DNA from: Thiomicrorhabdus sp. Kp2
Lineage (GTDB): Bacteria > Pseudomonadota > Gammaproteobacteria > Thiomicrospirales > Thiomicrospiraceae
NCBI RefSeq assembly: GCF_000478585.1
Contig: NZ_ARWI01000001.1
Span: 496,001 to 560,000 of the forward strand
Reading direction: 5' to 3'
DNA length: 64,000 nucleotides
The translations under genes were made by a program, and so were the position numbers. Below the pieces are notes generated by a model that saw only the letters and a program-made list of their open reading frames with translations, did no database searches and was not told the origin of the DNA. This document shows positions 1 to 64,000 of the stretch, one piece after another (the stretch's first letter is position 1; each line of letters opens with the position of its first letter).

Positions 1-26
1 TTTATTGGCATAACAATTAATGGTTT

Positions 27-53
27 TTGCATTTGCACTTTTTCCGATATAAT
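27..53 (+). promoter_or_regulatory. possible sigma-70 promoter for recN
   Basis: A perfect TATAAT lies at 48-53, with a weak -35 (TTGCAT, 27-32) 15 bp upstream. The spacer is short and the -35 is poor, so only the -10 is convincing. It points at recN, which starts at 139. Confidence 0.35.
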
Positions 54-70
54 CGCAAGCAACCTAAACA

Positions 71-110
71 ACCAGGCCTGGTAAATTATAAAAACACCAG
101 GCCTGGTAAA
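71..110. repeat. tandem pair of the CAGGCCTG palindrome (15-bp direct repeat)
   Basis: ACCAGGCCTGGTAAA occurs at 71-85 and again at 96-110, 25 bp apart, in the leader between the likely promoter and recN. Each copy has the octamer palindrome CAGGCCTG (73-80 and 98-105), which recurs 32 times in the window. Because the repeat unit is nearly a perfect inverted repeat, the recN leader RNA could form two small hairpins. Role unknown. Confidence 0.8.
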
Positions 111-138
111 ACCCATAATGTGAAATAAAACGCCGACT

Positions 139-1809
139 ATGCTGCAAGAACTCTCTATTCAAAACCTCGCCCTAATTGAAAAACTTCAACTGCAATTTAA
201 TAGCGGTTTTACCACGTTAACGGGTGAAACGGGTGCGGGTAAATCTATTTTATTAGACGCTTTAGGTTTGGCCTTGGGCGAACGTGCCGACAGCTCTTTG
301 GTTCGCCATAACACACCCAAAGCTGACGTAACCGCCCTATTTGAAATTGAAAAATTACCGCACGTACAAAACTGGATGCAAGAACAAGAGTTAGATGATG
401 AAACCGCTTGTTATTTACGCCGTACCGTTACCTCTGAAGGGCGATCAAAAGCCTATATTAATGGCTATCCTGTGGCGGCCAATCAGCTTAAAACCTTAGG
501 TAGTTTTTTAATCGATATTCATGGTCAACATGAACACCAAACCTTATTATCGGGCAATAAACAGCTAGATTTATTGGATGCTTACGCCAACCATCCAAAA
601 AACTTAGCTCAAACTCAACACGCCTTTAAAGCGTGGCAAGAGGTGAAACGCAAGCTCAAGCAACTTGAAGAAGAACAGGCTGATTACCAAAGTAAGCTTG
701 AATTGCTAAGTTTTCAAAAAAATGAGTTTGATGAAATTAATCCGCAAGAGGGTGAGTTTGAAACGCTATCTGAAGAACAGAGCCAGCTTTCACACGCCAG
801 TGAAATCAAACTGGCTTGCGAAAAAGCCTATGTGGTAATTGAAGAAGAACAAGGTGCGGTGGATTCATTAAATCAAGCGATTCACGCTTTAGAAAGCATT
901 GTTGAATTTAGCCCAAGTTTAGAAAGTTTAATTACCCAGCTGAATAGTAGTGTCATAGAGGTGCAAGAAGCGGCCACTGAAATTCAGCACCACGCAGAAC
1001 ACATTGAGTTAGATCCGCAACAACTACAAAACGTTGAAGAGCGTTTATCTGCCCTATTTGGTATTGCTAAAAAGTACAATATTGAAGCCGAACAACTGGT
1101 TGAAAAACAGCAACAAATACAGAGTGATTTAGAGCGTTTAGAACAGTCAGACGCCTCTTTAGAAACCTTAAAAATCGCACTTAACCAGGCCTGGTTAGAT
1201 TACCAAGAACAAGCCAATTTACTCAAAAAATCACGCCAAAAAGCGGCTAAAAACCTATCAAAAATTGTCACTGAAGGTATGCAAACATTAGGCATGCCCA
1301 ATGGTCTGTTTGAGGTAGCGTTAAGTGATGCTGAACAACCTAATGCCAATGGTACAGATAAAGTCATTTTTAATGTCACTGCCAACAAAGGCCAACCCTT
1401 ACAACCGCTGGCTAAAGTGGCATCGGGTGGCGAGTTATCACGTATTAGTTTGGCGATTCAGGTTGCTACATCAGAAGTCGCTCAACTGCCAACGCTTATT
1501 TTTGATGAGGTCGATGTGGGTATTGGTGGCGGCATTGCCGAAGTGGTTGGGCAAAAAATGCAACAACTGGGTAAAGACAAACAGATATTTTCGATTACTC
1601 ACTTGGCACAAGTGGCCTCTCATGGACACAGTCATTTACATATTGCCAAACAGACACTTAATGATTCCACCACCACAGAGGTTAAAAAACTAAGCTCAGA
1701 ACAAAGGGTGGAAGAGTTAGCGAGAATGCTTGGAGGCCTAACGCTTACCGAGCAAACCTTAAATCACGCTAAAGAGATGTTAGAGGTTGCACAAAGTAAA
1801 ACCGATTAA
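139..1809 (+). CDS. recN: DNA repair ATPase RecN
   Basis: SMC-like ATPase that acts early in recombinational repair of double-strand breaks, holding broken DNA ends together with RecA. The 556-residue length is normal for RecN. Seen: N-terminal Walker A GETGAGKS (29-36), a long glutamine- and glutamate-rich coiled-coil middle, ABC signature ASGGELS (about 428-434) and Walker B LIFDEVD (about 452-458) with the following GIGGG. It starts at the ATG at 139; no strong Shine-Dalgarno is visible. One CAGGCCTG copy lies in frame at 1186-1193, encoding QAW in the coiled coil. The gene converges on fur across a shared terminator. In the SOS system recN is usually LexA-controlled, but I see no clear LexA box here. 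Confidence 0.95.
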   Translation: MLQELSIQNLALIEKLQLQFNSGFTTLTGETGAGKSILLDALGLALGERADSSLVRHNTPKADVTALFEIEKLPHVQNWMQEQELDDETACYLRRTVTSEGRSKAYINGYPVAANQLKTLGSFLIDIHGQHEHQTLLSGNKQLDLLDAYANHPKNLAQTQHAFKAWQEVKRKLKQLEEEQADYQSKLELLSFQKNEFDEINPQEGEFETLSEEQSQLSHASEIKLACEKAYVVIEEEQGAVDSLNQAIHALESIVEFSPSLESLITQLNSSVIEVQEAATEIQHHAEHIELDPQQLQNVEERLSALFGIAKKYNIEAEQLVEKQQQIQSDLERLEQSDASLETLKIALNQAWLDYQEQANLLKKSRQKAAKNLSKIVTEGMQTLGMPNGLFEVALSDAEQPNANGTDKVIFNVTANKGQPLQPLAKVASGGELSRISLAIQVATSEVAQLPTLIFDEVDVGIGGGIAEVVGQKMQQLGKDKQIFSITHLAQVASHGHSHLHIAKQTLNDSTTTEVKKLSSEQRVEELARMLGGLTLTEQTLNHAKEMLEVAQSKTD

Positions 1810-1844
1810 AGAAACAACGGTTTTGCCAATCTCTAGGCAACAAA

Positions 1845-1865
1845 AAAGGGGCTATTTTCCCCTTT
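1845..1865. terminator. bidirectional terminator between recN and fur
   Basis: Stem AAAGGGG (1845-1851) and CCCCTTT (1859-1865) around a 7-nt loop, with A- and T-rich flanks on both sides. It suits both converging genes. Confidence 0.65.
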
Positions 1866-1904
1866 AACTATTGCCATCCCGCAAAATATAGCTACACCAA
1901 CCTA

Positions 1905-2312
1905 CTACTCTTTGGGTAAGGTTCCATAAATGACTAAGCTGTGGCCCGACAAATCATAACCATTCTCTTTGGCAATTTCTTGAATGCGCTCTTCAATAAC
2001 AGGGTCAACAAATTCTTTAACACGTCCAGACTTCAAACAAACTAAATGATCGTGGTTATCACCTGTGTCGAGTTCAAAAATTGAGATGTTATTTTCAAAA
2101 TTTAAACGTCTCACAATGCCCGCTTGTTCAAACTGAGTAAGCACTCGATAAACGGTCGCCAAACCCACTTCTTCACCCTGCTCTAAAAGAATTTTATAAA
2201 CGTCTTCAGCCGTTAAGTGGTGTTCTTCACCCGATTTTTCTAAAATTTCTAAAATTTTAAGCCTTGGTAAAGTCACTTTTAACCCGACTTTCTTGAGTTC
2301 TGCTCCGCTCAT
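1905..2312 (-). CDS. fur: ferric uptake regulator Fur
   Basis: Iron-responsive repressor of the Fur family: N-terminal winged helix (about 1-80), then a metal-binding dimerisation domain. Seen: the DNA-binding region with LTAEDVY and ATVYRVL, and the metal motif HDHLVC. Length is 135 residues, slightly short: the C-terminal His/Cys-rich tail of E. coli Fur is absent and the usual CxxC is CLKS, so the structural zinc site of enteric Fur is not complete. The start is supported by AGAGGAA a few bases upstream of the ATG. It is divergent from bamE, as in Pseudomonas and relatives, which supports Fur proper rather than Zur or PerR. Paralogue identity is inferred from that context. Confidence 0.92.
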   Translation of the reverse strand: MSGAELKKVGLKVTLPRLKILEILEKSGEEHHLTAEDVYKILLEQGEEVGLATVYRVLTQFEQAGIVRRLNFENNISIFELDTGDNHDHLVCLKSGRVKEFVDPVIEERIQEIAKENGYDLSGHSLVIYGTLPKE

Positions 2313-2467
2313 AACTTCCTCTTAATTTCTGATTTAAATCAATAAGTTATCGTTTAATTATTAATTAAATTGCCTAATACACCACCCATTAAAACTGGTT
2401 TTTTGTTACGCCATAAAATGATTAAATTAAATTGATATGACGAAAGGTGCACAGCCAGAATAGTGTG

Positions 2468-2473
2468 TATAAT
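2468..2473 (+). promoter_or_regulatory. -10 element upstream of bamE
   Basis: A perfect TATAAT preceded by TG dinucleotides, about 100 bp before the chosen bamE start. No good -35 is seen at the proper distance. Confidence 0.35.
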
Positions 2474-2574
2474 ACCTTAAATTACAGTCACTAAACATTT
2501 AAATAGAAATAATGATTTTACAGAAAAATGCCCCACAATCCTTAACTAAGGGCACTGTTGATTCTGAGGAAAGC

Positions 2575-2985
2575 ATGTCTAAAACAAACACATCTCTTAC
2601 TTCTACAGCACGCTCACGCTCAATTATTTTAGCTGGAGTTTTCAGCTTGAGCTTATTATCAGGTTGTTCTTATTTAGAACCTTACAAAGCGCCATTAACT
2701 CAGGGTAACGTAATGACCAAAGAGTCATTAAAATTACTGCAAGAAGGGTTAACGCAATCACAGGTCAGAGAGCTATTAGGCCCTCCAATGGGACAAAATC
2801 CATTTGACCCTTCTCATTGGGAGTATATTTACTACAGCTCAGAATCGAACTCTCAAACTAAAAACAATGCCGTACATATCGTATTGAAATTTGATAATGA
2901 CAAACTACTCAATAGTTGGCAAGAACAAGATCAAAAAGTGACTTTAAAAGAAGATGACTCCTTTTTAGGTTTAGACTGGTTTTAG
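2575..2985 (+). CDS. bamE: outer membrane assembly lipoprotein BamE (SmpA/OmlA)
   Basis: Small lipoprotein of the BAM complex, which inserts beta-barrel proteins in the outer membrane. An in-frame ATG exists at 2512, but the ATG at 2575 is preceded by GAGGAA at good spacing, while 2512 has no ribosome site, so I place the start at 2575 (136 aa). Seen: hydrophobic signal with lipobox LLSGC, lipidated Cys31, then the SmpA/OmlA core with GLTQSQVRELLGPP and a W-Y-Y segment. It is divergent from fur, the usual arrangement, and followed by a strong terminator. Confidence 0.93.
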   Translation: MSKTNTSLTSTARSRSIILAGVFSLSLLSGCSYLEPYKAPLTQGNVMTKESLKLLQEGLTQSQVRELLGPPMGQNPFDPSHWEYIYYSSESNSQTKNNAVHIVLKFDNDKLLNSWQEQDQKVTLKEDDSFLGLDWF

Positions 2986-3030
2986 CCTCACTCAAATCTA
3001 GAAGCGCTTACTCTTTGAATGCCACACAAT

Positions 3031-3069
3031 AAAAAGGCTTGAATAACTCATGGTTATTCAAGCCTTTTT
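3031..3069. terminator. strong bidirectional terminator between bamE and rnfH
   Basis: A perfect 17-bp stem (3031-3047 with 3053-3069) and a 5-nt loop. It starts with an A-run and ends with a T-run, so it can stop transcription from both sides. Confidence 0.9.
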
Positions 3070-3089
3070 TATATTACAAAGCCAAAAAG

Positions 3090-3380
3090 TTATTTTGCCG
3101 CTTTACGCTCTTCTTCTACTTTCTGTCTACGTCGGTCTCTGGGGTCAACTTTTAATGGGCGATAGACTTCAATGCGATCGCCCTCTCGTAAAATAGTATC
3201 AGGTGTGACTAATTTTCCAAAAATACCCACCTTGTCGGTTACCAGGCCTGGTAACTCTTGTAGCAACTTTGATTGTTCCAAAGCTTGTGCAACTGTTGTT
3301 CCTTGCTCTACTTGCTCAGAAAACAGGTACTGAACCTCTTCTAAAGCATAGGCCACTTCTATTTGAATCGTATCAGCCAT
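3090..3380 (-). CDS. ratB: RnfH/RatB family ubiquitin-like-fold protein
   Basis: A 96-residue protein of the UPF0125/RnfH family with a beta-grasp fold. Seen: family segments VEVAYAL-like N-terminus (here IEVAYALEE), KVGIFGKLV and GDRIEVYRPL, then a basic Lys/Arg tail (DPRDRRRQK). It lies 13 bp downstream of ratA in the same operon, the conserved ratAB order next to smpB. The biochemical role is not settled; it has been proposed as a partner or antitoxin of RatA. One CAGGCCTG copy (3243-3250), extended to the 16-mer TTACCAGGCCTGGTAA, is inside the gene and reads PGLV. Confidence 0.88.
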   Translation of the reverse strand: MADTIQIEVAYALEEVQYLFSEQVEQGTTVAQALEQSKLLQELPGLVTDKVGIFGKLVTPDTILREGDRIEVYRPLKVDPRDRRRQKVEEERKAAK

Positions 3381-3393
3381 TTACAACGCTCTC

Positions 3394-3828
3394 TTATCCA
3401 TAAATCTGTTTGGCACGCTCACAAAATGAGTCGACCATTGTGCTCGCAATATGCTCAAAAATCGGTCCAATCGCCATATTTAAAAGGCCATTACTCACCT
3501 CAAACTCAACTTCAAAAATGATTTTACAGGCGTCGACATCTAACACTTTAAATTCCCACTCACCACGCAATGATTTAAATGGTCCATCAAGCAAATGCAT
3601 CTCAATACGCTCACCAGGCACTAAATGATTTCGCGTTTTAAACGTCTGTTTAATACCTGCTTTAGCAATGGTTACACTGGCCTCCATTTCATAGTCAGAA
3701 CGATTACTCACCTCAGAACCACCACACCATGGTAAAAATTCAGGGTACGATTCTACATCGTTTACTAAGGTATAAACTTGTTGAGCAGAATATGGCAATA
3801 GTGCCGTGCGAGCAATTTTTTTCATCAT
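3394..3828 (-). CDS. ratA: RatA/COQ10-like START-domain protein
   Basis: A 144-residue START/polyketide-cyclase fold protein. The family includes RatA (reported in E. coli to block 50S-30S association) and COQ10-type ubiquinone-binding proteins; which activity applies here cannot be told from sequence. Seen: the segments YSAQQVYTLVNDVESYPEFL and PWCGGSEV that mark the family, and LLDGPFKSLRGEW in the middle. Two ATGs in a row at the start, without a clear Shine-Dalgarno. It heads the two-gene operon with ratB and is divergent from an exported protein gene. Confidence 0.88.
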   Translation of the reverse strand: MMKKIARTALLPYSAQQVYTLVNDVESYPEFLPWCGGSEVSNRSDYEMEASVTIAKAGIKQTFKTRNHLVPGERIEMHLLDGPFKSLRGEWEFKVLDVDACKIIFEVEFEVSNGLLNMAIGPIFEHIASTMVDSFCERAKQIYG

Positions 3829-3891
3829 GTAATGTATTTATTATCGGTTATTTGGTGAGCGTTTCGCTTTTAAATACTTTTTACTTAGCTA

Positions 3892-3920
3892 TTGACTATA
3901 TAAATAGCGCTCTCTAAAAC
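3892..3920 (+). promoter_or_regulatory. possible promoter for the exported protein gene
   Basis: TTGACT (3892-3897), 17-bp spacer, TAAAAC (3915-3920), about 105 bp ahead of the GTG at 4027. Confidence 0.4.
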
Positions 3921-4026
3921 ATTTAAAGGCATTAATTTAAGGGCTGTATTATAACAAAGCCCGATTCATTAAACGGAGTGTTAGAATAATTATTCATATC
4001 AGTGACGCTGAGCAAAGGAGAATACT

Positions 4027-4809
4027 GTGATTCAATCATTAAAAAAGCCTCTATTACCAATACAATGCAAAACGCAATGTAAAACGCAACGCAAAACGGT
4101 TCAAGTTGCGGTCGGCCTAATCATCAGTTTGAGCTTATCACCTTGTTATGCCCAAAAAGAGGAATTAATTGAAAACCCTTCTCAATCTAGCCCTTTTATA
4201 ACCGATAGCTGGGTTGTTAAATACCAAGCCAATGATTTTAGCGAAAAAATCACTGAAGCCACTGTACTTTATATTCCACCAAATTATGGAAAACAAGCGG
4301 CTTTTTTCATGCGCTGCAAACCCTTTTTCACCAACTTTAGCCTGCAATACACCGAGCTAGAAAAAAACTTAATGGAATATGGGGAACTTCCCAATGCCTC
4401 TGATAAATTTGCCAAACACGGCTACGTTTATGACGATAAACAAAGAATGAAAGTGCAAGCAGGTGGTGATTCAAATAGTTACAAGCTCTCTGTTGGAGGT
4501 CAAAAAAACCATCTAACCAACCTGTTTAAAACAGAACAAAAAATCCAGCCCGGAGAACTAGGCATGAGTTTATTTTACTCATTCACCTTTAAAGAGATGC
4601 CCAGTTTTAGACCTGAATCAACGCCTGATGATGCCGCTGATTTCTTTAAACAACTCAACCAAGCAATTCAGCAAAAACAAAACATAACATTTACCCTAGA
4701 AAGCAATCAAGACCACACACGTCAATTTCAACTCAACACACAAAGAATGGTCGATTTCGTTCCAGAAGAAGTGATGGATTTTTGCATCACCAATCGCCAA
4801 CTAAAATAA
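4027..4809 (+). CDS. exported protein of unknown function
   Basis: I do not recognise this 260-residue protein. It begins with GTG at 4027, six bases after AGGAG, a good ribosome site. The N-terminus is an unusually long basic stretch with a Cys-Lys-Thr-Gln repeat, then a hydrophobic helix ending in SPCYA before QKE, a plausible signal peptidase I site. The mature part has no membrane helix, two cysteines that could pair (Cys in FFMRCKPFF and near the C-terminus in DFCITN), and mixed polar sequence suggesting a periplasmic globular protein. It sits alone between ratA and smpB. Confidence 0.7.
   Translation: MIQSLKKPLLPIQCKTQCKTQRKTVQVAVGLIISLSLSPCYAQKEELIENPSQSSPFITDSWVVKYQANDFSEKITEATVLYIPPNYGKQAAFFMRCKPFFTNFSLQYTELEKNLMEYGELPNASDKFAKHGYVYDDKQRMKVQAGGDSNSYKLSVGGQKNHLTNLFKTEQKIQPGELGMSLFYSFTFKEMPSFRPESTPDDAADFFKQLNQAIQQKQNITFTLESNQDHTRQFQLNTQRMVDFVPEEVMDFCITNRQLK
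4066..4098 (+). repeat. 12-bp in-frame tandem repeat in a signal peptide
   Basis: About 2.8 copies of TGCAAAACGCAA (4066-4077, 4078-4089, 4090-4098, with C/T changes) encode CKTQ, CKTQ, RKT in the N-region of the signal peptide. The unit is a multiple of three, so slippage would change length without a frameshift. Confidence 0.75.
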
Positions 4810-4834
4810 GCCTATCCGCAATCGCTTAAAGGCC

Positions 4835-4843
4835 TGGTATAAT
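4835..4843 (+). promoter_or_regulatory. extended -10 promoter for smpB made from a degenerate CAGGCCTG copy
   Basis: TGGTATAAT is a perfect extended -10 (TG-N-TATAAT). It is the right half of a decayed copy of the palindrome (AGGCCTGG at 4830-4837). About 75 bp before smpB; no strong -35 is needed with an extended -10. Confidence 0.5.
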
Positions 4844-4917
4844 GCCAAACAGAATTCAGAGCGCATTCAGTTGAATGAGCTCCATATTAAACAAAAAACA
4901 TTACCTAAAGAAACATC

Positions 4918-5397
4918 ATGGCAAAAAAGAAAAAATTCAATAAAGAAAATACCATCGCCCTCAATAAAAAAGCCCGTTTTGACTACTTTATTGAAGACAC
5001 GCTAGAAGCGGGTATTAGCTTAGAAGGTTGGGAAGTTAAAAGCCTACGTGCAGGTAAAATTCAGTTAGGCGAAAGCTATGTCATGTTTAAAGATAACCAG
5101 GCCTGGTTATTTGGAGCCCTAATCACACCACTAATGACCGCCTCTACCCACAGCTTTCACGACCCATTACGCACTCGCCAACTGCTTTTACACCGCCGTG
5201 AAATTAACCGCCTGCGTGGTTTAGTCGATATTGAAGGTTCAACCGTCGTCCCCTTAGAGCTCTATTGGAAACAAGGTAAAGTTAAATTAGCCATTGGTCT
5301 AGCCAAAGGTAAAAAACAACATGACAAACGTGCCACCATGAAAGAACGTGACTGGAACCGTGATAAACAAAGGATTTTAAAAGGCGATGTGCGATAA
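4918..5397 (+). CDS. smpB: SsrA-binding protein SmpB
   Basis: Binds tmRNA and brings it to stalled ribosomes for trans-translation. 159 residues, normal length. Seen: [30 protein letters not shown] (family core, about 21-50), the basic loop [17 protein letters not shown] and C-terminal tail that inserts into the mRNA channel. The tmRNA gene itself follows 177 bp downstream on the same strand, a common pairing. One CAGGCCTG at 5098-5105 encodes QAW. Confidence 0.96.
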
Positions 5398-5574
5398 ATT
5401 TTTAAACAAGTGCAAATAAGCTAGCCAGTATCTGTTTAATCACACAAATAACCTCTTTTTAAGTTTTTATTCACCTCCATCCCTTGAATTATTTTAATTC
5501 ACCCCCAATAATACTCCAACTTAAAGAATATTCCCTCTGCCTAGCCAAAACATCGGCTTGACAGAAAAAAATTC

Positions 5575-5931
5575 GGGGCTGTACTGGTTTCGACGGGGAG
5601 TACAAAATTTGAGATGCATGTCGTGCCTGAATGATGCACGTAAATCTTTATTTCAACTTTGTTATAGTTGCAAACGACGATAACTACGCTCTAGCAGCTT
5701 AGGCCGCTAGTGCAGCCCAGGAAAGTTGTCTATGGCCCCTGACGCTGTATCATATTACATAGAACCGTGTTAAGTACGTGTTTGGGTACTTAGCATCAAA
5801 CTTCACAAACTCGCTTAATGTGTTCCCTGCTGGCCGGGAAGCATTGTAGTTAAACGAATAGACCAAATAAACATGTAGAGTTTTAGATGGCGGCTTCGCG
5901 GACGGGGGTTCGACTCCCCCCAGCTCCACCA
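5575..5931 (+). ncRNA. ssrA: transfer-messenger RNA (tmRNA, one-piece)
   Basis: The 5' end GGGGCT pairs with AGCTCC before the encoded 3' CCA, forming the alanyl acceptor stem. The T-arm GGGGGTTCGACTCCCCC is intact. The reading frame resumes at GCA (5670) and encodes the tag ANDDNYALAA, then TAG at 5700-5702; the E. coli tag is ANDENYALAA. Length 357 nt is typical. An antisense open frame across 5750-5932 is a shadow. The region 5398-5574 must hold the promoter, but I could not assign one firmly. Confidence 0.97.
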
Positions 5932-5941
5932 AATAATAATT

Positions 5942-5967
5942 AAACCACCTTTTTTGGTGGTTTTTTT
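5942..5967 (+). terminator. ssrA terminator
   Basis: AAACCACC and GGTGGTTT form an 8-bp stem around TTTTTT, ending in a run of T, 11 bp after the tmRNA 3' end. Confidence 0.88.
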
Positions 5968-6088
5968 ATGCCCAACACAACCCAAAAATCCTAAATAAAA
6001 CCCAAGCTGAAACCAATATAAGACTCATAGAACTCTAACTCATATTTTATTCATTTTATAATTTTCATATATACCTCTCTTCAACCTC

Positions 6089-6114
6089 TTGAAATACATC
6101 TATTGCGGTATAAT
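6089..6114 (+). promoter_or_regulatory. possible promoter for gpt
   Basis: A perfect TATAAT at 6109-6114 lies 27 bp before the gpt start. TTGAAA at 6089-6094 is a candidate -35, but the 14-bp spacer is short. The stretch 5968-6088 is A/T-rich with nothing else recognisable. Confidence 0.4.
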
Positions 6115-6140
6115 TATAAAAATTTAAAAAAGAGTTATTT

Positions 6141-6626
6141 ATGAGTAATCAAATAAGAAAACACATCATATCTTGGGATCAACTGCATAGAGATTGCAGA
6201 GCTTTAACGCATGAGTTACTTGCTCTTGATAAGAAATGGGATGGCATTATTGCTATTACTCGTGGTGGAATGATTCCTGCGGGGATTATTGCTCGTGAAA
6301 TGGGTATACGTGTGGTGGATACAATTTCTGTAAGAACTTACAGCCATCAAGAGATTAGTGAACCACAGGTGTTAAATGATGTTACGGCAACAACAGATGG
6401 CGATGGCTTTTTATTGATTGATGATTTAGTAGATACTGGCAAAACAGCTAAATTTGTACGTGAACGTTTGCCAAACGCTTATTTTGCAACGGTCTATGCT
6501 AAGCCTGAAGGCCGACCTTTAGTGGATAATTTTATTACGGAAGTTCCGCAAGAAACTTGGATTTATTTTCCTTGGGATTTAGAACTCGATTACGTTAAGC
6601 CTATTTCTAAACATGCTGACGAATAG
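6141..6626 (+). CDS. gpt: xanthine-guanine phosphoribosyltransferase
   Basis: Salvages guanine and xanthine to GMP and XMP using PRPP. 161 residues against 152 in E. coli Gpt. Seen: the PRPP-binding motif [13 protein letters not shown] (about 94-106), the early [10 protein letters not shown] segment, and YVKPIS at the C-terminus like Gpt. It borders the purine degradation island and offers the alternative fate, re-use rather than breakdown, for the same bases. Faces uraD in convergent orientation. Confidence 0.9.
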
Positions 6627-6674
6627 TTAATACCCGCCTGATTTTAAAGTTTGAAAGCGTTAGCTTAACTAACG

Positions 6675-7169
6675 CTATTCATTAAACAGTTTTGCGACTC
6701 TAATCTGAGCGATTTTAATCAGTTCAAAAATCGCTATGGGTAGTTCCTTTTCTTTTTCCCCTTCTATTCTTAATGCCATTTTTGAGAGAATCTCATCTTT
6801 TGACATTCCCGTAACCGCAATCACAAAAGGGTAATCCATCTTATTTTCATAGGATAGATTAAGCTTTTGAAATAAAGCTAGCTCTTCTGAAGATAAATTA
6901 GATAACCCCGCTTGCTTTTGTTCCGATTGCGAAAAGCCTGGTTCGGCTTTGCCAACGCCTAGTTTTGGGTGCATTCTCAAAGCATCTATTTGGTTTTTGG
7001 TAGATGCATTTAATATCGATATGGCTAATTTATTTTGCATATCAGCTAGATTTATAAATGGTCTACTATTAGCTAAGCTAGGTAAGACCCAGTCACAATG
7101 CTCTAATAGGGGCTCTGTTACCTCAATAAACTCTTTAAGAGAGAGTGCGTTAAGTTGATCTAAGGTCAT
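6675..7169 (-). CDS. uraD: 2-oxo-4-hydroxy-4-carboxy-5-ureidoimidazoline (OHCU) decarboxylase
   Basis: Third step after urate: decarboxylates OHCU to (S)-allantoin. 164 residues, normal. Seen: the HPKLGV motif with the catalytic histidine, and the FVIAVTG segment of the family. Last gene of the minus-strand run gntR-puuD-puuE-ABC transporter-uraD, 57 bp after the permease. PuuD, UraH and UraD are all in this island, so urate can be taken to allantoin with correct stereochemistry. Confidence 0.93.
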   Translation of the reverse strand: MTLDQLNALSLKEFIEVTEPLLEHCDWVLPSLANSRPFINLADMQNKLAISILNASTKNQIDALRMHPKLGVGKAEPGFSQSEQKQAGLSNLSSEELALFQKLNLSYENKMDYPFVIAVTGMSKDEILSKMALRIEGEKEKELPIAIFELIKIAQIRVAKLFNE

Positions 7170-7226
7170 AATTTCATCTCAAATATTGGGCTAGTTTCTA
7201 GTAATTAACTAGTTTCGGTTTATTAG

Positions 7227-8009
7227 CTAATTTCTAAAAGCCCATTTAGTCATGCGTTTTTCCATAATGGCAAAAATTGTATACATGGCTAAACCTTCTA
7301 AAGCTAAAACAACCAGGCCTGCAAAGACAAGTGGTACATCAAAGTTAGCTTGAGCTGAAAGCATTAAATGACCAACGCCTGCGTTTGCAGCTACGGTTTC
7401 GGCTACAACAGAACCTACAAAAGCTAACGTGATTGATATTTTTAACGCACCAAAGAAATACGGCAATGTATTTGGAATACCCACCTTAAACAGGATTTGA
7501 CGTTTACTCGCTTTTAAAGCGCGCATTACATCAACCACTTCTGGTTCAAGAGTCGCTAAGCCAGTTGAAACATTCACAACAATTGGAAAAAATGAAATAA
7601 TCCATGCGGTTAAAATTGCAGGGGTTGTTCCAATTCCAAACCATAAAACTAAAATAGGTACTACAGCCACTTTTGGAACGGTTTCAAAGGCAATAAATAG
7701 CGGGTAAAGTGCGTTATAAAGGGTTTTAGAGTTTCCTATTAAAGCCCCTACTGCAACACCAAAAACCACTGAAATAGCAAAACCAATAATGGTGGTTTTT
7801 AATGTTTGCCAGCCGTTATGAATAAGCGCATCTTGATATTCAATCATCGCCTGTAAGATTCGTATTGGTGATGGTAAAAAGTATTCTGGGATATTTCCCA
7901 CCATACACACTAACTGCCATATAGCGATAGCTGATAAAAAAATAGCAATCGGCGCACCGTACTCATAGGTTTTTGATTCGGTTAAATTTGACCAAGCGGT
8001 TTTTTTCAT
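7227..8009 (-). CDS. ABC transporter permease (SsuC/TauC/ThiX type)
   Basis: Inner-membrane permease of an importer in the nitrate/taurine/thiamine-precursor class. 260 residues with about six hydrophobic helices and the BPD_transp_1 EAA loop around ALKASKRQILFKVGIPNTLPYF. Its start overlaps the end of the ATPase gene by 4 bp, so translation is coupled. Located between puuE and uraD, it probably imports a purine, urate, allantoin or a similar ring compound; the substrate is inferred from neighbours only. One CAGGCCTG at 7314-7321. Confidence 0.88.
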   Translation of the reverse strand: MKKTAWSNLTESKTYEYGAPIAIFLSAIAIWQLVCMVGNIPEYFLPSPIRILQAMIEYQDALIHNGWQTLKTTIIGFAISVVFGVAVGALIGNSKTLYNALYPLFIAFETVPKVAVVPILVLWFGIGTTPAILTAWIISFFPIVVNVSTGLATLEPEVVDVMRALKASKRQILFKVGIPNTLPYFFGALKISITLAFVGSVVAETVAANAGVGHLMLSAQANFDVPLVFAGLVVLALEGLAMYTIFAIMEKRMTKWAFRN

Positions 8010-8800
8010 GCCGCCTCCTTCGCCGCTTTAATGAACCCACGCAATTTTTGAACTAAATGGGTAAACTCTGCTTCATAACGAATATCAATTGACCTTGGCC
8101 TTTCAAATGACACTTGTTCATGATGAACAATTCGTCCTGGACGGGTAGACATAACGTAAATATCATCCGCTAAATAAGAGGCTTCTTCTAAATCGTGAGT
8201 AACCAAAAGCACAGTAAATTTTTTTGCTGCTTGAAGTTCACTTAACATAATCCACAACTCTTCTCTGGTGAATGAATCTAAAGCACCAAAAGGTTCATCT
8301 AAAATTAGTAAGCTTGGCTCATGCACCAAGGCACGACATATTGAAGCACGTTGTTGCATTCCCCCTGATAACTCCCAAGGAAAACTTTCCTCGTAACCTT
8401 TTAAGCCAACTTGCGCAAGAAGTTCTGTCGCTTTTTTTATGTACGCTTGTTTATTTCTACGATATTGACGTTCATAGTCTGGGCTGACTTCAAAAGGTAA
8501 CAACACGTTATCAATGATATTACGCCAAGGCAGTAAGGTCGATTTTTGAAACGCCATTCCCACCCCAGAAACAGGGCCATTCACTTCTCTATTTGCCATA
8601 AAAACATAACCCAAAGTTGGGGCTTGTAGCCCCGACAAGAGTTTCATCATAGTTGATTTACCGCAGCCACTTGGACCGACAACAGCGGTAAAACTCCCTT
8701 TTTTTATAGTTAAGTCGACTTCATGAATAGCCATATCTTCAAGTTTCTCTGAGCCGTTATAGCTTAAAGAAACTTTTTCTAGCTGAATAAAATCTGACAT
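8006..8800 (-). CDS. ABC transporter ATP-binding protein (SsuB/TauB/ThiZ type)
   Basis: ATPase that powers the importer. 264 residues. Seen: Walker A GPSGCGKS (about 42-49), Q-loop AFQKSTLLPWR, signature LSGGMQQRASICRAL, Walker B LLILDEPFGALD and the switch histidine in LLVTHD. Sits between the permease (4-bp overlap) and the binding protein (3-bp gap). Confidence 0.92.
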   Translation of the reverse strand: MSDFIQLEKVSLSYNGSEKLEDMAIHEVDLTIKKGSFTAVVGPSGCGKSTMMKLLSGLQAPTLGYVFMANREVNGPVSGVGMAFQKSTLLPWRNIIDNVLLPFEVSPDYERQYRRNKQAYIKKATELLAQVGLKGYEESFPWELSGGMQQRASICRALVHEPSLLILDEPFGALDSFTREELWIMLSELQAAKKFTVLLVTHDLEEASYLADDIYVMSTRPGRIVHHEQVSFERPRSIDIRYEAEFTHLVQKLRGFIKAAKEAA

Positions 8801-8803
8801 ACT

Positions 8804-9805
8804 TTACATTTCTCGTTCTGATTTCGCCGGTAAATATGCTTCAGTAAATACTGATTCTGCAGTAGGCTTGTTTTTAAAATCGTATGTAAAACCAATCTGC
8901 TCAATTGATTCAGATAAACGCCCATAATCAACGCCACCAAATCCTTTTGCTTTTACTTCATCAGTAACTACGTTATCGTTAATACACATTTGTAAACGCT
9001 CTAACTCAACCGCTTCTTTTGCAATTTGGTTTTTAGCCATTACCGATTTAATTGCTTGATCAGGGTGTTCAATAGTGTACTTCCAACCTTTTATAGTCGC
9101 CTTAATAAAGCTTTTAACTACATCAGGATTTTTCTCAGCGTACTCAGGGTTAACAATTAGGGTGTTTCCGTAAAGTTTTAGTCCGTGATCCGCCATTAAC
9201 ATGACATTAATATCTTCTGGCGCAAGACCAATTTTCTTTAAATTTAAAAACGACGAAAATGAGAAACCAGCAATTGCATCAACACGTTTTTGTACAAGCA
9301 TTGATTCACGAACCGCAAAACTAACGTTATTTATTTCAACCTTTGAAGAATCAATACCCGATACTTTAGTGAATGCTTTCCACTGTGCATAAGCACCATC
9401 AGGAGCTGGCGCACCTAGAATTTTACCTTCTAAATCTTTTGGCGTTGAAACCCCTGTCTGTTTAGAACCAATAATGGCAAACGGTGGCTTGTTATAAACC
9501 ATTAATATCCCTTTCAATTTAGAATCAGGGTTTTGGTCTTTGAATTTAACTAAAGAGTTAATATCCGCAAATCCAAATTCATATGTTCCTGAGGCTACTT
9601 TAGGAATTGCATCTAGCGACCCCTTACCCGAATCGATTGATACATCTAAACCTTCTTCTTTATAAAAGCCTTTATCAATTGCTGTTAAATAGGCTGCGGC
9701 TGGGCCTTCAAATTTCCAATCTAAGGTAAACTTTATTGATGTATCGGCAAAAGAAGTCATACTTGTACAAGCTAAAACAGCGGCGAAAAACATTTTTAAT
9801 TTCAT
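8804..9805 (-). CDS. NMT1/THI5-like periplasmic binding protein
   Basis: Substrate-binding component of the same importer. 333 residues with a signal peptide ending near TSFA before DTS. Seen: the NMT1-family opening IKFTLDWKFEGPAAAYLTA and KGFYKEEGLDV, and the PEYAEKNPDVVKSFIKATIKGW region. The family binds flat heterocycles such as pyrimidines and riboflavin as well as sulfonates; purine or ureide binding is an inference from location between puuE and uraD. Confidence 0.88.
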   Translation of the reverse strand: MKLKMFFAAVLACTSMTSFADTSIKFTLDWKFEGPAAAYLTAIDKGFYKEEGLDVSIDSGKGSLDAIPKVASGTYEFGFADINSLVKFKDQNPDSKLKGILMVYNKPPFAIIGSKQTGVSTPKDLEGKILGAPAPDGAYAQWKAFTKVSGIDSSKVEINNVSFAVRESMLVQKRVDAIAGFSFSSFLNLKKIGLAPEDINVMLMADHGLKLYGNTLIVNPEYAEKNPDVVKSFIKATIKGWKYTIEHPDQAIKSVMAKNQIAKEAVELERLQMCINDNVVTDEVKAKGFGGVDYGRLSESIEQIGFTYDFKNKPTAESVFTEAYLPAKSEREM

Positions 9806-9903
9806 GAGAAACTCTCCGTTAATCTAATTTTTAATAATGAGTTAGTTAATGCTGACGCCGTTGCCAACGATTAGTTTTGAAAATATGAAAATATATAAAT
9901 TTA

Positions 9904-10830
9904 TTATTCTGGTGATGGATAGTGATTTTGATGCCAGTGTTCGGCAATTTGCTCACGGGTACAAACCCAAACGTCGGGTTTTGATTGAATATATTCAACA
10001 AAACGTTTAAGTGCGGCAAATCTACCAGGCCTGCCTATTAATCGACAATGCAGTCCAATTGACATCATTTTGGGTTCAGTTGCACCCTCTTCATACAGCA
10101 CATCAAAAGAATCTTTTAAATATTGAAAAAATTGTTCACCCGAATTAAAGCCTTGAGCCGTTGCAAAACGCATATCGTTTGCATCTAAGGTATAAGGAAC
10201 AATTAAATGGGGTTGGGCTTCTTTAGTCACTGGATTATCAACCCAGTAAGGCAAGTCATCTGCGTAAGAGTCAGCATCATATAAAGGTGTAGTTTGGGCT
10301 AAAATAAGACTACGTGTGCGCTCATTATTGCGACCAATATACCAACCCGCTGGTTTTTTCCCAGTCATTTTAGAGTGTATTTCTAATGCTCTTTGAATAT
10401 GCATTTTTTCAACCGCTTCTGGAATATTGCGGTAATCAATCCAACGATAACCATGTGAGGCTATTTCCCAGTCGGCCTCAAGCATCGCTTGAACAATATC
10501 TGGGTTACGTTGCATTGCCATTGCAACTGCAAAAACGGTTACTGGTAGTTTGTGTTGAGTGAACAGTTTATGTAAACGCCAAAACCCAGCTCGTGAACCG
10601 TATTCATAAACCGACTCAATGCTCATATGGCGTTGCCCAGGCCATTCCGATGCTCCTACAACTTCAGAAAGAAAAGCTTCAGAGGTTTTATCACCATGTA
10701 GGATGCAGTTTTCGCCACCTTCTTCATAGTTAATAACAAATTGTACTGCGATTTTAGCGTTACCAGGCCAGGACACTTTAGGTACTGTTTGTCCATAGCC
10801 AATTAAATCTCTATCGTACATTTTTGCCAT
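9904..10830 (-). CDS. puuE: allantoinase PuuE (polysaccharide-deacetylase fold)
   Basis: Hydrolyses allantoin to allantoate without the amidohydrolase fold of classical AllB. 308 residues. Seen: RDLIGYGQTVPKVSWPGNAKIAVQFV and NYEEGGEN, hallmark PuuE segments, and WEIASHGYRWIDY of the NodB-like catalytic core. A second ATG three codons in has better spacing from the AAGAG ribosome site and may be the true start. Follows puuD by 26 bp. CAGGCCTG at 10026-10033 reads RPG. Confidence 0.93.
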   Translation of the reverse strand: MAKMYDRDLIGYGQTVPKVSWPGNAKIAVQFVINYEEGGENCILHGDKTSEAFLSEVVGASEWPGQRHMSIESVYEYGSRAGFWRLHKLFTQHKLPVTVFAVAMAMQRNPDIVQAMLEADWEIASHGYRWIDYRNIPEAVEKMHIQRALEIHSKMTGKKPAGWYIGRNNERTRSLILAQTTPLYDADSYADDLPYWVDNPVTKEAQPHLIVPYTLDANDMRFATAQGFNSGEQFFQYLKDSFDVLYEEGATEPKMMSIGLHCRLIGRPGRFAALKRFVEYIQSKPDVWVCTREQIAEHWHQNHYPSPE

Positions 10831-10856
10831 CTCTTAACCCCTTACTCTTTTCATAT

Positions 10857-12041
10857 TCATTCCGCCTTAAATCCTTGATACCAGGCATTTAGCAATACTC
10901 GCTCTTGCTCCGTCATCTTGGTTAAATTTCCAATTGGCATGGCATGAGTTGTTACAGTCTGGGCATAGACCATATCGGCATGTCGCTCTAGATCTGCTTG
11001 AGTTTCTAACGCAACACCTTTAGGGGCTGATTTAAATGCAACATCCGTTGGTTGAACAGCATGACAAGTAGCACATCGTTGTTTTATAACAGGGGAAATT
11101 TGTTGATAACTTACGGCTGATACTAATGTAGTTTCTGGTTTTTTAGGCATGGTTAAGTAAGCAAGTATCGCCATTAAAATGGCCGCGGCAGGAAGCATCC
11201 ACACTTTCTTTTGACCACGATTTTTTAGATTAAAGTAGTGTCTAACAAAAACACCAATTAACGATATAGCCGCCAGCACTAACCAGCTGTATTCACTACC
11301 AAAAGTTAACGGATAGTGACCACTAATCATGATAAAAAGAACAGGCAATGTGAAATAGTTGTTATGCAAAGAACGTTGAAAACCACGTTTTCCAACCATA
11401 GGGTCTGGCACTTGACCATTTTCCATAGCACTAACCATGGTTTTTTGTGATGGAATAATCACAAAGAATACATTGGCGACCATAATGCTACCTATGATGG
11501 CACCAACATGTATATAAGCGGCTTTTGCACTAAAAAGATTAGTAAGAATAAAAGCAACGGCCGTTAAGCCCAAAAAGATAATCCAAAAGAATAGAGCGCC
11601 ATTTTCTACTAACTTGGTTTTACACAACTGGTCGTAAATAAGCCAACCAGCCAACATAGAAAACAAGCTAATCCCAATAGCCAAGCCTGGTGACATATCC
11701 GAAACAGATGCGTCAAGCAAGTACATACTTGGAGCAAGATAGAACACCAGAATCATCATGGCAAAACCAGTAATCCAAGTTAGGTAAGCTTCCCATTTAA
11801 ACCAATGTAAAACATCGGGAAGTTTTTCAGGGGAGTTTTCAAACTTTTCAACATGATAAAAACCACCTCCATGTACAGCCCATAAATCCCCAGCTACACC
11901 TGTATTTAAATCAGGTTTATTACGCTCTAAATTACCTTCTAGCCAGTTAAAATAAAATGATGCTCCAATCCAAGCAATCCCAACGATTAAGTGAATCCAC
12001 TTTACATTTAAATTTAACCACTCAATAATTTGAGGATCCAT
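10857..12041 (-). CDS. puuD: membrane urate hydroxylase PuuD with C-terminal cytochrome c domain
   Basis: Oxidises urate to 5-hydroxyisourate in the membrane, passing electrons to the respiratory chain rather than oxygen. 394 residues: about eight hydrophobic helices (opening VKWIHLIVGIAWIGASFYFN), a periplasmic linker, and a cytochrome c domain with the haem motif CATCH (about 322-326) and a distal HAMPIG methionine. This architecture is the PuuD family. It explains how urate oxidation can feed respiration. First enzyme gene after gntR on the minus strand. Confidence 0.94.
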   Translation of the reverse strand: MDPQIIEWLNLNVKWIHLIVGIAWIGASFYFNWLEGNLERNKPDLNTGVAGDLWAVHGGGFYHVEKFENSPEKLPDVLHWFKWEAYLTWITGFAMMILVFYLAPSMYLLDASVSDMSPGLAIGISLFSMLAGWLIYDQLCKTKLVENGALFFWIIFLGLTAVAFILTNLFSAKAAYIHVGAIIGSIMVANVFFVIIPSQKTMVSAMENGQVPDPMVGKRGFQRSLHNNYFTLPVLFIMISGHYPLTFGSEYSWLVLAAISLIGVFVRHYFNLKNRGQKKVWMLPAAAILMAILAYLTMPKKPETTLVSAVSYQQISPVIKQRCATCHAVQPTDVAFKSAPKGVALETQADLERHADMVYAQTVTTHAMPIGNLTKMTEQERVLLNAWYQGFKAE

Positions 12042-12093
12042 ACTGCTCTCCCTAAACGGTTTAGAATACTTATCCCAAACTTTAGGGATAAGG

Positions 12094-12780
12094 TTAGATA
12101 TCTTTTAATAAAGAATAAAGATCCGGCTCAACAGCCTTTTCATTAAGATGTAATCCATGTTCTATATGTTCAATATGCTCCATCATTAACTTTTCAGCAT
12201 CTTCTGGTTTGCCGTTTTGCATAACATTAACCAAAGTATTATGGTCAATACATGCGCACCCACCAGAACCAGGAAGGTTGTATTGCGAAACAATTAATGA
12301 GGTTCTAGCAATAAGCTGCTTGGCAATTTCGGCTAAAGCTTCATTACCTGATGCTTCAGCAATAAAAAAGTGAAACTCTGTCGATTTTCTTAAACCTTTT
12401 GCAAGGTTACCCATGTCAAACATACGGTTCTCTTCTCGAACCATTGCACTCAACATTTCTGCCTGATAATTTGTTAAGCGGCCTGTTAACTTTTTAGCTA
12501 AAGCACCTTCAATGATTTTACGAGCTTCAAAATACTGACCTACCTCTTCAGGCGCAGTTGAAACCACACTAGCACCCACGTTTGGTTTTATTTCAACAAC
12601 ACCTTCATGCGACAATCTCAAAAGCACTCTGCGTATAATCGTACGACTTACACCAAATATCTCGGCTAGTGGTACTTCTGTTAAACGCGAACCAGGCTGT
12701 AATTTTTGTTCAAGTATCACATCGAATAATCTATCGTAGATGACCTGCTCTTGGTTCTTTGATCCTTTAGATTTATCCAT
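12094..12780 (-). CDS. GntR-family (FCD domain) regulator of purine catabolism
   Basis: Winged-helix regulator with an FCD ligand domain. The open frame extends to 12879, but the ATG at 12780 has GGAAGGAG upstream while the longer version adds a hydrophobic, atypical leader, so I use 12780 (228 aa). Seen: HTH with AEIFGVSRTIIRRVLLRLSHEG and a C-terminal helical FCD domain. It lies 52 bp upstream of puuD and divergent from uraH. The palindrome TTGTNNACAA, fitting a GntR dimer, occurs three times in the shared promoter region and upstream of three other purine transcription units; that pairing is inference. Confidence 0.88.
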   Translation of the reverse strand: MDKSKGSKNQEQVIYDRLFDVILEQKLQPGSRLTEVPLAEIFGVSRTIIRRVLLRLSHEGVVEIKPNVGASVVSTAPEEVGQYFEARKIIEGALAKKLTGRLTNYQAEMLSAMVREENRMFDMGNLAKGLRKSTEFHFFIAEASGNEALAEIAKQLIARTSLIVSQYNLPGSGGCACIDHNTLVNVMQNGKPEDAEKLMMEHIEHIEHGLHLNEKAVEPDLYSLLKDI

Positions 12781-12835
12781 TTGTAAGACTCCTTCCAATA
12801 GAAAAACCAATATCAAAAACGATAATCTGACATTG

Positions 12836-12847
12836 ATTGTATACAAT
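12836..12847. promoter_or_regulatory. GntR operator 1 (ATTGTATACAAT)
   Basis: Perfect 12-bp palindrome 56 bp upstream of the gntR start, so probably autoregulatory and controlling the puuD-puuE-ABC-uraD run. Confidence 0.7.
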
Positions 12848-13033
12848 TTATTAAAACAATGGTAACTATTTTTTACCAATTATGAATTTATTAGATATTC
12901 TCATTGTAGTTTAAAGCAACCTCATATATACCTCAAGCCCCTATACAAGGCTTTTATCAGGTTTTACTCTATACATAGATTCAATACTTAATTTTAAACT
13001 TTTTTAGCCACTCATAGTGCAATATTAGGCAGA

Positions 13034-13045
13034 TTTGTATACAAA
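13034..13045. promoter_or_regulatory. GntR operator 2 (TTTGTATACAAA)
   Basis: Perfect 12-bp palindrome with the same core TTGTATACAA, in the middle of the gntR-uraH intergenic region. The 372-bp region 12781-13152 contains no gene and three such sites. Confidence 0.68.
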
Positions 13046-13098
13046 ACGCATAAAAATTGTGATTTCATGGATAATTAAATCTATTATTAAGAAAATAG

Positions 13099-13110
13099 AT
13101 TGTGTACAAT
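13099..13110. promoter_or_regulatory. GntR operator 3 (ATTGTGTACAAT)
   Basis: Palindrome with one central mismatch, 43 bp before the uraH start, suited to repress the uraH-xdh-guaD-transporter operon. Confidence 0.68.
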
Positions 13111-13152
13111 AAAGTCAAACATTTAAAACAAATTTGAAAGGATTTCATCATT

Positions 13153-13506
13153 ATGAGCGGACTCACTACTCATGTTTTAGACACTAGCTTAGGTTTACCC
13201 GCTCATGGAGTGACTATCAAACTCTATAAAATTACAGATAAGGGGCAAAGCCTAATTGCAGAAACCACTACCAATCATGATGGAAGAACAGACAAACCAC
13301 TACTTACAGCTGAGCAAATTACAACAGGCAAGTATCAACTGGTGTTTTCAATGGAGGATTACTTCAAAAAAACTCAGAACAACTTAGCGATGCCTTTGTT
13401 TTTAAGCGACATCCCCATTCAGTTTGGTATAGCTGATAGCACATCTCACTACCATGTTCCTTTATTAGTATCCCCTTTTGGCTTTAGCACCTACCGTGGT
13501 AGCTAA
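13153..13506 (+). CDS. uraH: 5-hydroxyisourate hydrolase (transthyretin-like)
   Basis: Hydrolyses 5-hydroxyisourate to OHCU. 117 residues, the usual size for the cytoplasmic form. Seen: N-terminal THVLDTSLGLPA with His7, the HYHVPLL segment, and the C-terminal tetrapeptide YRGS (114-117) that distinguishes HIU hydrolase from true transthyretin. First gene of a plus-strand operon reaching to 22492. UraD, its partner, is in the opposite operon under the same operators. Confidence 0.95.
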   Translation: MSGLTTHVLDTSLGLPAHGVTIKLYKITDKGQSLIAETTTNHDGRTDKPLLTAEQITTGKYQLVFSMEDYFKKTQNNLAMPLFLSDIPIQFGIADSTSHYHVPLLVSPFGFSTYRGS

Positions 13507-13533
13507 TTCATATTGATTTAAAGCGAGAACACT

Positions 13534-15087
13534 ATGAACTCAAACGATATTCAATTCTTTTTAGGCAAACAACAGATCAAAGTCAGTAGTTGCTCCCCCA
13601 CCTTAACGCTCTTAAATTATCTAAGAACAGAAATGGATTTGCCAGGAACAAAAGAAGGCTGTGCTGAAGGAGATTGCGGTGCTTGTACTGTGGTTTTAGT
13701 GGAGTTAAACGATGGTAAACTTACATACAAAGCAGTCAATGCATGTATTCTGTTTTTGCCCATGTTAGATGGAAAGCAGGTTCTTACCGTAGAACACCTA
13801 AAAAGTGACAATGGCTTGCTACACCCTGTTCAACAAGCCATGGTTGATAGCCATGCATCTCAATGCGGTTTTTGTACACCAGGCATTGCGATGTCGGGTT
13901 ATGCTCTATATCAAAATACTCGCCATTCCAAAACTCCAGAAAGCGAACTTAATCAAAACTACCAGGCCTGTCAAAACACATCTGAACAAACAGACTGTTT
14001 AAATAAAACCTTTGCAGGAAATCTATGCAGATGCACGGGTTACGGTCCAATTATTGAATCGGCAAAAAGCTTTATTCAGCACGCCCTTGAAAACCAAACC
14101 ACCATTGAACTGGAAAACGCGAATTTAATTAAACAATTAGAAAGCATTGCTCCAACAAAAGAAAAGTCATTTACGCACGCCGCCCAAACATTTATACAGC
14201 CCAGTAATATCACAGAGCTTAATCAGGCTTTGGATGCTAAGCCTTCTGCCCACTTATTAGCAGGCGCAACTGACTTAGGTTTGTGGGTTACGAAACAACG
14301 CAAAAATCTCGAAACGCTAATTTACCTCGGCCAAGTACCGGAGCTTAAACAGATTACTGAAACCGATAATTATATTGAACTAGGCGCATCAGTCACTTAC
14401 TCAGAGGCTTTACCAATATTAAGCAAGTATTTTTCACAAATGGAAGGCTACCTTGAACGACACAGCTCTACCCAAATTCGCAACTCAGGCACGGTTGTTG
14501 GCAATATCGCAAATGGTTCACCCATTGGTGACATCCCACCACCGTTAATTGCATTAGGCTCAAGCATTAAACTTACTAGTGTTCATGGTTCTAGAGAACT
14601 ATTATTAGAAGACTATTTTATTCGTTACGGAAAACAAGACCGCAAATCAAACGAATTCATTGAAAAAGTTCGTATTCCTATCAAACATAAAGGCTCTTTT
14701 AGTCTCTATAAAATCTCAAAACGTTTTGAACAAGACATTTCTTCTGTCAGCGCCGCTTTTTATCTTGAACTGACAGACAACATAATTTCGTCAATACGTC
14801 TTTGTTACGGTGGCATGGCGGCAACACCATTAAGAGCAAAACAGACAGAAACAGAACTACTTGGCAAGCCTTTAAATGAAGAAACAATTAACCAGGCCTG
14901 CTTAAAACTTAGTGAAGATTATCAACCCTTATCGGATTTTAGAGCCTCACAAGTTTATCGTATGACCGTAGCTAAAAATCTGTTACGTAAGTTTTTTATT
15001 GAACAAAGCGCCACCGTTAATAACTCAACAAACAGCAATAACATACCCATACAAATTTTACATACTGGAGAGCTTAAACATGCTTAA
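13534..15087 (+). CDS. xdhA: xanthine dehydrogenase small subunit (Fe-S and FAD)
   Basis: Carries electrons from the molybdenum site to NAD. 517 residues. Seen: plant-type [2Fe-2S] cysteines in CAEGDCGAC (43-51), the second cluster in CGFCTPG and CRCTGY, then an FAD domain with LLAGATDLGLWVTK and GNIANGSPIGD. Ends in an 8-bp overlap with xdhB. Two CAGGCCTG copies (13963, 14893) both read QAC. In the first, the octamer lies in a linker between the Fe-S motifs. Confidence 0.95.
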   Translation: MNSNDIQFFLGKQQIKVSSCSPTLTLLNYLRTEMDLPGTKEGCAEGDCGACTVVLVELNDGKLTYKAVNACILFLPMLDGKQVLTVEHLKSDNGLLHPVQQAMVDSHASQCGFCTPGIAMSGYALYQNTRHSKTPESELNQNYQACQNTSEQTDCLNKTFAGNLCRCTGYGPIIESAKSFIQHALENQTTIELENANLIKQLESIAPTKEKSFTHAAQTFIQPSNITELNQALDAKPSAHLLAGATDLGLWVTKQRKNLETLIYLGQVPELKQITETDNYIELGASVTYSEALPILSKYFSQMEGYLERHSSTQIRNSGTVVGNIANGSPIGDIPPPLIALGSSIKLTSVHGSRELLLEDYFIRYGKQDRKSNEFIEKVRIPIKHKGSFSLYKISKRFEQDISSVSAAFYLELTDNIISSIRLCYGGMAATPLRAKQTETELLGKPLNEETINQACLKLSEDYQPLSDFRASQVYRMTVAKNLLRKFFIEQSATVNNSTNSNNIPIQILHTGELKHA

Positions 15088-17437
15088 TAAGTCATTATCT
15101 AACGCCCCGCAACGTATGCCAAAAAGTATTAAATCGGGTGTTAGTGCCAAGGTAAAACACGACAGTGCCGACAAACATGTAAGCGGTGAAGCTTTTTATA
15201 TTGATGACTTGCCTGAACCGCGCGATTTATTACATGTTTACATTGCACAAAGTGAATATGCTCACGCTAAAGTACTCTCTATGGATGTTTCAAAAGTAGA
15301 AGCGTTTCCAGGTGTTTGTAAAGTTTTAACCGTAAAAGATGTAACAGGTAAAAACGATTTTGCCCCAGTTGTTGATGGCGACCCTATTTTTGCCGATGGC
15401 TTAGTTGAATACATTGGTCAATCACTATTTGCAGTTGCGGCAGATTCTATTGATATTGCTAGAGAAGCCGCTCAATTAGCGGTAATTGAATATCAACCTC
15501 TTCCTGCCATTACCACCGTTAAACAAGCACTAGAACAAAACTCTTTTGTTTTGGAATCTAAAACCTTTTTACGTGGTAATCCTGAAGAAAAACTCAATCA
15601 AACTGAGCACCGAATTCAGGGTGAAATTGAAATTGGCGGACAAGATCATTTCTACCTAGAATCTAATGTGGCTATGGCCATACCTGGTGAAGATAACGAC
15701 ATTAAAATTCACAGCTCCACTCAACACCCAACAGAAGTACAGCACTGTTGCGCTAGAGCCATTGGCTTACCAGACCACGCTATTCATGTTGAAATGCGCA
15801 GAATGGGTGGCGGTTTTGGTGGTAAAGAGTCGCAACCAGCCCTGTTTGCAAGCATAGCTGCCTTGGTTACACATCATACTAAACGCCCAGCAAAAGTGCG
15901 TTTAGACCGCGATGACGACATGATAATGACTGGCAAACGCCATGACTATGTCATTCAATACGATGTAGGCTTTAACCAAGAGGGAGTAATTGAAGCCATT
16001 GCATTTGAAGCCGCTTCACGCTGTGGAATGTCAGCAGACTTATCGGCATCCATTAATGATAGAACCATGTTTCATTTAGATAATGCTTACTATTTAGATA
16101 ATGTATCCATTATTTCACACCGCTGTAAAACACATACTGTTTCAAATACCGCTTTTCGTGGTTTTGGTGGCCCTCAAGGTATGGTGGCTATGGAACGAGT
16201 AATAGATGAAATTGCCTGCCATCTACAACAAGATTCCTTAACAATTCGCAAACGCAATTATTATGGCATAGTTGATAGAAATATCACGCCCTATCATATG
16301 CCCATTACCGATAATATCATTCATGAAATCACCGCGGAATTGGAAGCCAGTTCTGACTACAATAATCGTCAAAAAAGTATTATTCAATTTAACGCAAGTA
16401 GCCCATACATTAAAAAAGGGATTGCTCTTTCTCCCGTTAAATTTGGTATCTCATTCACAGCTACCCACCTTAACCAAGCAGGCGCTTTGTTACACATTTA
16501 CACTGATGGTTCAATCCACCTAAACCACGGTGGAACCGAGATGGGGCAAGGTTTGTTTACCAAGGTTGCACAAATTGTGGCCGAAGAGTTTCAGGTTGAA
16601 ATTGAACAAATTAAAATCACCGCTACCGATACCGCCAAAGTACCTAATACTTCACCTACGGCAGCATCTAGCGGCTGTGATTTAAACGGTAAAGCCGCAC
16701 AAAATGCCGCTATTATTTTGAAAAACCGTTTGATTGAGTTTGCCAGTGAAAAATATGCCATTGAACCTTCAAACATCTTTTTTACAGCCAATGGCGTTTT
16801 GGTTGGTGACGAGTGCATCGCCTTTAAAGATTTAGTAATGCAAGCCTATTTTGCGCGAATCTCACTCTCTACAACAGGCTATTATCAAACCCCCAAAATT
16901 CACTTTGACCAAACGATGGGTAAAGGTCATCCTTTCTTCTATTTTGCTTACGGAGCTGCCGTTTCTGAAGTAACTATTGATACCCTAACGGGAGAATATA
17001 AGGTTGACCGAGTGGATATTGTTCACGATTGCGGTGACAGCATTAACCCCGCTATTGATCTAGGCCAAATAGAAGGCGGGTTTATTCAAGGTATGGGCTG
17101 GCTTACAACTGAAGAACTTGTTTACGATGACTCTGGTCGCTTAAGAACTCACGCACCTTCAACCTATAAAATACCATCCTGCGGTGACCGCCCTAGAGAG
17201 ATGAATATACATTTACGCTGCGATGCCAATAGAGAAGATACCGTTTATCGTTCTAAAGCGGTTGGCGAACCACCACTAATGCTTGGAATCAGTGTTTTTA
17301 ATGCCTTAACTAATGCGGTAGCGAGTGTAGCAAATTACCAGGCCTGTCCAAAACTGGATGCTCCTGCAACACCTGAAAGAGTTCTGTTAGCGTGTGAAGC
17401 TTTACGCCAAAACAGCTTAGGAGAAACTCATGCTTAA
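15080..17437 (+). CDS. xdhB: xanthine dehydrogenase molybdopterin-binding subunit
   Basis: Large catalytic subunit oxidising hypoxanthine and xanthine to urate. I start it at the ATG at 15080, overlapping the xdhA stop by 8 bp with GGAG just upstream, not at the earlier in-frame ATG (14999) inside xdhA; this gives 785 residues. Seen: GGGFGGKESQ, the FRGFGGPQGM Moco segment, and AVGEPPLMLG with the catalytic glutamate. Ends in a second 8-bp overlap with xdhC of identical sequence. Confidence 0.95.
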   Translation: MLNKSLSNAPQRMPKSIKSGVSAKVKHDSADKHVSGEAFYIDDLPEPRDLLHVYIAQSEYAHAKVLSMDVSKVEAFPGVCKVLTVKDVTGKNDFAPVVDGDPIFADGLVEYIGQSLFAVAADSIDIAREAAQLAVIEYQPLPAITTVKQALEQNSFVLESKTFLRGNPEEKLNQTEHRIQGEIEIGGQDHFYLESNVAMAIPGEDNDIKIHSSTQHPTEVQHCCARAIGLPDHAIHVEMRRMGGGFGGKESQPALFASIAALVTHHTKRPAKVRLDRDDDMIMTGKRHDYVIQYDVGFNQEGVIEAIAFEAASRCGMSADLSASINDRTMFHLDNAYYLDNVSIISHRCKTHTVSNTAFRGFGGPQGMVAMERVIDEIACHLQQDSLTIRKRNYYGIVDRNITPYHMPITDNIIHEITAELEASSDYNNRQKSIIQFNASSPYIKKGIALSPVKFGISFTATHLNQAGALLHIYTDGSIHLNHGGTEMGQGLFTKVAQIVAEEFQVEIEQIKITATDTAKVPNTSPTAASSGCDLNGKAAQNAAIILKNRLIEFASEKYAIEPSNIFFTANGVLVGDECIAFKDLVMQAYFARISLSTTGYYQTPKIHFDQTMGKGHPFFYFAYGAAVSEVTIDTLTGEYKVDRVDIVHDCGDSINPAIDLGQIEGGFIQGMGWLTTEELVYDDSGRLRTHAPSTYKIPSCGDRPREMNIHLRCDANREDTVYRSKAVGEPPLMLGISVFNALTNAVASVANYQACPKLDAPATPERVLLACEALRQNSLGETHA

Positions 17438-18437
17438 CTGGAACACTCTCATACAGTTTGCTAGCAAACAGACTGAATTTATTTTAGTTACCGTTGGTAT
17501 GGTAAAAGGCTCATCACCAAGAGAAACTGGTGCCAAGATGCTCGTAACCGACCACCAAGTGCTTGGAACGATTGGCGGCGGTAACTTAGAGTTTTTTGCC
17601 ATAGAACACGCTAAACAGTGTTTAGTAAGTTCTGCTAAAAATGAAGTAAGCCAACACACAACCTCTTTAACACCGAGCTATGACCAGTGTTGTGGCGGAG
17701 TGGTTCAATTGATTTTTGAGCGAATAGATCCACAAACTTCGACTTGGCTAAAAGAGCTAACTGAATATTACAATCAAAAACAAACTAACCAGGCCTGGTT
17801 AGTTACTGATACTCAAAAAAACATTCGTTTTTTTAAAACTTTTGAGCACTCACATCAGTGTGGCACTGAGCCTAAAGCACTCTGTGAAAAAGAGATTCTT
17901 CAAGAGCCGCTGCACAATCAGGCGATACCGATTGTTATATTTGGAACTGGACACGTTGGCAAAGCGATTATCAATCAGCTACACCATTTGAATGTAGAAA
18001 TTACTTGTATTGATAGCCGTGAAGAACAGATGCCAACAATTGATGCTTGTAATGTGCAAAGTATTCACTCCAAAAATTGGAACAAATACGTTAAAGAAGC
18101 CCAAGATGATGTCTATTTTTTGGTGTTAACCCATAGCCACACCTTGGATTATGAAATCAGCGAAGCCATTTTAAAACGTAATAAACATCACTATTTTGGT
18201 CTAATCGGATCTAAAACCAAAAAGATTCGTTTTCAAAGGCAACTCAAGGCATCTGGCATCACTGAAAAGCAATTAAACCAAATGACCTGCCCAATTGGAC
18301 TACCTAGTATTAAAGGCAAAACACCAGGCGTTATTGCTGCTTCAGTTGTTGCGCAAATTCTACAAATACAAAGTCAAAGCCTATCTACAAATGATTCAAT
18401 TGAACAACCAAAACACAGGAGGATACATCATGTGTGA
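17430..18437 (+). CDS. xdhC: XdhC molybdenum cofactor insertion protein
   Basis: Binds, sulfurates and delivers molybdopterin to XdhB. 335 residues: N-terminal XdhC/CoxI domain with VKGSSPRETGAKMLV and GTIGGGNLE, a CCGG motif, and a C-terminal Rossmann domain with FGTGHVGKAI and LIGSKTKKIRF. Overlaps xdhB (8 bp) and guaD (8 bp). CAGGCCTG at 17790-17797 encodes QAW. Confidence 0.93.
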   Translation: MLNWNTLIQFASKQTEFILVTVGMVKGSSPRETGAKMLVTDHQVLGTIGGGNLEFFAIEHAKQCLVSSAKNEVSQHTTSLTPSYDQCCGGVVQLIFERIDPQTSTWLKELTEYYNQKQTNQAWLVTDTQKNIRFFKTFEHSHQCGTEPKALCEKEILQEPLHNQAIPIVIFGTGHVGKAIINQLHHLNVEITCIDSREEQMPTIDACNVQSIHSKNWNKYVKEAQDDVYFLVLTHSHTLDYEISEAILKRNKHHYFGLIGSKTKKIRFQRQLKASGITEKQLNQMTCPIGLPSIKGKTPGVIAASVVAQILQIQSQSLSTNDSIEQPKHRRIHHV

Positions 18438-18918
18438 TTGCCAACATAACGGAAAAAATGATTTTATGCGCCACGCAATCCAATTATCTAAAAAGAAAAT
18501 GGAAGCGGGCTTTGGAGGGCCTTTTGGTGCTGTAATTACAAAAGATGGAAAAATTATTGCCGAAGGTTTCAACCAAGTAACATCAAGCAATGATCCAACA
18601 GCACATGCCGAAGTCACGGCCATTCGTGAAGCCTGTAAAGCTTTAGATACCTTTGACTTAGCAGGCTGTGAAATCTATACCAGCTGCGAGCCTTGCCCTA
18701 TGTGCTTAAGCGCTATCTATTGGGCAAGACTCGATACCATCTACTACGCCAATTCACGCGAAGATGCCGCTGAGATTGGGTTTGATGATGAGATGCTTTA
18801 CAACGAAATTCCCAAACCTATTTTAGAAAGAAGTATTCCTACTCACCGAATGTTAGAAGAGGAAGCAATTGCCCCTTTTAGCGATTGGAAGAGTAAAACC
18901 GATAAAGTTCACTATTAA
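18430..18918 (+). CDS. guaD: guanine deaminase (CDA fold)
   Basis: Deaminates guanine to xanthine, feeding XdhAB. The true start is the ATG at 18430 after AGGAGG, overlapping xdhC by 8 bp; 162 residues. Seen: HAE (His59, Glu61) and PCPMC (Cys89, Cys92), the zinc site of the cytidine-deaminase fold, and a C-terminal region with FDDEMLYNEI typical of bacterial GuaD rather than TadA. Context within the xdh operon supports guanine over tRNA as substrate. Confidence 0.9.
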   Translation: MCDCQHNGKNDFMRHAIQLSKKKMEAGFGGPFGAVITKDGKIIAEGFNQVTSSNDPTAHAEVTAIREACKALDTFDLAGCEIYTSCEPCPMCLSAIYWARLDTIYYANSREDAAEIGFDDEMLYNEIPKPILERSIPTHRMLEEEAIAPFSDWKSKTDKVHY

Positions 18919-18940
18919 CATCTCGGCTAAGGTGCACACC

Positions 18941-20491
18941 ATGACAGATACGATTCCACCTAGATTAAAACTCACTGAAATTACCAAAGCATTTCCAGGC
19001 TGCTTGGCAAATGACAGTGTTGACTTAACCATAACCCCTGGAGAAATACACGCTCTACTTGGCGAAAACGGTGCTGGAAAAAGCACCTTAGTTAAGATGA
19101 TTTATGGACTTATGAAACCCGACTCTGGCCAGATGATCTGGGAAGGGAAAGAGGTAGAAATAGACAGCCCCAAGTCTGCACGAGCATTAGGTGTGGGTAT
19201 GGTGTTTCAGCATTTTTCACTGTTTGATGCCCTAACCGTTTTAGAAAACATTGCCGTTGGTATTGATGGTGAATTTAATCTAAAAAAATTAGAACAACGT
19301 ATTGTTCAAGTCTCTGAAGACTACGGACTGCATATCAACCCTCAAATGTATATTCATGATTTATCCGTTGGTGAACGTCAGCGTGTAGAAATTATTCGCT
19401 GCCTTCTACAAGATCCAAAACTTTTAATTATGGATGAACCTACTTCAGTACTAACCCCTCAAGAGGTTGATAAATTATTTATCACCTTACGTCGCCTCTC
19501 CTCAGAAGGGGTATCCATTCTATACATTAGTCACAAACTTGATGAGATTAAAGCCATATGCCACCGTGCCACCATATTACGTGGTGGTCGCTATATTCAA
19601 GAGGTTGATCCAAGCCAAGAAACGGCAAAAAGCATGGCTCAACTTATGGTGGGCGAGAAAATTACCCCTCCTAAACGAGAGGTTAAGGCAGAGTATGGTA
19701 AAGAGGTTATTCGTGTTCAAAATCTATCCGTTGAGTCAGACCAACCTTTTGGTAATGATTTAAAAGATGTGAATTTTTTGATTCGTGAAGGTGAAATACT
19801 CGGAATTGCTGGTATAGCGGGCAATGGACAAACCGAACTACTCTCAGCATTAAGTGGTGAAGCGGATACTGAAACAGAAAGCATTATTATTCATGGAAGG
19901 CCAAGCGGAAACTTACCTTCTAATCAACGCCGAATGATTGGTATGGCTTACGTACCTGAAGAGCGTTTAGGACACGGTGCTGTGCCAAATGATGCACTAC
20001 ACGAAAATGCTTTTTTAAGTGGTTATCAAGCAAAAAACCTACAAAAAAATGGCTTTATTAACTTCAAAAAACGTGATGAATATGCCCAGATGATTTGTGA
20101 TAAATACAAAGTAAAACAATCAGGCATACATTCATCCGCCAAAAGTCTTTCTGGTGGAAACCTGCAAAAATTTATTGTTGGTCGAGAAATTGAACAAGGC
20201 CCAAGCCTACTAATTGCTGCCCAACCCACATGGGGGGTTGATGCTGGAGCGGCTGCAGCCATTCATCAATCAATTATTGATTTAGCCGAAAAAAACAGCG
20301 CCGTATTAGTTCTTTCACAAGATTTAGATGAACTATTTGAAGTCTGTGATTCCATTTGCGTTATTTACGAAGGAACCCTTTCTGAAGCTTACCCTCTTTC
20401 ACAAATAAGTAGAGAACAAATAGGACTTTTAATGGGTGGTATTACCACTCCTAATCCAAAATTAAATGGAGATAATGAAGATGTTGCTTAG
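18941..20491 (+). CDS. purine/nucleoside ABC importer ATPase (two fused ABC domains)
   Basis: Energises a BMP-type nucleoside or nucleobase importer (NupA/YufO class). Start at the ATG at 18941 after AAGGTG; 516 residues. Two ABC units: first with GENGAGKS, signature LSVGERQRVEI and LLIMDEPTSVLTP; second with degenerate Walker A (GIAGNGQTE) and LSGGNLQKFIVGREI. The two permeases follow, and the matching BMP-family binding protein is at 24172-25257 in a separate operon. Confidence 0.92.
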   Translation: MTDTIPPRLKLTEITKAFPGCLANDSVDLTITPGEIHALLGENGAGKSTLVKMIYGLMKPDSGQMIWEGKEVEIDSPKSARALGVGMVFQHFSLFDALTVLENIAVGIDGEFNLKKLEQRIVQVSEDYGLHINPQMYIHDLSVGERQRVEIIRCLLQDPKLLIMDEPTSVLTPQEVDKLFITLRRLSSEGVSILYISHKLDEIKAICHRATILRGGRYIQEVDPSQETAKSMAQLMVGEKITPPKREVKAEYGKEVIRVQNLSVESDQPFGNDLKDVNFLIREGEILGIAGIAGNGQTELLSALSGEADTETESIIIHGRPSGNLPSNQRRMIGMAYVPEERLGHGAVPNDALHENAFLSGYQAKNLQKNGFINFKKRDEYAQMICDKYKVKQSGIHSSAKSLSGGNLQKFIVGREIEQGPSLLIAAQPTWGVDAGAAAAIHQSIIDLAEKNSAVLVLSQDLDELFEVCDSICVIYEGTLSEAYPLSQISREQIGLLMGGITTPNPKLNGDNEDVA

Positions 20492-21569
20492 ATTAGAAGC
20501 TCGAAGTATACCTTCGAAAAAAATGACCTATTTGTCTCCTTTAATTGCGGTTCTATTAACCGTTATTTCAGGAATGATTATTTTCTCTTCAATGGGCAAG
20601 TCACCTATTGAAGGTACTTATGTATTCTTTATTGAACCGATAACCAGCGTATACGGTTTAGGGGAACTTGCGGTAAAAGCAACGCCTCTTATCTTAATTG
20701 CGCTTGGTCTAGCAATTGGCTTCAGAGCAAATATATGGAATATTGGTGCCGAAGGTCAATTAGTCATGGGCGCGATTGTTGGTGGTGGTCTTGCTCTATG
20801 GTTTCATGACTCACAAAGCGCTTGGCTATTACCAATGATGATTATATTTGGTGCTTTAGGTGGAATGTTTTGGGCGGCTATTCCCGCTTTTTTAAAAAAC
20901 CGTTTCAATACTAATGAAATTTTGACCAGCTTAATGCTTACTTATGTCGCCATTCTTTTTCTTAATTTCATGGTTAACGGGCCTTACCGCGATCCATCTG
21001 GTTATAACTTCCCTGAATCTCGTCTGTTTCAAGATTCAGCACTTCTGCCCATTTTAGTTGAGGGAACCCGTTTAAATTTGGGTAGTTTACTGACCATTGC
21101 ACTACTTATTGGTTTATGGATTATGCTTGCGCGAACCATTATTGGTTTTCAAGTTAAAGTAGTTGGGCAATCTCCCGATGCGGCAAGATATGCTGGCTTT
21201 AATCATAAAAAAATTGTTTGGTTTGCTTTTTTAATAGGCGGTGCAATGGCAGGCATGGCTGGACTAATGGAGGTCTCAGGGCCAATAGGTCAGCTATTAC
21301 CCTCTATTTCACCTGGTTATGGATTTACTGCCATTATTGTTGCCTTTTTAGGCCGACTTCACCCAGTGGGAATCTTACTTGCAGGACTCATTATGGCCAT
21401 CTCATATCTTGGTGGTGAAAATGCTCAGATTGCCCTGGGATTACCTGTCGCTTTAACAGGCCTGTTTCAAGGTCTGCTACTATTTTTCTTGCTGGCTGCA
21501 GATGTTTTAATTATGTACAAAATACGTTTTTCATTTGGCTCTAAAGCCATTATTAAAGAGGGAGAATAG
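20481..21569 (+). CDS. purine/nucleoside ABC importer permease 1
   Basis: Membrane subunit of the BPD_transp_2 family, with about ten hydrophobic segments. Several ATGs (20466, 20475, 20481) fall before or in the overlap with the ATPase gene; the one at 20481 has the best spacing from GGAG. Seen: GFRANIWNIGAEGQLVMGAI, FNTNEILTSLMLTYVAI, and GAMAGMAGLMEVSGP, family hallmarks. CAGGCCTG at 21457-21464. Neighbouring second permease starts 2 bp after its stop. Confidence 0.9.
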   Translation: MLLRLEARSIPSKKMTYLSPLIAVLLTVISGMIIFSSMGKSPIEGTYVFFIEPITSVYGLGELAVKATPLILIALGLAIGFRANIWNIGAEGQLVMGAIVGGGLALWFHDSQSAWLLPMMIIFGALGGMFWAAIPAFLKNRFNTNEILTSLMLTYVAILFLNFMVNGPYRDPSGYNFPESRLFQDSALLPILVEGTRLNLGSLLTIALLIGLWIMLARTIIGFQVKVVGQSPDAARYAGFNHKKIVWFAFLIGGAMAGMAGLMEVSGPIGQLLPSISPGYGFTAIIVAFLGRLHPVGILLAGLIMAISYLGGENAQIALGLPVALTGLFQGLLLFFLLAADVLIMYKIRFSFGSKAIIKEGE

Positions 21570-21571
21570 AA

Positions 21572-22492
21572 ATGGATGCTCAAATTATTTCATTAATAAT
21601 CGTCACCATTATTGGTGCTGCTACACCTCTTCTGCTTTCTGCTTTGGGCGAATTAATCTCAGAAAAGTCTGGCGTATTAAACTTAGGTTTAGAAGGTATG
21701 ATGATTGTCGGTGCGGTGGTCGCTTTTGCAACCGTTACCTCAACAGGAAGTGCAACCTTGGCAATTATTTCGGCTATATTGGCTGGAATGGCAATGGCTC
21801 TAATCTTTGGTGTTCTCACTCTATCATTACAATCCAACCAAGTGGCAACAGGCTTAGCCTTAACTATTTTTGGTTTGGGATTAAGCTCTTTATTGGGTCG
21901 TGATTTAGTGGGTGTGGCTTATGAAGGTTTACCTAAACTCAATATTGAGATTCTGCGTGAAATTCCATTTTTAGGTAATGTTTTATTCAGTCACGATATT
22001 CTGATCTATTTCTCACTGATTATGGTTTATGTCACCTACTGGTTCTTAAATAAAAGCCGTTATGGTCTTGTGTTAAGAGCCGTGGGCGAATCCCATGATG
22101 CCGCTCACTCTATTGGTTACCCTGTTATTAAAATTCGCTATATGGCGGTACTTTATGGCGGTGCAATGAGTGGTTTGGCTGGTGCTTATTTATCACTATC
22201 GTACTCTCCAATGTGGGCAGATAATATGACAGCAGGTCGTGGTTGGATTGCACTCGCATTGGTTGTCTTTGCAATGTGGATGCCTTCAAGAATATTGATG
22301 GGAGCTTATATGTTTGGTGGTATTACTATTTTACAGTTACATGGTCAGGGGTTAGGTATCTCAGTTCCTTCTGAGTTCTTATCAATGTTGCCTTACTTAG
22401 CAACAATTATTGTATTAGTGATTATCTCTAAACAAGCACAACACAGCTTTGCTCCTGCTAGTTTAGGCAAACCGTTCCATCCTACTCATTGA
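21572..22492 (+). CDS. purine/nucleoside ABC importer permease 2
   Basis: Second permease, 306 residues, BPD_transp_2 family. Seen: ATPLLLSALGELISEKSGVLNLG and GLEGMMI at the start, GRGWIALALVVFAMW near the end, as in the NupC/YufQ class. The ribosome site GGGAG precedes the ATG. Last gene of the uraH operon, followed at once by a strong terminator. Confidence 0.9.
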   Translation: MDAQIISLIIVTIIGAATPLLLSALGELISEKSGVLNLGLEGMMIVGAVVAFATVTSTGSATLAIISAILAGMAMALIFGVLTLSLQSNQVATGLALTIFGLGLSSLLGRDLVGVAYEGLPKLNIEILREIPFLGNVLFSHDILIYFSLIMVYVTYWFLNKSRYGLVLRAVGESHDAAHSIGYPVIKIRYMAVLYGGAMSGLAGAYLSLSYSPMWADNMTAGRGWIALALVVFAMWMPSRILMGAYMFGGITILQLHGQGLGISVPSEFLSMLPYLATIIVLVIISKQAQHSFAPASLGKPFHPTH

Positions 22493-22530
22493 TTTAAATA
22501 TTACTAACCAATAAATCATATTTAAAATAA

Positions 22531-22554
22531 AAAAGGGGCTTAAAGCCCCTTTTT
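22531..22554. terminator. terminator of the uraH-xdh-transporter operon
   Basis: AAAAGGGGC and GCCCCTTTT form a 9-bp stem with a 5-nt loop (22531-22553), with T and A runs on both sides. Also serves the convergent adenine deaminase gene. Confidence 0.88.
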
Positions 22555-22572
22555 ATATCTTATAAAGCTTAC

Positions 22573-23580
22573 TTAGATTGATTGAGATTCATAATCTAAT
22601 AATTGGTTTAAATACCTCTGTTTTTGTTCAGCATTTAAAAAACTTGCTTCAAAGGCGTTTCTAGACACTTGAATTAAATCCTCTTTTTGCAAACCTAAAC
22701 TGTCATGAATTGCTTGATAGTTTTCATTAAGATACCCCCCAAAATAAGCTGGATCATCTGAATTAATCGTTACTTTTAATCCCATTTCATACATCTGTTT
22801 TAAAGGATGTAAAGTGAGATCCTCTACCACTTTTAAACGTTTATTAGACAGAGGGCATAACGTTAAAGCAATTTGTTTATTCTTTAGCTCATTGAGTAAA
22901 GATTGATCTTGTAAGGCATTATTACCGTGATCGATTCTTTGCACACATAGTTTATGCAAAGCCCCAGACACATAGCTAGAATCCCCCTCTTCTCCTGCAT
23001 GAGCCACTAGAAAAAAACCATTTAATTGTGCCCTTTTGTAAACCTGTTCAAACTTTTCAGGAGGGTTTCCTTTTTCAGAAGAATCTAAACCAATACCGAT
23101 AATTTTATTTTGATTAACAATCGCCAAGTCTAAAACCACTTGAGCTGAGTTTTCATCTAAATGTCGTAAAATAGATATAATGATTTTAGCTTCAACACCC
23201 AATGACTCTTTTGCTTTAACTATTGCACTATGAATGCCGTTTAAAACAACATCAAATTCAATGTCTCTTTCCATATGTGCTTGAGGATCAAAAAAGAGTT
23301 CAACATATATAATATTTTGTTCAGCGCATTTTTCCAAATAAGCCCACGTTAAATCAAAAAAGTCTTGCTCTGTTTTTAATACAACCATGCCTTGATAATA
23401 CAGATCTAAAAAAGCTTGCAGATGATCAAAGTCATAAGCGGCTTTTATTTCATCAATACTTTTATAACTTAAGGTAATACCGTTTCGTTTGGCGAGCTCA
23501 AACATCATTTCTGGCTCTAATGTACCCTCTATATGCAAATGCAGTTCTGCTTTAGGCATCTTATGAATAAAGTCTTTCAT
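22573..23580 (-). CDS. adenine deaminase (adenosine deaminase superfamily)
   Basis: Converts adenine to hypoxanthine, feeding Xdh. 335 residues. Seen: KAELHLHIEGTLEPE with the metal HxH, HAGEEG, CPLSN and NSDDPAYFGGY. The text LDLYYQG...LKTEQDFFDLTWAYL and VELFFDPQAH closely follows the Pseudomonas PA0148 type, experimentally an adenine rather than adenosine deaminase; I infer adenine here. Single-gene unit on the minus strand between two terminators. Confidence 0.87.
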   Translation of the reverse strand: MKDFIHKMPKAELHLHIEGTLEPEMMFELAKRNGITLSYKSIDEIKAAYDFDHLQAFLDLYYQGMVVLKTEQDFFDLTWAYLEKCAEQNIIYVELFFDPQAHMERDIEFDVVLNGIHSAIVKAKESLGVEAKIIISILRHLDENSAQVVLDLAIVNQNKIIGIGLDSSEKGNPPEKFEQVYKRAQLNGFFLVAHAGEEGDSSYVSGALHKLCVQRIDHGNNALQDQSLLNELKNKQIALTLCPLSNKRLKVVEDLTLHPLKQMYEMGLKVTINSDDPAYFGGYLNENYQAIHDSLGLQKEDLIQVSRNAFEASFLNAEQKQRYLNQLLDYESQSI

Positions 23581-23601
23581 TTTTGTATCCTTTTAATATA
23601 A

Positions 23602-23629
23602 AAAAAGGGTAGTAAAAACTACCCTTTTT
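23602..23629 (-). terminator. terminator just upstream of adenine deaminase
   Basis: Perfect 12-bp stem (23602-23613 with 23618-23629) with an AAAA loop and a T-run. It would end transcription of the NCS2 permease remnant that lies next upstream. Confidence 0.8.
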
Positions 23630-23653
23630 GAACTTTATTAAATCTTTAAAATT

Positions 23654-23924
23654 TTAACTGGTGGTAGTAATCGGCTCGTTTTTTACAACTACTGCTTGTT
23701 CTTTAGCTTCAGGTAAAATAAAGCTTATAATAATGGCTGTTAAGCCCCCTAAAGCAACTGCAGAACCTAAAATATTTTTAAAACACCACCAATAATTAAT
23801 GTTGGCGCAATAATGCCTTCAAAGCTGGATAAGACATGCTGAACAGCGGCATAGGCAATTATTTAACCTGTGGGCGACCATCTAGTTCATAGGTTAAATC
23901 TTGTGATTCTTTTACATTACTCAT
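23654..23924 (-). pseudogene. NCS2 nucleobase permease remnant with core deleted
   Basis: Translating the minus strand gives MSNVKESQDLTYELDGRPQVK then a stop, after an ATG with AAGGAAG upstream. In another frame follow IAYAAVQHVLSSFEG and IIAPTLIIGGVL, the N-terminal helix of uracil/xanthine permeases. Straight after comes, in a third frame, KNILGSAVALGGLTAIIISF and a polar tail ending in TTTS-stop, the C-terminus of the same family. About 80 residues of a normal 430-460 remain. So a large internal deletion plus at least one frameshift destroyed the gene. Not functional. Confidence 0.85.
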
Positions 23925-24071
23925 AACTTCTTCCTTAGATTAAATGTAAATATCATTGATTATTCAATAATCAACTTTACAAATATTTAACCTATTAGAT
24001 GTTTATGCAATAGGTAAAAGCCGACTATTATTTGAATTATCTTTCAGTGCTAAATTTAACGATTTGAAGAT

Positions 24072-24097
24072 AAAAATGGGTGGACAATGCCCACCCG
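24072..24097 (-). terminator. terminator of the Tsx-BMP operon
   Basis: GGGTGG (24078-24083) and CCACCC (24091-24096) pair around 7 nt; on the minus strand the stem is followed by a T-run (24076-24072). The stretch 23925-24171 holds nothing else I recognise. Confidence 0.7.
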
Positions 24098-24171
24098 AGT
24101 GAAGTTGAACAACTTCTTTGGAGAGTAAATTAATTAGCTTGAGGTTTTAATAAATAAAACCTCATTTGTGA

Positions 24172-25257
24172 CTATTTTGGCAATTTGCCATCAACCCCTT
24201 CAACATACCAATTCATGCCTAGTAAATCTCCGTCTGGAAGAGCTTTGCCTTCTTCAACGATTAATTCACCTTGCTGATTTTTAATTGGCCCTTGGAATGG
24301 ATGTAAAGCGCCAGACTTAATGTCTTCTATCGTTTTTTCAGCCATCGCTACAACATCTTTAGGTACAAAGTCTGCAAATGGTCCAATACCAACCATTCCA
24401 TCTTTTATACCGCCCCAGGTATTTTCAGCTTTCCATGTGCCATCCATAGTTTCTTTTACTTTATCTATGTAATAACCACTCCAGTCATCAATAATGGCGC
24501 TAATCTGTGCTTTAGGCGCAAAAGCAGCCATATCAGAAGCTTGACCTACTGCATAAACACCACGTTGCTCAGCAACCTGTAACGGTGCAGGAGAATCGGT
24601 ATGTTGCATAATCACATCAACACCCTGATCAATTAAGGCTTTTGCTGCATCACCTTCTTTACCTGGGTCATACCAACTATTCACCCATACCACTTTTACC
24701 GTTGCATCTGGGTTTACAGATTTTAAGCCCTGTACCGTGGCGTTAATACCGCGCACTACTTCAGGAATAGGGAACGAAGCGATATAACCAATGACGTTAG
24801 ATTTTGTCATTTTTCCAGCTACCTGCCCCATTACATAACGACCTTCATAAAAACGAGCACTATAAATACCCGTATTTTTAGACATCTTGTAACCTGTTGC
24901 ATGTTCAAAATTTACTTTTGGAAACTGCTTAGCAACTTTTAAAGTTGGGTTCATATAACCAAATGAGGTGGTAAAAATAATGTCATGACCGGTTGAGGCT
25001 AGTTTACGAATAACACGCTCTGCATCAGCCCCTTCTGGCACCATTTCTACATAAGTGGTTTTAACCTTATCACCCAATGCTTTTTCTACGGCTAAACGCC
25101 CCTGATTATGCTGATAACTCCAACCATGATCACCCACAGGCCCTACATACACAAAACCTGCTTTAACATCTTCTGCTATAGCTGAGTAAGAATTCATACC
25201 GATAGTTGCAGCAAATAAACCTAAAACTAAAGGTTTTAAAAAAGTTCTTCTTTTCAT
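24172..25257 (-). CDS. BMP-family purine/nucleoside-binding protein
   Basis: Periplasmic binding protein for the ABC importer at 18941-22492. 361 residues with signal peptide (KRRTFLKPLVLGLF..., cleavage near SAIA-ED); no lipobox, so soluble rather than lipidated. Seen: KAGFVYVGPVGDHGWSY at the N-terminus and EGRYVMGQVAGKMTKS, both BMP-family. Bacterial homologues next to purine genes bind free purines. Same operon as the Tsx-like porin. Confidence 0.9.
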   Translation of the reverse strand: MKRRTFLKPLVLGLFAATIGMNSYSAIAEDVKAGFVYVGPVGDHGWSYQHNQGRLAVEKALGDKVKTTYVEMVPEGADAERVIRKLASTGHDIIFTTSFGYMNPTLKVAKQFPKVNFEHATGYKMSKNTGIYSARFYEGRYVMGQVAGKMTKSNVIGYIASFPIPEVVRGINATVQGLKSVNPDATVKVVWVNSWYDPGKEGDAAKALIDQGVDVIMQHTDSPAPLQVAEQRGVYAVGQASDMAAFAPKAQISAIIDDWSGYYIDKVKETMDGTWKAENTWGGIKDGMVGIGPFADFVPKDVVAMAEKTIEDIKSGALHPFQGPIKNQQGELIVEEGKALPDGDLLGMNWYVEGVDGKLPK

Positions 25258-25283
25258 TTGTCTTCCTCTGTCTTTAAGTTAAA

Positions 25284-26057
25284 TTAGAAAGTCCATTTAG
25301 CAGAAATCTGTGGAACACCTTCATCTACACCGTCAACACCATATTTATTATTCCAGTATTGGTACTCAATACCTGTATAGAACTGCTTAGGAGCACCCCA
25401 TAGAGCACCTGTATCTAACCAAAGACGTGGAGCAGCAATCGTATTAGCAACCTTACCAACCTCTTTCTCTTCCCATGCATAATCTAAGAAACCTTCAAAC
25501 ACCCAGTTTGTAGAACCTAAAGCAAAAGGAGCCATCCAAACTAAGGTTACCTGAGGAGCTGATGATAGTTCACCTGGTGCAAATTTTGATTCACCAAAAC
25601 GGTTATAAAGGCTAACGCTAGCAACTGGAACACCGGGAATATCTAAATCAAAAGTTAGACCCGCTAGTTTTGCGTTGGTAATACCACCAAATTCCCAAGT
25701 TCCTGCTAAGCTAACATCTTTAACAAAACCAAAAGACATGTCTGAGCCAGATAATTTACTTAGAGATAAACTAGGCGAATACTCACCATAAAAACTTGAC
25801 TCAGGATTGTTTTGCTCACTCACATCAATGAAGAAAAAGTTTTTACCATAATTCCAACCACTTACGTGTTCTAGAGTCAAAATACTTTGGTCATACTCTT
25901 CATTACCAGGAACTGTTTTATAACCTGAACCGTTATGCATTACTAAACTAGTAGAGCTCCAATTTGCTGCTTGAGAAGCTGAAGCCGTTAACATAGCTCC
26001 CGCTAATGCTAATCCTGTTACTAATGATTTCTTTTTGAAGATTGTTGCAATAGACAT
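25284..26057 (-). CDS. Tsx/OmpK-like outer membrane nucleoside channel
   Basis: Outer-membrane beta-barrel of the nucleoside-specific channel family. 257 residues with a signal peptide ending in SQAA before NWS. Seen: alternating hydrophobic strands, aromatic girdle residues, and the barrel signature ending in phenylalanine (AKWTF). Placed just upstream of the BMP-binding protein, it would let nucleosides or bases cross the outer membrane. A GntR operator lies 52 bp before the start. Confidence 0.87.
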   Translation of the reverse strand: MSIATIFKKKSLVTGLALAGAMLTASASQAANWSSTSLVMHNGSGYKTVPGNEEYDQSILTLEHVSGWNYGKNFFFIDVSEQNNPESSFYGEYSPSLSLSKLSGSDMSFGFVKDVSLAGTWEFGGITNAKLAGLTFDLDIPGVPVASVSLYNRFGESKFAPGELSSAPQVTLVWMAPFALGSTNWVFEGFLDYAWEEKEVGKVANTIAAPRLWLDTGALWGAPKQFYTGIEYQYWNNKYGVDGVDEGVPQISAKWTF

Positions 26058-26108
26058 TTGATGATTTCCTTCTGGTTCTTATATGAGACTTTAACTAATG
26101 TAAACAAG

Positions 26109-26120
26109 ATTGTATACAAT
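26109..26120. promoter_or_regulatory. GntR operator 4 (ATTGTATACAAT) upstream of tsx-bmp
   Basis: Same 12-bp perfect palindrome as operator 1. The gap 26058-26289 contains no gene. Confidence 0.68.
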
Positions 26121-26289
26121 ATATTTATTAAAATGTATGCAAGTATGGTGCCAAGAATTATCATTCTCTTATATTTACTTAGTAATGCCTATAAAATCTA
26201 GCTTTTATATTGTTTGACGCAAAATCCAACTACATTCATTAAAGGTTAAAAATCTAATTTGCATTATTTTAGTGCATGTTTTCTCCAAA

Positions 26290-27654
26290 TTACTGCAATT
26301 GCTCTGCACTTTTTTTGTGTTTAGACATCATATCTACCAGATCTACTCCCATTAATTTTCCATCAACCACTCGCCATTGACCATGAATCATTAATCTATC
26401 AACCGCTTGTGCTCCGCACATAATTAGAGCCGCAAGTGGATCGCCCGCACCTGAAAAACGTAACCCATCTAATTTAAACAGCGCAATATCAGCTTGTTTA
26501 CCAACCGTAATTTCGCCAATATCATCTCGCCCTAAACAGGCGGCAGAACCTTTTGTTGCCCAGCGTAAAACATCTAGATGAGTCACTTCATCAGCTTGAT
26601 AACGCAATCTTTGAATTAACAGAGCTTGCCTAACTTCTGAAATCATATTAGAACCATCATTTGAAGCAGAACCATCCACACCAATTCCTACTGAACAACC
26701 TGCTTGTTCAAGCTCAATCCCACGACAAATTCCTGAAGCAAGTACCATATTGGAAGAAGGACAATGACTGATTCCCACTCGATTAGCACCTAAACGCTTA
26801 ACCTCTTCATCATTAAAATGTATACCGTGTGCCAGCCATACTTTGTCATTTAGCCAACCCACTTTCTCTAAATAATCTAAAGGTCTTAAACCAAACATTT
26901 TGATACAAAAATTATTTTCATCTTCAGTTTCTGCTAAATGGGTGTGCATCATTACGTCGTATTTTTGAGCCAATTGAGCCGTTTGTTTCATTAAATCTTC
27001 TGTTACTGAAAACGGAGAGCAAGGCGCAAGTGCAATACGTTCCATCGCACCTGGTAGTTTGTTATGGTAGGTTTTAATTAATCGTTCACTATCATCCAAA
27101 ATTACTTTTTCTGTCTGCACGGTGTTTTGTGGTGGTAAACCTCCTTGTTCTTCACCCAGGCTCATGGAACCGCGCGTTAAATGTACTCTCATACCCAGTT
27201 TTCTGGCGGCTTCTATTTGAATATCAATGGCATTTTCTAACCCATCGGTAAATAAATAGTGATGATCTGAAGCGGTAGTGCAACCAGAAAGCATGAGTTC
27301 TGACATGGCTAAAGTAGAGGCAATTTGCATATGGTCACTTTTAAGACCAGACCAAACAGGATAAAGTGTTTTAAGCCAAGGAAACAGCCGCTTATTCAGT
27401 GCTGGTGGGTAAGCTCTAGTGAGTGTTTGATAGAAGTGATGATGAACATTTACCAGGCCTGGTAACATTACTGATTCAGAAGCATCATAAACTTGGCTGT
27501 AATTGCTATTAGGCACTTGCCCTTTTGCAACAAGTTCTATGATTTTATCGTTTTCAACAACAATACCACCCTCGGTATTCTGTTCGTTAGCTGTAAAAAT
27601 AGCGAGGGGATTTTTAATCCAAATGGCATTACTAGTTAATGGAGAACTGGACAT
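26290..27654 (-). CDS. 8-oxoguanine deaminase (amidohydrolase family)
   Basis: Deaminates 8-oxoguanine to urate, a side entry to the pathway. 454 residues. Seen: NVHHHFYQTLTRAYP with the zinc HxH, MHTHLAETEDEN, LAHGIHF and GVDGSASND, matching the Pseudomonas PA0142 class. Related hydroxyatrazine hydrolases share the fold, but the purine neighbours and operator favour 8-oxoguanine. CAGGCCTG 16-mer at 27450-27465 reads LPGLV. Single gene behind operator 5, with 90 bp to the RraA remnant upstream. Confidence 0.85.
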   Translation of the reverse strand: MSSSPLTSNAIWIKNPLAIFTANEQNTEGGIVVENDKIIELVAKGQVPNSNYSQVYDASESVMLPGLVNVHHHFYQTLTRAYPPALNKRLFPWLKTLYPVWSGLKSDHMQIASTLAMSELMLSGCTTASDHHYLFTDGLENAIDIQIEAARKLGMRVHLTRGSMSLGEEQGGLPPQNTVQTEKVILDDSERLIKTYHNKLPGAMERIALAPCSPFSVTEDLMKQTAQLAQKYDVMMHTHLAETEDENNFCIKMFGLRPLDYLEKVGWLNDKVWLAHGIHFNDEEVKRLGANRVGISHCPSSNMVLASGICRGIELEQAGCSVGIGVDGSASNDGSNMISEVRQALLIQRLRYQADEVTHLDVLRWATKGSAACLGRDDIGEITVGKQADIALFKLDGLRFSGAGDPLAALIMCGAQAVDRLMIHGQWRVVDGKLMGVDLVDMMSKHKKSAEQLQ

Positions 27655-27689
27655 ATCACACCTTTAAATTGGGTACATAATTGCAAGTT

Positions 27690-27701
27690 ATTGTACACAA
27701 T
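27690..27701. promoter_or_regulatory. GntR operator 5 (ATTGTACACAAT)
   Basis: Palindrome with one central mismatch, 36 bp upstream of the 8-oxoguanine deaminase start. Confidence 0.66.
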
Positions 27702-27744
27702 TTAAAGCGTTAACTAAAGTCCATCAAAACTTTATTACCAAGTG

Positions 27745-28280
27745 CTATTCCATGTTTTTAAATGCCAAGTTAAAGTCCGCATTAAATTCAGAAATAGAAT
27801 CAGGAGTGAGCAAAATACCGTCTTCATCTGCATATATAAACATTCCAGGCTCTATATTTAAACCATGAAATGCGAGAGATAAACCCTCTTCAGCTTCGGC
27901 TTGCATAAGCCCTTTCATAGGACAACTGCCTAATGCCCAAACCGCTAAAGGCAAGGTTTTAATAATTGCCGTATCACGAATATAACCGTTAATGACCATA
28001 CCACGCCAACCATTTTCTACCGCAATAACCGCCATTTTATCGCCCATAACTGCGCCATAATCAGCAGCCGCATCAACAAATAAAACACGGCCTTTACCAG
28101 GCTGTCTTAGAATTTCCCAAAACTTAGCATTTCCCAAAACTTAGCATTTTCACGAAATATCTTTAATGTATAAATAGGAGCAGCAACACTGGCTGAACCA
28201 CCGTAAGATTTAAAAACAGGATTAGCAACTTGTAAAACATCTCGGTACTGGTCGCAAATATCTGGGGTACCTAAATTCAT
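27745..28280 (-). pseudogene. RraA-like gene frameshifted by a 17-bp tandem duplication
   Basis: The first part (from ATG 28280, with GAGAG upstream) reads NLGTPDICDQYRDVLQV and NPVFKSYGG...FRENAKFWE, then runs out of frame and stops. The second part in another frame resumes at NAKFWEILRQ and continues GKGRVLFVDAAADYGAVMGD to the end. Between them a 17-bp unit is present twice. Removing one copy gives exactly 173 codons (172 aa plus stop), the size of RraA/4-hydroxy-4-methyl-2-oxoglutarate aldolase-like proteins. The role in ureide breakdown is unknown. The two copies are identical, so the lesion is recent or a sequencing artefact. Confidence 0.87.
28113..28146. repeat. 17-bp perfect tandem duplication inside the RraA-like gene
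   Basis: TTTCCCAAAACTTAGCA at 28113-28129 is repeated exactly at 28130-28146. Being 17 bp it shifts the reading frame by minus one. Confidence 0.95.
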
Positions 28281-28290
28281 AATGCACTCT

Positions 28291-29529
28291 CTATTTATTA
28301 ATGCTTTGTTTAGCTGCATAACATTGAGCTAACTTTTCTAACGCAATAAAGGTTGTGTTAACAGCTATTTCAGCGTCTTGTTCACTAACATACTCATCAG
28401 GGTGATGACTTATTCCGCCTTTACAGCGTACAAATAACATAGCAATATCGGTAATTTCTGCAAAACTCATTGCGTCATGACCTGCTCCACTCACAAGTGA
28501 ACGAACATGAATTTTTTGTTGAGCGATAGACTCTTCAAATAAGATTCTAAAATCAGGATGACAATGACGCGCTGGCGCCCAGTGATAATCTTTCCAATAA
28601 ATTTCTACATCTCTTTGCATACTAATGCCCTCAGAAGTATGAAATATTAGATTCATAACCTTCTCTTTTAAGGCATCGTTATCGCTGCGAATATCGACCG
28701 TAAACTCTACCAGGCCTGGTATAACATTGACCGCTCCAGGATAGGTTTTTAGATGCCCTACTGTGGCAACTAGATTATGTTGTTGGGCATTTTTTTCTAT
28801 CATAAGAATGACTTCAGCGGCCGCCGCAAGTGCATCATGCCTTAAGTTCATTGGCACGGTACCAGCATGACCCGCCTCACCTTCAATAGTCACCTTAAAA
28901 CGTCTTGCTCCAGCAATTGCAGTAACAATCCCTACAGGTAAATCTTCTGATTCAAGAACGGGGCCTTGTTCCATGTGGATTTCCCAATAACCCAATAGAT
29001 TATCACCCACACGAGATGCTTTACGGTAATCACGACCTGTGAACCCATTAGAGTCTAGTGCTTTCTCTAAAGTTTCACCCACTGCATTGGTTAACTCTAA
29101 GGTGTCATCGGTCCAATGGCCAACAATAGCTTTACTACCCAGCATTGAAGCATCAAAACTCACCCCTTCTTCGTCTCCAATACCAACAATTTCTAAATTA
29201 AAAGGTAAATTAAGACCTTCTTTTTGAACCTTTGTAACAATCTCTATACCAATCATGACACCCAAAACGCCATCAAACTTTCCAGCATTTGGAATGGTAT
29301 CGAGATGCGAGCCAATAATCAGTGTTGGTGCATTTTCATCGCCACATGAAAGTTTTCCCCAAAGATTACCAACCGCATCAATTCGTGTGATCATGCCAGA
29401 ATCTTGCATCCAGCTTGCAACTAAATCCAACCCCTTTCTATAAGAGGGCGACAAATAGAGTCTAGAAATACCTACGGGACTATCAGAAACTTTTGCTAGC
29501 TCCTCACAACGTTTAATAACGCTATACAT
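28291..29529 (-). CDS. allantoate amidohydrolase-like M20 metallohydrolase
   Basis: Zinc or manganese amidohydrolase of the AllC/HpxK/N-carbamoyl amino acid hydrolase family. 412 residues. Seen: IIGSHLDTIPNAGKFDG with metal His and Asp, GIGDEEG, HIEQGPVLE and SGAGHDAMSF. Family members act on allantoate, ureidoglycine, ureidoglycolate or N-carbamoyl amino acids. The next gene in the operon is a ureidoglycine-glyoxylate transaminase, so allantoate to ureidoglycine is the fitting reaction. CAGGCCTG at 28711-28718. Confidence 0.85.
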   Translation of the reverse strand: MYSVIKRCEELAKVSDSPVGISRLYLSPSYRKGLDLVASWMQDSGMITRIDAVGNLWGKLSCGDENAPTLIIGSHLDTIPNAGKFDGVLGVMIGIEIVTKVQKEGLNLPFNLEIVGIGDEEGVSFDASMLGSKAIVGHWTDDTLELTNAVGETLEKALDSNGFTGRDYRKASRVGDNLLGYWEIHMEQGPVLESEDLPVGIVTAIAGARRFKVTIEGEAGHAGTVPMNLRHDALAAAAEVILMIEKNAQQHNLVATVGHLKTYPGAVNVIPGLVEFTVDIRSDNDALKEKVMNLIFHTSEGISMQRDVEIYWKDYHWAPARHCHPDFRILFEESIAQQKIHVRSLVSGAGHDAMSFAEITDIAMLFVRCKGGISHHPDEYVSEQDAEIAVNTTFIALEKLAQCYAAKQSINK

Positions 29530-29535
29530 TCTTTA

Positions 29536-30774
29536 TCACCCTTGCGCCTCACTTTGATAGTGGTGCATCGCTCTATCAACCGCTTCACCCATAGGTAGTT
29601 TATGCCCCATTCTTCGTAAGACATTTTCAAGCGCTGAAAGAGTGGTTAATACAGCATCTTTTTTGGCGTTATAGCCCATAGTACCAATTCGCCATACCTT
29701 ACCTTTAAGCGGGCCAAACGAGGTTCCTATCTCAATCCCAAAATCTAATAACATACTATGTCTAACTGCTTCGCCATCAACCGAATCAGGAATGACAACC
29801 CCTACAATATTGTTCATTTTATGGTTTTGGTCACCATAAATTTCTAGATTCATACCCTCAAGCCCAGAGCGCATTGCATCACCGTTTAACTTATGACGAG
29901 CAATACATTTATCTTGACCTTCTAGCAAAACAATACGCGCGCATTCTCTCGCACAATACAACATACTTGATGCTTCCGTATGATGGTTAAGCCGCTCAAC
30001 GCCCCAGTAATCCAAAATCATTGGAAGATCAAAATAGTTTGAACGGATAATTTGACCTACACTGTCTTTATGATGCGCATCGCGAATTCCTGCTTCCACA
30101 TGACGACGTTTATTGACTTCTGCCACATATCGATCACTCAAAGTAATTGGAGCACTTCCCGATGGACCACCTAAACATTTTTGTAAACCAACAGAAACGG
30201 CATCTAACCCCCAAGCATCAACTTCAAAAGGATTCCCTGAAATAGAAGCCGTTGCATCTGAATAAAACAACACATCATAACGTTTGCAAATTTCACCAAT
30301 GTCTTCCAAAGGTTGCAACATTGTCGTAGAGGTGTCACCTTGTACCAAAGCTAATACTTTGGGTTGAACTTGTTTAATGGCCTCTTCAATTTGTTCAGGT
30401 TTAAAGACCTCTCCCCACGGAGCTTCAATAACATGCACATCCGCACCACAACGTATAGCTATCTCTTTTAATAGATGACCAAAACGACCAAAAACAGGTA
30501 CTAATACTTTATCCCCAGGAGTTATTACTGAAACCAAAACCGCCTCAATGCCAGCACGAGAAGTACCGTCAATTAATAAGGTCGCTTCATTTTGCGTTTT
30601 GAAAATCTGACGGTATAGAACCTGTGTTTCATTCATGTACTCAGTCATTGATGGGTCATATTGACCAACCAACTGAGCCGACATAGCTCTTAAGACCCTT
30701 GGGTCAGCATTAATTGGTCCAGGCCCCATTAATAAGCGTGCTGGCGGATTAATTTGATCAAACGTAACTGCCAT
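29536..30774 (-). CDS. pucG: (S)-ureidoglycine-glyoxylate aminotransferase (PucG/HpxJ type)
   Basis: PLP enzyme that moves the amino group of ureidoglycine to glyoxylate, giving oxalurate and glycine. 412 residues. Seen: NPPARLLMGPGPINADPRVL, TSRAGIEAVLVSV, the PLP lysine in VGLQKCLGGPSG, and EIGTSFGPLKGKVWRIG. The fold is shared with alanine-glyoxylate aminotransferases; the ureide neighbours decide the call. It sits 6 bp upstream of the AllC-like gene in the operon. Confidence 0.86.
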   Translation of the reverse strand: MAVTFDQINPPARLLMGPGPINADPRVLRAMSAQLVGQYDPSMTEYMNETQVLYRQIFKTQNEATLLIDGTSRAGIEAVLVSVITPGDKVLVPVFGRFGHLLKEIAIRCGADVHVIEAPWGEVFKPEQIEEAIKQVQPKVLALVQGDTSTTMLQPLEDIGEICKRYDVLFYSDATASISGNPFEVDAWGLDAVSVGLQKCLGGPSGSAPITLSDRYVAEVNKRRHVEAGIRDAHHKDSVGQIIRSNYFDLPMILDYWGVERLNHHTEASSMLYCARECARIVLLEGQDKCIARHKLNGDAMRSGLEGMNLEIYGDQNHKMNNIVGVVIPDSVDGEAVRHSMLLDFGIEIGTSFGPLKGKVWRIGTMGYNAKKDAVLTTLSALENVLRRMGHKLPMGEAVDRAMHHYQSEAQG

Positions 30775-30776
30775 TT

Positions 30777-31601
30777 TTATACTCCTAAACCTTGTGTAAA
30801 CATACGAATACTTGTAACTAATAAAACTGCTGCAAAAACTTTTTTGAGCGTTGCGGGGTTTAGCCTTTGAGCAAGACTCACCCCTACTGGTGCAAATAAA
30901 ACCGTTAAGGGAATAATCGCCAATAAACTGGGGAGACTAATTGCCCCATAGGTACCTACTGGGCTACCTTCTGGTGAACCCCCTAATATAAGCATCATTA
31001 ATGCACCTGGCAGGGCAATAATCAAACCAAAAGCCGCCGCTGTGCCGACCGCACGATGGGTAACAAAACTAAACTTACTCAACACGGGTACACCCAGTGT
31101 GCCACCACCTATTCCAATCATGACTGATAAAAAACCAATCACACTGGCTACGGATTTTTGTATCCATTTAACGGGTAAATCGATTGTATTGGGTTTTGTT
31201 TCTAGCAACATACGAACAGACACAAAACCAGCAATAATGGCAAACAGAAGAATAAATATTGAACTTTTGTAAACAGATATAAGTAGTCCACCAAGAACCA
31301 CACCTACTAACAACCAAGGCCACCAATTTTTAATCAAATCCCAGTCAACATTACCTTTGGCGTGATGTGAGCGAATAGAGCTGATTGAAGTTGGAACAAT
31401 AGTCGCCAGCGAAGTCCCCGTTGCTAAACTCATGGCACCAACGCTATCCATACCTAGAGTCTGAAAAACAAAATAAAGGACAGGAACAATAACAATTCCT
31501 CCTCCAACACCAAGCAGGCCTGCCAATAATCCACCTAATACACCCGTTGCCATTAATGAAAGCATTAAAGGCAAAAAATCCATAAAACTCATATCCATCA
31601 T
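30777..31601 (-). CDS. TauE/SafE (TSUP) family membrane permease
   Basis: Membrane transporter with about eight hydrophobic helices, 274 residues. Seen: GGLLAGLLGVGGGIVIVPVL and the repeated SVMIGIGGGTLGVPVL, both TSUP signatures. Substrates of this family are usually small sulfur or organic anions. Within this operon, between the aminotransferase and the oxamate hydrolase, export or import of an anion such as oxalate, oxamate or glyoxylate is possible; that is inference. Overlaps the HpxW gene by 4 bp. Confidence 0.85.
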   Translation of the reverse strand: MMDMSFMDFLPLMLSLMATGVLGGLLAGLLGVGGGIVIVPVLYFVFQTLGMDSVGAMSLATGTSLATIVPTSISSIRSHHAKGNVDWDLIKNWWPWLLVGVVLGGLLISVYKSSIFILLFAIIAGFVSVRMLLETKPNTIDLPVKWIQKSVASVIGFLSVMIGIGGGTLGVPVLSKFSFVTHRAVGTAAAFGLIIALPGALMMLILGGSPEGSPVGTYGAISLPSLLAIIPLTVLFAPVGVSLAQRLNPATLKKVFAAVLLVTSIRMFTQGLGV

Positions 31602-33175
31602 TCAACGCCCTCAACCAAAGCACTACCGTCACTTCTTGGATCGGTACCCGCTTTAACCAGGCCTGATTTCTCAATAATAATGGCTCCTGCGTGTCCCATC
31701 ATTTCAGCGAGGTCTTCAACAGCTTCTATATCATGTCCCATTGCGGATAATTGATTTCCAATTCTGTCTGCAAGAGCCTGCTCTAATTTCAAATTATTTT
31801 GTGAATCACCCCAAGTACGCCCAAGCAACCATCTAGGTTCTGAAATAGCCTGACTTGGTGAAAGTTTTAAATCTGTCATTCGGCTAAATATAGCGGCTTG
31901 AGTCTGAGGCTGCCCTTCGCCCCCCATGGTTCCATAAACCATTCGGCTACCATCTTTAAATAAACACATTGCAGGGTTCAAAGTGGTAAAGGGTTTAACT
32001 CTGGGCGCAAGCTCATTAACATGCCCCTCTTGCAAACTAAAACCAACACCGCGGTTATTCCATACAAGTCCATATTCTGGAATAACCACCCCAGAACCAA
32101 ACTCCCAATACAAACTTTGAATGTAGCTGACCATTACACCCTTCTCATCAACAGCCCCCATCCAAATAGTATCACCAGGTTTTGCTTGATACGGCCATGC
32201 CATCGCTCTTTTAGAATCTATTTTGCTAGCAAGTCCATTTAGAAACGTTTCATCAAGTAAATCGTTTAAATCACAAACTAATCGCTGTGAATCTGTGACA
32301 AATTTATCTCGTAAAATAAAAGCCTGCTTAGTGCATTCAACTAGATGGTGAACTCGCTCTAACTCACTCCAATCATCTTGGTATACTCGGTCATATAAAG
32401 CCAAAATAATTAATGAAGCTACGCCTTGAGTTGGCGCGCATAAATTAAATAAGCTTCCCTTAGAAATATCACTTTGCAGTGGTTCTACTATTTGTGCTTT
32501 AAAGGCATTTAAATCACTTTCTGCAAGTAGGCTTCCCGCTTCTTGTAGACGTTTAGCTATTGTTTTAGCAATTTTGCCTTGGTAGAAGTCTTCTAAACCA
32601 TTTTCAATAAGCGCTTCAAATAAGTTTACCAGGCCTGGTTGTTTTAAAATTTCACCTTCAACTAACGGTTTTTCATCATTTAAAAAAGTTGATGCAAATC
32701 CTGGAACATCAATAAGTTCTGTTAATTTTGACCGCGTTGTTCTGGATAAGGTTTCAGTAATTTCTACACCATTTTTAGCATGACTTAAAGCATCTTTAAG
32801 CAACCAAGATAAATCTGTTTTAGAACCCAAATGCTCTTCTGACCACTTTAAAGCTAAGCTCCAACCTGAAACAGCACCTGCAATAGTTATTGCGGCTTTA
32901 CCTCCACGAGTTGGAAGTGTTTTAAAGCTTGAATAAGCTCTAGGAGTTGCTGCTATAGCAGAAAATCCAGCTGCATCAATCGCAACAGGTTTTTCTCCTG
33001 GTTTATGAATTAACCAAAAACCATCACCACCTAAACCTGTCATATGAGGATAAGCCACTGAAATTGTAGTGGCTGCTGCAACCATCGCTTCAACCGCATT
33101 ACCACCCTGCTGCAAGATTTTCATACCAGCCTGAGTAGCTAAGTGATGAGATGCCGTAAACGCAACTTGTGCCAT
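31598..33175 (-). CDS. hpxW: gamma-glutamyltransferase-fold hydrolase, probable oxamate amidohydrolase
   Basis: Ntn-hydrolase of the GGT family. 525 residues, self-cleaving type; the probable nucleophile is Thr336 in PGDTIWMGAVD. Seen also: NAVEAMVAAA, GLGGDGFWLI, GSRMVYGTMGGEGQPQTQA. In Klebsiella the HpxW member cuts oxamate to oxalate and ammonia at the end of the oxalurate branch. Oxalurate is the product of the PucG-type enzyme beside it, so this assignment fits, but true GGT cannot be excluded by eye. Two CAGGCCTG copies (31658, 32630). Abuts the amidase gene without a gap. Confidence 0.78.
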   Translation of the reverse strand: MAQVAFTASHHLATQAGMKILQQGGNAVEAMVAAATTISVAYPHMTGLGGDGFWLIHKPGEKPVAIDAAGFSAIAATPRAYSSFKTLPTRGGKAAITIAGAVSGWSLALKWSEEHLGSKTDLSWLLKDALSHAKNGVEITETLSRTTRSKLTELIDVPGFASTFLNDEKPLVEGEILKQPGLVNLFEALIENGLEDFYQGKIAKTIAKRLQEAGSLLAESDLNAFKAQIVEPLQSDISKGSLFNLCAPTQGVASLIILALYDRVYQDDWSELERVHHLVECTKQAFILRDKFVTDSQRLVCDLNDLLDETFLNGLASKIDSKRAMAWPYQAKPGDTIWMGAVDEKGVMVSYIQSLYWEFGSGVVIPEYGLVWNNRGVGFSLQEGHVNELAPRVKPFTTLNPAMCLFKDGSRMVYGTMGGEGQPQTQAAIFSRMTDLKLSPSQAISEPRWLLGRTWGDSQNNLKLEQALADRIGNQLSAMGHDIEAVEDLAEMMGHAGAIIIEKSGLVKAGTDPRSDGSALVEGVE

Positions 33176-34363
33176 CTATTTTGTTCCTATTATTTGTTTG
33201 GCTAAATGAATCAATGCCAAATCTGAATGTTTTGCACCAATTAAAGAGAGCCCCCAAGGAGCCGATTCCTTTTCCAGGACGGGTAAATGCAGCTGCGGTC
33301 TTCCTGACAGACCCGCCAAGGCGGTTAGCCCCATTAGCTGAATACGATACTCATCCATGAACTCGCTTGACGACTCTATCAATGGTGCCGCACCAGGCGT
33401 AGTAGGTAAAAGCAAAACCGTTGAATCATCTATCAATACCTTATTTAAGGTTTCAATCACCTCTGCTTGAATGATTTTCGCATCCAAAACATTTTGGTCA
33501 GTGATGGTTTTACACCACTCAAATCGAGCTTGAATATCAGGTGAAAAAGTCGGAGAAATTGATTCAATCCATGCGCCATGAGTTTGCCATATTTCAGCTC
33601 CCTGCAAAGTTCGAAAGGCCTGACTAGCTTTTTTATAAAACGATTCGTCAAATTTAATTTCTTTAACTGTTTTAAAGTGATGACTTCTCTCTGTAAGCCA
33701 AGCATCAATATCTGTATGCCAAATTACATGATGATTAATAACAGGCTTTAGAATAACGAGTTGTTCTAATGTCTTTTTTACCTTCTGAAGCGGCAAAAGT
33801 ACTTCAGCCGTCAACCTAAGCGTATCAATATCCCTGGTTAACCAACCTACTGTGTCAAAAGAGGGTGCTAATGGAACCATGTTATCCATAGCCACTTCAC
33901 CATGAGTTGGTCTCAAACCAAACAGACCGTTATAACTTGCTGGAACTCTTATTGAACCACCAGTATCCGTTCCTAAACCGATATCCGCACAACCTGATGC
34001 AACGGCAACTGCCGAACCGCTAGTAGAACCACCTGGTAATCTATCTTGGGCTTTATGATTAATAGGTGTGCCAAAATGAATATTAGAGCCATTTAAACTG
34101 TAAGCTAACTCATCGGTTAATGACTTACCTATAACAGTGGCGCCATTCTCTAGCAATGTTTCAACTGCCGATGCAGTGTTTTGAGGTATCTCGTGTGTTA
34201 ACAACCAATCTGGATTACCAGCATAAGTGGGTATTCCCTTAATATGAAATAGATCCTTAACAGCTATTTTCATATTTGATAATGCACCGTAATGAACCCC
34301 TCGCTTCATATTCAGCTTCAGAATTAGCCCTGTATTTATATCTAAACTATTCAACACCACCAC
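33176..34363 (-). CDS. amidase-signature hydrolase (HpxY/AtzF-like)
   Basis: Amidase of the AS family. 395 residues, GTG start next to a GGTGAGG ribosome site. Seen: the Lys-cisSer-Ser triad as Lys36 (VKDLFHIKG), Ser113 (PGGSTSGSA) and Ser137 (GTDTGGSIR). In purine clusters of enterobacteria an amidase accompanies HpxW. Here it leads the operon amidase-hpxW-TSUP-pucG-allC-rraA, directly below two adjacent GntR operators. A role in breaking oxalurate or another ureide is likely but unproven. No GatC-like HpxX partner is seen. Confidence 0.8.
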   Translation of the reverse strand: MVVLNSLDINTGLILKLNMKRGVHYGALSNMKIAVKDLFHIKGIPTYAGNPDWLLTHEIPQNTASAVETLLENGATVIGKSLTDELAYSLNGSNIHFGTPINHKAQDRLPGGSTSGSAVAVASGCADIGLGTDTGGSIRVPASYNGLFGLRPTHGEVAMDNMVPLAPSFDTVGWLTRDIDTLRLTAEVLLPLQKVKKTLEQLVILKPVINHHVIWHTDIDAWLTERSHHFKTVKEIKFDESFYKKASQAFRTLQGAEIWQTHGAWIESISPTFSPDIQARFEWCKTITDQNVLDAKIIQAEVIETLNKVLIDDSTVLLLPTTPGAAPLIESSSEFMDEYRIQLMGLTALAGLSGRPQLHLPVLEKESAPWGLSLIGAKHSDLALIHLAKQIIGTK

Positions 34364-34376
34364 GCCTCACCTTATT

Positions 34377-34399
34377 TTGTATACATAATTGTACACAAT
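34377..34399. promoter_or_regulatory. double GntR operator upstream of the amidase operon
   Basis: TTGTATACAT (34377-34386) and ATTGTACACAAT (34388-34399) lie side by side, centres 12 bp apart, 14 bp upstream of the start codon. This is the only place with two abutting sites. The remaining gap to 34594 has no gene. Confidence 0.66.
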
Positions 34400-34594
34400 T
34401 TAGTTTTAAAATCAATTTCCCAATTTGAGTTAATTTCACTTTTGCTCGATATCTAATATAAAACAGTGATATGACCCCAAATACAAAGCTCAAAAATACC
34501 GTATTCCTACTTATCTTTATTTTGAGGTTCTAGATAGCAACATTAACGTTATAATGACTTCTATGATTTAATTTAATTACTCTGACAGACACGT

Positions 34595-35191
34595 ATGACG
34601 ACAAAACAGCCACAAAGCCTAGACCTACACATCGGTAAAATCATTCACAATGCTCGAAAAAACCAGAGCCTAACCATTGCGGATATCGCTCAGCAGTCTG
34701 GCATAAGTAGAGGGATGTTAAGTAAAATTGAAAATGGTCAGGTTTCTCCAAGCTTGGATTCTCTTCAAAAAATATCCCGTGCTTTGGGGTTGCCTATTTC
34801 TGCATTTTTTAAAGAGTTTGATAATGAAGAGAGCCAAGCACAGCTGGTTCGCTCAAATGAAAAGCTTGAGGTCGTGCGGAGGGGCACTAAGGTTGGCCAT
34901 ACTTACCATTTATTAGCCTACAATAATGGCCCTAGAAAAACATTTGAGCCCTTTCTCATTTCTTTAGATAACAAAAGTGAAGTTTTTCCCTCCTTTAGTC
35001 ATGAAGGAACCGTCTTTATGTATTTACTTGAAGGTGAGATGATTTATCGTCACGGGAAAAAAACCTATCACATGAAACCTGGTGACTCTTTGACTTACGA
35101 TGCAACCATCTCTCACGGTCCTGAAGAGTTGATAGAAGTTCCTATCCGTTTTCTAAACATCACAATGTATAACCAGCCTGCACCAGAATAG
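34595..35191 (+). CDS. XRE-family regulator with C-terminal cupin
   Basis: Transcription factor with an HTH_3 DNA-binding domain (about 12-66: IADIAQQSGISRGMLSKIENGQ) and a cupin sensor domain (about 110-190: YLLEGEMIYRHG, KPGDSLTYDA). 198 residues. This class often regulates amine or N-methylglutamate clusters and puuR-like systems. Its position just before glnK-amtB and the methylamine operon suggests it controls methylamine use; the inducer could be a pathway intermediate. Inference only. Confidence 0.87.
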   Translation: MTTKQPQSLDLHIGKIIHNARKNQSLTIADIAQQSGISRGMLSKIENGQVSPSLDSLQKISRALGLPISAFFKEFDNEESQAQLVRSNEKLEVVRRGTKVGHTYHLLAYNNGPRKTFEPFLISLDNKSEVFPSFSHEGTVFMYLLEGEMIYRHGKKTYHMKPGDSLTYDATISHGPEELIEVPIRFLNITMYNQPAPE

Positions 35192-35315
35192 CACCCCCTA
35201 CCCTCCTATATAGTGCAACTTTTATTCTTGCCAGGAATAAAAAACAATCAATCTTACCTAACCTATTGAATTAAAATTAATTTTTATTCATGGCACTAAA
35301 CTTCCTAAAGTTCTC

Positions 35316-35336
35316 GTGGTATTTGTTCCATACCAC
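35316..35336. promoter_or_regulatory. inverted repeat upstream of glnK
   Basis: GTGGTAT (35316-35322) and ATACCAC (35330-35336) with a 7-nt spacer. No T-run follows, so an operator is more likely than a terminator. It lies 76 bp before glnK; which protein binds is unknown. Confidence 0.4.
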
Positions 35337-35412
35337 CTTGAATCAGGCTATTTAAACCAGATAGCTTGGTTCATTCTCATTATGTTTGTCTTTTTAACTT
35401 AGGGGTCGCTAT

Positions 35413-35751
35413 ATGAAATTAATCAAAGCGGTCATAAATCCTTACAAGCTTGACAGTGTGCGCGAAGCTCTTTCTGAATTTGGAGCGTTTGGACTCACTG
35501 TTACAGAAGCAAAAGGTTATGGTCGTCAAAAAGGTCAGCAAGAAATATATCGAGGAGCGGAGTATCAAATCTCTTTTGTCCCAAAGGTATTACTAGAAAT
35601 TGCTGTATCAGATGACGTTTTATCAGATGTTATTGATGTCATTGTGAACAATGCTAAAACTGGAAAAATTGGTGATGGAAAAATCTTTGTTTTGCCATTA
35701 GAAGAGGCCGTACGAATCCGTACCGATGAAACTGGTGAAATTGCATTATGA
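35413..35751 (+). CDS. glnK: PII nitrogen-regulatory protein (GlnK)
   Basis: Trimeric signal protein reading 2-oxoglutarate and ATP/ADP, which blocks AmtB when nitrogen is ample. 112 residues. Seen: T-loop EIYRGAEYQISF with Tyr51 for uridylylation, and the C-terminal signature KTGKIGDGKIFV. Together with amtB downstream it forms the classic glnK-amtB pair, so GlnK rather than GlnB is inferred. Confidence 0.94.
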   Translation: MKLIKAVINPYKLDSVREALSEFGAFGLTVTEAKGYGRQKGQQEIYRGAEYQISFVPKVLLEIAVSDDVLSDVIDVIVNNAKTGKIGDGKIFVLPLEEAVRIRTDETGEIAL

Positions 35752-35820
35752 GACTTTTGCAAGAGATGTCCGCACAAATAAAAATGTTTAATATTCGCCT
35801 GACTTTCGTTAAAAACCTTT

Positions 35821-35838
35821 CTAATAGCCAGCTATTAG
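35821..35838. other. inverted repeat between glnK and amtB
   Basis: CTAATAG (35821-35827) and CTATTAG (35832-35838) separated by 4 nt could form a small hairpin in the 221-bp glnK-amtB gap, perhaps lowering readthrough or setting mRNA ends. No T-run. The short open frame across this gap has no gene features. Confidence 0.35.
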
Positions 35839-35972
35839 CCAAACATTATTACTCAATCGAAAAGCTTGACACCCTAAAAGGTCGTTCAAAAATCAGACAA
35901 ATTTTTTCTCATTTTTCACCTGCGCACTTCTCATGCAAAGGCCTTCTTATCGTTTTTTAAATGGAGTAGATT

Positions 35973-37223
35973 ATGGAAGGAAATTATTTACAACTATCCT
36001 ATGCTTTGGATACGTTTTATTTTTTAATGAGTGCTGTGCTCGTCATGTGGATGGCCGCTGGTTTTGCGATGTTAGAGGCTGGCTTAGTTCGAAGTAAAAA
36101 CACAGTCGAAATCTTAACTAAAAATGCTTTGTTATATAGTGTCGCTTGTACGATGTATTTAATCGTTGGTTATAACGTCATGTACCCTGGCGATCCAATC
36201 AGTGCTTACTTACCAAACCTTAGCTTTTTATTAGGTATGGATAATACGGTTGAAGCGGTTATTGCTGGTGGCGATGATGCACCGTACTATTCAACCATGT
36301 CTGATTTTATTTTCCAGGCTGTGTTTGCTGCTGCCACCATGTCAATTGTGTCTGGTGCCATTGCTGAGCGAATGAAACTTTGGCCATTTTTGGTTTTTGC
36401 AGTGGTTATGACTGCATTTATTTATCCTGTTGAAGGTTACTGGAAATGGGGTGGCGGTTGGTTAGACCAACTTGGCTTCCAAGACTTTGCAGGTTCTGTT
36501 GTGGTTCATATGGCGGGTGCTGCTGCAGCCTTAGCCGCTGTGATTATGGTTGGTGCTCGTAAAGGAAAATATGGTCCAAATGGTGAAGTTCACCCTATTC
36601 CTGGTGCAAACCTACCGATGGCAACATTGGGTATGTTCATTCTTTGGATGGGTTGGTTTGGATTCAACGGTGGTTCAGAGCTTATGGTTTCAAACGTTGA
36701 CGAAGCAAATGCAGTTGCTGCAATCTTTGTTAACACCAATGCGGCGGCTGCTGCAGGTATGATTGCTGCTGCATTACTGAGTAAGTTCATGTTTGGTAAA
36801 ACGGATTTAACTATGGTTTTAAACGGTGCTTTAGCTGGTTTAGTATCCATTACGGCTGAACCACTTGCGCCAACACCAGGCCTGGCAATGTTAATTGGCG
36901 CTGTTGGTGGTGTCATTGTTGTTTTATCCGTTATTGCTCTAGACAAGCTAAAACTTGATGATCCTGTGGGTGCAATCTCTGTTCACGGTACTGCTGGTAT
37001 CTGGGGTATTTTTGCAGTATTGTTCAGTAACTCTGATGCTACCTTTATGGGTCAGTTAATTGGTACTGTGGCAACCTTTGCTTGGATGTTCCTTGCTTCA
37101 ATCATTGTTTTATTCATTATTGATAAAACAATGGGTCTTCGTCCTACTGAAGAAGAAGAACTTGAAGGTATGGATGTTAAAGAGTGTGGTATGGAAGCGT
37201 ACCCAGAGTTTGACCACAAGTAA
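35973..37223 (+). CDS. amtB: ammonium (and methylammonium) transporter AmtB
   Basis: Trimeric inner-membrane channel of the Amt family. 416 residues, about 11 hydrophobic helices. Seen: MLEAGLVRSKNT, DFAGSVVVHMAGAAAAL with the first channel histidine, and DDPVGAISVHGTAGIWG with the second. Amt proteins also carry methylammonium, which is notable because the methylamine operon lies 1.5 kb away; AmtB may be its uptake route (inference). CAGGCCTG at 36877-36884 reads PGL. Confidence 0.94.
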   Translation: MEGNYLQLSYALDTFYFLMSAVLVMWMAAGFAMLEAGLVRSKNTVEILTKNALLYSVACTMYLIVGYNVMYPGDPISAYLPNLSFLLGMDNTVEAVIAGGDDAPYYSTMSDFIFQAVFAAATMSIVSGAIAERMKLWPFLVFAVVMTAFIYPVEGYWKWGGGWLDQLGFQDFAGSVVVHMAGAAAALAAVIMVGARKGKYGPNGEVHPIPGANLPMATLGMFILWMGWFGFNGGSELMVSNVDEANAVAAIFVNTNAAAAAGMIAAALLSKFMFGKTDLTMVLNGALAGLVSITAEPLAPTPGLAMLIGAVGGVIVVLSVIALDKLKLDDPVGAISVHGTAGIWGIFAVLFSNSDATFMGQLIGTVATFAWMFLASIIVLFIIDKTMGLRPTEEEELEGMDVKECGMEAYPEFDHK

Positions 37224-37264
37224 TTAATCAAAATTTAACGCTTCTTTTTAAAAGCCTTAAATTT

Positions 37265-37294
37265 AAAACCGCAGTTAATCCTGCGGTTTTTTTA
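37265..37294 (+). terminator. amtB terminator
   Basis: AAAACCGCAG (37265-37274) and CTGCGGTTTT (37281-37290) form a perfect 10-bp stem, 6-nt loop, ending in a T-run. Confidence 0.9.
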
Positions 37295-37347
37295 TGTCTG
37301 CTGTTGGCTCTTTACTTAAAACTACCCAACAATATAGGTGAAATATT

Positions 37348-37806
37348 ATGAAACAAATTACATACTCTACACGCCAGGCAAAACTCTCTGATTTAGCGTC
37401 TTTAATCAATCTGCTAGAGATACTTTTTAGTATTGAAGAAGATTTTGAGTTCAACCCTTCTCATCATAAAAAAGCGCTCACCAATATCATTACCAATATT
37501 GATTGCTGTTGCATGGTGGCCACCAACACTGAGAAGGAAGTAATAGGAATGTGTTGTGCCCAATGGGTGTACTCTACCGCGAGTGGGCAAAAATCTGCTT
37601 GGCTAGAAGATATGGTGATTGCACCTCAACACCAAAATAGAGGGATTGGTAAACAATTGATTGAAGCGACCCAAAATTGGGCGTTAAAACAGGGTTGTAA
37701 TCGAATTCAGTTGGTATATGACTTAGCTAATCAACCTGCGATTGAATTTTATAAAAAAGGGAATTTTAATCAAACTCAGCTGGGTGTTTTTAGCAAACCT
37801 TTATAG
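37348..37806 (+). CDS. GNAT-family N-acetyltransferase
   Basis: Acetyl-CoA dependent acetyltransferase, 152 residues. Seen: motif A as LEDMVIAPQHQNRGIGKQLI with the acetyl-CoA loop QNRGIG, and the C-terminal GCNRIQLVYDLANQPAIEFYKKGNF. The substrate is not deducible. It stands alone between amtB and a convergent amidotransferase gene. The start has a weak AGGTG upstream. Confidence 0.85.
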   Translation: MKQITYSTRQAKLSDLASLINLLEILFSIEEDFEFNPSHHKKALTNIITNIDCCCMVATNTEKEVIGMCCAQWVYSTASGQKSAWLEDMVIAPQHQNRGIGKQLIEATQNWALKQGCNRIQLVYDLANQPAIEFYKKGNFNQTQLGVFSKPL

Positions 37807-37886
37807 GGTTTTTAGTTATAGTTTTTTTAGCTCTATTTTTTTAGTTTACAGCTTCTTAGATAAATAATAGCCCAGTTGAAGGCTAA

Positions 37887-38576
37887 TTAATTTTTAGTCG
37901 TAATAAACTCAAGCATTTTTTCAAGTTGAATTTGTGCCTGTGCAATTTTTTCTTCTGCACCTGTAAGCATTTGTTCTGGCGTTTGTACAAAATCGCCTTG
38001 AGTCATCTGTTCACCAATTTCATCTATCCAGTCTTGAATGATTTCAGCTGTCACTTCTGGATGACATTGCAAGCCAATCACTTTATCACCATACTGAAAA
38101 CCTTGATTTTGACAGGCCTGGCTTTTAATTAATGGTTCTGCGCCCTTTGGTAAAGCAAAGGTTTCACTATGCCAGTTGAAGATGGGTATTTGATTAGGAA
38201 ACTGAAATAAATTTTTATTTGAAGTATTGTTAGAAACCGTATGCCAGCCAATTTCAGTTTCTCTATTTAAGGTTACAGCCGCACCCAAAGCATTAGCAAT
38301 AAGTTGCCCGCCTAAACAAAGACCTAAAATTGGCATATTTAACGAGAGTGCTTCTTTAACAAATTGTTTCTCAGGAACCAACCAGGGATATATCTGCTCA
38401 TCATTTACACTCATTGGACCGCCCAATAAAACAATTAAATCAAATGCTTTAGGGTCTGGAAAAACCGCTGATTCGTATAAATTAAGATAGACAATTTCAG
38501 CCTGTTTTCTTTGCAGCCAAGCGGCCATATTCCCCTCTCTTTCAAAAGGGGCATGTTTAACAATTAAAACCTTCAC
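37887..38576 (-). CDS. class I glutamine amidotransferase-like protein
   Basis: Triad glutaminase fold related to the GMP synthase amidotransferase domain. 229 residues, stand-alone. Seen: nucleophile Cys87 in LGLCLGGQLIAN and the His/Glu of LQCHPEVT. Such proteins hydrolyse glutamine or gamma-glutamyl compounds. Being next to a pathway built on gamma-glutamylmethylamide, a side role on that substrate is conceivable, but nothing in the sequence shows it. 130 bp separate it from folD. Confidence 0.85.
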   Translation of the reverse strand: MKVLIVKHAPFEREGNMAAWLQRKQAEIVYLNLYESAVFPDPKAFDLIVLLGGPMSVNDEQIYPWLVPEKQFVKEALSLNMPILGLCLGGQLIANALGAAVTLNRETEIGWHTVSNNTSNKNLFQFPNQIPIFNWHSETFALPKGAEPLIKSQACQNQGFQYGDKVIGLQCHPEVTAEIIQDWIDEIGEQMTQGDFVQTPEQMLTGAEEKIAQAQIQLEKMLEFITTKN

Positions 38577-38706
38577 AAACTCGCCTTATTTTTCATAAAT
38601 TTTATAGCTAAACGCAGAAAAGCCGCATTCAAAATGAAATACAGCTTATTAAAAAACGACACAAATTGGTAATAACCAACGACAAACAGCGTAGATTTAC
38701 TTGAGT

Positions 38707-39561
38707 TTACCCTCCTTGACGTCGTTCACATGATTTAAGAGTGTTTTCCAGCAAAGTGGCGATAGTCATTGGACCAACACCTCCAGGAACAGGCGTAACA
38801 TACCCTGCTACATTCATCGCATTTTTATCCACATCGCCCATTAAAGAACCATCCTCTAAACGATTGATACCCACATCTAAGACAATGGCACCTGGTTTAA
38901 TCCAATCTGCTGGAATAAAATTAGGCTTACCCACTGCGGTCACTAAAATATCAGCCATGCCTACATGCACTTTTAAATCTTCTGTAAAACGATGACAAAC
39001 CGTGGTGGTCGCCCCCGCTAACAAAAGCTCTAATGACATAGGTCGCCCTACAATATTAGAAGCACCAACAATCACCGCATGTTTACCTTTAGCAGACAAG
39101 CCGTAATGGTTTAATAAACTCATACAGCCAAATGGCGTACAAGGTCTTAAAGTTGGCATACGTACGGTTAAGCGTCCAATATTATAGGGATGAAAACCAT
39201 CCACATCTTTATCAGGGTGTATGGCTTCAATCACAGTTTCCGTGTCAATATGATCTGGTAGTGGTAATTGAACCAATATGCCATCAATAGAAGAATCTTC
39301 ATTTAATTGGCTAATTAAATCCAATAACTCTGTTTGGGTTGCGGTATTTGGCCAATGCCAAGCCTTAGAGACCAAGCCTGCTTGTTCACAGGCACGCTTT
39401 TTACTGTTTACATAAACAGCAGAAGCGGGATCTTCTCCAATTAAAATTACCGCTAATCCAGGCGCTCTTAACCCCTGAGACTTGCGCATTTCAACTAAAT
39501 TTTTAACCTTTTCTCTAATCGACTTAGCAACCAATTTACCGTCAATAATTTGTGCAGACAT
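38707..39561 (-). CDS. folD: methylenetetrahydrofolate dehydrogenase/cyclohydrolase FolD
   Basis: Bifunctional enzyme oxidising methylene-THF to formyl-THF. 284 residues. Seen: [13 protein letters not shown] with catalytic Lys, [17 protein letters not shown] and [11 protein letters not shown], and [12 protein letters not shown]. Last gene of the methylamine operon. Methylene-THF is the product of N-methylglutamate dehydrogenase and PurU at the other end releases formate from formyl-THF, so this copy probably serves C1 dissimilation. Confidence 0.95.
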
Positions 39562-39565
39562 AATC

Positions 39566-40891
39566 TTATGAATACCCTTTTTTACCTGGAATCCAATCTG
39601 TACCTGCTAAAGGAACACCTGCCATAGCCGCCGCTTCAACATTTAAGGCAACCAAATCTTCAGGCTCAAGATTGTGCAAATGAGATTTACCACACGCTCT
39701 CGCTAGAGTTTGAGCTTCTAAGGTTAATACGTGTAAATAATTGGCTAAACGACGTCCAGCATCTTCAGGATCTAAACGTGCAGCTAAATCTTCATCTTGG
39801 GTTGAGATACCCGCTGGGCATTTACCTTCATGATAGTCATCGTAATAACCCGCTGCAGAACCAATTTTTTTGTATTCTTCATCCCATTTAGGGTGGTTAC
39901 AGCCCAACGCAACCAGCGCGGCTGTACCAATAGCTACTGCATCAGCGCCCAATGCCATACACTTAGCGACATCGGCACCACTACGAATACCACCCGAAAC
40001 AATTAACTGTACTTTACGGTGCATACCCATCTCTTGCAATGCACGTACCGCTTGTGGCAGTGCAGCCATAGTTGGGATACCAACGTGTTCAATAAATACG
40101 TCTTGGGTTGCTGCTGTACCACCTTGCATACCATCTAATACAATGACATCTGCCCCAGCTTTTACCGCAAGTTTTACATCATAATAAGTACGCGTTGCAC
40201 CAATCTTGATGTAAATAGGTACCTCCCAATCGGTGATTTCACGCAATTCTTGAATTTTAATGGCTAAGTCATCTGGTCCAGTCCAGTCAGGGTGACGACA
40301 AGCACTACGTTGGTCAATCCCTTTTGGTAGGTTACGCATATAAGCGACTCGGTCAGAAATCTTTTGACCTAATAACATACCACCACCACCTGGTTTTGCG
40401 CCTTGTCCAAGTACCACCTCAATGGCATCCGCTTTTCTTAAGTCATCAGGATTCATGCCGTAACGAGAAGGTAAATACTGATACACAAGCGTTTTTGATG
40501 TTTTACGCTCTTCAGGTGTCATACCACCATCACCTGATGTGGTTGACGTACCTGCAATGTTTGCTCCGCGACCTAATGCTTCTTTAGCATTAGCCGATAG
40601 AGCACCAAAACTCATACCTGCAATGGTTACAACCGTATCTAATTTGATTGGCTTTTTAGCAAAACGGGTTCCTAAAGTGACATCCGTTCCACATTTTTCA
40701 CGATACCCTTCTAGTGGGTAGCGTGACATACTTGCACCTAAAAACAGTAAATCATCAAAATGCGGTACTTTTCTTTTAGCACCAAAACCACGAATATCAT
40801 AAATCCCTGTATCTGCGGCACGTTGAATTTCATTAATCACATCTCGGCTAAAGGTGGCCGATTCTCTCAAACCTGGTTGTTTATCAGTCAT
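39566..40891 (-). CDS. mgsC: N-methylglutamate synthase subunit C (GlxD/GltB FMN domain)
   Basis: FMN and Fe-S domain of glutamate synthase type as a separate protein. 441 residues. Seen: [51 protein letters not shown], and [20 protein letters not shown], core glutamate-synthase segments. With MgsA and MgsB it turns gamma-glutamylmethylamide and 2-oxoglutarate into N-methylglutamate. Operon neighbours decide between GlxD and MgsC naming. Confidence 0.9.
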
Positions 40892-40938
40892 GATAGACTC
40901 CTTATTCTTTGTATTTAGTTTGCCACTTGGTTTGCTAA

Positions 40939-41616
40939 TTAGTACGCCGAGGCATTATCAACTTTAAAAGTATAGAGCTGACGAGCAGATCCATAACGAG
41001 TAAAGTCTTCAGGCTTATCATCAAAACCTGCTTCAGTTAATAAGGCTTGCAGTTCTTCAATATGCTCTGCACGCATCTCTTTTTGAATGCAGTCAGCACC
41101 TAGAGAAGCCACTTTACCTTTTACATATAGATGCGCTTCATAAAGCGAGTCACCCAAGGCTTCACCTGCATCACCACAAACGACCATGCAACCAGACTGC
41201 CCCATAAAAGCACTCATATGGCCAACAGAACCTTTCACAACAATATTGACACCTTTCATGGAAATTCCACATCGCGCTGCGGCATCACCTTCTACAACCA
41301 ATAACCCACCATGTGCTGTTGCAGCGGCTGATTGACTTGCGTTACCTTTTACATGAACCTTTCCTGACATCATGTTTTCTGCTACACCTTGACCAACGTT
41401 ACCGTTAATCGTTACATTAGCAAGTTGGTTCATACCTGCGCAGTAGTAACCTGCATGACCATTCATCTCAACATTAACGGGAACATTAAGCCCAACACAT
41501 AAATTGTGATCACCACTAATACCTTCAACTACAACCGATTCAGTAGACGATTCAGGCAGGTTATGAAGTGCTTGATTTAACTCTCTAACACTCTGTTCTT
41601 TTAGATTGAATTTCAT
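40939..41616 (-). CDS. mgsB: N-methylglutamate synthase subunit B (GXGXG domain, GlxC-like)
   Basis: Stand-alone copy of the C-terminal right-handed beta-helix (GXGXG) domain of glutamate synthase. 225 residues. Seen: repeated turns GHAGYYCAGMNQLANVTING, GNVGQGVAENMMSG, GDAAARCGISMKG. Structural or channel subunit of the N-methylglutamate synthase complex. 30 bp after mgsA. Confidence 0.9.
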   Translation of the reverse strand: MKFNLKEQSVRELNQALHNLPESSTESVVVEGISGDHNLCVGLNVPVNVEMNGHAGYYCAGMNQLANVTINGNVGQGVAENMMSGKVHVKGNASQSAAATAHGGLLVVEGDAAARCGISMKGVNIVVKGSVGHMSAFMGQSGCMVVCGDAGEALGDSLYEAHLYVKGKVASLGADCIQKEMRAEHIEELQALLTEAGFDDKPEDFTRYGSARQLYTFKVDNASAY

Positions 41617-41646
41617 AATATTTCCTTTAACTTAAACCCTAAATGT

Positions 41647-42546
41647 TTACTCTTTACCCCAGTAATACACTCTGCCTGGATCAGGCTCCCAAAGTTTGGC
41701 ATTTTCAATACCTGGTAACGTTGCTAAAGCATGGTATTCAGATGCCATTGCAACGTAATCATCCGTTTCTGCAATAATCGCTGGCTTACAAGCAATAGGG
41801 TCTCTAACAACTGCAAAACCGTCTTTAGTACCAACCGTAAAGGTAAAGAAACCGTCTAAATCATCAATGGCGCTCTCTAATGCTTGCTCAACCGTGTCGC
41901 CTTCTTGCAACCTCCAAGTTAGGTATCCTGCCGCGACTTCAGAGTCATTTTCTGTTTCAAACGTAATGCCTTTGGCTTTTAACTCTTCTCTTAAACGATT
42001 GTGGTTTGAAAGTGAGCCGTTATGCACTAAACATAAATCCATACCCGTGGTAAAAGGGTGAGAGCCTTCCATGCTTACCCCACTTTCGGTTGCCATACGG
42101 GTATGACCAATAATGTGAGAACCTTTCATGCCTTTTAAGTTAAATTTGTTAACAATTTCTTCTGGCAGACCAATAGATTTAAGAATTTCAATGGATAAAC
42201 CCATACTCATAATTTTGACGTCTGGAGCATATTCGCTAATAGCTTCTCTCACTAAAGACTCGTCGCCTTTCATCTTAAATACAGCGGCATTAGCATTATG
42301 CAAAACAGAAACGGCAGTACTAAAATCTTCTTCCAAATGCCCAGCTAAATTGTGCCAAGGGTAGTCTTCATCTTCATGTTGAAGTGTGATTTTCACCATA
42401 CCTTGTTCAACTTCATCACCATAAATAGCAAATCCTGCGCTATCTGGACCACGGTCAGTCATGGCAATTAACATGGGTTCGAACAGTTCACCTAGTTGAT
42501 TTTCCATGCTTTTATTTTTAAGGTATAAACCTACAATTCCGCACAT
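41647..42546 (-). CDS. mgsA: N-methylglutamate synthase subunit A (class II amidotransferase, GlxB-like)
   Basis: Ntn-type glutamine amidotransferase with N-terminal nucleophile Cys2 (MCGIVGLYL) exposed after Met removal. 299 residues. Seen: HTRMATESGV, LVHNGSLSNHNRLRE and ENDSEVAAGYL, the class II active-site region. It would release methylamine from gamma-glutamylmethylamide inside the complex for transfer to 2-oxoglutarate. Between gmaS and mgsB. Confidence 0.9.
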   Translation of the reverse strand: MCGIVGLYLKNKSMENQLGELFEPMLIAMTDRGPDSAGFAIYGDEVEQGMVKITLQHEDEDYPWHNLAGHLEEDFSTAVSVLHNANAAVFKMKGDESLVREAISEYAPDVKIMSMGLSIEILKSIGLPEEIVNKFNLKGMKGSHIIGHTRMATESGVSMEGSHPFTTGMDLCLVHNGSLSNHNRLREELKAKGITFETENDSEVAAGYLTWRLQEGDTVEQALESAIDDLDGFFTFTVGTKDGFAVVRDPIACKPAIIAETDDYVAMASEYHALATLPGIENAKLWEPDPGRVYYWGKE

Positions 42547-42558
42547 AATTTTTTCTCC

Positions 42559-43893
42559 TTAAAAGAATTCCACATAACGGTTAATTTCCCAATCTGAAAC
42601 ATGTCTTTGGTATTCAATCCATTCCATGCGTTTTATATCTATAAATTCTTTAACAAACTCTTCACCAAACTGCTCATGAAACACGGTGCTGTTTTCTAGA
42701 GCAGTTACCGCTTCACCTAATGATTGAGGTAAGGTTTCAATCCCTAAATCGGCAAGTTCTTCTAATGACAATGCGTAGTGATTGATGTTTTTAGGTGTAC
42801 CTGGATCTAACTTTTTCTCTATTCCATCTAATCCAGCGGCAATAATGGCGGCGGTGACTAAATAGCTGTTTGAACTAGAATCAGGAAGTCTGAACTCTAA
42901 ACGACCTTTTGGAATACGTACCATGGCCGTTCGATTGTTATCACCGTAACTAATAAACGCAGGTGCCCATGTAGCTCCAGATAGAGAGCGACCAACAACC
43001 AATCTTTTATATGAGTTAACGGTAGGCGCTGAAAAGGCGCACAATGCTTTAGCATGGTGAATAAGCCCACCCATAAAGTGATAAGCCATTTCAGATAAGC
43101 CAAGATGATTTTTATCGCTATTATCAGCAAATAAGTTAGTACCGTTCTCATCGGTCATAGATAGGTGGTAGTGAAAACCATTACCTGTTCTTGTTGAGCT
43201 TGGTTTAGGCATAAATGAACAGGTCATACCCATATCATTGGCAATTTCGCTACCTGCCATTTTTACAAAGGTAATTCGGTCAGCTGATGTTTTGGCATCG
43301 GTATAGGTGTAGTTAATTTCAAACTGGCCGTTGGCATCTTCATGGTCAATTTGGTAAACATCAAAACCAACCTGTTGTAATGAATCCACAAACTTGTCTA
43401 AAAACTGACGTGAACGAGACATACCTTTGTAGTCATAACATGGTTTTTCTAAGGTATCTGATTCATCAAATGGAATCATTTGCCCTGTTTCGTCTTTTTT
43501 TAATAAGTTAAATTCAGGTTCAATACCCGTATTAAGAGTCCAGCCTTTAGCACTTAATCGTTCAATTTGTTTCAACATTATATGGCGTGAATCAAAAGCA
43601 TAAGGCTCGCCATTTACATGACCTGTACAAGCAACTCGAGCGTAACCAGGTTGCCAAGGCACTAGCGATAATGTGCTTAAATCAGCTTTAGCAATATAAT
43701 CACTTTGATGAGGTTCTAGGCCTAATCCCCAAACCGCAAAGCCTGCAAAACCCGCACCACTATTTACAATGTCTTCTAGACAATGAACAGGAACTGATTT
43801 GGTTTTAGCCACACCATGAATATCAACAAATTGCGCCAAAATAAATTTAACGTCATTCTCTTTAAGTAATTTTTTTGCTTCTTCTAAAGTCAT
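42559..43893 (-). CDS. gmaS: gamma-glutamylmethylamide synthetase (type III glutamine synthetase-like)
   Basis: Joins glutamate and methylamine with ATP, first step of the N-methylglutamate pathway. 444 residues, glutamine synthetase fold. Seen: EPEFNLL metal site, [15 protein letters not shown] and [15 protein letters not shown]. GmaS and GS share these, but this gene is flanked by mgs and mgd genes, as in known methylamine users, which supports GmaS strongly. Confidence 0.92.
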
Positions 43894-43903
43894 TTGGGCA
43901 CTC

Positions 43904-44371
43904 CTAATTTAAAAATGGGGATGTATGGATCTGTTTTTCTAAGGTTTCAATAAAATACTCACCATAAGTTGGATCACACCCTATCGTGACGGGCTCTCCC
44001 TCTTGTGGTATCAGCATCCAGGCACCAACACCTGCTATTAAAACCATTACAAAATCACCAGGCCTGGCTTGTCTAAAATCAAATACACAGACTTCAGACA
44101 TCAATTTGCGCCAATTACCTGATAAGTTAATCACCACATCCCCTCGTTGGAATGCATACTGTTGAGTTTCAAGTTGATCGTACGAAAAACTTGAAAGATT
44201 AATAAGAATCTCTTCTTGACCAAGATTTGCAACAAACTCACCGTTATTAAGATTGTGATATTTGAAGATTTCTGGGTTTGAGAGTTCAAGTTTTGAAATT
44301 AATTGAGATAAATTTTTACCTCGTAAAACCGTTAAATTTGGCAAAGTCTGCTTTTTTAGTTGAATGCTCAC
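43904..44371 (-). CDS. mgdD: N-methylglutamate dehydrogenase subunit D (sarcosine oxidase gamma-like)
   Basis: Small subunit of the heterotetramer, similar to SoxG. 155 residues. Seen: [15 protein letters not shown] and [15 protein letters not shown]-type ending, weakly conserved as usual for this subunit. The call rests on operon position straight after mgdC (4-bp overlap). CAGGCCTG at 44059-44066 reads RPG. Confidence 0.82.
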
Positions 44372-47253
44372 GCCACTTCTCCCTTAGGTAGTTCTGTTGG
44401 AGATTGCTTAGTACCTTTGGGATCATAAAACGGTAATGCAACCACCTTGGCCTTAATAAAATTACCGCTGGTGAGTTTGATATTGAGCACCGTATCTATT
44501 TCTGAAAACTCTAATGAAACATCCGCTAAACCAATGGTTTTATGTAACGTTGGGCTATAAGAGACACTGGTAATTCTGCCTGCCATTTCGCCTTGTTCAA
44601 TAAACAGATTCGACTCAAGTGGTTTTTCAGTAACAGGTTCTTTTAGCAATTCAAAACCAACCAATTTACGTTTTTGTAAGTTCTTTAGCTTTTCTAAACT
44701 TGGCTTACCAATAAAGTAAGGTTTTTTGAGATGAACAGACCAAGACATAGCCGCTTCAAATGGGTTCATTAAACCATCGGTATCTTGACCAACAATAATG
44801 TGTCCTTTTTCAAGTCTAAGCATTCGCTGAGCTTCAACACCAAATGGCTTAATGTCAAAGTCTTGCCCTTTTTTCATGATTTCATCCCAAACCTCAGCGG
44901 CGTTTGCCGATTCAAGATGAATTTCATAACCCAGCTCACCCACAAAACCGACTCGAATAAGCGTGGCTTTATGTCCACAAACTTCAGTTTGTCGCATCGC
45001 TAAATAAGGGAATGCTTCATTGCTTAAATCTAAAGAAGTCAGTTGTGCCAAGATTCGTCGGCAATTTGGCCCTGCTAAGTTCATGGCAGCAAGTTGACCT
45101 GTGCGATTTAGTACAGTGACATCTAAGCCCCATTCAATAATTTTCATCTGAACAAGTCGGTAAGCGGCATCTGAACTACTGGTTGTGGTTGTGACATAGA
45201 AATGTTCTTCGCTGTAGCGAATCGCAACACCATCATCAGTAATCACACCCGTATCATCGACCATTACAGCGTAACGACTTGCCCCAATATTCATGTTTGA
45301 CATACGCATGGTGTAAAGACGATCCATCAATTCAGCGGCATCTTTACCAAAGATTTCTAACTTACCTAATGTCGAAACATCAATCAGACCTACTGAATTT
45401 CTTACAGCATTGACCTCTGCATTTATACAGGCCTGTCTATCTGATTGGCTTTGGTAATATTCTGGTCTTAACCAATTACCCGCTTCCATAAATTTGGCAT
45501 TGCTTGCAATATGTTGGCTATGCATGGCGGTTAGACGCTCTGGTCTAAAACGCATGCCCGCTAAATGGGAAACTGGAACGGGGTGAAACATAGGTCTTGC
45601 GGTTGTTGAACCCGCTTCATCAATGGTTCTGCCCGTTAATTTAGCCAAAATACGAATACCATTCATATTGCTGTGTTTGCCCTGACTTGGCCCCATTCCA
45701 ATGGTAGAAAAACGTTTCATCAATTCAATATTGTCAAATCCTTGAGCAATGGTCGCTTTCAGGTCTTTAAACTGAACATCCTCATCAAAATCTACAAACG
45801 CTTTGCCTTTTGGATGATCCCAAATTGGATAAAAGTGTGAGTGAGCAATATTTGAAGTTAAATTTACAGCAGGTGTTAAGGTTTGATTTTTAACGTATTC
45901 AGCGGCATTTAAACCTGCTTGTTCGCCATCTTTTAATTGGTCTTCAATATCAAAAACCCCATTAATACGACCACAAGAGAATAGGCCTTCAGGTAATGAT
46001 TTAGGTGTAAGTTGGTGCACTTTATCGTCATAAGAAAAACTACCGCCAGATTGATAAATGGGCGCACCAGCAGGTGCCCAACCCATACTCATTAACAAGC
46101 CGTCACAGTCGATAGAATGGTTTTTACTATTTACAGTAAATAAAACGCCATCTAAGGATTTTTTACCTAAAGCCTCAATATGTTCAATGTTTTTGTACAC
46201 AGGGATGCCTGAGGCAACAACGGCATCACGCCATTCACCTTGTGATTCACCCGTATCTAACACCGCTAAAACAAGAATGCCTGCTTTATGTAGATCAAGC
46301 GCTGCTCGATAACCTTCAATGTTTGAGGTAAATACCACGGCTTTTTCACATGGCGCAACCGCATAACGTGCAATTAAACGCTGTGCAGCACTGGCATTCA
46401 TAACACCAGGTAAATCGTTATTACGAAATACCGCAGGTTGTTCAAACACCCCCGTTGCTACTACGATTGATAAGGCCGATAGTTTGATTAAGCCCTCTTT
46501 TGTATTTACCGCTAACCACTTATCGCCATATACACCCGCCACATAAGAAGATGTGTGTACATCTATATTCGGCAGGCTCGCAATGGTCTCTTTTAAAACT
46601 TTTCTGTTTTCAGCTTGAGACTCTTCATTGGCATATTGATAATCTAAAGAACCGCCTATAAAAGCATTTTCATCTATCAAACAAACATCTAATCCTTGTT
46701 CAGCAGCTTTAATGGCAGCTTTCATGCCTGAAGGCCCTGCGCCAATCACAACCACATCACAATATTGATAACGTTTGTGTTTTCTCTGTTCTGTCCAGCG
46801 AGTATCGACATTACCTAACCCCGCCATGTGTCTAATTAAAGATTCCCATTTTGGAAATAAAAACTTAGGCGAATAAAAGGCTCGGTAATAAAAACCAACA
46901 GGTAGAAATTTAGCAATGAGTTCAACCAATGAACCTGCATCTTTATTTAGGTTTCCAAAGGTATTAACAGACAATAGACTTTGTTGGTCTGCCACTTCAA
47001 CCACATCACCACGAATATTGACCTCATCAGAAGATTGATATAAGGCATTAATATCATGGTTAGCCATAGTTAAAACACCACGACGGCGATGATATTTAAA
47101 ACTACGACCAAGCACTTTTGTATTATTTGCCCAAAGTGCACTGGTAATCACATCACCTTTAAAACCTATCACTTTTTGACCTTCTAACTGAAAGATGAAT
47201 TCAGTACTTCTATCAATCCACTCTAAAGGCTGTTTTTTTAATCTAAGTTTCAT
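44368..47253 (-). CDS. mgdC: N-methylglutamate dehydrogenase subunit C (sarcosine oxidase alpha-like)
   Basis: Large subunit, 961 residues. Order: a 2Fe-2S_4-type N-terminal fold (about 20-100, VLGRSFKYHRRRGV), an NAD/FAD Rossmann unit (VVVIGAGPSGMKAAIKAAEQG, about 170), a middle region, and a C-terminal GcvT-like domain that binds tetrahydrofolate (from about 590: RPERLTAMHSQHI, ending ELGYEIHLE and PFGVEAQRMLRLEKG). It oxidises N-methylglutamate to glutamate and passes the methyl carbon to THF. CAGGCCTG at 45428-45435 reads QAC. Confidence 0.92.
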   Translation of the reverse strand: MKLRLKKQPLEWIDRSTEFIFQLEGQKVIGFKGDVITSALWANNTKVLGRSFKYHRRRGVLTMANHDINALYQSSDEVNIRGDVVEVADQQSLLSVNTFGNLNKDAGSLVELIAKFLPVGFYYRAFYSPKFLFPKWESLIRHMAGLGNVDTRWTEQRKHKRYQYCDVVVIGAGPSGMKAAIKAAEQGLDVCLIDENAFIGGSLDYQYANEESQAENRKVLKETIASLPNIDVHTSSYVAGVYGDKWLAVNTKEGLIKLSALSIVVATGVFEQPAVFRNNDLPGVMNASAAQRLIARYAVAPCEKAVVFTSNIEGYRAALDLHKAGILVLAVLDTGESQGEWRDAVVASGIPVYKNIEHIEALGKKSLDGVLFTVNSKNHSIDCDGLLMSMGWAPAGAPIYQSGGSFSYDDKVHQLTPKSLPEGLFSCGRINGVFDIEDQLKDGEQAGLNAAEYVKNQTLTPAVNLTSNIAHSHFYPIWDHPKGKAFVDFDEDVQFKDLKATIAQGFDNIELMKRFSTIGMGPSQGKHSNMNGIRILAKLTGRTIDEAGSTTARPMFHPVPVSHLAGMRFRPERLTAMHSQHIASNAKFMEAGNWLRPEYYQSQSDRQACINAEVNAVRNSVGLIDVSTLGKLEIFGKDAAELMDRLYTMRMSNMNIGASRYAVMVDDTGVITDDGVAIRYSEEHFYVTTTTSSSDAAYRLVQMKIIEWGLDVTVLNRTGQLAAMNLAGPNCRRILAQLTSLDLSNEAFPYLAMRQTEVCGHKATLIRVGFVGELGYEIHLESANAAEVWDEIMKKGQDFDIKPFGVEAQRMLRLEKGHIIVGQDTDGLMNPFEAAMSWSVHLKKPYFIGKPSLEKLKNLQKRKLVGFELLKEPVTEKPLESNLFIEQGEMAGRITSVSYSPTLHKTIGLADVSLEFSEIDTVLNIKLTSGNFIKAKVVALPFYDPKGTKQSPTELPKGEVA

Positions 47254-47511
47254 TTAACAATCCTTTTTTGCAATACAGACGTTGCTAATAACGTCCGTTA
47301 GAGTATTTCTTTCAAAGAAAAACCACATGCCTGTTGAGCGGTGATACCACCACTCTTTTTGTAACTGAGGGTGACTATGTCGATAGAACACATGGTCTGC
47401 CCATGCCTTTTCAGTTAGATCTTCAAGCCCTGGTTCGTTTTTAACTAAGCCGCCATAAGTGAATTCACTTAAAGCTCTTCTTCCAATGGGTGGACACGTT
47501 ATAAATTTCAT
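47254..47511 (-). CDS. mgdB: N-methylglutamate dehydrogenase subunit B (sarcosine oxidase delta-like)
   Basis: Small subunit of 85 residues similar to SoxD. Seen: TCPPIGRRALSEFTYGG at the start and KEWWYHRSTGMWFFFERNT. In sarcosine oxidase this subunit holds zinc with CxxC and downstream His/Cys residues. Here Cys6 and His57 remain, but the second cysteine (Ile9) and the cysteine after the GxW region (Met62) are absent, so the zinc site may be lost or altered. One base from mgdC. Confidence 0.88.
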   Translation of the reverse strand: MKFITCPPIGRRALSEFTYGGLVKNEPGLEDLTEKAWADHVFYRHSHPQLQKEWWYHRSTGMWFFFERNTLTDVISNVCIAKKDC

Positions 47512-47520
47512 ACAATCTCC

Positions 47521-48762
47521 CTAATGACCGACCGAAGCCGCCCCTTTTTCGCCAACCAGTTGAAACTTTTCAAATCTATCCAGACTAAAAGGTTTGATTA
47601 ACTCATGCGTTAGGTCTGTTGCGGCCGTATAAGCCATGGTTTTGCCACTAATTGGTGTGGCTTTAAACCCCCATGTTCCCCAACCACTATCTAAATAAAA
47701 GCCTTCAACATTGGTCTTACCCATAATGGGCGCAAAATCTGGGGTAATATCACTCATACCTGCCCACTGACGCATAATTTTTAAACGACTGGTAAACGGA
47801 AACAGATCCATCATTTGATCAGTTAACCCCTCAACAAAATCAAGCGTTGAACGGGTTGAATGTAGCTCTGCTGGATCAACCGATGCCCCCATAACCAATT
47901 CACCCCTTGAAGATTGGCTAACATAAACATGTAAACTGCCTGAGACCACAATGGTATTCATAAAGGGTTTAACTGGTTCGGTAACACAGGCCTGTAAAGG
48001 AAAGACTTCAATCGGTGTTTTAATGTCCAACATATTGGTAATGCGAGGCGATGAACCCGCCACCATAGAGATCACTTTTTTGGCTTTTACAAAACCTTTA
48101 TTGGTCTCAACACCCACCACTTTACCTGCAAGGGTTTTAATGTCGGTCACTTGGGTTTTTTGGTGTATCTCAACACCACGCATTTGTGCACCACGTGCGT
48201 ATCCCCAAGCTACGGCATCATGTCTTGCCACAGAACCTGGTGCGTGATACAGCGCCCCCATAACAGGATGTTGACCATTACACTCAATATCCATATAAGG
48301 AATATCTTTATGAATGGTTTCAGCATCAACCACTTCACTATCAATTCCGTGGTGTTTATTGACCTCAGAACGCCAGCGCATAGTTCTCATTGCACTATCG
48401 GTATGCGCCAAGGTGTAATGACCGCGAGTGGAATAAAAAATATTCAAATCAAAGTCTTCACTTAAATCATTAAATAATTTAAGACTTTCATCGTAGAATT
48501 TAACCCCTTCAGACGTTAGGTAATTTGAGCGAACAATCGTGGTATTTCGGCCTGTATTTCCGCCACCGATATAACCTTGCTCTAAAACCGCCACATTAGT
48601 AATGCCATGCTCTTTAGCCAAATAATAGGCACACGCCATTCCATGTCCACCACCACCAATAATGACAACGTCATACTCTTTTTCTAACGGTTTTTCTTCA
48701 GGAAAAAAACGCAATTCATCCTCTGGTTTTTTCCAAGCGTACTTTATTAATCTCAGTGGCAT
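47521..48762 (-). CDS. mgdA: N-methylglutamate dehydrogenase subunit A (sarcosine oxidase beta-like)
   Basis: FAD-dependent amine dehydrogenase subunit of the DAO family. 413 residues. Seen: dinucleotide motif DVVIIGGGGHGMACAYYLA (31-49), GGNTGRNTTIVRSNY, SVARHDAVAWGYARG with His181 in the region where sarcosine oxidase binds FMN covalently, and GWGTWGFKATPISGKTMA near the end. First of four mgd genes, 9 bp after purU. CAGGCCTG at 47987-47994. Confidence 0.92.
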   Translation of the reverse strand: MPLRLIKYAWKKPEDELRFFPEEKPLEKEYDVVIIGGGGHGMACAYYLAKEHGITNVAVLEQGYIGGGNTGRNTTIVRSNYLTSEGVKFYDESLKLFNDLSEDFDLNIFYSTRGHYTLAHTDSAMRTMRWRSEVNKHHGIDSEVVDAETIHKDIPYMDIECNGQHPVMGALYHAPGSVARHDAVAWGYARGAQMRGVEIHQKTQVTDIKTLAGKVVGVETNKGFVKAKKVISMVAGSSPRITNMLDIKTPIEVFPLQACVTEPVKPFMNTIVVSGSLHVYVSQSSRGELVMGASVDPAELHSTRSTLDFVEGLTDQMMDLFPFTSRLKIMRQWAGMSDITPDFAPIMGKTNVEGFYLDSGWGTWGFKATPISGKTMAYTAATDLTHELIKPFSLDRFEKFQLVGEKGAASVGH

Positions 48763-48771
48763 ATCAAACTC

Positions 48772-49623
48772 CTAAGCAAATACAATTGTTTTATTACCAC
48801 TTAAAAGAACGCGGTCTTCTAGGTGAAATTTTAGGCCACGAGCTAAAGCACTTTTTTCAACGTCTTTCCCTAGCATGACCATCTGTTCAGCTGACTCACT
48901 ATGAGAGACACGTCGAACTTCTTGCTCAATAATTGGCCCAGCATCTAAGTCCTCAGTAACATAATGACAAGTAGCCCCGATTAATTTCACGCCACGATCA
49001 AATGCTTGGTGATAAGGTTTTGCACCAATGAAAGAGGGCAAGAAACTGTGATGAATATTGATGATTTGACCTGGATATTTTTGGCATAAGTCAGGCGGAA
49101 TAATCTGCATGTACCTAGCCAAAACAATCGTATCGGCCTGGTAATGATTAACCCAGTTCACCACTTCTGAAAAGGCGTGAGGTTTGTTGTCTGGCGTTAC
49201 TGGAATATGCACATAAGGTATTCCATGCCACTCTACAAGTTCTTTTAAGTCTGGATGATTTGAAATGACACAAGGAATCTCATAATCCATTTCACCTGAT
49301 TTCCAACGATAAAGCAGATCATGTAGACAGTGGTCTTGCTTACTGACCATAATAATGACACGCTTCTTTTTCGCTCTCGAAGTCAGCGTCCAATCCATAT
49401 CAAACTCTTTTGCGATTTTTACAAATTCCTCTCTAAATAACGCTTCTGGCATATTCAGATTTGAAATTTCATTACGCATAAAAAACATGCCTTGCTCAGT
49501 ATCGGCATGATGACTTGCTTCATTTATCAAACAGTTTTTTTGGGCTAAAAAACTCGATACCTTAGACACAATTCCCGTTTTATCAGGGCAAGAAATCGTT
49601 AAAACAAACTGACCTTTGAACAC
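48772..49623 (-). CDS. purU: formyltetrahydrofolate deformylase PurU
   Basis: Hydrolyses 10-formyl-THF to formate and THF. 283 residues, GTG start with AGAGGAAA upstream. Seen: N-terminal ACT domain (VLTISCPDKTGIVSKVSSFLA), then the formyltransferase fold with INIHHSFLPSFIGAKPYHQA and the catalytic aspartate in LDAGPIIEQEV. First gene of the methylamine operon; with FolD it turns the methyl carbon into formate and recycles folate. Confidence 0.94.
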   Translation of the reverse strand: MFKGQFVLTISCPDKTGIVSKVSSFLAQKNCLINEASHHADTEQGMFFMRNEISNLNMPEALFREEFVKIAKEFDMDWTLTSRAKKKRVIIMVSKQDHCLHDLLYRWKSGEMDYEIPCVISNHPDLKELVEWHGIPYVHIPVTPDNKPHAFSEVVNWVNHYQADTIVLARYMQIIPPDLCQKYPGQIINIHHSFLPSFIGAKPYHQAFDRGVKLIGATCHYVTEDLDAGPIIEQEVRRVSHSESAEQMVMLGKDVEKSALARGLKFHLEDRVLLSGNKTIVFA

Positions 49624-49654
49624 TTTAGTTTCCTCTCATGAACTTTTATTTACA

Positions 49655-49682
49655 ATAATACAGAATAACAAATTCATTTCAA
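49655..49682 (-). promoter_or_regulatory. promoter of the methylamine operon
   Basis: On the minus strand TTGAAA (49682-49677), a 16-bp spacer, and TATTAT (49660-49655), 32 bp ahead of the purU GTG. Confidence 0.5.
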
Positions 49683-50271
49683 GAACTTTTTATTCTTTTT
49701 ATTAAACTAAATTGATTTTAAATACCCAAAAGACCATTCGAGCGATTCTGATTAGAGTTTTAATCAAGAAAACAGATTTAATATTTTTTTGAAAAGTTAT
49801 CTTTAAGAGATTGATGAATACAAACCACTGAGTGAGACCCGTTATGATTAAAAGCTACGATTTATACATTAAGAATAGATTGCGATTTATATAAGACAAT
49901 AAAAACTACATACAGATAATTCGGTAATTTTTTTAGAGCGTGCTTGCACCATGAATTGAATCTTGGCGTAGACAGTCAAGAGTTTGATTTGAAGCGAATT
50001 TAGAAAAATGATTTCCCAATTATTGTCGTCTAAGCAATCCCACCCTTAACACCTATACAAGATATAAAATATTTAACATTTTATTTGACAAAACTTATAC
50101 AAAATAATAAAGTTAAATCGTGGTTATTGCTAACTAACCTCAACTATCGGGGGGTGAAAAAATAACAAGCATTACAACACTTGTTAAAAATTTAGCTTAC
50201 AACTAAATTTTCGCTCTCCACTCTTTTTCTTGTCGCTTTAATGGCCACCATTCATCGAGTCACGGTTAAAT
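49683..50271. other. 589-bp gene-free, A/T-rich region
   Basis: No credible gene. A plus-strand TTGACA (50085-50090) with TAAAGT 17 bp later (50108-50113) may be a promoter for the hydrolase or a small RNA. A weak hairpin AACAAG...CTTGTT lies near 50165-50186. A 16-codon open frame near 49843 lacks support. No CAGGCCTG copy is present here. Confidence 0.4.
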
Positions 50272-51267
50272 ATGAATCCATTTCTAATTGTGTTTTTGGG
50301 GTTGCTGCTCTTAGCAAATCAGAGTATTGCTTCATTTCATACACCCAAAATACTCCATGCTTCTGGTGGCTTTTTCTATCATGAAACTCTCCCTAATAGC
50401 CTTGCTAGCCAATATTCGAGTGTGACCATTCAACTTAGAACCTCAAATGAGAGAAAAAACAGTAAAAAAGCTATCTTTATACTGGGCGGAGGCCCAGGTT
50501 TTAGCAGTTGGAACCTTGAACCAATTCAGAAAAATATAGCCAATCTAGGTCATCCCGTTTATTTAATGGACATGCTCGGCATTGGAGAAAACAACTTTAC
50601 CAGGCCTGGTAAAGTGCTTGAAAGCTGGGTTAAGCAAATTCACCAACTCAAGTCTGAAGTATCACCCAATCATCAAGTGATTTTGGTTGCCCACTCTTGG
50701 GGTGCATTAATGGCCATGCTTTACACCCGTAATTACAAGGATGATGTGGCCAAAATTATTTTATTAAACCCCGTTGATCCGCAAAAAAAGGCGATGGAAA
50801 ATCTGACCGATGAAATCCATAACCGCAACAGCCAAGAGGTTGTGGTTCAATGGGATGATGAGCAGGCCTGGGAAAATCAAACCACAATAGCACAAGAGGA
50901 TATTGAGCACATTACCTTGCGCCAAATTCAGCAGGTATTACCCACCTATTTTTTAGATTATGAACAAGGTAAAAAATACGCTGCACAATTTACTGTGAAC
51001 GATTTTGACATAGACCTCAATATCCAGGCCTGGCAAGAGTATGACAGCAACCCTATTCAATTTTCTGAAATCCCCACCTGGCAGAAACCTATTCATTTTT
51101 TAGAGTGCAAACAAGACTATCTCATGCCATATAATCTAAATGCTATGCAACCTAATATAAAGTTAACCTCGGTTGATATCATTGACCAATGCGGGCATTT
51201 TCCGTGGCTTGAACAACCCCAAACATTCTATGAATTACTTGGTCACTACTTAAATGAACAAATTTAA
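50272..51267 (+). CDS. exported alpha/beta hydrolase
   Basis: Alpha/beta hydrolase with a signal peptide (first 20 residues, ending near SIAS). 331 residues. Seen: oxyanion region LGGGPGFSSW, the nucleophile elbow HSWGALMAM with its serine, and the catalytic histidine in QCGHFPWLEQP. Close to the proline iminopeptidase branch, but substrate unknown. Three CAGGCCTG copies (50601, 50863, 51025) crowd this gene. Its stop overlaps the next gene by 14 bp. Confidence 0.82.
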   Translation: MNPFLIVFLGLLLLANQSIASFHTPKILHASGGFFYHETLPNSLASQYSSVTIQLRTSNERKNSKKAIFILGGGPGFSSWNLEPIQKNIANLGHPVYLMDMLGIGENNFTRPGKVLESWVKQIHQLKSEVSPNHQVILVAHSWGALMAMLYTRNYKDDVAKIILLNPVDPQKKAMENLTDEIHNRNSQEVVVQWDDEQAWENQTTIAQEDIEHITLRQIQQVLPTYFLDYEQGKKYAAQFTVNDFDIDLNIQAWQEYDSNPIQFSEIPTWQKPIHFLECKQDYLMPYNLNAMQPNIKLTSVDIIDQCGHFPWLEQPQTFYELLGHYLNEQI

Positions 51268-51472
51268 CCCTAAAAAATTACTGCTTTCTAAATGGACTGC
51301 ACGGCAACCTAAAGAAAAAGAAAAACACTTTATCGTAGTAAAAATAGAATTTGATGAAACTAAAACAGATGTTTTAAGCTGTACACTAGAAGCGCTAATG
51401 ACCAAAAAACGGTATAAGACCTATCCAGAAGAATTACAAAACAACCAGGCCTGGTTACAGGGGTGGAAATAG
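51254..51472 (+). CDS. TIGR02450-family tryptophan-rich small protein
   Basis: A 72-residue conserved protein. Seen: NPKKLLLSKWTARQPKEKEK followed by HFIV and, at the end, NNQAWLQGWK, the family shape. Function unknown. In other marine bacteria this family often travels with photolyase and TIGR03643 genes, as here. CAGGCCTG at 51446-51453 encodes QAW of the family motif itself. Confidence 0.85.
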   Translation: MNKFNPKKLLLSKWTARQPKEKEKHFIVVKIEFDETKTDVLSCTLEALMTKKRYKTYPEELQNNQAWLQGWK

Positions 51473-51747
51473 TGACAAATCAAAATACGTTTGAACCCAA
51501 TCAAGATGATGATAGTGAAAATTCTAATTTTGAGCACGCTAACCTAGAGCTTGAAAGCAGACAAATGCAGTGTCCTTATTGCTGGGAGACTTTTGAATGG
51601 GTTTGTGATGACTCTGATGAATCTACAGAAATGATTGAGGATTGCCCCGTTTGTTGCCGTCCTATCCATTTTAAAAAAAGCGATTCATTTGAATTTGGTG
51701 AACAATCACACTGGGAAGCCCTTAGCGAGGACGACTTTTATGAGTAA
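51472..51747 (+). CDS. CPXCG-motif cysteine-rich small protein
   Basis: Small zinc-ribbon protein. GTG at 51472 overlaps the TIGR02450 stop by one base and has GGGGTGG upstream, giving 91 residues; a GTG three codons earlier is less well spaced. Seen: CPYC and CPVC pairs 28 residues apart, with acidic residues between. Function unknown. Overlaps pdxH by 8 bp. Confidence 0.83.
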   Translation: MTNQNTFEPNQDDDSENSNFEHANLELESRQMQCPYCWETFEWVCDDSDESTEMIEDCPVCCRPIHFKKSDSFEFGEQSHWEALSEDDFYE

Positions 51748-52417
51748 GACATTTAAAGATTTAGCTGACATGCGCCAAAGCTACCAAAAAGGTGGCTTAA
51801 ACGAAGACGCCGTATGCAAAAGTCCAATTGAACAATTTGACCAATGGTTTGAAGAAGCCAAAAAAGCCGATTTAACCGAACCTAATGCCATGATATTGGC
51901 AACCGTTAGTCCTGAACTTCAACCTAGCACGCGTACCGTTTTGCTTAAATATTTTGATGAAAGTGGCTTTGTATTTTTTACCAACTTCAAAAGTGAAAAA
52001 GCACGGCATATAGAAAACAATCCCAATGTAAGCCTGCAGTTTTTGTGGTTAGATTTAGAACGCCAAATTCGTATAGAAGGTCAAGCCGAGAAAATATCGA
52101 CAGCCGAATCGCTCACCTATTTTAGCCGCCGCCCGAAAGGGAGCCAAATTGGCGCTTGGGTGAGTCATCAAAGTGAAATCATCTCCTCTAAATCTTTGCT
52201 TAAAGCACAATATGAAAAGCTAATGGCAAAGTTTAAAGAGGGCGATGTACCCTTCCCTGATTTTTGGGGTGGCTATAAAATTAAACCCAATAAAATAGAA
52301 TTTTGGCAAGGTGGCGAAAATCGTCTACATGACCGAATTGTTTATGAGTTAGAGCAAACTCAACACACACAACAAGAAAGTTTACAGGCCTGGTCAATTA
52401 AAAGACTCGCTCCTTAA
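51740..52417 (+). CDS. pdxH: pyridoxamine 5'-phosphate oxidase
   Basis: FMN enzyme making pyridoxal phosphate. The start is the ATG at 51740, inside the end of the previous gene, with GAGG upstream; 225 residues. Seen: RTVLLKYFDESGFVFFTNF, KARHIENNPNVSLQFLW, RPKGSQIGAWVS and the C-terminal GGENRLHDR. CAGGCCTG at 52385-52392 encodes QAW. Likely an operon member with the small cysteine-rich genes. Confidence 0.95.
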   Translation: MSKTFKDLADMRQSYQKGGLNEDAVCKSPIEQFDQWFEEAKKADLTEPNAMILATVSPELQPSTRTVLLKYFDESGFVFFTNFKSEKARHIENNPNVSLQFLWLDLERQIRIEGQAEKISTAESLTYFSRRPKGSQIGAWVSHQSEIISSKSLLKAQYEKLMAKFKEGDVPFPDFWGGYKIKPNKIEFWQGGENRLHDRIVYELEQTQHTQQESLQAWSIKRLAP

Positions 52418-52449
52418 TCAATCCAATTAACGTAATAAGACAGCATTCT

Positions 52450-52734
52450 ATGAGTGAAAAAATACACCACTTTTTGGACTTTTCAGATGAAGATGTTAGC
52501 CGAATCATTGAGATGGCTTGGGAAGACAGAACCCCGTTTGAAGCGATTGAATCGAACTATGGTTTAGCTGAACACCAGGTAATTAAATTAATGCGCCAAA
52601 ACCTAAAACAAAAAACTTTTAAGGTATGGCGCACACGTGTTTCTGGCAGAAAAACTAAACACCAACATTTAAGAGATAAAAACGTACTTAGACATCACTG
52701 TAAAACACAGTACAAAGTGCGCTCGGGCTGGTAA
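52450..52734 (+). CDS. TIGR03643/DUF2805-family protein
   Basis: A 94-residue conserved protein of unknown function. Seen: DEDVSRIIEMAWEDRTPFEA, EHQVIKLMRQNLK, FKVWRTRVSGRKTKHQHLR, a very constant family text, with HTH-like helices and a basic end. Frequently next to photolyase-type genes in marine gammaproteobacteria. Convergent with the split photolyase operon. Confidence 0.88.
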   Translation: MSEKIHHFLDFSDEDVSRIIEMAWEDRTPFEAIESNYGLAEHQVIKLMRQNLKQKTFKVWRTRVSGRKTKHQHLRDKNVLRHHCKTQYKVRSGW

Positions 52735-52801
52735 TTACTTATAGAAACTTCAACTTAAAAGAGAATTAAACCTGCACAACCCAAATATTGATGAGTAGAG
52801 T

Positions 52802-53233
52802 TCATGGTTTGGCAACACCGAACAGCTGTTTTTGGGCTTCTTTCCAAAATTTAAAAAAGCCAAAAGGTATATTTTGATCATAAACAATGAACTGATTTTG
52901 TTGTAATGGCTCTACAAACTTCCAGCGCTGGTAATTAAATACCGGGTTTTCTGGAGTAAAAATTTGTGTATTAGGTTCTTCACGATAAATTTGCTTTAAA
53001 ACCGCGTTGGTTTCACCTTTTATCACCACCATATTCTTCGATTTAAAATCGGTTAAACATTGCCAAATAAAGTACATACGCTGCTTTGAGAAAAACTGAC
53101 TTTTAAAGTACGTTTCATCCCAAATAAACAATACCGCCTCGTAATCCTCAACATGTTCAAAAATTTTATGATTAGGATTAAGGTGGTTGTAATGTAACCA
53201 GATCCATTTTTTGGCTTTTAATTTTGTACTCAT
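52802..53233 (-). CDS. split photolyase-like protein: N-terminal alpha/beta half
   Basis: A 143-residue protein resembling the antenna-type Rossmann domain of photolyases as a separate polypeptide. Seen: WIWLHYNHLNPNHKIFEHV, YEAVLFIWDETYFK, FSKQRMYFIWQCL and MVVIKGETNAVL (strand-helix pattern of the photolyase N-domain). The FAD half lies 23 bp upstream in the operon. I infer the two proteins work together. Confidence 0.65.
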   Translation of the reverse strand: MSTKLKAKKWIWLHYNHLNPNHKIFEHVEDYEAVLFIWDETYFKSQFFSKQRMYFIWQCLTDFKSKNMVVIKGETNAVLKQIYREEPNTQIFTPENPVFNYQRWKFVEPLQQNQFIVYDQNIPFGFFKFWKEAQKQLFGVAKP

Positions 53234-53256
53234 AGCAAAACTCTCATTATTTGCAA

Positions 53257-54066
53257 TTACGCGGCCTTTTTAGGAAACAGTCTTTGGCTTAACACTTCGT
53301 AAGAGCCGTAGATGGCAAAATTGTATTCGACCGATAAATTCATCCCTTCTTTGGCGTATTTACGAATGTTCTCTAAATTAAAAATATAAGGCTTATTACT
53401 TCCTGTACTGGCAACCCACTGCCATGAAAAATTGTTGGATGCGAGGTTGCCATCAATTAAGTGGCTCAGCATCCAACGCGCACCAACTTGCCATTTCACC
53501 CTACGCCAATGCACAATGTATGACGCTAGATAGAGTCTTGCATGATTATGTAAATACCCTGTCTTTCTAAGCTCTTGGATAAAATCATTAATCACCGCTA
53601 CATTGGTGGTGGCGCTCAAAATATCGCTAGGTAAATAGTCGGCATAATCCTCGTGCTTAAAGCCTGTTTTATACTCTTCAAGGTTTTCCCAAATCCCCTC
53701 TGGGTTTTCATAGTATTTTTTCTGGTAAAAGTCACGCCAACTTAACTGTTGTAAAAAGTCATAGGCCTGCATGCGCTCTTGCTGAGAGTCGATGTATTTT
53801 AAAACCTCAGAGGGGTCAACCAAACCATGCTCAATGTAAGGCGAGAGCATTGAGATTGAACCAGCCAAGTAGTTGCGGGTTTTGGCATATTTTTTTACGT
53901 CTAAATTTTGCAGTTTTTCTTGAGCCTGCGCGATACCGCCCTCAAGAGGTGATGGCATAAAATCTTGCTCTTCTAAGATCCAGTCCTGAAAACGTTTGTA
54001 GGCTGTTTTTCCTAAAAGTTGCACTGGATGAAACTGCCCTGTTAATGATTGTTCATAAAACTTCAT
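53257..54066 (-). CDS. split photolyase-like protein: FAD-binding C-terminal half
   Basis: A 269-residue protein holding just the helical FAD domain of the photolyase/cryptochrome family. Seen: RNYLAGSISMLSPYIEHG, QLSWRDFYQKKY, ELRKTGYLHNHARLYLAS, VHWRRVKWQVGARWMLSH and NNFSWQWVASTGSNKPYIFN. The whole antenna domain found in normal 450-500 residue photolyases is missing and follows as a separate gene. Repair or photosensing role unknown; in Pseudomonas putida a cryptochrome-like gene is light-induced. Confidence 0.85.
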   Translation of the reverse strand: MKFYEQSLTGQFHPVQLLGKTAYKRFQDWILEEQDFMPSPLEGGIAQAQEKLQNLDVKKYAKTRNYLAGSISMLSPYIEHGLVDPSEVLKYIDSQQERMQAYDFLQQLSWRDFYQKKYYENPEGIWENLEEYKTGFKHEDYADYLPSDILSATTNVAVINDFIQELRKTGYLHNHARLYLASYIVHWRRVKWQVGARWMLSHLIDGNLASNNFSWQWVASTGSNKPYIFNLENIRKYAKEGMNLSVEYNFAIYGSYEVLSQRLFPKKAA

Positions 54067-54087
54067 AACATCTTCCCCTTACTACTT

Positions 54088-54960
54088 TTAATATTGTTCT
54101 GTTTTTGGACTTAATAAATCGCTTAAAGCCTTTTTAACTTGAGAAAACTCAAATTCAAACCCCGACTCTGTAAGACGTTTAGGCAAAATAGCTGAAGAAT
54201 GCGTGAGCACCTGAGCACCTTCACCAAACATTAATTTGAGTTGCCATAACGGTAGCGGAATCAGATAAGGTCGATGTAATGTCTTGGCTAAAGCACGTCC
54301 AAATTCATCATTACTTAAAGGAACTGGTGCGGTTAGGTTAAATACACCCTGTAACTCTTCATGGGTCATTAAAAACTCAATCGCTCTCACTAAATCTTTG
54401 ATATGAATCCACGAAAAACATTGTCTACCGCCTGCAACGGGGCCACCTAAACCCAATTTAAATGGCGGTAACATTTTGGCTAAGGCTCCGCCATTTGTAC
54501 CCAGAACAACACCAAACCGCATAACAGTGGGTTTGGGTGAAAGTTGGTTATTTTGATTTTCCCAAGCTTTACCTAGTTCTGCTAAAAAGTTATTACCATA
54601 AAGAGTGACAGTTTCATCAATGGGGTTTTGACAGCTGTTTTCTGGGTAGATACCAATAGCGGAAGCCACCAAAATACGTTTTGGCTTCTGATTACACAAA
54701 TCAATTGCCTCTTTTAACTTTTTACTGGTTTCTACTCGGCTGGCTATTAATTTCTGTTTGTAGGATTCTGACCATCGTTTGCCAATGTTTTCACCTGTTA
54801 AATTAATCACAATGTCTTGACCATTTACCGCATTTTGCAACTCGACAGTATCGTCAAATACCGAACGACCAAATGCAACAACGTGATGCCCTTGAGCCAT
54901 TAAATGGGTTTTAAGGTGAGAACCAATAAACCCTGTACCCCCCAAAATTAACACTCTCAT
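54088..54960 (-). CDS. TIGR01777-family epimerase (YfcH-like)
   Basis: NAD-dependent epimerase-fold protein of unknown reaction. The ATG at 54960 has AAGGAG six bases upstream, so this start (290 aa) is preferred over an in-frame ATG 24 bp earlier. Seen: LILGGTGFIGSHLKTHL, INLTGENI, RFGVVLGTNGGALAKMLPPF and FSWIHIKDLVRAIEFL, family hallmarks. It leads an operon with the split photolyase genes and follows TTATACA direct repeats. Confidence 0.88.
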   Translation of the reverse strand: MRVLILGGTGFIGSHLKTHLMAQGHHVVAFGRSVFDDTVELQNAVNGQDIVINLTGENIGKRWSESYKQKLIASRVETSKKLKEAIDLCNQKPKRILVASAIGIYPENSCQNPIDETVTLYGNNFLAELGKAWENQNNQLSPKPTVMRFGVVLGTNGGALAKMLPPFKLGLGGPVAGGRQCFSWIHIKDLVRAIEFLMTHEELQGVFNLTAPVPLSNDEFGRALAKTLHRPYLIPLPLWQLKLMFGEGAQVLTHSSAILPKRLTESGFEFEFSQVKKALSDLLSPKTEQY

Positions 54961-54987
54961 AGCAATCTCCTTGCTGCTAATCAAAAC

Positions 54988-55037
54988 TTATACATTAATT
55001 ATACAAAATTAAACAGTGTTACGTAATTATTTATACA
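54988..55037. promoter_or_regulatory. 11-bp-phased direct repeats upstream of the YfcH/photolyase operon
   Basis: TTATACA at 54988-54994 and 54999-55005, exactly 11 bp apart, and again at 55031-55037, 32 bp further on. The minus strand of the second copy contains TATAAT (55003-54998), so the repeats overlap a -10. CarH/LitR-type MerR regulators use 11-bp repeats of this kind. A similar pair precedes rudS. Confidence 0.55.
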
Positions 55038-55100
55038 GACTTTGCCCCTAACTTTTTAACTAATATGCCTTAATCTCTTTAAAACATTATGTTAGGCAAT

Positions 55101-55161
55101 AAAAAAGCCCACTTACCTATTTTAAAATGCTATTGAGCAATCTAAAAACAGATAAGCAGGC
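55101..55161 (-). terminator. hemH terminator built from half a CAGGCCTG copy
   Basis: On the minus strand a 17-bp stem with four G-U pairs joins 55161-55145 to 55123-55107, a 21-nt loop between, then six T (55106-55101). The 5' arm begins with the right half of CAGGCCTG (55157-55164). The rest of 55038-55240 has nothing else. Confidence 0.65.
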
Positions 55162-55240
55162 CTGGTAGGTTCAATAAAAATGTTAAAAGAGAAAAACAAA
55201 CTTTTTATTAAGCAAAAAACCATCTCAAACAGTTAGTTAC

Positions 55241-56341
55241 TTAGTTACTTGCCCCTAACTTTTTTGCGTTTTCTTTAACCTTAGCTAAGTCTTCCTCTGC
55301 AACGATAACATCCCAACCTTGTAGGTGTTGCAGAACTAAGTCGCCTAACGCTTGGCTGTGGTCAGCTCGGTCATTTAGACATTTGATGTAACCAAACTTC
55401 TCGCCCCCCGCCTCTTCAAAATATTCACGGTTTTCTTCACCAATCTCTTCTATGGTTTCTAAACAATCGGCTGAGAAACCAGGGCAAATCACCTGAATGT
55501 TTTTCACTCCTTCTTTAGGCAAAGCCATCATGGTCTCATCGGTATAAGGTTGTACCCAAGGCTCTTTACCAAAACGAGACTGAAAGGTGACTTTATACTC
55601 ATCCTTACTTAAACCCAGTTTTTCTGCCACTAAGCGTGAGGTTAAGTGACACTGACAAGGGTAAGAATCGCCATTATCCCAATAGCGTTGTGGAATGCCG
55701 TGGTACGACATCACCAATAAATCTGGCTTACCGTGCTCCGCCTGGTACTCAGTTATTGAATTGGCTAAGGCGTCAATATAACCTGGATGACGATAATAAC
55801 TGGTAATGGTGCGCATCTCTGGCACCCAACGCCAGGCTTTTAGCTCTTCATTCACCGCATCAAAAGTCGAGGCCGTAGTCGCTCCTGCATATTGAGGGTA
55901 CAGCGGTAAAACCAAAATCTTTTGGCAACCTTTGGCTTGTAAATTTTGCAGTGCCGAGGCTATGGATGGGTTGCCGTAACGCATCCCCAGTTCGAATTCG
56001 ATCTCAGTATTAATGTGAGGTTTGACATGCTCAGCAATCGCATCAATCTGTCTTTTAGAAATATTAAGTAATGGCGCTCCAGGCCCCTCTGAATCCCAAA
56101 CCGTTTGATAGGCTTCTGCCGACTTAGCAGGCCTGGTATTTAAAATAATGCCATTTAAAATTAATTTCCATAACCAACGTGCTGGTGGTGGTTCAACCAC
56201 TCGTGGATCGGAGAGAAACTCTTTAAGATAAGGTTTTAACGCTTCTTTAGTTGGCGCATCAGGTGTACCTAAATTGGTAATTAACACACCAATTTTTGAA
56301 GCATCACCATGTTGATAATTTGTATAAGACTTATAAAACAT
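55241..56341 (-). CDS. hemH: ferrochelatase
   Basis: Inserts iron into protoporphyrin IX, last haem step. 366 residues. Seen: GVLITNLGTPDAPT, LSDPRVVEPP, SYHGIPQRYWDNGDSY with the active histidine, QSRFGKEPW, and CPGFSADCLETIEEI. CAGGCCTG at 56128-56135. Located inside the light region, sensible because porphyrins are photosensitisers, but it could also be chance. Confidence 0.96.
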   Translation of the reverse strand: MFYKSYTNYQHGDASKIGVLITNLGTPDAPTKEALKPYLKEFLSDPRVVEPPPARWLWKLILNGIILNTRPAKSAEAYQTVWDSEGPGAPLLNISKRQIDAIAEHVKPHINTEIEFELGMRYGNPSIASALQNLQAKGCQKILVLPLYPQYAGATTASTFDAVNEELKAWRWVPEMRTITSYYRHPGYIDALANSITEYQAEHGKPDLLVMSYHGIPQRYWDNGDSYPCQCHLTSRLVAEKLGLSKDEYKVTFQSRFGKEPWVQPYTDETMMALPKEGVKNIQVICPGFSADCLETIEEIGEENREYFEEAGGEKFGYIKCLNDRADHSQALGDLVLQHLQGWDVIVAEEDLAKVKENAKKLGASN

Positions 56342-56419
56342 AAGGGTTTCCGTTTCTTTTAATTAATATTCAATCGCATTTAATTCATTTAAATACGTGA
56401 CAACCATTCAAGACGCTAG

Positions 56420-56953
56420 CTAACTCTCTTGGAGCTTTTTCAAATCAGCCATCACTTCTCTAACATGTTCTTTAGGGTTAACATCTCGGTAAATTTTGGC
56501 AATTCTACCTTCTTTATCAATAATAAAGCTGTGACGTTTGGCAAACTTAACCACTTTTAAATCAAGAACCGCATTATATTGTTTGGCCACGATGGCATTT
56601 TCATCCGCCAATAAAGAAAAAGGCAGCTTATATTTCTTTGAAAAGGCTTGATGACTCTCTTTATTATCAACCGACACCCCTAAAATAACCGCTTGTTGGG
56701 CAATTAGCTTATTGATATTATCTCTAAAGCTACAGGCCTCCGTCGTACAACCTGGCGTATCGTTTTTTGGGTAAAAATAGAGTACAACCCATTTACCCTG
56801 CTGTGAATGTAATGACACTCCTTCACCGTGCTGATTAATCAGTTCAAAGTCAGGTGCTTTATCCCCTATTTTCAGCTCAGAAGCTTGTGCTTGGCTACTC
56901 ACCATAAAAATGGATGACAAGCCAAAATAAATTGTGACTAGAAGTTTATTCAT
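56420..56953 (-). CDS. exported Bcp/PrxQ-type peroxiredoxin
   Basis: Thiol peroxidase of the Bcp class with an unusual signal peptide (hydrophobic 5-20, cleavage near AQAS), so periplasmic. 177 residues. Seen: KAPDFELINQHGEGVSL, YFYPKNDTPGCTTEACSF with peroxidatic Cys69 and resolving Cys74, and GVSVDNKESHQAF. Divergent from rudS, sharing its promoter region. Confidence 0.9.
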   Translation of the reverse strand: MNKLLVTIYFGLSSIFMVSSQAQASELKIGDKAPDFELINQHGEGVSLHSQQGKWVVLYFYPKNDTPGCTTEACSFRDNINKLIAQQAVILGVSVDNKESHQAFSKKYKLPFSLLADENAIVAKQYNAVLDLKVVKFAKRHSFIIDKEGRIAKIYRDVNPKEHVREVMADLKKLQES

Positions 56954-57024
56954 AGCGCTATATCCTATGTATTATTCTTTGAGAAAACAAACTCAATTTA
57001 AAACATTAATGAATTGAACTCTCT

Positions 57025-57053
57025 TTGTATAACTATTGTACAATATATATAAC
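57025..57053 (+). promoter_or_regulatory. promoter of rudS overlapped by an 11-bp direct repeat
   Basis: -35 TTGTAT (57025-57030), 17-bp spacer, -10 TATAAC (57048-57053). Direct repeats TTGTATA (57025-57031) and TTGTACA (57036-57042), exactly 11 bp apart, cover the -35 and spacer, as expected for a CarH/LitR-type repressor site. Confidence 0.6.
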
Positions 57054-57088
57054 AATTTAATATATAAATACCACTTTAGGGAGACGAT

Positions 57089-58063
57089 ATGGAATTTCCA
57101 AGAATTAGAATTGCAGTATCTGATTGTCTTAGAGGTACAGAGTGCCGTTATAACGGTGGTCATGCACAAGACGATTTTGTAAATCATCACTTGGCAAAAT
57201 ACGCTGATTTCTACCCTTTCTGCCCTGAAGCCGCTGTTTTAGGTACACCTCGTGAAACCATACGTTTAGTCGGTATTAATAACCAAGTACGTGTCATTGG
57301 TCCAAAATCGAATACCGATTACACCGATGGCCTACAAGCTTATAACGATAAAATAGTCCCTAAGTTAGCCGCTAAAAAAATGGATGGTGCTGTCGTTAAG
57401 TCACGCTCGCCAAGCTGTGGGTTGGAACGTATAAAAGTCTATCAACCTTCGGGTGAATGGCATGGTTCAAAAGATCCAATGCAGTCGGGGTTATTTACGC
57501 ACGACCTTCGCCAAGCGATGCCTACTATTGCCATAGAGGAAGAAGGCAGATTGTCTGACGCTTGGCTACGTGAAAACTTTATGGTGCACGTTTTTACCTC
57601 CGCTCGCTGGAGAGAGTTTTTGGAGTCTGACCCTACACTAGCGCAATTTCAAGCGTTTCATAGAGATCACAAATATTTATTTCTCTCCAAAAACGAAGAG
57701 ATTTATAGAGAGATGGGCGCTTTAGTGGCCACTACCCGTAAGTTTAACTTAACAGAAAGTATGCTGGGCTATGAACGCAAGCTGTTTGAGTTATTAGCTT
57801 ATCGCTCAAAAAAAGGCGCCGTTAAAAATGTGTTAGAGCATATTTACGGCTACTTTAAAAAACAGATCACTGAGGCTGAAAAAGAACTTTTTCATGAAGC
57901 CGTTGATGAGTTTATGCAAGACATCGTACCACTTATTGCCGTCATCAAAATTCTAGAACAGTTTTTAAGCCACTACGGTTCAGATTATTTGCAGTCACAA
58001 GTTTTCTTTCACCCTTACCCTGCTGACTTAGCTTTAAGGTCAAAGGTAACCGCGTATAGATAA
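57089..58063 (+). CDS. rudS: RudS-like tRNA 4-thiouridine desulfidase (DUF523-DUF1722)
   Basis: 324 residues: N-terminal DUF523/TudS desulfidase domain (about 1-150) with Cys13, Cys19, Cys45 and Cys110 (SPSCGLE) able to hold a [4Fe-4S] cluster, and C-terminal DUF1722 (about 190-310; FHRDHKYLFLSKN). This fusion is the RudS family, shown to remove the near-UV-sensitive s4U from tRNA and ease UVA growth delay. GGGAG precedes the ATG. Its promoter carries the repeat of the light regulator, so light protection fits well. Confidence 0.85.
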   Translation: MEFPRIRIAVSDCLRGTECRYNGGHAQDDFVNHHLAKYADFYPFCPEAAVLGTPRETIRLVGINNQVRVIGPKSNTDYTDGLQAYNDKIVPKLAAKKMDGAVVKSRSPSCGLERIKVYQPSGEWHGSKDPMQSGLFTHDLRQAMPTIAIEEEGRLSDAWLRENFMVHVFTSARWREFLESDPTLAQFQAFHRDHKYLFLSKNEEIYREMGALVATTRKFNLTESMLGYERKLFELLAYRSKKGAVKNVLEHIYGYFKKQITEAEKELFHEAVDEFMQDIVPLIAVIKILEQFLSHYGSDYLQSQVFFHPYPADLALRSKVTAYR

Positions 58064-58101
58064 ACGCAAAAAAATAGTCGATTAACTTGGATAAACAACG
58101 C

Positions 58102-58129
58102 TTGACCCTTTTTGCGAGTAAGGCATAAT
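58102..58129 (+). promoter_or_regulatory. promoter of the LOV gene
   Basis: TTGACC (58102-58107), 16-bp spacer, CATAAT (58124-58129), 37 bp before the start. No TTRTAYA repeats are seen here, so the photoreceptor may be made constitutively. Confidence 0.5.
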
Positions 58130-58166
58130 AAGGATTGATTAAAAACGCAATAACAAAATCGAGCTT

Positions 58167-58625
58167 ATGAAAGATCCTAAATTAAGAACAAACCTACTGC
58201 TTCAATTAGTCGAAAACGCCCAAGAAGGTATTGTGGTTGCTGAAAAAGAGGGACATGACACGATTCTGATTTATGTAAACCCTGCTTTTGAACGTTTAAC
58301 AGGCTATTCATCTGAAGAGATTCTTTATCAAGACTGTCGATTTTTACAGGGCGAAGACACCAAACAAGAGTCAATAAAAATTATCCGTAATGCCATTGAT
58401 GACTCGAACCCTGTAAGAACAATCTTAAAAAACTACCGTAAAGATGGCTCTATTTTTTGGAATGAGTTGAGCGTTACTCCTTACTACGATGAAGTAGATC
58501 AACTGACCTATTACATTGGTATTCAAAAAGATGTGACTGAAGAAGTCACTTTACAAGAAGCCTTAGATAGCGCAAATCAAAAAATTGCTCAGTTAGAGTC
58601 TGAAATACAATCTCTAAAAAAATAA
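58167..58625 (+). CDS. short LOV blue-light photoreceptor
   Basis: 152 residues: a single PAS/LOV domain with no effector domain, ending in a coiled-coil-like helix (LDSANQKIAQLESEIQSLKK). Seen: the photoactive Cys57 in YQDCRFLQGEDT, VNPAFERLTGYSSEEIL and YRKDGSIFWNELSVTPYYD, and YYIGIQKDVTEEV. Matches the Pseudomonas putida SB1/SB2-LOV type, which is needed there for light-induced gene expression with LitR-like regulators. Convergent with such a regulator. Confidence 0.92.
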   Translation: MKDPKLRTNLLLQLVENAQEGIVVAEKEGHDTILIYVNPAFERLTGYSSEEILYQDCRFLQGEDTKQESIKIIRNAIDDSNPVRTILKNYRKDGSIFWNELSVTPYYDEVDQLTYYIGIQKDVTEEVTLQEALDSANQKIAQLESEIQSLKK

Positions 58626-58631
58626 CCTCAT

Positions 58632-58655
58632 AAAGTTACCAGGCCTGGTAACTTT
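58632..58655. repeat. 24-bp perfect palindrome containing TTACCAGGCCTGGTAA
   Basis: The longest uninterrupted palindrome seen: CAGGCCTG (58640-58647) extended symmetrically to 24 bp from AAAGTT to AACTTT. It lies 7 bp after the LOV stop, between converging genes, and could form a cruciform or a terminator-like hairpin, without a T-run. Confidence 0.85.
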
Positions 58656-58722
58656 CTAAAATTGAGCTTTATTCAAACTAACTTATAATGAAAGCCTGCG
58701 ACTAGAACCCAACTAAAAATAG

Positions 58723-59574
58723 CTATATTCGAGTGAAGTTTTGAATATTGTAAAGTGAGCAATTTACTTTAGAATCCAGCTGTGTCTGCAATGAACCATC
58801 TAAAAAGAAGTGGGTAACAACACCAGGGTTTTTATCAGCCCATTGACTCCAGAAATTCTCATCAAAGACTTTAGTATCAGAAACCAACGCTAAAGCATTG
58901 CAGTTCAGACCATCAAGTACCGAAGCCAACTCTTTGTAATTTTGCTCTGCGTAAATCGAGTAAAAATTAACAAATGGATAGTACCCTTTAACCGCCATCG
59001 CTAAGGCCGCCAAAAGTTGAACCGTTTGCGGTGTACCTGGTTGCGACTCTACCCATATGGTCTTTTCTGTTTTGGGTGAAAGAGAACGCATGGCAAAACG
59101 CATACGGGTTTGCAGTCTTGGAATTAACTGAGACTCCCAAAAAATAAAGCCTGAACGCGACTCTTTTTTCAGTTTTTTGGTCACAGAACTTAATACAGGT
59201 AACCAATAAAGCTCGGCTAAATCATTGAAAAGATTATCTAACTCTTGGTTTAAATGTTCGGCATCGAAAGAAAAAGCGTACTCCATTAAACGGTTTTGAA
59301 AATCAGACTCGCCAGCATTAAAATCAATCTTTTTGGTATTGGCTTTTTCATCTAACAACGCTTTAACTTGGCTAATTGCAACACCTTGCTCTGTTAGGTT
59401 AACCGCATCCTTAATAAGATCAACGTGCGCTTGAGTATAAAGCCTATGCCCACCTTCTGTTCTAACAGGTTCAATAAGCCCATAGCGTCTTTCCCACGCT
59501 CTTAAGGTAATAGAATTAACCCCAGTTAAATTGGATACTTCTCTAATTGGGTAAAGTGCTTCGCTAATTGGCAT
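58723..59574 (-). CDS. CarH/LitR-like MerR regulator without the B12 histidine
   Basis: MerR-type HTH (about 7-50, LYPIREVSNLTGVNSITLRA and RRYGLIEP, GGHRLYT), then a helical domain and a C-terminal Rossmann-like domain as in light sensors CarH/LitR. The residues where the cobalamin His should be (D/E-x-H-x-x-G) read PGTPQTVQ (about 179-186), so B12 sensing is unlikely. Start taken at ATG 59574 (283 aa) after AAGAGA; an ATG 11 codons earlier is possible. Probably cotranscribed with phrB. Confidence 0.85.
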   Translation of the reverse strand: MPISEALYPIREVSNLTGVNSITLRAWERRYGLIEPVRTEGGHRLYTQAHVDLIKDAVNLTEQGVAISQVKALLDEKANTKKIDFNAGESDFQNRLMEYAFSFDAEHLNQELDNLFNDLAELYWLPVLSSVTKKLKKESRSGFIFWESQLIPRLQTRMRFAMRSLSPKTEKTIWVESQPGTPQTVQLLAALAMAVKGYYPFVNFYSIYAEQNYKELASVLDGLNCNALALVSDTKVFDENFWSQWADKNPGVVTHFFLDGSLQTQLDSKVNCSLYNIQNFTRI

Positions 59575-59688
59575 ATTTCTCTTTTCAAACATTATGGGGT
59601 TGAGCATTGTTTCTCAAACCGACTCGACTTTATTTAATAAAGTTCAATAGATTGTGCATATATTAGACAAAAAGCTATACCAAAGCAA

Positions 59689-61155
59689 TTAAGCATTGTT
59701 TGGCATCTGCGGTCTATTCACTTTCATTTCATTCACTCTCGCCAGGTGCGCTTCTCGGCTCTGCTTTAAATCAACCAAGGGCTTGGGGTAGTGCTCCCCC
59801 AAAACAATCCTTTTCATCTCACATTCCATTTTATGCGCCCAAGGTTCATGTATCGCTTTATTTGATAAAGTTTTAAGCTCTGGCAACCAACGTTTAATGT
59901 ATTCACCCTCTTTATCAAACTTTTGGCTTTGGGTTACGGGGTTAAATAAACGGTAATAAGGGGCGGCATCTACTCCGCAACCTGCAACCCACTGCCAGCC
60001 CATAACATTATTGGCTGGGTCGGCATCCAACAGCGTGTTATCAAACCACTTTTTACCCAGTAACCAGTGTTGATTTAAATTTTTGGTTAAAAAAGAGGCC
60101 ACCAGCATACGAACTCGGTTGTGCATAATACCCGTTTCCCAGAGTTCTCGCATACCCGCATCAATGATTGGAATCCCTGTTTGTCCAGTTTGCCAACGAT
60201 TTACAAAGTAGGCATCATACGGCCACTTTACCTCTAAATACTTTTTTTGAAATGGCTCCGCTTCGGTCTCAGGAAACCAGTGCAGTAGATGACGAGCAAA
60301 CTCTTTCCAAACCAATTGACGTAACCAAGGTTGAGCAATATCCGCTTTAAGTTCACCTTGTTCAACCCGTGTTTGCACATAAAAATAGATGGCGCGAATG
60401 GAAATCTCACCGTAATGCAAATAACTTGATAAGGTACTGGTTGCCATGATTGCAGGAAAATCTCGGTCGCTTGAGTAATCCACCATCTCTTCTTCTATAA
60501 ACTTCTGCAAGGTTTGCCAGGCGGCTTTCTCGCCCACTTGCCAATGTGCCAAAATCTTTTTTGCCCAAGGCTGTGCAAGAATATTTTGTAATGTAGAGGG
60601 TAAGTTAGCATACGCTTTTGGCAGAGTTACCAGGCCTGCTAACTTTAATTGTTGCTGATATTGTTTTACATCATCAAGCGCCTCTATTTGAAACTGTTTG
60701 CTTAAAAAGTTTTTATAAAAAGGTGTGTAAACCAAATAGGCTCTATTTTGTTTATTGAGCATACTGTCAGGCTCAAGTAAAAATTCAGTGTAAAACGGGG
60801 TTAAAGCGACCTTTTGCCCTTTACATACTTCTAAGGCGGTTTGTTGCATCTGTGCAAATGGCGAACCTACTTGATAACTGTAATAAACTTGTTGAATATT
60901 CTGTTCGGTAATTAAGCGAAATAAACTTTCTTGAAAATCCCCTTCTATCATCCATAAATCAGCGGAATGGATTTTTAGAGTTTCTTTAAAGGAGAGTAAG
61001 CTTTGTGCCAACCAAGCACTGTTGGCCTCGCCAATAACCTGCGATTCGTCATGGAAATAGGCCAAAATTACTTTGTCAGAAGACTCTAGCGCAGCTTGAA
61101 TCACTGGCGCATGATCTACTCTGAATTCTCGTTGTATCCAAACTAATGTTGTCAT
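59689..61155 (-). CDS. phrB: deoxyribodipyrimidine photolyase (class I CPD type)
   Basis: Light-driven repair of cyclobutane dimers. 488 residues: N-terminal antenna domain (TLVWIQREFRVDHAPVI) and FAD domain with WKEFARHLLHWF, GQTGIPIIDAGMRELWETG, IMHNRVRMLVASFLTKN and DADPANNVMGWQWVAGCG. FAD and substrate residues of the class are visible. Distinct from the split protein at 52.8-54.1 kb. 81 bp precede merR on the same strand. CAGGCCTG at 60631-60638. Confidence 0.94.
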   Translation of the reverse strand: MTTLVWIQREFRVDHAPVIQAALESSDKVILAYFHDESQVIGEANSAWLAQSLLSFKETLKIHSADLWMIEGDFQESLFRLITEQNIQQVYYSYQVGSPFAQMQQTALEVCKGQKVALTPFYTEFLLEPDSMLNKQNRAYLVYTPFYKNFLSKQFQIEALDDVKQYQQQLKLAGLVTLPKAYANLPSTLQNILAQPWAKKILAHWQVGEKAAWQTLQKFIEEEMVDYSSDRDFPAIMATSTLSSYLHYGEISIRAIYFYVQTRVEQGELKADIAQPWLRQLVWKEFARHLLHWFPETEAEPFQKKYLEVKWPYDAYFVNRWQTGQTGIPIIDAGMRELWETGIMHNRVRMLVASFLTKNLNQHWLLGKKWFDNTLLDADPANNVMGWQWVAGCGVDAAPYYRLFNPVTQSQKFDKEGEYIKRWLPELKTLSNKAIHEPWAHKMECEMKRIVLGEHYPKPLVDLKQSREAHLARVNEMKVNRPQMPNNA

Positions 61156-61211
61156 CTATTTATTAAACCTATTGTTTCCACTTTTAGCCTTGCACAAGAG
61201 CTGTACTCCTG

Positions 61212-61853
61212 TTAACTCTCTTTTAACAGAGCTTCTTTTAAACTCATTGACAAAGGGTTTTGTCCCAACCAAATACCAAAATAGAGCGATTTAAAGCCTG
61301 GTACATCGGTACTAAACACGGTTTGGCCATTTAGGTTAAGTTGTGTTGTTTGTTCTTTTGCTAAATAAACCAAGGCGTAACAATCCCCCTTATTCACAGT
61401 TTGATAATGGCTATGAAGCCGATTCACCTGCTGTTGTAATGGCTCAGGCAGTTCTGTGGGCAAAACATGGTTGGCTCCTTCAATAAACTGCTTTGGGGTG
61501 ACCTCTCTTTGATAACAGAGTTCCAGTTTTAATGGCATCTTCTCAGAAAGCAATTCGTCAACCGTGTAATTTTTATGGGCACTTTTTTGCTCAAGCAAAA
61601 GGGTCGCTTGATAAACATCAAACCACATCCAACGCGCCACGCCTTGAGAGTATTTAAACCACTCAATAGATTGGCTTGCGTTATTCAGTGTTGTCTCTTT
61701 AATAACATCTGCATTAGCCTGGTTAACCATATTAGCAAAACTAGAAAAGCTAGCCGCCATTAAGAGTACACAATAGCCTAGATAGCGCGGGGGTAATTTT
61801 TTAGCTAACACGGTTTGAAGTAATAAATCGATGTAATACATACCGTTTACCAC
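61212..61853 (-). CDS. exported chalcone isomerase-like protein
   Basis: 213 residues with an N-terminal hydrophobic segment (LGYCVLLMAASFSSFA) and a CHI-like domain (GVARWMWFDVYQATLLL, YQREVTPKQFIEGAN, VFSTDVPGFKSLYFGIWLG). Lipid-binding or fatty-acid role in the family; exact activity unknown. Start either GTG at 61853 next to the previous stop, or ATG at 61841. Constant neighbour of DUF3833, cfa and phrB in light/singlet-oxygen regulons. Confidence 0.83.
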   Translation of the reverse strand: MVNGMYYIDLLLQTVLAKKLPPRYLGYCVLLMAASFSSFANMVNQANADVIKETTLNNASQSIEWFKYSQGVARWMWFDVYQATLLLEQKSAHKNYTVDELLSEKMPLKLELCYQREVTPKQFIEGANHVLPTELPEPLQQQVNRLHSHYQTVNKGDCYALVYLAKEQTTQLNLNGQTVFSTDVPGFKSLYFGIWLGQNPLSMSLKEALLKES

Positions 61854-62420
61854 TTATTCTGTAATAGGCTGTTTACTAAAGAACAGCGTGACTTGACCCA
61901 CCGTAAAGCCCCATTTTGTCACTTTTGCAACATTCATCATGGTGTTATGGGTATGCAAAAACATCCAGTCATCAAAATTCACCTGAATGGTGCTGTCTTG
62001 ATAAGGCAAATCTAACACATAGCGCCAATTTAAGGCATTACCTGCAGACTGTCCAAACGCTTCACCCACTACGTCATCAGCCAGGCCTGTAAAGTGGTTA
62101 GGGCTTGTTTCGGTAATTTTCCAAACACGCTGCTGTTTTTCGCCATCATCATAAATAAAGCGTTCATCTAGGGTTAACAACGGTTGTTCTTGCGGGGTTA
62201 CTGTGCCCGTAATATCCACCGTAAAACGCCTAATGACTTTACCTGAACGGTCTTGAAACTGCCCCCAGGCATAAGTTTTACCAGAGAAAAAATCAAATAA
62301 CTTTAATTCAGGTTTGTTACCCGCATAGTCATTCACATTGATTGAACTGCATCCATTTATCAAAAATAGAGAGAGGCTTAATGCCAGTAATTTAAGAGGT
62401 TTGCTCGCGCTATTTAACAT
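61854..62420 (-). CDS. DUF3833 lipoprotein
   Basis: 188 residues with lipobox INGC and lipidated Cys24. Seen: KTYAWGQFQDRSGKVIRRFTVDITG, LTLDERFIYDDGE, NHFTGLADDVVGEAFG and ALNWRYVLDLP. Function unknown. Overlaps cfa by 11 bp and is followed at once by the CHI-like gene, so the three are translationally linked. CAGGCCTG at 62082-62089. Confidence 0.88.
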   Translation of the reverse strand: MLNSASKPLKLLALSLSLFLINGCSSINVNDYAGNKPELKLFDFFSGKTYAWGQFQDRSGKVIRRFTVDITGTVTPQEQPLLTLDERFIYDDGEKQQRVWKITETSPNHFTGLADDVVGEAFGQSAGNALNWRYVLDLPYQDSTIQVNFDDWMFLHTHNTMMNVAKVTKWGFTVGQVTLFFSKQPITE

Positions 62421-63651
62421 CAGAAATGGCCTCTACTTTTTTTAGAGTCAGTTGATGAACGGAGATATGCTGAGTTTCAAAACCCACTGCACAATAATCC
62501 AAATAATAGTTCCACATTTTTTGGAATTTTTGATCATAACCTTTCTGTTTTAGCTCTACGCTATTGTCATTAAAGGCTTCTTTCCACAGCAAGCAGGTTT
62601 TGGCATAGTCATAACCAAACTCATATAAATTAGTAAGTTCAAAGCCATGTTTTTTGGCTAATGATTTTAATTGTTCAACACTTGGCAATAAGCCACCTGG
62701 AAAAATATAGGTTTGTATAAAATCAACACTCGATTGATACTCTTGGGCGTATTGTTCATTTATGGTAATAACTTGTAGCGCTGCATTACCGCCCAATTTT
62801 AGGCTGTTACTTAACGTTTGAAAATAGGTATTCCAGTACTCTTTACCCACCGCTTCAAACATCTCAATGCTCACAATGTGGTCATATTGATGGATTTCAT
62901 GGCGATAATCTTGGTAAGCCACTTCGTAGTCATCTTTATAAAATCGGTTCAATCTTTGTTGTGTATAGAGCTGCTGCTCTTTAGAGAGAGTTAAGCCCTT
63001 CACTTTGACTTTTTTCTCCAGCAAGGCCTCCATCATGCCTCCCCAACCACAACCAATCTCTAGCACTTCATCACCAGCTTTAACATTCAGCTGCTCAACT
63101 AATCGTGCATATTTTTGCTGTTGGGCTTGTTCAAGAGTGTCATCAGAAGCTTCGAAAATACCGCTGGAATAGCTCATGGTTTTGTCGAGCCACTTCTGAT
63201 AAAAAACATTGCCTAAATCGTAGTGATAAGAGATGTTCTTTTTACTGTTATGTTCAGAGTTATGGCGTTTGCGGTGCTTAACTAAATGCAACTTATTGAG
63301 TGTTTTATGAGACAACAACCCTGCTAAAGCTTGTTGGTTTTCATAGCCTAAATGCATAAGTGAATAGAGTGAGCGGGTATCAATGGCATGTTCAAAATAA
63401 GCTTGCGCAAAGCCCAGCTCACCCTGGGTTTTCATTAGCCAATAGGCTCTAAAAGGTTTTAAGATAATTAAGTCAGCATGTCTGCCCGCTTGTTGCCCTT
63501 CAAAACGGTAGGTTTCACCAAATAAATCAAGTGTTAAAGAGCCTTTTTGCAATTTATCAAATGGCAGTTTAAGCACCCACTGTTTGATTGAAAAAGGGGT
63601 AAATAATTTGCTAATAAAACTTTGACGTGGATCGGATACACTTTTTAACAT
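62410..63651 (-). CDS. cfa: cyclopropane-fatty-acyl-phospholipid synthase-like methyltransferase
   Basis: SAM-dependent methyltransferase acting on unsaturated membrane lipids. 413 residues. Seen: SYHYDLGNVFYQKWLD, TMSYSSGIFE, EVLEIGCGWGGMMEALLE (SAM motif), VSIEMFEAVG and YIFPGGLLPSVEQL. In Rhodobacter and Pseudomonas related enzymes (UfaM) start furan fatty acid synthesis against singlet oxygen; by sequence I cannot tell this from cyclopropane formation. Start overlaps DUF1365 by 7 bp. Confidence 0.92.
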   Translation of the reverse strand: MLKSVSDPRQSFISKLFTPFSIKQWVLKLPFDKLQKGSLTLDLFGETYRFEGQQAGRHADLIILKPFRAYWLMKTQGELGFAQAYFEHAIDTRSLYSLMHLGYENQQALAGLLSHKTLNKLHLVKHRKRHNSEHNSKKNISYHYDLGNVFYQKWLDKTMSYSSGIFEASDDTLEQAQQQKYARLVEQLNVKAGDEVLEIGCGWGGMMEALLEKKVKVKGLTLSKEQQLYTQQRLNRFYKDDYEVAYQDYRHEIHQYDHIVSIEMFEAVGKEYWNTYFQTLSNSLKLGGNAALQVITINEQYAQEYQSSVDFIQTYIFPGGLLPSVEQLKSLAKKHGFELTNLYEFGYDYAKTCLLWKEAFNDNSVELKQKGYDQKFQKMWNYYLDYCAVGFETQHISVHQLTLKKVEAISDVK

Positions 63652-64000
63652 GATGTCATCTCCGTGTGACTGTAATTTACACTCTCAAGATGTTTAGGCG
63701 TTTTATGAAATTTACCGCCTTTTATCCAAATTTTGAGTGCCCACCAATGAATCATCCAAACCACTTTTAAGGTATTGAATGGATATTGCATAGCGGCTTT
63801 TACAAGGTTTGAACTTGTTAAGGGTTGGTGTTTTCCAACCTGAGTCGAGGTCAGAAGAGGCTTACCCTCCTCCTTTTGAAAAATACTGATTTGATAGCGT
63901 TCCGCAGGCTTGGCAAAACGAAACTCATAGTGGGCTTGCATGTTCATAAAGGGCGAAACATGAAACACTTTTAGGGCACAGGCTTTAGGTTTGTCGGCAA
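63645..64000 (-). CDS. DUF1365 protein, 5' end beyond the window
   Basis: Only the C-terminal 117 codons are present. The frame stays open to the window edge (reading ACALKVFHVSPFM), so the start is outside; a GTG at 63968 is internal. Seen: KVFHVSPFMNM, YEFRFAKPAERYQIS, and LKVVWMIHWWALKIWIKG, the end of DUF1365. Conserved partner of cfa in this kind of operon. Confidence 0.87.
   Translation of the reverse strand, partial: ADKPKACALKVFHVSPFMNMQAHYEFRFAKPAERYQISIFQKEEGKPLLTSTQVGKHQPLTSSNLVKAAMQYPFNTLKVVWMIHWWALKIWIKGGKFHKTPKHLESVNYSHTEMTSC

Follow-up and report, generated by a model that had tools for sequence, protein, structure and literature searches.

Genes and repeats at the locus

The analysed window comprises 64 kb (positions 496001-560000) of the 2.73-Mb, single-contig genome of Thiomicrorhabdus sp. 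Kp2. It carries the following genes and putative regulatory elements, given in window coordinates; the last element lies beyond the window end.

50085..50101, +, putative operator 3, TTGACA-aaact-TATACA, upstream of the alpha/beta hydrolase gene; TnnACA repeats 11 bp apart, first unit -35-like
50272..51267, +, alpha/beta hydrolase
53257..54066, -, photolyase-like FAD-domain protein (PF03441)
54088..54960, -, yfcH (NAD epimerase, DUF1731)
54989..55005, +, putative operator 2, TATACA-ttaat-TATACA, upstream of yfcH and the photolyase-like gene; second-best site of the genome, also in yfcH promoters of relatives
55032..55037, +, TATACA, candidate accessory half-site 32 bp from operator 2; the closest relative (L038) has a copy at a distance of 31 bp
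55241..56341, -, hemH (ferrochelatase)
56420..56953, -, peroxiredoxin (AhpC/TSA)
57026..57042, -, putative operator 1, TGTACA-atagt-TATACA, direct repeat of 11-bp period in the region separating rudS (+) from peroxiredoxin-hemH (-); best site of the genome in the held-out model, kept upstream of rudS in relatives
57089..58063, +, rudS (thiouracil desulfurase and DUF1722)
58167..58625, +, short LOV protein, DCRFL motif with Cys57; in almost all relatives having LOV it adjoins the MerR gene
58723..59607, -, MerR/LitR-type regulator, CarH-like predicted fold, without W-x9-EH or ExHxxG B12 motifs
59689..61155, -, DNA photolyase
61212..63651, -, chalcone-isomerase-like, DUF3833 and cyclopropane-synthase-like genes of the DUF1365/FAD-oxidase operon
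L005:2865-2881, putative operator 4, TATACA-aaaat-AATACA (one mismatch), DUF1365/FAD-oxidase promoter

Upstream of the photolyase gene lie the chalcone-isomerase-like, DUF3833, cyclopropane-synthase-like and DUF1365 genes and an FAD oxidoreductase gene, with a divergent SDR-NTF2-MFS set. The preliminary description had proposed a shared operator composed of TTRTAYA words. All copies it named were found (TTGTATA at 57025, TTGTACA at 57036, TTATACA at 54988, 54999 and 55031), and the pairs 57025/57036 and 54988/54999 are exactly 11 bp apart, as it had claimed. The window contains TTRTAYA-N4-TTRTAYA twice, compared to 0.02 expected, and two matches were obtained in none of 400 shuffles. Since single TTRTAYA words are in no excess over chance in the window (53 compared to 57 expected), the signal is the 11-bp pairing and not the word. 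The half-site itself had to be revised: it is better read as TRTACA, which agrees with the TnnACA of CarH operators and is arranged as a direct tandem with an 11-bp period. This reading puts the 57025 repeat on the minus strand and the 54988 repeat on the plus strand, antisense to yfcH. The former is located within a divergent promoter and could serve the peroxiredoxin-hemH genes besides rudS. A sigma-70 scan detected no confident -10/-35 elements at either of these two sites.

Operator 3 is additional to the sites described before, and is likely a further regulon promoter driving the alpha/beta hydrolase gene at 50272; the pair is also found in the orthologous hydrolase promoters of three relatives (G007, G024, G026). 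Its -35-like TTGACA unit agrees with TnnACA and parallels the TTGACA within DR4 of the Myxococcus operator (PMC9304148).

Across the genome, TTRTAYA-N4-TTRTAYA matches three places, and the refined pattern TRTACA-nWAnY-TRTACA exactly two, both of them the sites reported before. As the refined pattern had in part been built from the sites it scores, a held-out sequence model, built on 33 sites with this genome and its closest relative excluded and run genome-wide, provides a cleaner test. It ranked 57024-57045 first, 54987-55008 second, the hydrolase promoter (50088-50104) fifth and the DUF1365/FAD-oxidase promoter sixth. Four of the six top sites are located inside a 16-kb stretch of the 2.73 Mb, with a chance probability of about 2e-8 for this stretch, bounded post hoc, and of about 4e-6 when the whole 64-kb window is taken as the bound. 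The pattern-pair scan that had been proposed returned light and stress genes, as predicted, and the site expected at the start of the DUF1365 operon outside the window exists, albeit with one mismatch. The model site of rank 4 (1424233) was rejected as a regulon member, no regulon link being seen. Rank 3, which is also the third place matched by TTRTAYA-N4-TTRTAYA (G000:C1:1196440, L006:6000-6020), precedes a PAS chemoreceptor gene; it fails the refined pattern and was set aside as weak. An 11-bp pair near a PAS-MCP chemoreceptor gene was seen in one other genome (L175:4001); in neither case do the orthologues carry the pair, which points to chance or a lineage-specific feature.

Conservation and orientation of the repeats

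The 20-kb loci of relatives contain the same gene module. In front of rudS, relatives have largely kept the core TTGTAYAACTATTGTAYAAT, at a varying distance from the start codon, and 11-bp pairs also occur in the FAD-oxidase/SDR and yfcH promoters of relatives (for yfcH in 6 of 9 promoters, our own included). Among 43 promoters from three gene sets, 28 TRTAYA pairs were spaced by 11 bp compared to 0.08 expected from Markov resampling, an enrichment of about 350-fold, with smaller secondary peaks at 20-23 and 31-34 bp. Only two pairs were spaced by 18 bp, both in rudS promoters (window and closest relative). Control sequence of 442 kb from the same loci held six 11-bp pairs, most of them upstream of regulon-type genes.

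The refined pattern yielded 53 sites, distributed over 23 of the 24 MerR-bearing genomes, and 3 sites among the 13 genomes without detected MerR, while its reversed control gave no match in the 37 genomes. Two of the three exceptional sites belong to an 83% complete genome (G002), which carries the FAD-oxidase/SDR cluster with operator and whose MerR gene may be absent merely from the assembly. Read manually, some 50 of the 56 sites are upstream of one small gene set, comprising FAD-oxidase/SDR, rudS/peroxiredoxin/LOV, yfcH/photolyase-like, hemH, ovoA, alpha/beta hydrolase, photolyase and DUF2189 genes, also in cases in which hemH or ovoA is not linked to the cluster. Some promoters, including our own DUF1365 promoter, have only one perfect unit. 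The operator before ovoA (ovothiol synthase) was seen in relatives at seven loci (L211, L223, L225, L226, L229, L290, L291), and our own ovoA promoter (L216) shows no clear pair. Likewise, the operator precedes a DUF2189 membrane-protein gene at L040:16715, L041:1758, L042:2269 and L174:4001, suggesting an uncharacterised light-response gene.

TATACA and TGTATA half-sites can be oriented, in contrast to the palindromic TGTACA. In a table of 48 11-bp pairs, with a few common rudS/hemH sites counted twice, all 30 orientable pairs were direct and none inverted, the other 18 not being orientable. Together with the 11-bp enrichment, this computationally bears out the CarH-like grammar of 11-bp direct repeats that had been proposed for the shared operator, and the repeats are, as judged from their sequence, a genuine operator-like element. 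The aligned sites read TRTACA-AWANY-TRTACA, in agreement with the CarH unit nnnnTnnACAn (PMC9304148), the TnnACA form following from the search pattern and not being an independent result. In a comparison set, mostly Pseudomonas, obtained by a contig search with MerR alignment, all five orientable 18-bp pairs were inverted, matching the PplR1/PmlR2 consensus (PMC9758184), and all eight orientable 11-bp pairs were direct, the latter originating from Thiomicrospira-type loci and from loci whose MerR has B12 motifs. Inverted half-sites 20-21 bp apart were seen in the FAD-oxidase promoters of L049, L050 and L059 and the yfcH promoters of L046 and L047, some alongside direct pairs, and perhaps represent an intermediate or a second binding mode.

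The linked MerR regulator and LOV protein

Across genomes the 11-bp element tracks the MerR-LOV module, and it is present at the merR and LOV operon promoters. The pair was found in the hemH promoters of 15 of 23 genomes with MerR, four of these sites being the common rudS/hemH element, compared to 0 of 11 genomes without MerR (Fisher p=5e-4). On a HemH tree the MerR label and the pair label each need about five changes, so that the association reflects neither a single clade nor fully independent events; the presence/absence contrast is partly due to shared ancestry. Second, unlinked hemH copies had the pair in 0 of 5 cases. In the five relatives with two hemH genes (L252-L257 versus L275-L279), the rudS-adjacent copy carries it in four, as if the copies were split into a light-induced and a housekeeping ferrochelatase. 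The genomes without MerR have no close short LOV or yfcH either. One locus (L045, genome G018) combines a MerR homologue and a photolyase with no LOV hit in the part of the locus covered, and no refined operator genome-wide.

The regulator has the winged helix of the LitR/CarH group (RAWERRYG...RT..GHRLY) and a CarH-like C-terminal domain, and its AlphaFold model (pLDDT 87) matched full-length Thermus CarH best (Foldseek E 1.5e-11). It contains neither the W-x9-EH nor the ExHxxG B12-binding motif, both of which are present in the B12-type homologues L091, L096, L130, L138 and L140. The missing motifs refute membership in class I LitR/CarH. A short LOV gene encoding a photoactive-type cysteine (Cys57) adjoins the regulator gene, as is the case for class II LitR. 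LitR classes are defined by C-terminal-domain trees (PMC9758184), and our MerR is at most a candidate member of class II.

With its best-studied relatives, the Pseudomonas class II proteins PmlR2 and PplR1, the system shares a MerR lacking B12 motifs and adjoining a short LOV gene, the half-site T(G/A)TACA, and photolyase and rudS among the linked genes. Identity to these proteins is about 30% overall and highest in the DNA-binding domain; compared to them, the C-terminal domain of our MerR is predicted to have both the helical and the alpha/beta CarH-like parts. The preliminary description gave the P. putida PplR1 site as the same half-sites with wider spacing. Spacing does differ, and so does orientation: the PplR1/PmlR2 consensus T(G/A)TACA-N12-TGTA(C/T)A has inverted half-sites 18 bp apart (PMC9758184), whereas the Thiomicrorhabdus pairs are direct and 11 bp apart. 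The suggested variant code is thereby computationally supported, the inverted N12 operator being a known property of two class II members and not part of the class definition.

CarH proteins (class I LitR of Thermus, Bacillus and myxobacteria) bind tandem 11-bp direct repeats nnnnTnnACAn overlapping promoter elements (PMC9304148). Our system resembles them in its tandem 11-bp direct repeats (30 of 30 orientable), an operator sequence of CarH type, and in the full-length predicted fold. It differs in having mostly two repeats of TRTACA instead of three to five of any TnnACA, and in a regulator without the B12 motifs of the adenosylcobalamin light sensor CarH, the LOV protein being the likely sensor. 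The Myxococcus CarH paralogue CarA acts independently of B12 on the same operator, from which a separate protein frees it in the light (PMC9304148). Its anti-repressor CarS, unlike the partner proposed here, is not a LOV photoreceptor.

Proposed light switch and alternative explanations

We observed the element, the direction of its repeats, its conservation, its regulon and its joint occurrence with the regulator; in our view these are very probably best explained by a LOV-gated, B12-free CarH/LitR repressor acting on CarH-type tandem operators. The repeats would be operators of the regulator encoded at 58723-59607. In the dark, this CarH homologue would bind the tandem TRTACA-AWANY-TRTACA repeats and block RNA polymerase at the promoters of rudS-LOV/peroxiredoxin-hemH, yfcH-photolyase, the DUF1365/FAD-oxidase-photolyase-merR operon, its divergent SDR operon and the alpha/beta hydrolase gene. 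In blue light, the short LOV protein encoded next to it would form a flavin-cysteine adduct, then bind the regulator and release it from DNA, turning on genes for photorepair, tRNA s4U removal, haem synthesis and lipid modification. Dark binding, repression and release by lit LOV are inferred from the CarH, CarA and PmlR2 precedents; LOV anti-repression of a LitR has been demonstrated in P. mendocina (PMC9758184). The system would thus work like the sensor and logic of PmlR2-LOV combined with the operator grammar of CarH. Such a CarH-like tandem form perhaps binds as head-to-tail dimers or tetramers that are broken up by the LOV protein.

That the sites are operators of light and stress genes belonging to another transcription factor, with the MerR linkage arising by chance, is unlikely. 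Sites at hemH and ovoA frequently lie away from merR, and G018 has a MerR homologue without a refined site, as this reading would allow, but the half-site agrees with CarH TnnACA and overlaps that of PplR1/PmlR2, and the element follows the MerR-LOV module across genomes and is present at the promoters of the merR and LOV operons. Quite unlikely, too, is a classical activator. Outside the LitR/CarH group, the MerR proteins that have been characterised mostly activate by twisting a long-spacer promoter, and ours could do the same. However, tandem direct repeats are not the dyad of such activators, and the relatives CarH, CarA and PmlR2 repress (PMC9304148, PMC9758184).

We consider it very unlikely that the regulator reads an inverted repeat like Pseudomonas PplR1/PmlR2 and that the direct 11-bp spacing is incidental. 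TGTACA is palindromic, leaving 18 of 48 pairs without orientation, and inverted half-sites at a spacing of 20-21 bp occur in a few promoters; against this, every orientable 11-bp pair is direct, inverted pairs at 18 bp are all but missing here, and the inverted 18-bp pairs (5 of 5 orientable) belong to the mostly-Pseudomonas comparison set. An origin by chance, or as the usual promoter boxes of AT-rich DNA, is extremely improbable: although TTGTATA resembles -10/-35 elements and single words occur at chance frequency, this explanation is already contradicted by the spacing enrichment and the genome pattern scan, with sites concentrated on one gene set and none for the reversed pattern in the 37 genomes.

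The LOV-gated repressor would join two known light switches, CarH operator grammar and LOV control, in one natural system; a literature search of limited reach found no paper that treats LOV, MerR, photolyase and Thiomicrospira together. Apparently this LitR, having lost B12 sensing, retained the tandem operator and acquired LOV gating. In its Pseudomonas counterparts the geometry changed, so that control of operator spacing by the C-terminal domain becomes directly testable by domain swaps. Whether B12-free, LOV-gated LitR proteins use one reading head and half-site in two geometries, tandem direct at 11 bp and inverted at 18 bp in Pseudomonas, with the C-terminal domain setting the code, we judge to be evenly balanced.

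In Thiomicrorhabdus and relatives the 11-bp-spaced word, with a period of one helical turn, marks promoters of light-damage genes, and is probably the target that a B12-free CarH relative paired with a blue-light sensor protein would bind. It delimits a small light regulon of chemolithoautotrophic sulfur oxidisers, made up of rudS, hemH, ovoA, photolyases and the DUF1365 operon, and the refined pattern is a means of finding this regulon elsewhere. Thiomicrospira-like merR-LOV-DUF1365 clusters with an 11-bp pair were seen in a Denitrificimonas (Pseudomonadaceae) and in a gammaproteobacterial MAG (loci L074 and L075), a possible case of horizontal transfer of the regulator plus its operators.
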